This document shows positions 1 to 15,250 of a stretch of DNA of 15,250 nt, piece by piece. How positions within the stretch are numbered: the stretch's first letter is position 1; each line of letters starts with the position of its first letter. The notes below the pieces were generated by a model that worked only from the letters and a program-made list of their open reading frames with translations, made no database searches and was not told where the DNA came from. The translations under genes were made by a program, and so were the position numbers. This DNA comes from a bacterium (GTDB lineage: Bacteria; SM23-31; JAUVVT01): contig JAUWXV010000068.1 of NCBI GenBank assembly GCA_030616165.1, positions 1-15,250 on the forward strand, read 5' to 3'.

Positions 1-33
1 AAGAAAGTAAGTATTAATTTAAAATATAACTAA

Positions 34-103
34 TACGGGGCTTTTGAAAAGGCAGATAGGGTGCCCTATCAACTCTATTCTGCCTTTTTTTTTGGCCCCC
101 GTA
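34..103 (+). terminator. Composite hairpin with T-tract, copy 1
   Basis: Three nested pairings are visible. An outer stem pairs TACGGGG (34-40) with CCCCGTA (97-103). A middle stem pairs AAAAGGCAGA (47-56) with TCTGCCTTTT (79-88). An inner hairpin TAGGG-TG-CCCTA lies at 57-68. Nine T residues (85-93) follow GCC, so the middle stem alone looks like an intrinsic terminator. It could end an upstream transcript or act as an attenuator in the receptor leader. The outer stem goes beyond a simple terminator. Confidence 0.6.
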
Positions 104-142
104 AAATAAAATCTTATCTGAGAAAAAAAAGAACACTACTAT

Positions 143-158
143 TAGTGATGTATCACTA
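143..158. promoter_or_regulatory. 16-bp inverted repeat, possible operator (copy 1)
   Basis: TAGTGAT-GT-ATCACTA is a perfect 7-bp dyad with a 2-bp centre, followed at once by AT-rich TATAAATATATGG. The form is typical of a homodimeric repressor site, but no regulator is encoded in the window and the family cannot be named. Confidence 0.4.
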
Positions 159-232
159 TATAAATATATGGAAAAAAAAATAAATAATCAAGAAAAAATT
201 TCAGATACATTAAATTAATGATGTGAACTAAA

Positions 233-238
233 TATAAT
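233..238 (+). promoter_or_regulatory. Possible -10 element (copy 1)
   Basis: An exact TATAAT, with only a poor -35 (TTAAAT at 210-215) at 17-bp spacing. The matching position in copy 2 (558-563) is TATTAT. The region is very AT-rich, so chance matches are likely. Confidence 0.25.
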
Positions 239-358
239 AAATGCGATTTACAATAAGTATTTACTTACTCAAATATATTTTAGAAAGGAGGTGATAGTGA
301 ATATAATATAAAGGAAGTAAAAAAGAAAAAAGCAAATATTAATTTAAATATAAATAAA

Positions 359-428
359 TACGGGTCTTTTAAAAAGGCAGATAGGGTGCCCTATCCACTC
401 TATTCTGCCTTTTTTTTTGGCCCCCGTA
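359..428 (+). terminator. Composite hairpin with T-tract, copy 2
   Basis: Same fold as copy 1. The middle stem is 372-381 with 404-413, the inner hairpin is unchanged, and the T-tract is 410-418. The outer stem is shortened to TACGGG/CCCGTA because one G became T. It lies about 275 bp upstream of the receptor start and downstream of copy 1's -10-like element, so a transcript starting in copy 1 would have to read through it. Confidence 0.6.
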
Positions 429-467
429 AAATAAAATCTTATCTGAGAAAAAAAAGAACACTGCAAT

Positions 468-483
468 TAGTGACGTATCACTA
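468..483. promoter_or_regulatory. 16-bp inverted repeat, possible operator (copy 2)
   Basis: This is the copy 2 version of the dyad, TAGTGACGTATCACTA, with one change that breaks one symmetric pair. The flanking AT tract is identical to copy 1. Confidence 0.38.
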
Positions 484-604
484 TATAAATATATGGAAAA
501 AAAAATAAATAATCAAGAAAAAATTTCAGAGATATTAAATTAATTATGTGAACTTGATATTATAAATGCGATTTACAATAAGTATTTACTTACTTAAATA
601 TATT

Positions 605-620
605 TTAGAAAGGAGGTGAT
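605..620 (+). promoter_or_regulatory. Extended Shine-Dalgarno-like site without a start codon (also at 280-295)
   Basis: TTAGAAAGGAGGTGAT matches, over 16 nt, the complement of the 16S rRNA 3' end known from many bacteria. It is identical in both repeat copies. In copy 2 no ATG, GTG or TTG stands at normal spacing. In copy 1 a GTG at 297 opens only a four-residue frame ending at TAA 309-311. The receptor has its own AAGGAGG 72 bp further on, so this site may be a ribosome standby site or a base-pairing element. Confidence 0.5.
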
Positions 621-691
621 AGTTAGAATTAATAGTTTTTTAGTACATAAATGTACAGTGGATTAAATTATCTAAAAAGAAGGAGGTAAAG

Positions 692-3600
692 ATGAGAAAA
701 AAGTTACTTTTCAGTTTTATGTTGGTTTGTGTAGCCCTCTTTGTTTACCATGGAACGACATCAGCCGGTGTTACAGGGAAAATCGCAGGAATTATTACAG
801 ATGCTTCCACAGGTGAACCAATGCCGGCGGTAAATGTTGTTATTGAGGGTACTACCTTGGGAGGAGCAACGGATAATGAGGGTCATTACTTCATAATAAA
901 CATTCCTCCCGGGACTTATACATTACAGGCATCTATGGTGGGATACGCGGTTGAGAGCAAAACTGGGGTACTTGTTAGTGTTGATCATACGACTCCTATT
1001 GATTTTGACCTGAGAGTTACCGCCATAGCAGGAGAAGAGGTAACAGTAATTGCTGAGAGGGAGATAGTTCCAATGGATATTTCGGCAAGCCATATCGTTG
1101 CGGAAGCTGGGCAAATAGTGGAAGTTCCACTTATTACCGATATTGCGCAGTATATTCATCTGCAGGCTGGAATTGAAGGTGATTTTATCCGAGGTGGAGG
1201 ATTAGACCAGACCGAGTTTATGTTGGATGGATTGATGATGGTGGATAACAGGTCAAATAAACCTATGATGATGGTTAATCTCAGTGCCGTGAGGGAACTC
1301 AGCATTATCAAGGGAGGTTTTAATGCCGAATATGGTAATGTTCGTTCCGGACTAATTAACGTTGTCACCAAGGAAGGTTCGCCGAGTGTATATCATGGTT
1401 CAATTGATTACAGGTATAGTCCGGATCATTATAAACATAAAGGTCCAAACTTGTTTAGTCCTGAAAATTACTATTTGAAGCCATTTCTTGACCCTGCTGT
1501 TGCCTTTGTGGGTACTGAGAACGGAACCTGGGATCAATATACGAAGGACCAAAATTTATATTTTGGGGGATGGATCAAATATTCTGCAGATCTTATAGCG
1601 GACGGCCTTCCAGAAAACGATATGACACCAGTACAGGCTCAGCAAAGATTTATGTGGCTTCATACGACTGAAGGAAGTGCTGCCCTTGGGCAGAATGAGC
1701 GGCCTTATGGTAATAAGCCCGACTGGGTCGTGGATGCAAGTTATGGCGGTCCAGTGCCTGTAATTGGTAAATATTTGGGCGACTTGAGTTTCTTTGTTTC
1801 TTATCGGAATAATTGGGAACAGTTTGGAATGCCCACTTACAGAGAATACTACAAGGAAATGAGTACACATTTGAAGTTGACATCTCGTATAACTTCATCA
1901 ATGAAATTAACGGTCGAGGGATTGTATGGAACGATTAGTTCGGTTGCAAGGGGACTGCAAAATAACGATGGCGCCGGACCTGTTTCAAGCGGAACTGATA
2001 TATTTGGGAGAATCGGTGATGGTGACCCCGATGAATGGGAAGTATTAGGTTTATATTATCCTTCTACACTGGGTCCACATGACGTCTGGCGCGGTATGCA
2101 GGGAATAGCTTTCGACCACGTTCTGAGCCCGAGTACATTTTATAATATCAGAATCTCTCATGTTCACGAAAAGAATCATGCCGCACATAATGTCGAACTA
2201 CGAGACCAGACGACTGTCAGGCATTTTGGAAATCAAGCACAAGATATGTCGCCTTACGGAGCTATGCAGGGGGGTGGACCTTTACTAATGGTGAACAATA
2301 TGTATTATGGCGCCCACAGTGCTGGAGCTATAGAATTGTCAGGTTCACATACCATTAATGCTAAATTTGATATAACAAGCCAGGTCGATAGATATAACCA
2401 GTTTAAAGCTGGTTTTATGTTTGTTTATGATGACCTTGATACACATTGGGAACATGTAAGATGGGAATCCCCGACTGACAACTTTCTGGTTCAATGGGAG
2501 CATTTTCCATACCGTATGGGGGCTTATCTTCAGGACAAACTCGAGTTTGAGGGGATGATTGCTAACTTTGGTCTGAGGATGGATTACAATCAACCAAATA
2601 CTGAATGGTATGACCTGGAGGCTGATAGATATAACAAGTATTTTAAAAAAGAATATAAAGCGGTTTTTACCGAAGTTATGCCGAGAAAGGAGGCAGAAGG
2701 TCAAATAAAAATTAGTCCGCGTTTAGGAGTGTCTCATCCAATCTCTGAAAATGCAAAACTCTACTTTAATTATGGACATTTTTATTCAATGCCTTCATCC
2801 ACGAGTATGTATGATATACGATACGGACAGATATTTGAAGGGGTTATAAACATAGGTAATCCAAATGCAAATTTACCAAGAACGGTATCTTATGAGTTAG
2901 GAGTGGAATATAATGTCCGAGACCTGTTCCTGATTCATTTATCCGGTTATTATAAGGATGTTGGTGACCAAACAAGCTCTGTAGGGTACACAAGTTACGA
3001 TGGTACTGTTAACTACACAACTACTTCTAACCAGAACTATGAAGATATAAGAGGCTTTGAACTGAGAATTGAAAGGCGTTTTGGACAATGGGTTACTGGA
3101 TGGTTTAATTATAACTATATGGTAAGCACAGAAGGATGGATTGGACGAGAAGAATACTTTGAGGACCCGAGAGAGCAGATTCTGTTTGGATTGTATAATC
3201 CAAGACAGGAGAGACCCCTTGCCCGCCCCACACTCCGCAGTAATATTAATATCAGGACTCCCAGAAATTTGGGACCAGGTCCAACAATAGGTGAAGCAAA
3301 GATTCTTGGCGATATTAACGCGTCTTTCCTTTATACCTGGAGGGCAGGAAGATATTCGACGTGGGACCCATTGGAGACCGGTGAATTAGATAGAAATGTG
3401 CAGTGGAAGGGTTCCTGGTATCTTGATGCAAGATTCGGTAAGAGACTGCAATTTGGGAAATATAACATTCAAGTCTTTGCGGATATCAACAATATTTTAG
3501 ACCATGATGTTCTTAGTTCAAGGGGTTTTGCAACTGATGATGATGAGAGAAGGTATATGGAATCGTTACACCTGGAGATGTACAAAGACCCAGAATATGA

Positions 3601-3742
3601 AGTTTACACTGGTGGAGACGATAAACCTGGAGAGATTGGTGGTCCGGGTACGGATAAATCTTATATAGATATGCCAGACCTTACACATTATACATTTTTT
3701 AACCCGAGAACTATCTTTATAGGAATAAAAGTTGATTTTTAA
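692..3742 (+). CDS. TonB-dependent receptor with carboxypeptidase-like N-terminal domain
   Basis: Outer-membrane beta-barrel transporter that would import a large or scarce substrate using TonB energy. A signal peptide (about 1-25) is followed by a carboxypeptidase-regulatory-like beta-sandwich (about 28-115, with GKIAGIITDASTGEPMPAVNV and PPGTYTL). A TonB-box-like EEVTVIAE lies near residue 118. The plug (about 140-235) shows FMLDG, VRELSIIKGGFNAEYGN and GLINVVTK. The rest is barrel, ending in a terminal Phe after FIGIKVDF. At 1016 residues it has normal length. AGGAGG about 7 nt upstream supports the ATG. It is followed after 35 bp by the secreted protein gene, probably in one operon. It is not a clear SusC: no SusD partner is present. 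The substrate cannot be read from sequence; the downstream sulfatase cluster hints at a glycan. Confidence 0.93.
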   Translation: MRKKLLFSFMLVCVALFVYHGTTSAGVTGKIAGIITDASTGEPMPAVNVVIEGTTLGGATDNEGHYFIINIPPGTYTLQASMVGYAVESKTGVLVSVDHTTPIDFDLRVTAIAGEEVTVIAEREIVPMDISASHIVAEAGQIVEVPLITDIAQYIHLQAGIEGDFIRGGGLDQTEFMLDGLMMVDNRSNKPMMMVNLSAVRELSIIKGGFNAEYGNVRSGLINVVTKEGSPSVYHGSIDYRYSPDHYKHKGPNLFSPENYYLKPFLDPAVAFVGTENGTWDQYTKDQNLYFGGWIKYSADLIADGLPENDMTPVQAQQRFMWLHTTEGSAALGQNERPYGNKPDWVVDASYGGPVPVIGKYLGDLSFFVSYRNNWEQFGMPTYREYYKEMSTHLKLTSRITSSMKLTVEGLYGTISSVARGLQNNDGAGPVSSGTDIFGRIGDGDPDEWEVLGLYYPSTLGPHDVWRGMQGIAFDHVLSPSTFYNIRISHVHEKNHAAHNVELRDQTTVRHFGNQAQDMSPYGAMQGGGPLLMVNNMYYGAHSAGAIELSGSHTINAKFDITSQVDRYNQFKAGFMFVYDDLDTHWEHVRWESPTDNFLVQWEHFPYRMGAYLQDKLEFEGMIANFGLRMDYNQPNTEWYDLEADRYNKYFKKEYKAVFTEVMPRKEAEGQIKISPRLGVSHPISENAKLYFNYGHFYSMPSSTSMYDIRYGQIFEGVINIGNPNANLPRTVSYELGVEYNVRDLFLIHLSGYYKDVGDQTSSVGYTSYDGTVNYTTTSNQNYEDIRGFELRIERRFGQWVTGWFNYNYMVSTEGWIGREEYFEDPREQILFGLYNPRQERPLARPTLRSNINIRTPRNLGPGPTIGEAKILGDINASFLYTWRAGRYSTWDPLETGELDRNVQWKGSWYLDARFGKRLQFGKYNIQVFADINNILDHDVLSSRGFATDDDERRYMESLHLEMYKDPEYEVYTGGDDKPGEIGGPGTDKSYIDMPDLTHYTFFNPRTIFIGIKVDF

Positions 3743-3777
3743 GAGGATAAACTAAATAAAAATAAGGGAGAATAATT

Positions 3778-5973
3778 ATGAAAAAGATTTCTATAATAAT
3801 GGCATTGTGTGTTATATTGTCTGTATTTGTGTATAATACTGCAGATGCCGGTGCTTTTCAGTGGTTAAAAGTGGGAAAACTACATGTCAAGGTATGGGAT
3901 AATGGTCATGAAAGTCAAGCAAATGGTAATGATTTTGCGAGTTATTATTTTTATCATGCATATAGAAATTGGCATCGTGGTTCAAGTTTGCGGATGGGCG
4001 CCAGAGACTTTACAGACCAAAATGGCGTATATTGGCCCGTCAAGTTAGCCGGTATGGCACATGACGTAGCTGATGAGGTTGTCAACATGTTTCCCAGGGA
4101 AGATGCTGAATTTCTGACTTTTCGAAGATATACAAGGTATGCACTTCCAACAATTAAAGTTGATGGCTTCTTTATGAATGACCCGTTCCCACAGGCAGGA
4201 GATGAGGTAGCCCCGGATAAAATTCTTGGAACTGCAGATATGATGTTTGAATCACATATTGGGACATGGATGGGGGTGGATATTCATCAGAGAGTACTTG
4301 TCTGGAGTCAAAGGAATCATGATGACTATGCAATATACGATATGACATTAACAAATACTGGAAATGTGGACAGGGATGAAGAGATTGAACTACCAGATAA
4401 TACGTTATTAGATTTTTACTTTTTGAGGGAAGCGCAGTTTTTTGTTAATAGAGAGGAAGTAGAATGGATGACCTGGGATGGTTGCCGTCCCGGGGAGCCC
4501 CTGAGGATAATGTATAGTTATCCTGCCAGACAATCAGGCCACTCTTGGGATAGGTTTGGTGGTGCCAGGGAATGGGGATGTCTCAGAGGTCCGATATTTG
4601 GTGGAGAAGTTGTTGTTAATGTTCCCACGTCTGTGGATAACCCCACAAACGACCAATCTAAACCAAATGTCCATTATGTGAGGGGTCCTGATGACCTTGC
4701 TTTTAGTCACTCATCCGAAACGAAAGGTCCATCTGACCATATTTTAGTTTACGATGTAATGCAGCAAGGCTATAATGTGGTCAGGGGGACGCCGTATATG
4801 GAGGGCACGTATCCGGGGACACTGCATGATATGCCACACGACGAACGCGGTGGTAAATTTCTGGATGATGATGATTGGTGGTTCTGGCATGAGGTAGTTG
4901 GTAATTCCAGTGGACCTTATCCTGAAATAAAAATTGGAGAATCCCTTCGTTTTGTCTGGGCTTATGTAGGGGGAAGTATTTCACCCGAAATGGCCTGGAT
5001 AAAAGGTGGGGAATGGATAAATGGAACAATTGAACCACCGGAAGGAAATGTATTAGGAGTATCCGATAACTTGCCCAAACAATATAAAAATCATCCGGAC
5101 CTTTATGCGACAGACGCCCTGGCAAGTGAGTATTACAACTGGGCTAAGGACTGCTGGATTATGACAGGCAAGGATTCACTTTTTCAAAATGGGATTAATG
5201 CCGTAAAGAACTTTCAGAACGATTACAATGTGCCAACTGGACCGCCGCCTCCATCAATCGAGGTAAACTCGAAGCCTGATAAAATAGAGATAAATTGGGG
5301 CAGCGAATCGGAAACAGCATCTGATTTTGCCGGCTATAGAGTATTTAGGGCTGAAGGACGTCCGGGCCTCAACTATAATATATACTACGATAGAGAATAT
5401 CACCCTGAGTATTCGTGGAAAATGATTTTTGAATGCGGCGATGGAACCGCGAATGCTCTTACTCACAGCCATGCAGATGCTACAGCTGATCGCGCTAAAG
5501 CATATTTTTATTATGTGATTGCATTTGATGATGGGATTGGAAATATAGCTGATGTTAATGGTAAAATAGAGAGCCTCGAGAGCGGAGAATCTTTAAATAT
5601 GACAACTCGTGCGGCATATTTGACGAGAGCACCGGGAGCGAAGTTATCCGACATTAGGGTCGTTCCTAACCCGTTCAATATTGGTGCTGAAGAACTGCAA
5701 TATCCTGGTGAGGAGCTTAAGATTATGTTTTTGGATGTGCCTGGATACTGCACTATCAAGATTTACAGTGAAAGTGGTGATTTAGTCCAGACCCTGGAGC
5801 ATACCGATGGCTCCGGTGATCAATCATGGGGAGATATTGGAGATGAACATTTAGTTACTGAAACAGGCCAGGTTATCGTGAGTGGGATTTATATTGCAGT
5901 AATAGAAGAAAATAATGCAGACGGCACATCAACTGGCAATACACATTTTGTAAAATTTGTAATAGTTAGGTAA
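3778..5973 (+). CDS. Secreted multidomain protein with Fn3-like and C-terminal sorting-like domains
   Basis: Exported, probably surface-associated protein of unknown role. A signal peptide (about 1-25, ending ADAG) precedes a large Trp- and Tyr-rich beta domain (about 26-485) that I do not recognise. A Pro-rich linker near 488 leads to a fibronectin III-like module (about 490-605, with KIEINW, FAGYRVFRA and YYVIAFDDG). The C-terminal module (about 622-731) has the VVPNPFN start, IKIYSESGDLVQTLE and a late VSGIYIAVIEE strand. That pattern is typical of type IX secretion sorting domains and of FlgD-like Ig folds, which are hard to tell apart by eye. GGGAG upstream supports the ATG. The place between a TonB receptor and a PorV-like protein suggests a partner in cell-surface binding. 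No catalytic motif was seen. Confidence 0.85.
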   Translation: MKKISIIMALCVILSVFVYNTADAGAFQWLKVGKLHVKVWDNGHESQANGNDFASYYFYHAYRNWHRGSSLRMGARDFTDQNGVYWPVKLAGMAHDVADEVVNMFPREDAEFLTFRRYTRYALPTIKVDGFFMNDPFPQAGDEVAPDKILGTADMMFESHIGTWMGVDIHQRVLVWSQRNHDDYAIYDMTLTNTGNVDRDEEIELPDNTLLDFYFLREAQFFVNREEVEWMTWDGCRPGEPLRIMYSYPARQSGHSWDRFGGAREWGCLRGPIFGGEVVVNVPTSVDNPTNDQSKPNVHYVRGPDDLAFSHSSETKGPSDHILVYDVMQQGYNVVRGTPYMEGTYPGTLHDMPHDERGGKFLDDDDWWFWHEVVGNSSGPYPEIKIGESLRFVWAYVGGSISPEMAWIKGGEWINGTIEPPEGNVLGVSDNLPKQYKNHPDLYATDALASEYYNWAKDCWIMTGKDSLFQNGINAVKNFQNDYNVPTGPPPPSIEVNSKPDKIEINWGSESETASDFAGYRVFRAEGRPGLNYNIYYDREYHPEYSWKMIFECGDGTANALTHSHADATADRAKAYFYYVIAFDDGIGNIADVNGKIESLESGESLNMTTRAAYLTRAPGAKLSDIRVVPNPFNIGAEELQYPGEELKIMFLDVPGYCTIKIYSESGDLVQTLEHTDGSGDQSWGDIGDEHLVTETGQVIVSGIYIAVIEENNADGTSTGNTHFVKFVIVR

Positions 5974-5995
5974 ATATTTGAAAATAGAAAATTTT

Positions 5996-6032
5996 CCCGA
6001 CCCTGTCCCGCCTAAGGCGGGACAGGGTCGGG
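5996..6032. repeat. Perfect 17-bp inverted repeat (intergenic palindrome)
   Basis: CCCGACCCTGTCCCGCC (5996-6012) pairs perfectly with 6016-6032 around a TAA loop. It is far more GC-rich than its surroundings. It has no T-tract, so it is not a normal terminator. The next gene's AAAAGGAGG begins 3-4 bp later. The form resembles dispersed extragenic palindromes; in RNA it could protect the upstream mRNA end or reduce expression of the gene behind it. Confidence 0.9.
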
Positions 6033-6050
6033 ATTAAAAGGAGGTATATA

Positions 6051-7043
6051 ATGAAGAAATTGACTTTATTATTGACTGTTGTTTTTCTCTGTATGGTCGT
6101 TGCAATGCCTGCCCATCCGGTTTTAAAGAAAACTGCTCAAACCGGTCTTCAGTTCTTAAAGGTTGATGTCGGAGCCCGTCCTGCTGCTATGGGTGGTGCA
6201 TTTATGATGGTCGGGAATGATGCCAGTGCCATGTTTTATAATCCCGCCGGTATAGCCGCGATGCGTTCAACTTCTGACATTTTTGTCAGCAGGACAGAAT
6301 GGATAGTTGACATAAAATATAATGCTGCAGCATTTGTGCAAAATTTCGGGAATTGGGGCAACGTCGGCGTTAGCTTTATCTCAAGTGATTACGGTGAAAT
6401 AATAGGTACCCGGGTTGCAGATACAGAGAAGGGCTTTATAGAGACAGGAAATGTAGATGTTGATGCTTATGCAGTGGGTTTGGCATATGCAAGACAAATG
6501 ACAGACAAGTTCACGTTAGGTGGTCATATTAAGTATGCGAAACAGCACTTAGGGGAAAATCTTTTTCCTGATGATGAGACTGTAAAAAACGAAGTCACCG
6601 GTCTTGCATACGACTTTGGGACTATATTTTACCCTGGATTCAGGAGTTTCAGTGTCGGAATGAGCATTCGAAACTTTTCTCCGCAGTTCAAATATCAGGA
6701 AACGGCGTTTGAACTGCCGCTGACGTTTACGCTCGGCTTTGGCATGGATATTTTTGATTTTCTGCCGTCACTTCAGGAGAGTCAATCTCTGGTATTGGCT
6801 GTCGATGCTGTCCATCCACGTGATTACACAGAGAGAATTCATATTGGAGGAGAATACTGGTATATGGATATGATAGCACTTCGTGTTGGATATAAATACA
6901 ATTACGATGAGGAGGGTATATCTGCGGGAGTTGGTATTAAATATGCCGTTGAAGGAGGATTTGGCATAAAGATTGATTATTCCTATAGTGACTTAGGAGT
7001 CTTTGATGAAGTAAACAGATTCTCTATTGGAGCTTCATTTTAA
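6051..7043 (+). CDS. PorV/PorQ-family outer-membrane protein
   Basis: Predicted FadL-like outer-membrane barrel of 330 residues. A signal peptide (about 1-22) is followed by the family hallmark: GLQFLKVDVGARPAAMGGAF (about 32-51) and DASAMFYNPAGIAAM (about 57-71). Alternating amphipathic strands continue to a terminal Phe (SIGASF). In type IX systems PorV carries cargo with a C-terminal sorting domain to the attachment complex; many relatives in uncultured FCB-group bacteria are unassigned. The upstream gene ending in a sorting-like domain makes a cargo-handling role reasonable, but this is inference. AAAAGGAGG at 6036-6043 fixes the ATG. The gene is last in its set, and a strong terminator follows. 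A 17-bp hairpin just before its ribosome-binding site may lower its expression relative to the two genes upstream. Confidence 0.9.
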   Translation: MKKLTLLLTVVFLCMVVAMPAHPVLKKTAQTGLQFLKVDVGARPAAMGGAFMMVGNDASAMFYNPAGIAAMRSTSDIFVSRTEWIVDIKYNAAAFVQNFGNWGNVGVSFISSDYGEIIGTRVADTEKGFIETGNVDVDAYAVGLAYARQMTDKFTLGGHIKYAKQHLGENLFPDDETVKNEVTGLAYDFGTIFYPGFRSFSVGMSIRNFSPQFKYQETAFELPLTFTLGFGMDIFDFLPSLQESQSLVLAVDAVHPRDYTERIHIGGEYWYMDMIALRVGYKYNYDEEGISAGVGIKYAVEGGFGIKIDYSYSDLGVFDEVNRFSIGASF

Positions 7044-7103
7044 TTAAAGGAGAAAGATAGGAATTCTTACTTTTTAGCCGGCGTTAAGCGTTGGATTTTG
7101 TAA

Positions 7104-7124
7104 GGGCAACCCACTGGGTCGCCC
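7104..7124. repeat. Imperfect 9-bp intergenic palindrome
   Basis: GGGCAACCC (7104-7112) pairs with GGGTCGCCC (7116-7124) around ACT with one mismatch. It is GC-rich against an AT-rich background and looks like a dispersed extragenic palindrome. No T-tract follows. Confidence 0.55.
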
Positions 7125-7156
7125 CATGCGACTGGATAAAAAGGTAAATTGTTAAC

Positions 7157-7193
7157 AAAAAAAGCGTAAAGATAAAAACTTTACGCTTTTTTT
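7157..7193. terminator. Bidirectional intrinsic terminator
   Basis: AAAAAAAGCGTAAAG (7157-7171) pairs perfectly with CTTTACGCTTTTTTT (7179-7193) around a 7-nt A-rich loop, giving a T-tract on both strands. It ends the receptor/PorV gene set on the plus strand and would also serve the small minus-strand frame at 7243-7374. Confidence 0.92.
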
Positions 7194-7242
7194 GTTTGAA
7201 AGAATTGGATATATTGTTATTATTAAGGTTATATCTTACTTT

Positions 7243-7374
7243 TTATTCAATATTTGAATTTTTGCTGCAGGCTCTCCTAAATAAACACTTGCATTTAGGT
7301 TCTTTAATTATTATATTTGATTCGTCTAAATTTATGACATCAAAAAGTTCCGTATTTGGTTTGTATTTTGCCAT
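7243..7374 (-). CDS. Possible small protein (43 residues)
   Basis: Read on the minus strand, GGAG stands 3 nt before an ATG (7374-7372), an in-frame TAA lies just upstream, and 43 codons follow before TAA at 7245-7243. The predicted peptide begins MAKYKPNTELFDVIN and is hydrophilic, with KCKC and one more Cys near the C-terminus (RRACSKN). It has no signal peptide or membrane segment. The bidirectional terminator lies 50 bp beyond its stop, as expected for a real transcription unit. I do not recognise the family. The opposite-strand frame here starts with TTG without a ribosome-binding site and is less likely. A chance frame in AT-rich DNA remains possible. Confidence 0.4.
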   Translation of the reverse strand: MAKYKPNTELFDVINLDESNIIIKEPKCKCLFRRACSKNSNIE

Positions 7375-7430
7375 TTTCTCCAATTAAATATATTCAACCT
7401 TCATCAACAGGAAAAAAGACATCTGGAAAG

Positions 7431-7448
7431 TACAGCCAATAGGCTGTA
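7431..7448. promoter_or_regulatory. Inverted repeat, possible operator in the divergent intergenic region
   Basis: TACAGCC-AATA-GGCTGTA is a perfect 7-bp dyad with a 4-bp centre. It lies between the small minus-strand frame (start 7374) and the sulfatase gene (start 7566), a usual place for a regulator site. The rest of 7194-7565 is AT-rich; apart from the small frame and a TATAAT at 7517-7522 I see nothing else there. Confidence 0.3.
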
Positions 7449-7516
7449 AACAATCTATAAGATTTATAAGAATAATTCATATAATCACTGGAAACAAAAA
7501 TATAATTTTGAAGCAT

Positions 7517-7522
7517 TATAAT
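7517..7522 (+). promoter_or_regulatory. Possible -10 element for the sulfatase gene
   Basis: An exact TATAAT 43 bp before the sulfatase start. No convincing -35 stands at 16-18 bp, so this is a weak call in AT-rich sequence. Confidence 0.2.
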
Positions 7523-7565
7523 AGTAAGAAATCCATCAATAAGGTAATATAATCAAAAAGAGAAA

Positions 7566-8957
7566 ATGAAGCGACGTGATTTTTTGCGGGATTTGGTTGT
7601 TAAAGTTCCTGTGGCTGCCTTGGCTTTGCAAACATTGTCATGTCAAAGGACGAGCACTCGCAGACCAAATATTGTATTAATAAATACTGATGACCTTGGT
7701 TATCGTGACCTTGGTTGTTATGGTAACACTGAGATAAAAACCCCCAATATAGATCGCTTAGCCTATGAAGGAGTCCGCTTTACAGATTTTTATGTGACCT
7801 GTCCTGTCTGCACCCCATCCCGGGGCAGCCTTTTAACGGGACGTTACCCACAGCGAAACGGATTATATGAATTGATAAGAAACAACGAGGTAAACTTTAA
7901 ATATCAGTTCGATGAAGTAATGTATGCAACATCTCCGGAAATGACATTGGGTCTGGACTTACGTGAAATAACTATTGCTCAAGTGCTCAAAGAACCGGGC
8001 TACACTACTGGAATCTTTGGGAAATGGGACAGTGGTCGTGCACGACGGTTCCTTCCTCTTCAGCGTGGTTTCGATGTTTTCTATGGTTTTGCAAATACTG
8101 GTATCGATTATTGGACACATGAGAGGTATGGAGTACCCTCGATGTTCAGCGGTAATGAACGTATAAAAGAAAAAGGTTACGCAACCGACCTTTTCCGACG
8201 GGAGGCAGTTAATTTTATCAGGGAGAATAAAGACAAGTCAATTTTTCTTTATGTTCCATTTAATGCGCCTCATGGTCCATCCAACTTCGAGCGCACCGGT
8301 ATGCAGGCACCGGATAATTACATTCGTATGTATGGAGACCCTCCCGGGAGTAATCGGATGCGTTATATGGCGGCGGTAACTTGTATGGATGCGGCTGTTG
8401 GCGAGATACTCTCTGTTCTGAGTGAATTCGGGCTTGAGGAAAACACTCTTGTGATTTTCACCAGCGATAATGGTGCCGGCGGGACTGGGGACAACATGCC
8501 TCTGCGCGGGGGTAAATCCCAGATGTTTGAAGGTGGTATTCGTATTCCTTTTATTGCCCGATGGCAGGGACATATCCCAAAAGGGAGAGTATGCAGCGAG
8601 TTTTGCAGTACACTTGAACTTTTTCCAACTTTTACTGCTGTTGCAGGAGTCAAGCCGCCAAAGGGTGTTATTCTCGATGGATTTAATATGCTGCCTATCC
8701 TGACAGGTCAAGCAAAGTCAGTAAGAAATGAGATGTTCTGGGAATGGCGGTATGGTAGAGCTGCCCGAGTAGAAAATTGGAAGTGGGTTGATTCTCCAAA
8801 AGGTGGAGGTTTGTTCGACCTTTCGACCGACATTAGCGAACAACATGACCTTTCAGTAGAGAAACAAGAGACCATTCAGGACATTAAAGCGCGATGGGAA
8901 GTATGGAAAAAGGAGATGGATGAAGCAGAACTGCGTGGACCTTTCAAGAATTACTAA
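7566..8957 (+). CDS. Exported Cys-type sulfatase (arylsulfatase family)
   Basis: Hydrolyses sulfate esters, most likely on a carbohydrate. The N-terminus KRRDFL followed by a hydrophobic stretch is Tat-like; TLSC at 23-26 could be a weak lipobox. Metal site NTDDLGY (D42, D43) precedes the sulfatase signature CTPSR at 82-86, so C82 would be converted to formylglycine by a maturase that is not in this window. H236 (APHGP), D301-N302 (TSDNG) and K317 (LRGGKS) fit the other family positions. The usual GKWHLG motif reads GKWDSG at 152-157, with Asp for His. At 463 residues it is full length. The ribosome-binding site is weak (AAAGAG); the Tat motif right after the ATG supports this start. It opens the five-gene catabolic run. 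The substrate is unknown. Confidence 0.94.
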
Positions 8958-9129
8958 CATGCCTCTCGACAAGATTCTAAAGTAATATTCTGAGCGGATG
9001 AAGTACAATAACAAATACCGAAAGATATACAAGTTTTAAAACTCAGGAGATTATTCACAAATGAAATTGTTAAGGGAAATTATGTTGGGAAAGTGGAGGT
9101 AAAACTAATAATCGAAAAGGGGAATAATT

Positions 9130-10635
9130 ATGAATAAGAAGATTTATATAAAATCAGATGATTCAAATTCTAAAACAAACTTTTTTTTAAATAGACTCAA
9201 TACCATTATTTTGTGTGCAGTTTTTTGTATCACCGTTCTTACCTTGGTAATTGGATGTGGTCAGAGGGACAAAAATGAGATAGTTTTAGGCAAGTTAACT
9301 ATTGATGCCGGTGATTACGACCGAATTAATACACCTATTCGGTATCAATGTCTGCCAGCAGACATTTTTGGTGACCCGGCAAAGTTCCAGCGGCCTGGAT
9401 TTTTTCATTACATCGATAATGGAGCGGACCTGTCATTGCTCCGCGACAATCACCTTGTTCTTATTGAGGAAGGAGGGGCAAAATCCAGGATAGAAGTGCA
9501 GTGGGCTCCTGAAATCGACTTCGACTGGGAAAAAGTTACTGGGAAAGGGGCTCTTGTATGGATTCTCGATGGTAAAACAACAAAGGGAACAAAAAGAACC
9601 TTTAAACTTGTTTTAGAAGAAGGGGAAGCTCCTCCTGGTCCATTTACAATAGGTGATATCGACAATAAACAACTATTGGTGAGGTTTGGCGAGCGAGAGG
9701 TTTTACGTTACAATTATGGAATCATCCAGCAGAAAAAAGGAGAGCCTGGAGCTTATGATAGAGCTGCATATATTCATCCAGTCTGGACACCGACTGGCAA
9801 GGTTATTACGGGTGATTTTTCACCGGAACATATTCATCAACGAGGAATATTTTTTGCATGGAGGCAAATAAAGTTCAGTGATGTTGAGGCAGATTTCTGG
9901 TCATTAGGTAAAGAACCAGGCAGAAAATTGCCAGATGAGTTAGGTCCCAGCATAGAGACAGGACCGGTTTTCGCAGAACTTGACATTTTTAATAAAGGTA
10001 ATGTCGGAGACAAGACATATATGAGAGAAACTTGTGCAGTCAGAGTTTATGCACTGCCAGAAGAAGATGTATGGCTTTTTGATATGTATTTGCGTCAGAT
10101 GCCGGTGGACCCTGAAAATCCTCGAATAATTCCGACAGAAGTTACAACTGCTACTGTGATTGTGGATGGGAAGGTAAAGCGAATACGAAAAGAAGAAGTG
10201 GAAGGGGGTATTTCTATGAATTTGGAGAAATATCTGTATGGAGGTATGACATTTCGAGGTATTGGTGAATGGCTTCCTGAGGATGTTTCTCTTGATGTTC
10301 TGACAAGTGAAGGAAAGACCCGTGTAGATGCCAACGAGACTCAAGCACAATGGATTGACTTCACGGGACCCCTGGGAGATGAATGGGGTGGATTGGTAAT
10401 ATTTGACCATCCACTAAATCAACGTTACCCGACACCATTAAGGGTTCATCCCCAATTGCCATACTTCTGTTATGCATTCACTCAAAATGAACCTTATACG
10501 ATTTATAATAATGCACCGCTTGATTTGGTATATCGTTTTCTTGTTCATACGGGTCGTCCCGATAAGGAAATAAATGAACGGTTCGCCAATGACTATGTCA
10601 ATCCACCAGAGGTTAGCTGGGAACCTTTGGAATAA
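9130..10635 (+). CDS. DUF6807 (PmoA-like) family lipoprotein
   Basis: A 501-residue envelope protein. A long N-terminus with a hydrophobic segment (about 24-42) ends in the lipobox VIGC, giving lipidation at C43. The core matches the DUF6807 family, often labelled PmoA: LRYNYG, YIHPVWTPTGKVITGDF and HIHQRGIFFAW, a His-rich conserved block at about 215-245. Despite the label, the sequence has no multi-spanning membrane layout and is not a methane monooxygenase subunit. The biochemical role is not established to my knowledge; members usually sit among sugar-catabolic oxidoreductases and TIM-barrel proteins, as here. GGGG 7 nt upstream supports the ATG. The 172-bp gap behind the sulfatase holds no clear terminator, so cotranscription is possible. 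Confidence 0.86.
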   Translation: MNKKIYIKSDDSNSKTNFFLNRLNTIILCAVFCITVLTLVIGCGQRDKNEIVLGKLTIDAGDYDRINTPIRYQCLPADIFGDPAKFQRPGFFHYIDNGADLSLLRDNHLVLIEEGGAKSRIEVQWAPEIDFDWEKVTGKGALVWILDGKTTKGTKRTFKLVLEEGEAPPGPFTIGDIDNKQLLVRFGEREVLRYNYGIIQQKKGEPGAYDRAAYIHPVWTPTGKVITGDFSPEHIHQRGIFFAWRQIKFSDVEADFWSLGKEPGRKLPDELGPSIETGPVFAELDIFNKGNVGDKTYMRETCAVRVYALPEEDVWLFDMYLRQMPVDPENPRIIPTEVTTATVIVDGKVKRIRKEEVEGGISMNLEKYLYGGMTFRGIGEWLPEDVSLDVLTSEGKTRVDANETQAQWIDFTGPLGDEWGGLVIFDHPLNQRYPTPLRVHPQLPYFCYAFTQNEPYTIYNNAPLDLVYRFLVHTGRPDKEINERFANDYVNPPEVSWEPLE

Positions 10636-10700
10636 GTAATTATGTAAAAAATGCTATAAAGTATAAGATAATAATATATTAAGTACGAAAGGAGTGAACA

Positions 10701-11996
10701 ATGTCAAAATCAGATAAATTCGATGATTTAAAAGGTAATAAGAAGAAAGGCTTATCAAGGCGTGAGTTTCTCGGATACAGCAGTGCCGCCGTTGTTGGGG
10801 CTGCTCTTGCAAAGCCGAGTTTTGGTAAAAGTAATGACCCTCATGTAAAACCCGAAACAGGTATGAAATACCGCAGACTGGGGAGGACAAATTTAATGAT
10901 TTCTGTGATTGGTCTGGGAAATGCAAGTGGTTCGCTTTCCCGGCAACTCGGTCCTTTTCTTTTTGACAAGTGGCTGATGGAGCGTGGAGCAGCTGTCAAT
11001 AAACTGCTTGACCTTGGCGGTAATTTTACATCTACGAGCACAAGCTACCATAACACAGTGGAACTTTTGGGTAGTGCGCTGAAAAACAGGAGAGATGAGG
11101 TTTACTATGCTATTGGGACATCCGGGTCTGGAGAAAGAATGCGCGCTAAATTTGAGAAAGCCCTCAAAGACTTGCAAACTGACGTAATTGACCTTGTTTT
11201 TTCTCACGGTACTGGTGATGAAGCAGCATTTGAAACCATGCACAAATTAAAAGATGAAGGGAAAATACGCTTCGTTGGCATGAGCTGTCATGATCCACGT
11301 CTTCATGAATGGGCAATAAAAAATGATTATCTTGATTGGCTACATATACCTTATAACCGCTTAGGCATGATCAAGCAGGGTTCTGCGGATATCCCTGGTG
11401 TTGAAAGAGTAATCAAGTTGGCAAAAGAAAAAGATGTAGGTGTAATCATTATAAAACCAATGACAGGGAACTTTATACCGTACTGGGCAAAGCAGACTTC
11501 TGAACCCGAGATACAAGAAATTATGAAAAAACTCAGAGATTATGGTCCTCAAAACCTTTACCAGGCTATGATTAAGTGGATAATCCAAAATCCGAATGTT
11601 ACAGCATGTGCAGTTGGGATGGATACTGTTCAGCAGGTTGTTGAGGATGTTGAGGCAGTAACATCATTTGAAATCACTGCCCATCAGGAAGAACTGTTAG
11701 AACTTTACGCAGGAGTTGCCGATAAGGATTACTGCAGGTTATGCACAACGTGTGTTCCCCACTGTACAAAAGGAATTCCAGTTCCAGATATTTTACGCTT
11801 TCGTATGTATTATAACAACTACGGTTGGGGAGATTATGCAAAGAGTTTATACAATGAATTGCCTGATTATCAGAAAGTTACACAATGTGATGACTGCGGG
11901 ATGTGTGAGAGCCATTGTCCGCATCAGTTAAAAATCGTAGAAAAATTACAAGAAGCACACTCTATATTGGCAGAAGAAAAAACACTATTTGCTTAA
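10701..11996 (+). CDS. Tat-exported aldo/keto reductase with two C-terminal 4Fe-4S motifs
   Basis: Oxidoreductase of the iron-sulfur aldo/keto reductase group. SRREFLG (19-25) and a short hydrophobic stretch form a Tat signal. The barrel starts at MKYRRLGRTNL (55-65). The C-terminus has CxxCxxCxxxC twice, C345/C348/C351/C355 and C396/C399/C402/C406, as in bacterial ferredoxins. Two of four expected catalytic residues look lost: the FDTAPSY region reads TSTSTSY, so the Asp is S111 (Tyr kept as Y116), and the ATK Lys position is G139 in YYAIGTS; H169 is kept. AAAGGAGTG upstream fixes the start. The Tat signal fits export of a folded cofactor protein. It may oxidise or reduce a sugar-derived carbonyl in the periplasm using electrons rather than NADPH, or have lost classical activity. 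The substrate is unknown. Confidence 0.9.
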   Translation: MSKSDKFDDLKGNKKKGLSRREFLGYSSAAVVGAALAKPSFGKSNDPHVKPETGMKYRRLGRTNLMISVIGLGNASGSLSRQLGPFLFDKWLMERGAAVNKLLDLGGNFTSTSTSYHNTVELLGSALKNRRDEVYYAIGTSGSGERMRAKFEKALKDLQTDVIDLVFSHGTGDEAAFETMHKLKDEGKIRFVGMSCHDPRLHEWAIKNDYLDWLHIPYNRLGMIKQGSADIPGVERVIKLAKEKDVGVIIIKPMTGNFIPYWAKQTSEPEIQEIMKKLRDYGPQNLYQAMIKWIIQNPNVTACAVGMDTVQQVVEDVEAVTSFEITAHQEELLELYAGVADKDYCRLCTTCVPHCTKGIPVPDILRFRMYYNNYGWGDYAKSLYNELPDYQKVTQCDDCGMCESHCPHQLKIVEKLQEAHSILAEEKTLFA

Positions 11997-12138
11997 TAAC
12001 TATCTCACTGTCAGTAAAATAATAGAAAAACATGAGAGACATATTTTAAAGTTTGTTATGAATATTTGATACTTGCTCGAACACATGAAAGTTTATTTTA
12101 GTAAACGAGAAAATTATTTAAAAGAAGGAGTTATTTCA

Positions 12139-13146
12139 ATGAGCAAAGAGGGCAAACTTAATATAAAAGGAGTTACAAGACGCGAGTTTTTAACCGGGTT
12201 AGCAGCAGCCGGAACTGCAGTTAGCTTACATTCGGGCGGCTTAATTGGAAAAGTGCAGTCAAAGAGCCGAAATCGAGTCTCATTATGCATTTTCTCAAAG
12301 CACCTTCAATGGCTCGATTACGAGGGAATGGCAGAGAGTGCGGCAGAAGTTGGTTTCGATGGAGTTGCCCTGACTGTTAGACCCCGCGGACATGTTCTTC
12401 CAGAAAGGGTGGAGGACGACCTTCCTAAAGCCGCAGAGGCTGTGAAGAAAGCTGGTATTGAAATTTCAATGATGACTACAAATATCTCAGACCCCGATGA
12501 CCCTAATACAGAGAAAATCTTACGGACTGCATCAAAACTTGGTATTGGTTATTATCGATTTGGATATTGGTATTATAACGAAAAAACAAGTATTTTCGAA
12601 CAATTGAAAGAAATCAAGTCAAAAATGCGTGATTTAGCAGAGATGAATAAACAGTATAGGATTTTCGGTGGAAATCAAAATCATTCAGGTACTCGTTATT
12701 TCGGGGCATCTGTATGGGATACATGGGAACTTGTAAAGGATTTAGACCCTGCTTTTATTGGTTTCCAGTTTGATCCTCAGCATGCTTTTACTGAAGGAGG
12801 TGGCGGTTCATGGTTGACTGATGCTCGTCTTGCATTACCGCACACTAAGATGCTCGCATTAAAGACACATGCCGAATGGGGAAGTTCAGAATGGAAAAAG
12901 AGTTCAAGAAAGAGTGAAAAGAAATGGGAAATCCTTACCCCTGATGAATTAAAATGGTATTTCAGATTATTAAACAAGACTGGATTCTCTGGTCCGGTCT
13001 CTATACACTATGAGTTCCCTGGTTTGGGTGGAGTAGAGGGAGGAGCAAGAAAATTAGAGGGAATTACAAAAAAAGAACTTTTTACAATTTTTCGAAGAAA
13101 TCTTAAAATCCTGAGAGGTATGCTGAGCGAAGCGAATATATTGTAA
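12139..13146 (+). CDS. Tat-exported sugar isomerase/epimerase-like TIM-barrel protein
   Basis: A 335-residue protein of the xylose-isomerase-like TIM-barrel superfamily. VTRREFLTGLAAAGTA (12-27) is a Tat signal. Likely metal ligands match sugar epimerases of this fold: D212 and H215 (FQFDPQHA), H244 (LKTHAEW) and E292 (SIHYEFP). The first ligand, normally Glu, lies in GGNQNHSG (177-184), where N179 or N181 takes its place. A longer frame opens at TTG 12073, but AAGGAG at 12125-12130 with 8-nt spacing and the Tat motif favour the ATG at 12139. The next gene starts 2 bp after its stop, so the two are probably translated together. The expected role is isomerisation or epimerisation of a periplasmic sugar; the names sugar phosphate isomerase would mislead, since an exported enzyme is unlikely to see sugar phosphates. 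Confidence 0.89.
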   Translation: MSKEGKLNIKGVTRREFLTGLAAAGTAVSLHSGGLIGKVQSKSRNRVSLCIFSKHLQWLDYEGMAESAAEVGFDGVALTVRPRGHVLPERVEDDLPKAAEAVKKAGIEISMMTTNISDPDDPNTEKILRTASKLGIGYYRFGYWYYNEKTSIFEQLKEIKSKMRDLAEMNKQYRIFGGNQNHSGTRYFGASVWDTWELVKDLDPAFIGFQFDPQHAFTEGGGGSWLTDARLALPHTKMLALKTHAEWGSSEWKKSSRKSEKKWEILTPDELKWYFRLLNKTGFSGPVSIHYEFPGLGGVEGGARKLEGITKKELFTIFRRNLKILRGMLSEANIL

Positions 13147-13148
13147 AT

Positions 13149-14486
13149 ATGGTCAATTACCTCCAAAATATAATAAAAAAAACAATGAGTAAAAAAATTC
13201 TGATAAAATCTGTTAATTCTAATTTTGAAAGAGAACCCTTAATAAGACCTTTTGGTTTTAAAGGGATATATCAAAATGAGTTCTGGGTATCGGCCGCACT
13301 TCTTGAGAGCGATTCCGGGAACAAACAGGTTGGACTTATGACGCAATGTTTGGCATGGTCTGATATAGATGTATTTCTGGCTCATTCTGAAGCCGGCGGA
13401 AATTTACTGTTATACTTAACATTGGAGCATGCATTACAGGAAATCAAGGGGACAACATTCAGCAATCCTCTTGAGCTTCAGGAGACCATCCTGAACAGTA
13501 TTCACGAGTATGGCAAGAAGATTACTGAAAACAAAAAACTGCGGATGACTTTCACCTTAAGTTCATTAGTTGCTTTAGATAATGCAGCGTGGATGCTTTA
13601 TGCACAGGAAAATAATATTCCCAATTTTGATGAGATGATTCCAGAAGAGTTCAGGCCTGCTTTATCATATAGACACAAGAGAGTTGCACACGTTCCATTA
13701 ATGTCTTATGCCGTTCCCTTGAGCGAAATAGAAGATGCGGTGAAACAGGGGTACTTTTTTATGAAAATAAAGATTGGCAGACCAGGAACTCAAGAGGAGA
13801 TGCTGGAGGGAGATAAAGCAAGAATCGAGGCTATTCATAAACTTATAGGGCATATCAGGACACCCCACACGGAAAACGGGAAACTTCCTTACTACTTTGA
13901 CGCCAATGGCAGATATGAAAAAAAGGAAACGCTCCAGCGGCTGTTGGGCCACGCTAAGAAAGTCGGCATGTTTGACCAGATTGCAGTCATTGAAGAACCC
14001 TTTCCTGAAGAGGCTGATATAGAGGTGGGTGATTTGGGTGTAAGAATCGCAGCGGATGAGAGTGCGCATACAGCCGAAGATGTGAAAAAGAGAATACAAA
14101 TGGGTTATGGAGCGATTGCTTTGAAGTCCGCAGCCAAAACACTCAGTATGACTTTGAGGATGGCAAAAGTTGCTTATGAAAACAATATTCCCTGTTTCCT
14201 GGCTGACTTAACCTGCACACCAATTTTGGTCGATTGGAATAAAAATATAGCGGCTCGGCTGGCTCCATTTCCCGGGATAAAAGATATGGGATTATTGGAA
14301 TCTAATGGTCATCAGAACTATGTTAGATGGAAAGAACTTGTCGGTTATCACCCTTATCCAGATGGTTCATGGATAGAATCAAAGAATGGCTTGTATCATC
14401 TGGATAAGGATTTTTATGAAAAAAGTGCAGGGGTTCTTATTTCTTCAGAGCATTATATGAGTTTATTTGAACGTGAAGGAAATTAA
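13149..14486 (+). CDS. Enolase-superfamily protein (muconate-lactonizing/mandelate racemase-like)
   Basis: A 445-residue cytoplasmic enzyme expected to abstract a proton next to a carboxylate. The barrel shows the superfamily set: KIK at 206-208, metal ligands D251 (YFDANGRY), E282 (VIEEPFP) and D303 (AADESAH), and K326 (IALKSAAK). A KxK on one side and a Lys on the other is the muconate-lactonizing enzyme/dipeptide epimerase/OSBS layout rather than the His-Asp pair of mandelate racemase and many sugar-acid dehydratases. It has no signal peptide, unlike the four genes before it. The ATG at 13149 begins 2 bp after the previous stop with no Shine-Dalgarno, which suggests reinitiation; an ATG at 13185 (MSKKILIK) is an alternative. 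The exact reaction and substrate cannot be assigned. It ends the plus-strand run. Confidence 0.87.
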   Translation: MVNYLQNIIKKTMSKKILIKSVNSNFEREPLIRPFGFKGIYQNEFWVSAALLESDSGNKQVGLMTQCLAWSDIDVFLAHSEAGGNLLLYLTLEHALQEIKGTTFSNPLELQETILNSIHEYGKKITENKKLRMTFTLSSLVALDNAAWMLYAQENNIPNFDEMIPEEFRPALSYRHKRVAHVPLMSYAVPLSEIEDAVKQGYFFMKIKIGRPGTQEEMLEGDKARIEAIHKLIGHIRTPHTENGKLPYYFDANGRYEKKETLQRLLGHAKKVGMFDQIAVIEEPFPEEADIEVGDLGVRIAADESAHTAEDVKKRIQMGYGAIALKSAAKTLSMTLRMAKVAYENNIPCFLADLTCTPILVDWNKNIAARLAPFPGIKDMGLLESNGHQNYVRWKELVGYHPYPDGSWIESKNGLYHLDKDFYEKSAGVLISSEHYMSLFEREGN

Positions 14487-14509
14487 TCTTTACAGTTCAT
14501 ACTCGAACC

Positions 14510-14550
14510 ATAGATATTTATCAATTCTTCAAAGAAAATTTTATATCTAT
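14510..14550. terminator. Weak inverted repeat between convergent genes
   Basis: ATAGATAT (14510-14517) pairs with ATATCTAT (14543-14550) across a 25-nt AT-rich loop that itself holds TTCTT-CA-AAGAA. This is the only dyad found in the 96-bp convergent gap between the enolase-like and beta-helix genes. It is AT-rich with no T-tract and is a doubtful terminator. Confidence 0.2.
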
Positions 14551-14582
14551 ACATGCATTTAAGGTGATATATAATTTCTTTA

Positions 14583-15250
14583 TCAATGCACAAAATTCCC
14601 TTCTTTCCTCGTATTTTTGCCTGTAATTACTATATCATTTGATGTACCTTTGTTGACACGGTTATAATTTATTATGTTATAATCAGAATTTCCTGTTTCT
14701 TCTATTGCCGATTTCATAGTTTTTGTATAACTGTCATCGATAATTATGTTATAACTAATTATACTATGTGAAGTATTTTGAAGAAAGATACCTGAAAACT
14801 TATTCGGAGATTTTCCGGATGGATTTTTAATTGTGTTTCCTGTAATGTTGATGTATTTATTCTCACTTCCGATAATGTAGATTCCACCTTCCAATGGCTT
14901 TACCATTGTATTACCGGAAATAGAGACATTATTTACATCTTTCATTACAATTCCGTAAATTCTGTCATCGGGACCACCACTAAAAATATTACCAGATATG
15001 GTAATGAAATTACTTCCTTCGGTTTCTATAGAATTACGGTTTGACATATCAAAGGCATTCCCGGTAATAGTAACTCCCTTTGCGTTAATAATACGAAGTT
15101 CTCCCGGTTGTCTTAAAATGTTGCCTGTTAAAACAATACCATCACATTTTTCATCCAGGACTACAGATGCCTCCTTACAATTTTCAAGCATATTCCCGGT
15201 AATAATTGAACCGAGTGCATTTACAAACTGAATGCAGTATTTGGTATGGT
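14583..15250 (-). CDS. Right-handed parallel beta-helix protein, C-terminal part
   Basis: The frame stays open to the window edge, so the N-terminus and any signal peptide are missing. The visible part of about 222 residues is a run of short beta-helix coils marked by recurring ITGN or ISGN turns: GSIITGN, IVLTGN, VTITGN, ITISGN, VSISGN and INITGN, spaced roughly 21-37 residues apart. An ATG at 15191 lies in the middle of this pattern and is not the likely start. Such folds occur in pectate-lyase-like polysaccharide lyases, glycoside hydrolases, NosD-like proteins and adhesins; no catalytic residues can be assigned in this C-terminal part. The gene points toward the catabolic run, and a polysaccharide-acting role would fit that setting, but this is only context. 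Confidence 0.85.
   Translation of the reverse strand, partial: HTKYCIQFVNALGSIITGNMLENCKEASVVLDEKCDGIVLTGNILRQPGELRIINAKGVTITGNAFDMSNRNSIETEGSNFITISGNIFSGGPDDRIYGIVMKDVNNVSISGNTMVKPLEGGIYIIGSENKYINITGNTIKNPSGKSPNKFSGIFLQNTSHSIISYNIIIDDSYTKTMKSAIEETGNSDYNIINYNRVNKGTSNDIVITGKNTRKEGNFVH

What the first reader, a model, noticed from the sequence alone, without database searches (positions are those of the whole stretch)
1..623. Tandem 325-bp leader repeats with unevenly conserved blocks upstream of a TonB receptor
Two copies at exactly 325-bp spacing differ at about 22 of 298 positions with no gap. Changes fall mainly between blocks: hairpin and flank 51-130 has one, AT tract 151-200 none, extended Shine-Dalgarno end 271-298 none. 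That pattern suggests a structured regulatory unit under selection, possibly a multi-copy leader or a tandem small-RNA family, rather than a neutral duplication. It matches no leader family I know.
Basis: partly seen in the sequence, partly recalled or inferred. Interest (0 to 1): 0.7.

Follow-up and report, generated by a model that had tools for sequence, protein, structure and literature searches.

The report
Ribosome-binding decoy sites before a receptor
The leader in front of an outer-membrane nutrient-receptor gene carries repeated, very strong ribosome-binding sites with no start codon behind them; the same kind of orphan site sits before all seven sister receptors of this uncultured bacterium and before receptors of a more distant relative, which suggests that parked ribosome subunits protect or feed these messages.

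Summary
In detail: 1-298 and 326-623 are gap-free copies, 325 bp apart, with 22 differences. The contig breaks inside the array; contig C65 continues upstream with a third, degenerate module end. The 'uneven conservation' is weak evidence (P 0.011 by site, 0.25 by mutation event), and the identical AT tract has no relative elsewhere. Two elements do recur: the GGCAG/CTGCC terminator-like hairpin (two of six sister leaders, inverted in one) and, above all, the 'extended Shine-Dalgarno' end. AGAAAGGAGGTGAT is complementary to the 16S 3' tail over 14 nt (-23.5 kcal/mol; true SD about -14), has no usable start codon, and a version of it sits 74-81 nt upstream of the ATG in all seven paralogous TonB receptors. 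Sense-strand sites number 22 in 11 leaders, antisense 0, shuffled about 2. Another family of the class has such sites before its two closest receptors, in otherwise unalignable leaders. The anatomy resembles STAB-SD (cry3A), an SD without a start codon that holds a 30S subunit and stabilises mRNA. But RNase J, which STAB-SD blocks, was found in none of six class genomes, RNase E/G in five. Most likely: a 30S-docking leader that protects or preloads receptor mRNA, expanded here in tandem. Function untested.

The parts
1..298 (+). Repeat copy 1 (first 141 nt also end contig C65; array continues upstream there)
326..623 (+). Repeat copy 2, 93% identical to copy 1, no gaps
34..103 (+). Long hairpin of copy 1: inner GGCAGA../..TCTGCC stem then T9, closed by outer ACGGGG/CCCCGT stem; terminator-like
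   Evidence: -35.9 kcal/mol, z -6.35; core pattern
359..428 (+). Same hairpin in copy 2; one outer pair lost (G40 corresponds to T365)
282..295 (+). Orphan extended SD, copy 1 (AGAAAGGAGGTGAT); longest frame from it has 4 codons
607..620 (+). Orphan extended SD, copy 2; no start codon in range; about 85 nt before the ATG; a version is present in all 7 paralogous leaders
594..691 (+). Last leader segment, shared with the paralogous receptor genes (77-88% over 83-100 nt)
678..687 (+). True SD of the receptor gene (AGAAGGAGGT)
   Evidence: predicted about -14 kcal/mol to the 16S tail
692..3742 (+). TonB-dependent receptor with CarboxypepD_reg domain; first 240 codons about 87% identical between paralogs, barrel about 55%
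3778..5973 (+). 731-aa probably exported protein, second gene of the duplicated operon
6051..7043 (+). PorV-like protein, third gene; 91-92% DNA identity between paralogous operons

Best explanation
The functional core is the orphan Shine-Dalgarno site, not the 325-bp block. In RNA the sequence AGAAAGGAGGUGAU can pair with the 3' tail of 16S rRNA over 14 nt, but no usable start codon follows, so a 30S subunit can dock without starting translation. The docked 30S shields the long AU-rich leader from 5'-end-directed decay (here more likely by RNase E/G than by RNase J), and may also pass subunits on to the weaker true SD about 70 nt downstream. The receptor mRNA is thereby kept abundant. In the window gene the module has been multiplied: (degenerate SD) - hairpin - SD - hairpin - SD - gene. 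Each hairpin is terminator-like and would stop transcription entering from upstream, so the functional mRNA would start after hairpin 2 and carry the last orphan SD, or read through and carry more. Shown: repeats, orphan SDs, their position and strand bias, presence in a second family, predicted pairing strength, ribonuclease gene content. Inferred: 30S binding, protection, transcript ends.
For: Orphan SD at -74 to -81 in all seven own paralogs, predicted -13 to -23.5 kcal/mol against -13.6 to -14.2 for the true SD. 22 sense sites in 11 leaders against 0 antisense and about 2 in shuffles; two of the 22 may belong to a small ORF in G003:C130 and one (C308 -619) lies in coding-like sequence. Of 13 AAGGAGGTGAT in the genome (2 for the reversed pattern), 7 lie in these TonB leaders without a usable start and 1 before a large exported protein on C141. 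The site is kept where the DNA directly upstream differs: C198/C308 lack the preceding region, the window has a different upstream altogether. In another family of the class (G003) the two closest receptors have 11-nt matches at -119 and -125, reached by 0 of 300 shuffles each, in leaders that do not align. Published precedent: an SD without start codon stabilises mRNA (PMC4113751, PMC3997798).
Against: No RNA data. The seven own leaders are paralogs that share 5' ends through duplication or gene conversion, so they are not seven independent cases. The 16S 3' end of this genome is not assembled; pairing uses the general bacterial tail. RNase J was not found, and the review states that in E. 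coli a ribosome bound at the 5' end does not protect lacZ mRNA from RNase E, so protection at a distance would need another basis. More distant receptors in G002, G004, G005 have no orphan site. Predicted accessibility of the site is not high (mean unpaired 0.19-0.64).
Confidence: 0.45

Rival explanations
1. Ribosome standby or multiple-RBS loading: the orphan SDs raise local 30S concentration and feed the true SD; mRNA stability is not the point.
For: Fixed short distance (-74 to -81) to the ATG and weaker true SD; engineered leaders with several RBSs raise output by recruiting ribosomes (PMC9723656).
Against: SD1 at about -350 to -740 and the window copy at -406 are far from the gene; the engineered sites have start codons.
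Confidence: 0.22
2. Small upstream reading frames: the SDs start short leader peptides that couple to the receptor gene or sense translation.
For: G003:C130 has TTG 4 nt after the SD and a 37-codon frame whose TAA overlaps the receptor ATG (read from the sequence printed); some own leaders have a GTG or TTG start with 4-7 codons.
Against: No start codon in range in C26 copy 2, C158, C198, C239, C141 and G003:C132; no conserved peptide with its own start.
Confidence: 0.12
3. Tandem small RNAs: each unit runs from near the orphan SD to the T9 terminator of the next unit (about 130 nt) and acts in trans on receptor mRNAs or ribosomes.
For: Terminator-like hairpin with T9; TATAAT just before the SD in C317, C239, C222 and at the C65 end (sequences); multicopy sRNAs control SusC genes in Bacteroides (PMC11697453).
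Against: The SD-to-hairpin unit exists only in the window array and C158; no good promoter before the SD in the window copies; no seed against start regions was found or systematically sought.
Confidence: 0.1
4. Neutral debris: duplicated leader ends and terminators left by operon rearrangement, with the SD preserved only because the duplication or gene conversion is recent.
For: Operon ends are homogenised (leader plus plug region, PorV) while the middle diverges; difference clustering is not significant by events; the C158 insert resembles the window only from SD to hairpin.
Against: Strand bias 22:0 and presence in G003 leaders that do not align.
Confidence: 0.11

Closest known systems
STAB-SD of Bacillus thuringiensis cry3A (Agaisse and Lereclus 1996, as reviewed in PMC4113751)
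   Same: SD-like sequence in the 5' UTR that can pair with the 16S 3' end, not used for initiation, roughly 100 nt before the gene
   Different: Different phylum; several copies per leader; 14-nt pairing; RNase J, whose progress STAB-SD blocks, not found in the class; no stability data here
5' polypurine stabilisers of Bacillus and of mycobacterial katG (PMC3997798, PMC2358910)
   Same: Ribosome binding to a purine-rich leader site prolongs mRNA life
   Different: The katG site is the gene's own RBS, four bases before the start codon; here the site is separate from the true SD
Engineered multi-RBS leaders (PMC9723656)
   Same: More than one ribosome-binding site before one gene
   Different: Those initiate translation at each site; these have no start codon
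FopS sRNA family controlling SusC genes in Bacteroides thetaiotaomicron (PMC11697453)
   Same: Multi-copy RNA element linked to control of TonB/SusC-type receptors
   Different: FopS are separate trans-acting sRNAs binding near start codons; here the element is in cis in the leader and no transcript is known

Membership tests
STAB-SD mRNA stabiliser | SD-like sequence in 5' UTR complementary to 16S 3' end | tested here: met
   14-nt match, -23.5 kcal/mol; own 16S not assembled, general tail used
STAB-SD mRNA stabiliser | Does not direct translation initiation | tested here: inconclusive
   No usable start codon in most copies, but initiation itself not measured; G003:C130 may have a small ORF
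[quoted passage not shown]
   No RNA data; TATAAT directly before the site in some paralogs only
STAB-SD mRNA stabiliser | Blocks the 5'-3' exonuclease RNase J | tested here: not met
   TIGR00649 below cut-off in 6 of 6 class genomes, best 36 bits against 400; genomes are 63-90% complete
STAB-SD mRNA stabiliser | Mutation of the site shortens mRNA half-life | not testable with these tools
   Bench experiment
Curated RNA family / riboswitch leader (Rfam 15) | Covariance-model match at gathering score | tested here: not met
   window, none; related leaders, only two sub-threshold hits outside the leaders
Tandem small-RNA family | Own promoter and terminator per unit, discrete transcript | tested here: inconclusive
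   Terminator-like hairpins found, no convincing promoter in the window units; no RNA data
MITE / REP-like dispersed repeat | Many dispersed copies with terminal inverted repeats | tested here: not met
   Full block only here; hairpin core only in receptor leaders plus one shorter site on C327

The most novel reading that the evidence does not exclude
A lineage without RNase J uses arrays of start-codon-less, full-length Shine-Dalgarno sites as 30S docking stations in the leaders of its nutrient receptors: an mRNA-protection or ribosome-loading system that arose apart from the Bacillus STAB-SD/RNase J system and is copied and expanded with the receptor gene family.
Probability: 0.3. Interest if true: 0.7.

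Novelty: new variant of a known kind. Interest (0 to 1): 0.5.

Why it matters
Start-codon-less SD sites that stabilise mRNA are described from Bacillus and explained by RNase J. Repeated, stronger-than-normal orphan SDs before receptor genes in a class where RNase J was not found would show either that docked 30S subunits protect mRNA from RNase E-type decay or that they load ribosomes; a reporter can tell these apart. It may also give a way to spot highly expressed surface genes in uncultured genomes.

Tried and rejected
Whole block as a dispersed family: own-genome DNA search finds only itself, the C65 overlap and short pieces. Mobile element (MITE/REP): too few copies. Rfam family: none. 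Compensatory evolution in the hairpin: three differences between the copies, none compensatory; outer stems of window and C158 differ in sequence yet both pair, but three or four sequences are too few. Pairing of SD2 (UAGAAAGG) with the conserved ACCUUUCUA of the long leaders: partner not kept in C308, C198, C158, absent in the window. Pairing of the SD with the hairpin loop (CUAUCA): lost in copy 2 and C158. Leader peptide from the GTG inside the SD: no upstream SD for it and no codon-level signal. The GTDB contig scan brought only distant receptors (45% or less) without orphan SDs in the ones inspected. CsrA binding to GGA motifs was considered and not tested.

Full report
What was checked. 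The window is contig C26 of a 3.74-Mb, 343-contig draft genome, 90% complete. The two copies 1-298 and 326-623 are real, gap-free, 93% identical, 22 differences. Window 1-141 equals the last 141 nt of contig C65 exactly, and the search found it in no other contig; an overlap of this kind at two contig ends is what a k-mer assembler leaves at a branch, so C65 most likely lies directly upstream (inference). On C65, 39 nt before window position 1, stands a third, degenerate module end TTTAAATATAATCTTAGAAAGGGGTGGTG, followed in register by a spacer like that between copies 1 and 2. The gene before it on C65 is a 245-aa lipoprotein-like frame.

Is the uneven conservation meaningful? With 22 sites placed at random the two longest difference-free runs reach the observed sum in 1.1% of draws; with neighbouring differences merged to 14 events, in 25%. 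Two young copies cannot show selection this way. Outside evidence is needed, and it separates the blocks: the AT tract has no relative elsewhere; the hairpin core recurs in leaders C158 and, turned round, C239; the SD end recurs in all seven receptor leaders.

The receptor family. Six further genes in this genome encode receptors whose first 119 residues are 80-89% identical to the window's. Identity stays near 87% to residue 240 and falls to about 30-70% in the barrel. Synonymous differences are 0.20-0.36 per site in the first 240 codons and about 0.55 beyond, so the 5' ends are younger than the barrels: shared by gene conversion or recombination, not only by protein constraint. The following 731-aa protein is about 50% identical, and the PorV-like gene is 91-92% identical in DNA: conserved ends, variable middle.

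The leaders. Six of the seven share a leader of several hundred nt: a TTGACA / 17 nt / TATTTT promoter-like site (similar sites before other genes), an orphan SD1 AAGGGAGGT, a conserved block of about 200 nt and, in four of them, a GTATA-N5-TATAC-like site; then orphan SD2 and the true SD. The window gene shares only the last 100 nt, from just before SD2; its upstream part is the 325-bp array. C158 has the full leader plus one insert of the same plan: SD, hairpin, other DNA, SD. C198 and C308 lack the region just before SD2 yet keep SD2. SD2 is thus the clearest leader element present in all seven besides the true SD.

The orphan SD. AGAAAGGAGGTGAT is complementary to the general bacterial 16S tail over 14 nt; predicted -23.5 kcal/mol in C26 (both copies), C239, C222, C317, and -13 to -19.5 in the other three, against -13.6 to -14.2 for the true SDs. 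Start codons in range downstream are absent in most copies; where present in these leaders the frame has 4-7 codons. In 11 leaders the sense strand has 22 sites at -12 kcal/mol or better, the antisense none, shuffles about 2 in total. Caveats: seven of these leaders are related; one site (C308 -619) lies in coding-like sequence; two (G003:C130) may serve a 37-codon frame starting TTG and ending TAATG over the receptor start (sequence). In the genome AAGGAGGTGAT occurs 13 times (reversed pattern 2): seven in these leaders, one before a large exported protein (C141), one 157 nt before a gene on C326, the rest ordinary SDs or inside genes.

Other genomes. The class is thinly sampled here (one genome of the same family, four others). 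In G003, another family, the two nearest receptors have AAGGAGGTGAT at -119 and AAAGGAGGTGA at -125, although these leaders align neither with each other nor with the window beyond the SD and AT-rich stretches (best match E 0.002). In G001 the nearest receptor has AGAAAGTGAGGTGAT at about -280. Receptors tested in G002, G004, G005 have none, and more distant ones at most 8-nt matches; LCP-89 and Neomarinimicrobiota receptors show none.

Mechanism. The closest described thing is STAB-SD in cry3A: an SD in the 5' UTR that does not initiate translation, binds 30S and stops RNase J1. The general rule for Bacilli is that a strong SD, even without a start codon, stabilises long downstream RNA; in E. 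coli a ribosome held at the 5' end did not protect lacZ from RNase E. RNase J is below cut-off in six of six class genomes, RNase E/G clearly present in five. So the element works like a STAB-SD in anatomy but is not filed as one, because its defining nuclease was tested and not found. I favour 30S docking that protects the AU-rich leader and/or preloads the true SD; the two cannot be told apart here. The hairpins are strong (-35.9 kcal/mol, z -6.35) and terminator-like, and would insulate each module from upstream transcription.

Novelty. New variant of a known kind: multiple orphan SDs per leader, stronger than the true SD, in an uncultured lineage whose nearest named receptor relatives are in LCP-89, Neomarinimicrobiota and Bacteroidota, apparently without RNase J. 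All functional steps are inferred.

Noticed in passing
window 594-7043; L025, L027: Paralogous TonB-p731-PorV operons have homogenised ends (leader plus plug, PorV 91-92% DNA identity) and a diverged middle (barrel, p731), a cassette-like pattern pointing to gene conversion.
   Followed up: partly
window 1-141 and contig C65 12675-12815 (L030): Exact 141-nt overlap of two contig ends: the assembly broke inside the tandem array; repeat number or strain variation is unresolved.
   Followed up: partly
L022, G000:C239:6367-6405: The GGCAG/CTGCC hairpin lies in the opposite orientation relative to the receptor gene compared with the window and C158.
   Followed up: partly
L150, L152, L154 (G001:C239, G000:C251, G003:C366): Leaders of an RRM RNA-binding protein share an SD-like site about 165 nt upstream and a conserved CTACCTC (anti-SD-like) element followed by AYATTAT-like sequence; looks like an autoregulatory leader without Rfam match.
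   Followed up: partly
L048 258-391 (G003:C130): Receptor leader with several SD-like sequences in a row and a possible 37-codon TTG-started frame whose stop overlaps the receptor ATG (TAATG).
   Followed up: partly
L063/L133, G000:C141:31252-31263: The same orphan SD stands before a large exported repeat-rich protein (MKTKLFVIVIAIALVFG...), possibly a major surface protein.
   Followed up: partly
class genomes G000-G005: No RNase J over cut-off in any of six genomes; RNase E/G over cut-off in five.
   Followed up: yes
window 7566-14486: Downstream genes encode a sulfatase, a DUF6807 protein, an aldo/keto reductase with ferredoxin domain, a xylose-isomerase-like TIM barrel and an enolase-superfamily protein: a likely sulfated-sugar catabolic cluster.
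   Followed up: no
window 14583-15248, minus strand: Open frame with repeated ITGN/ISGN motifs, probably a right-handed beta-helix protein, running off the contig end.
   Followed up: no
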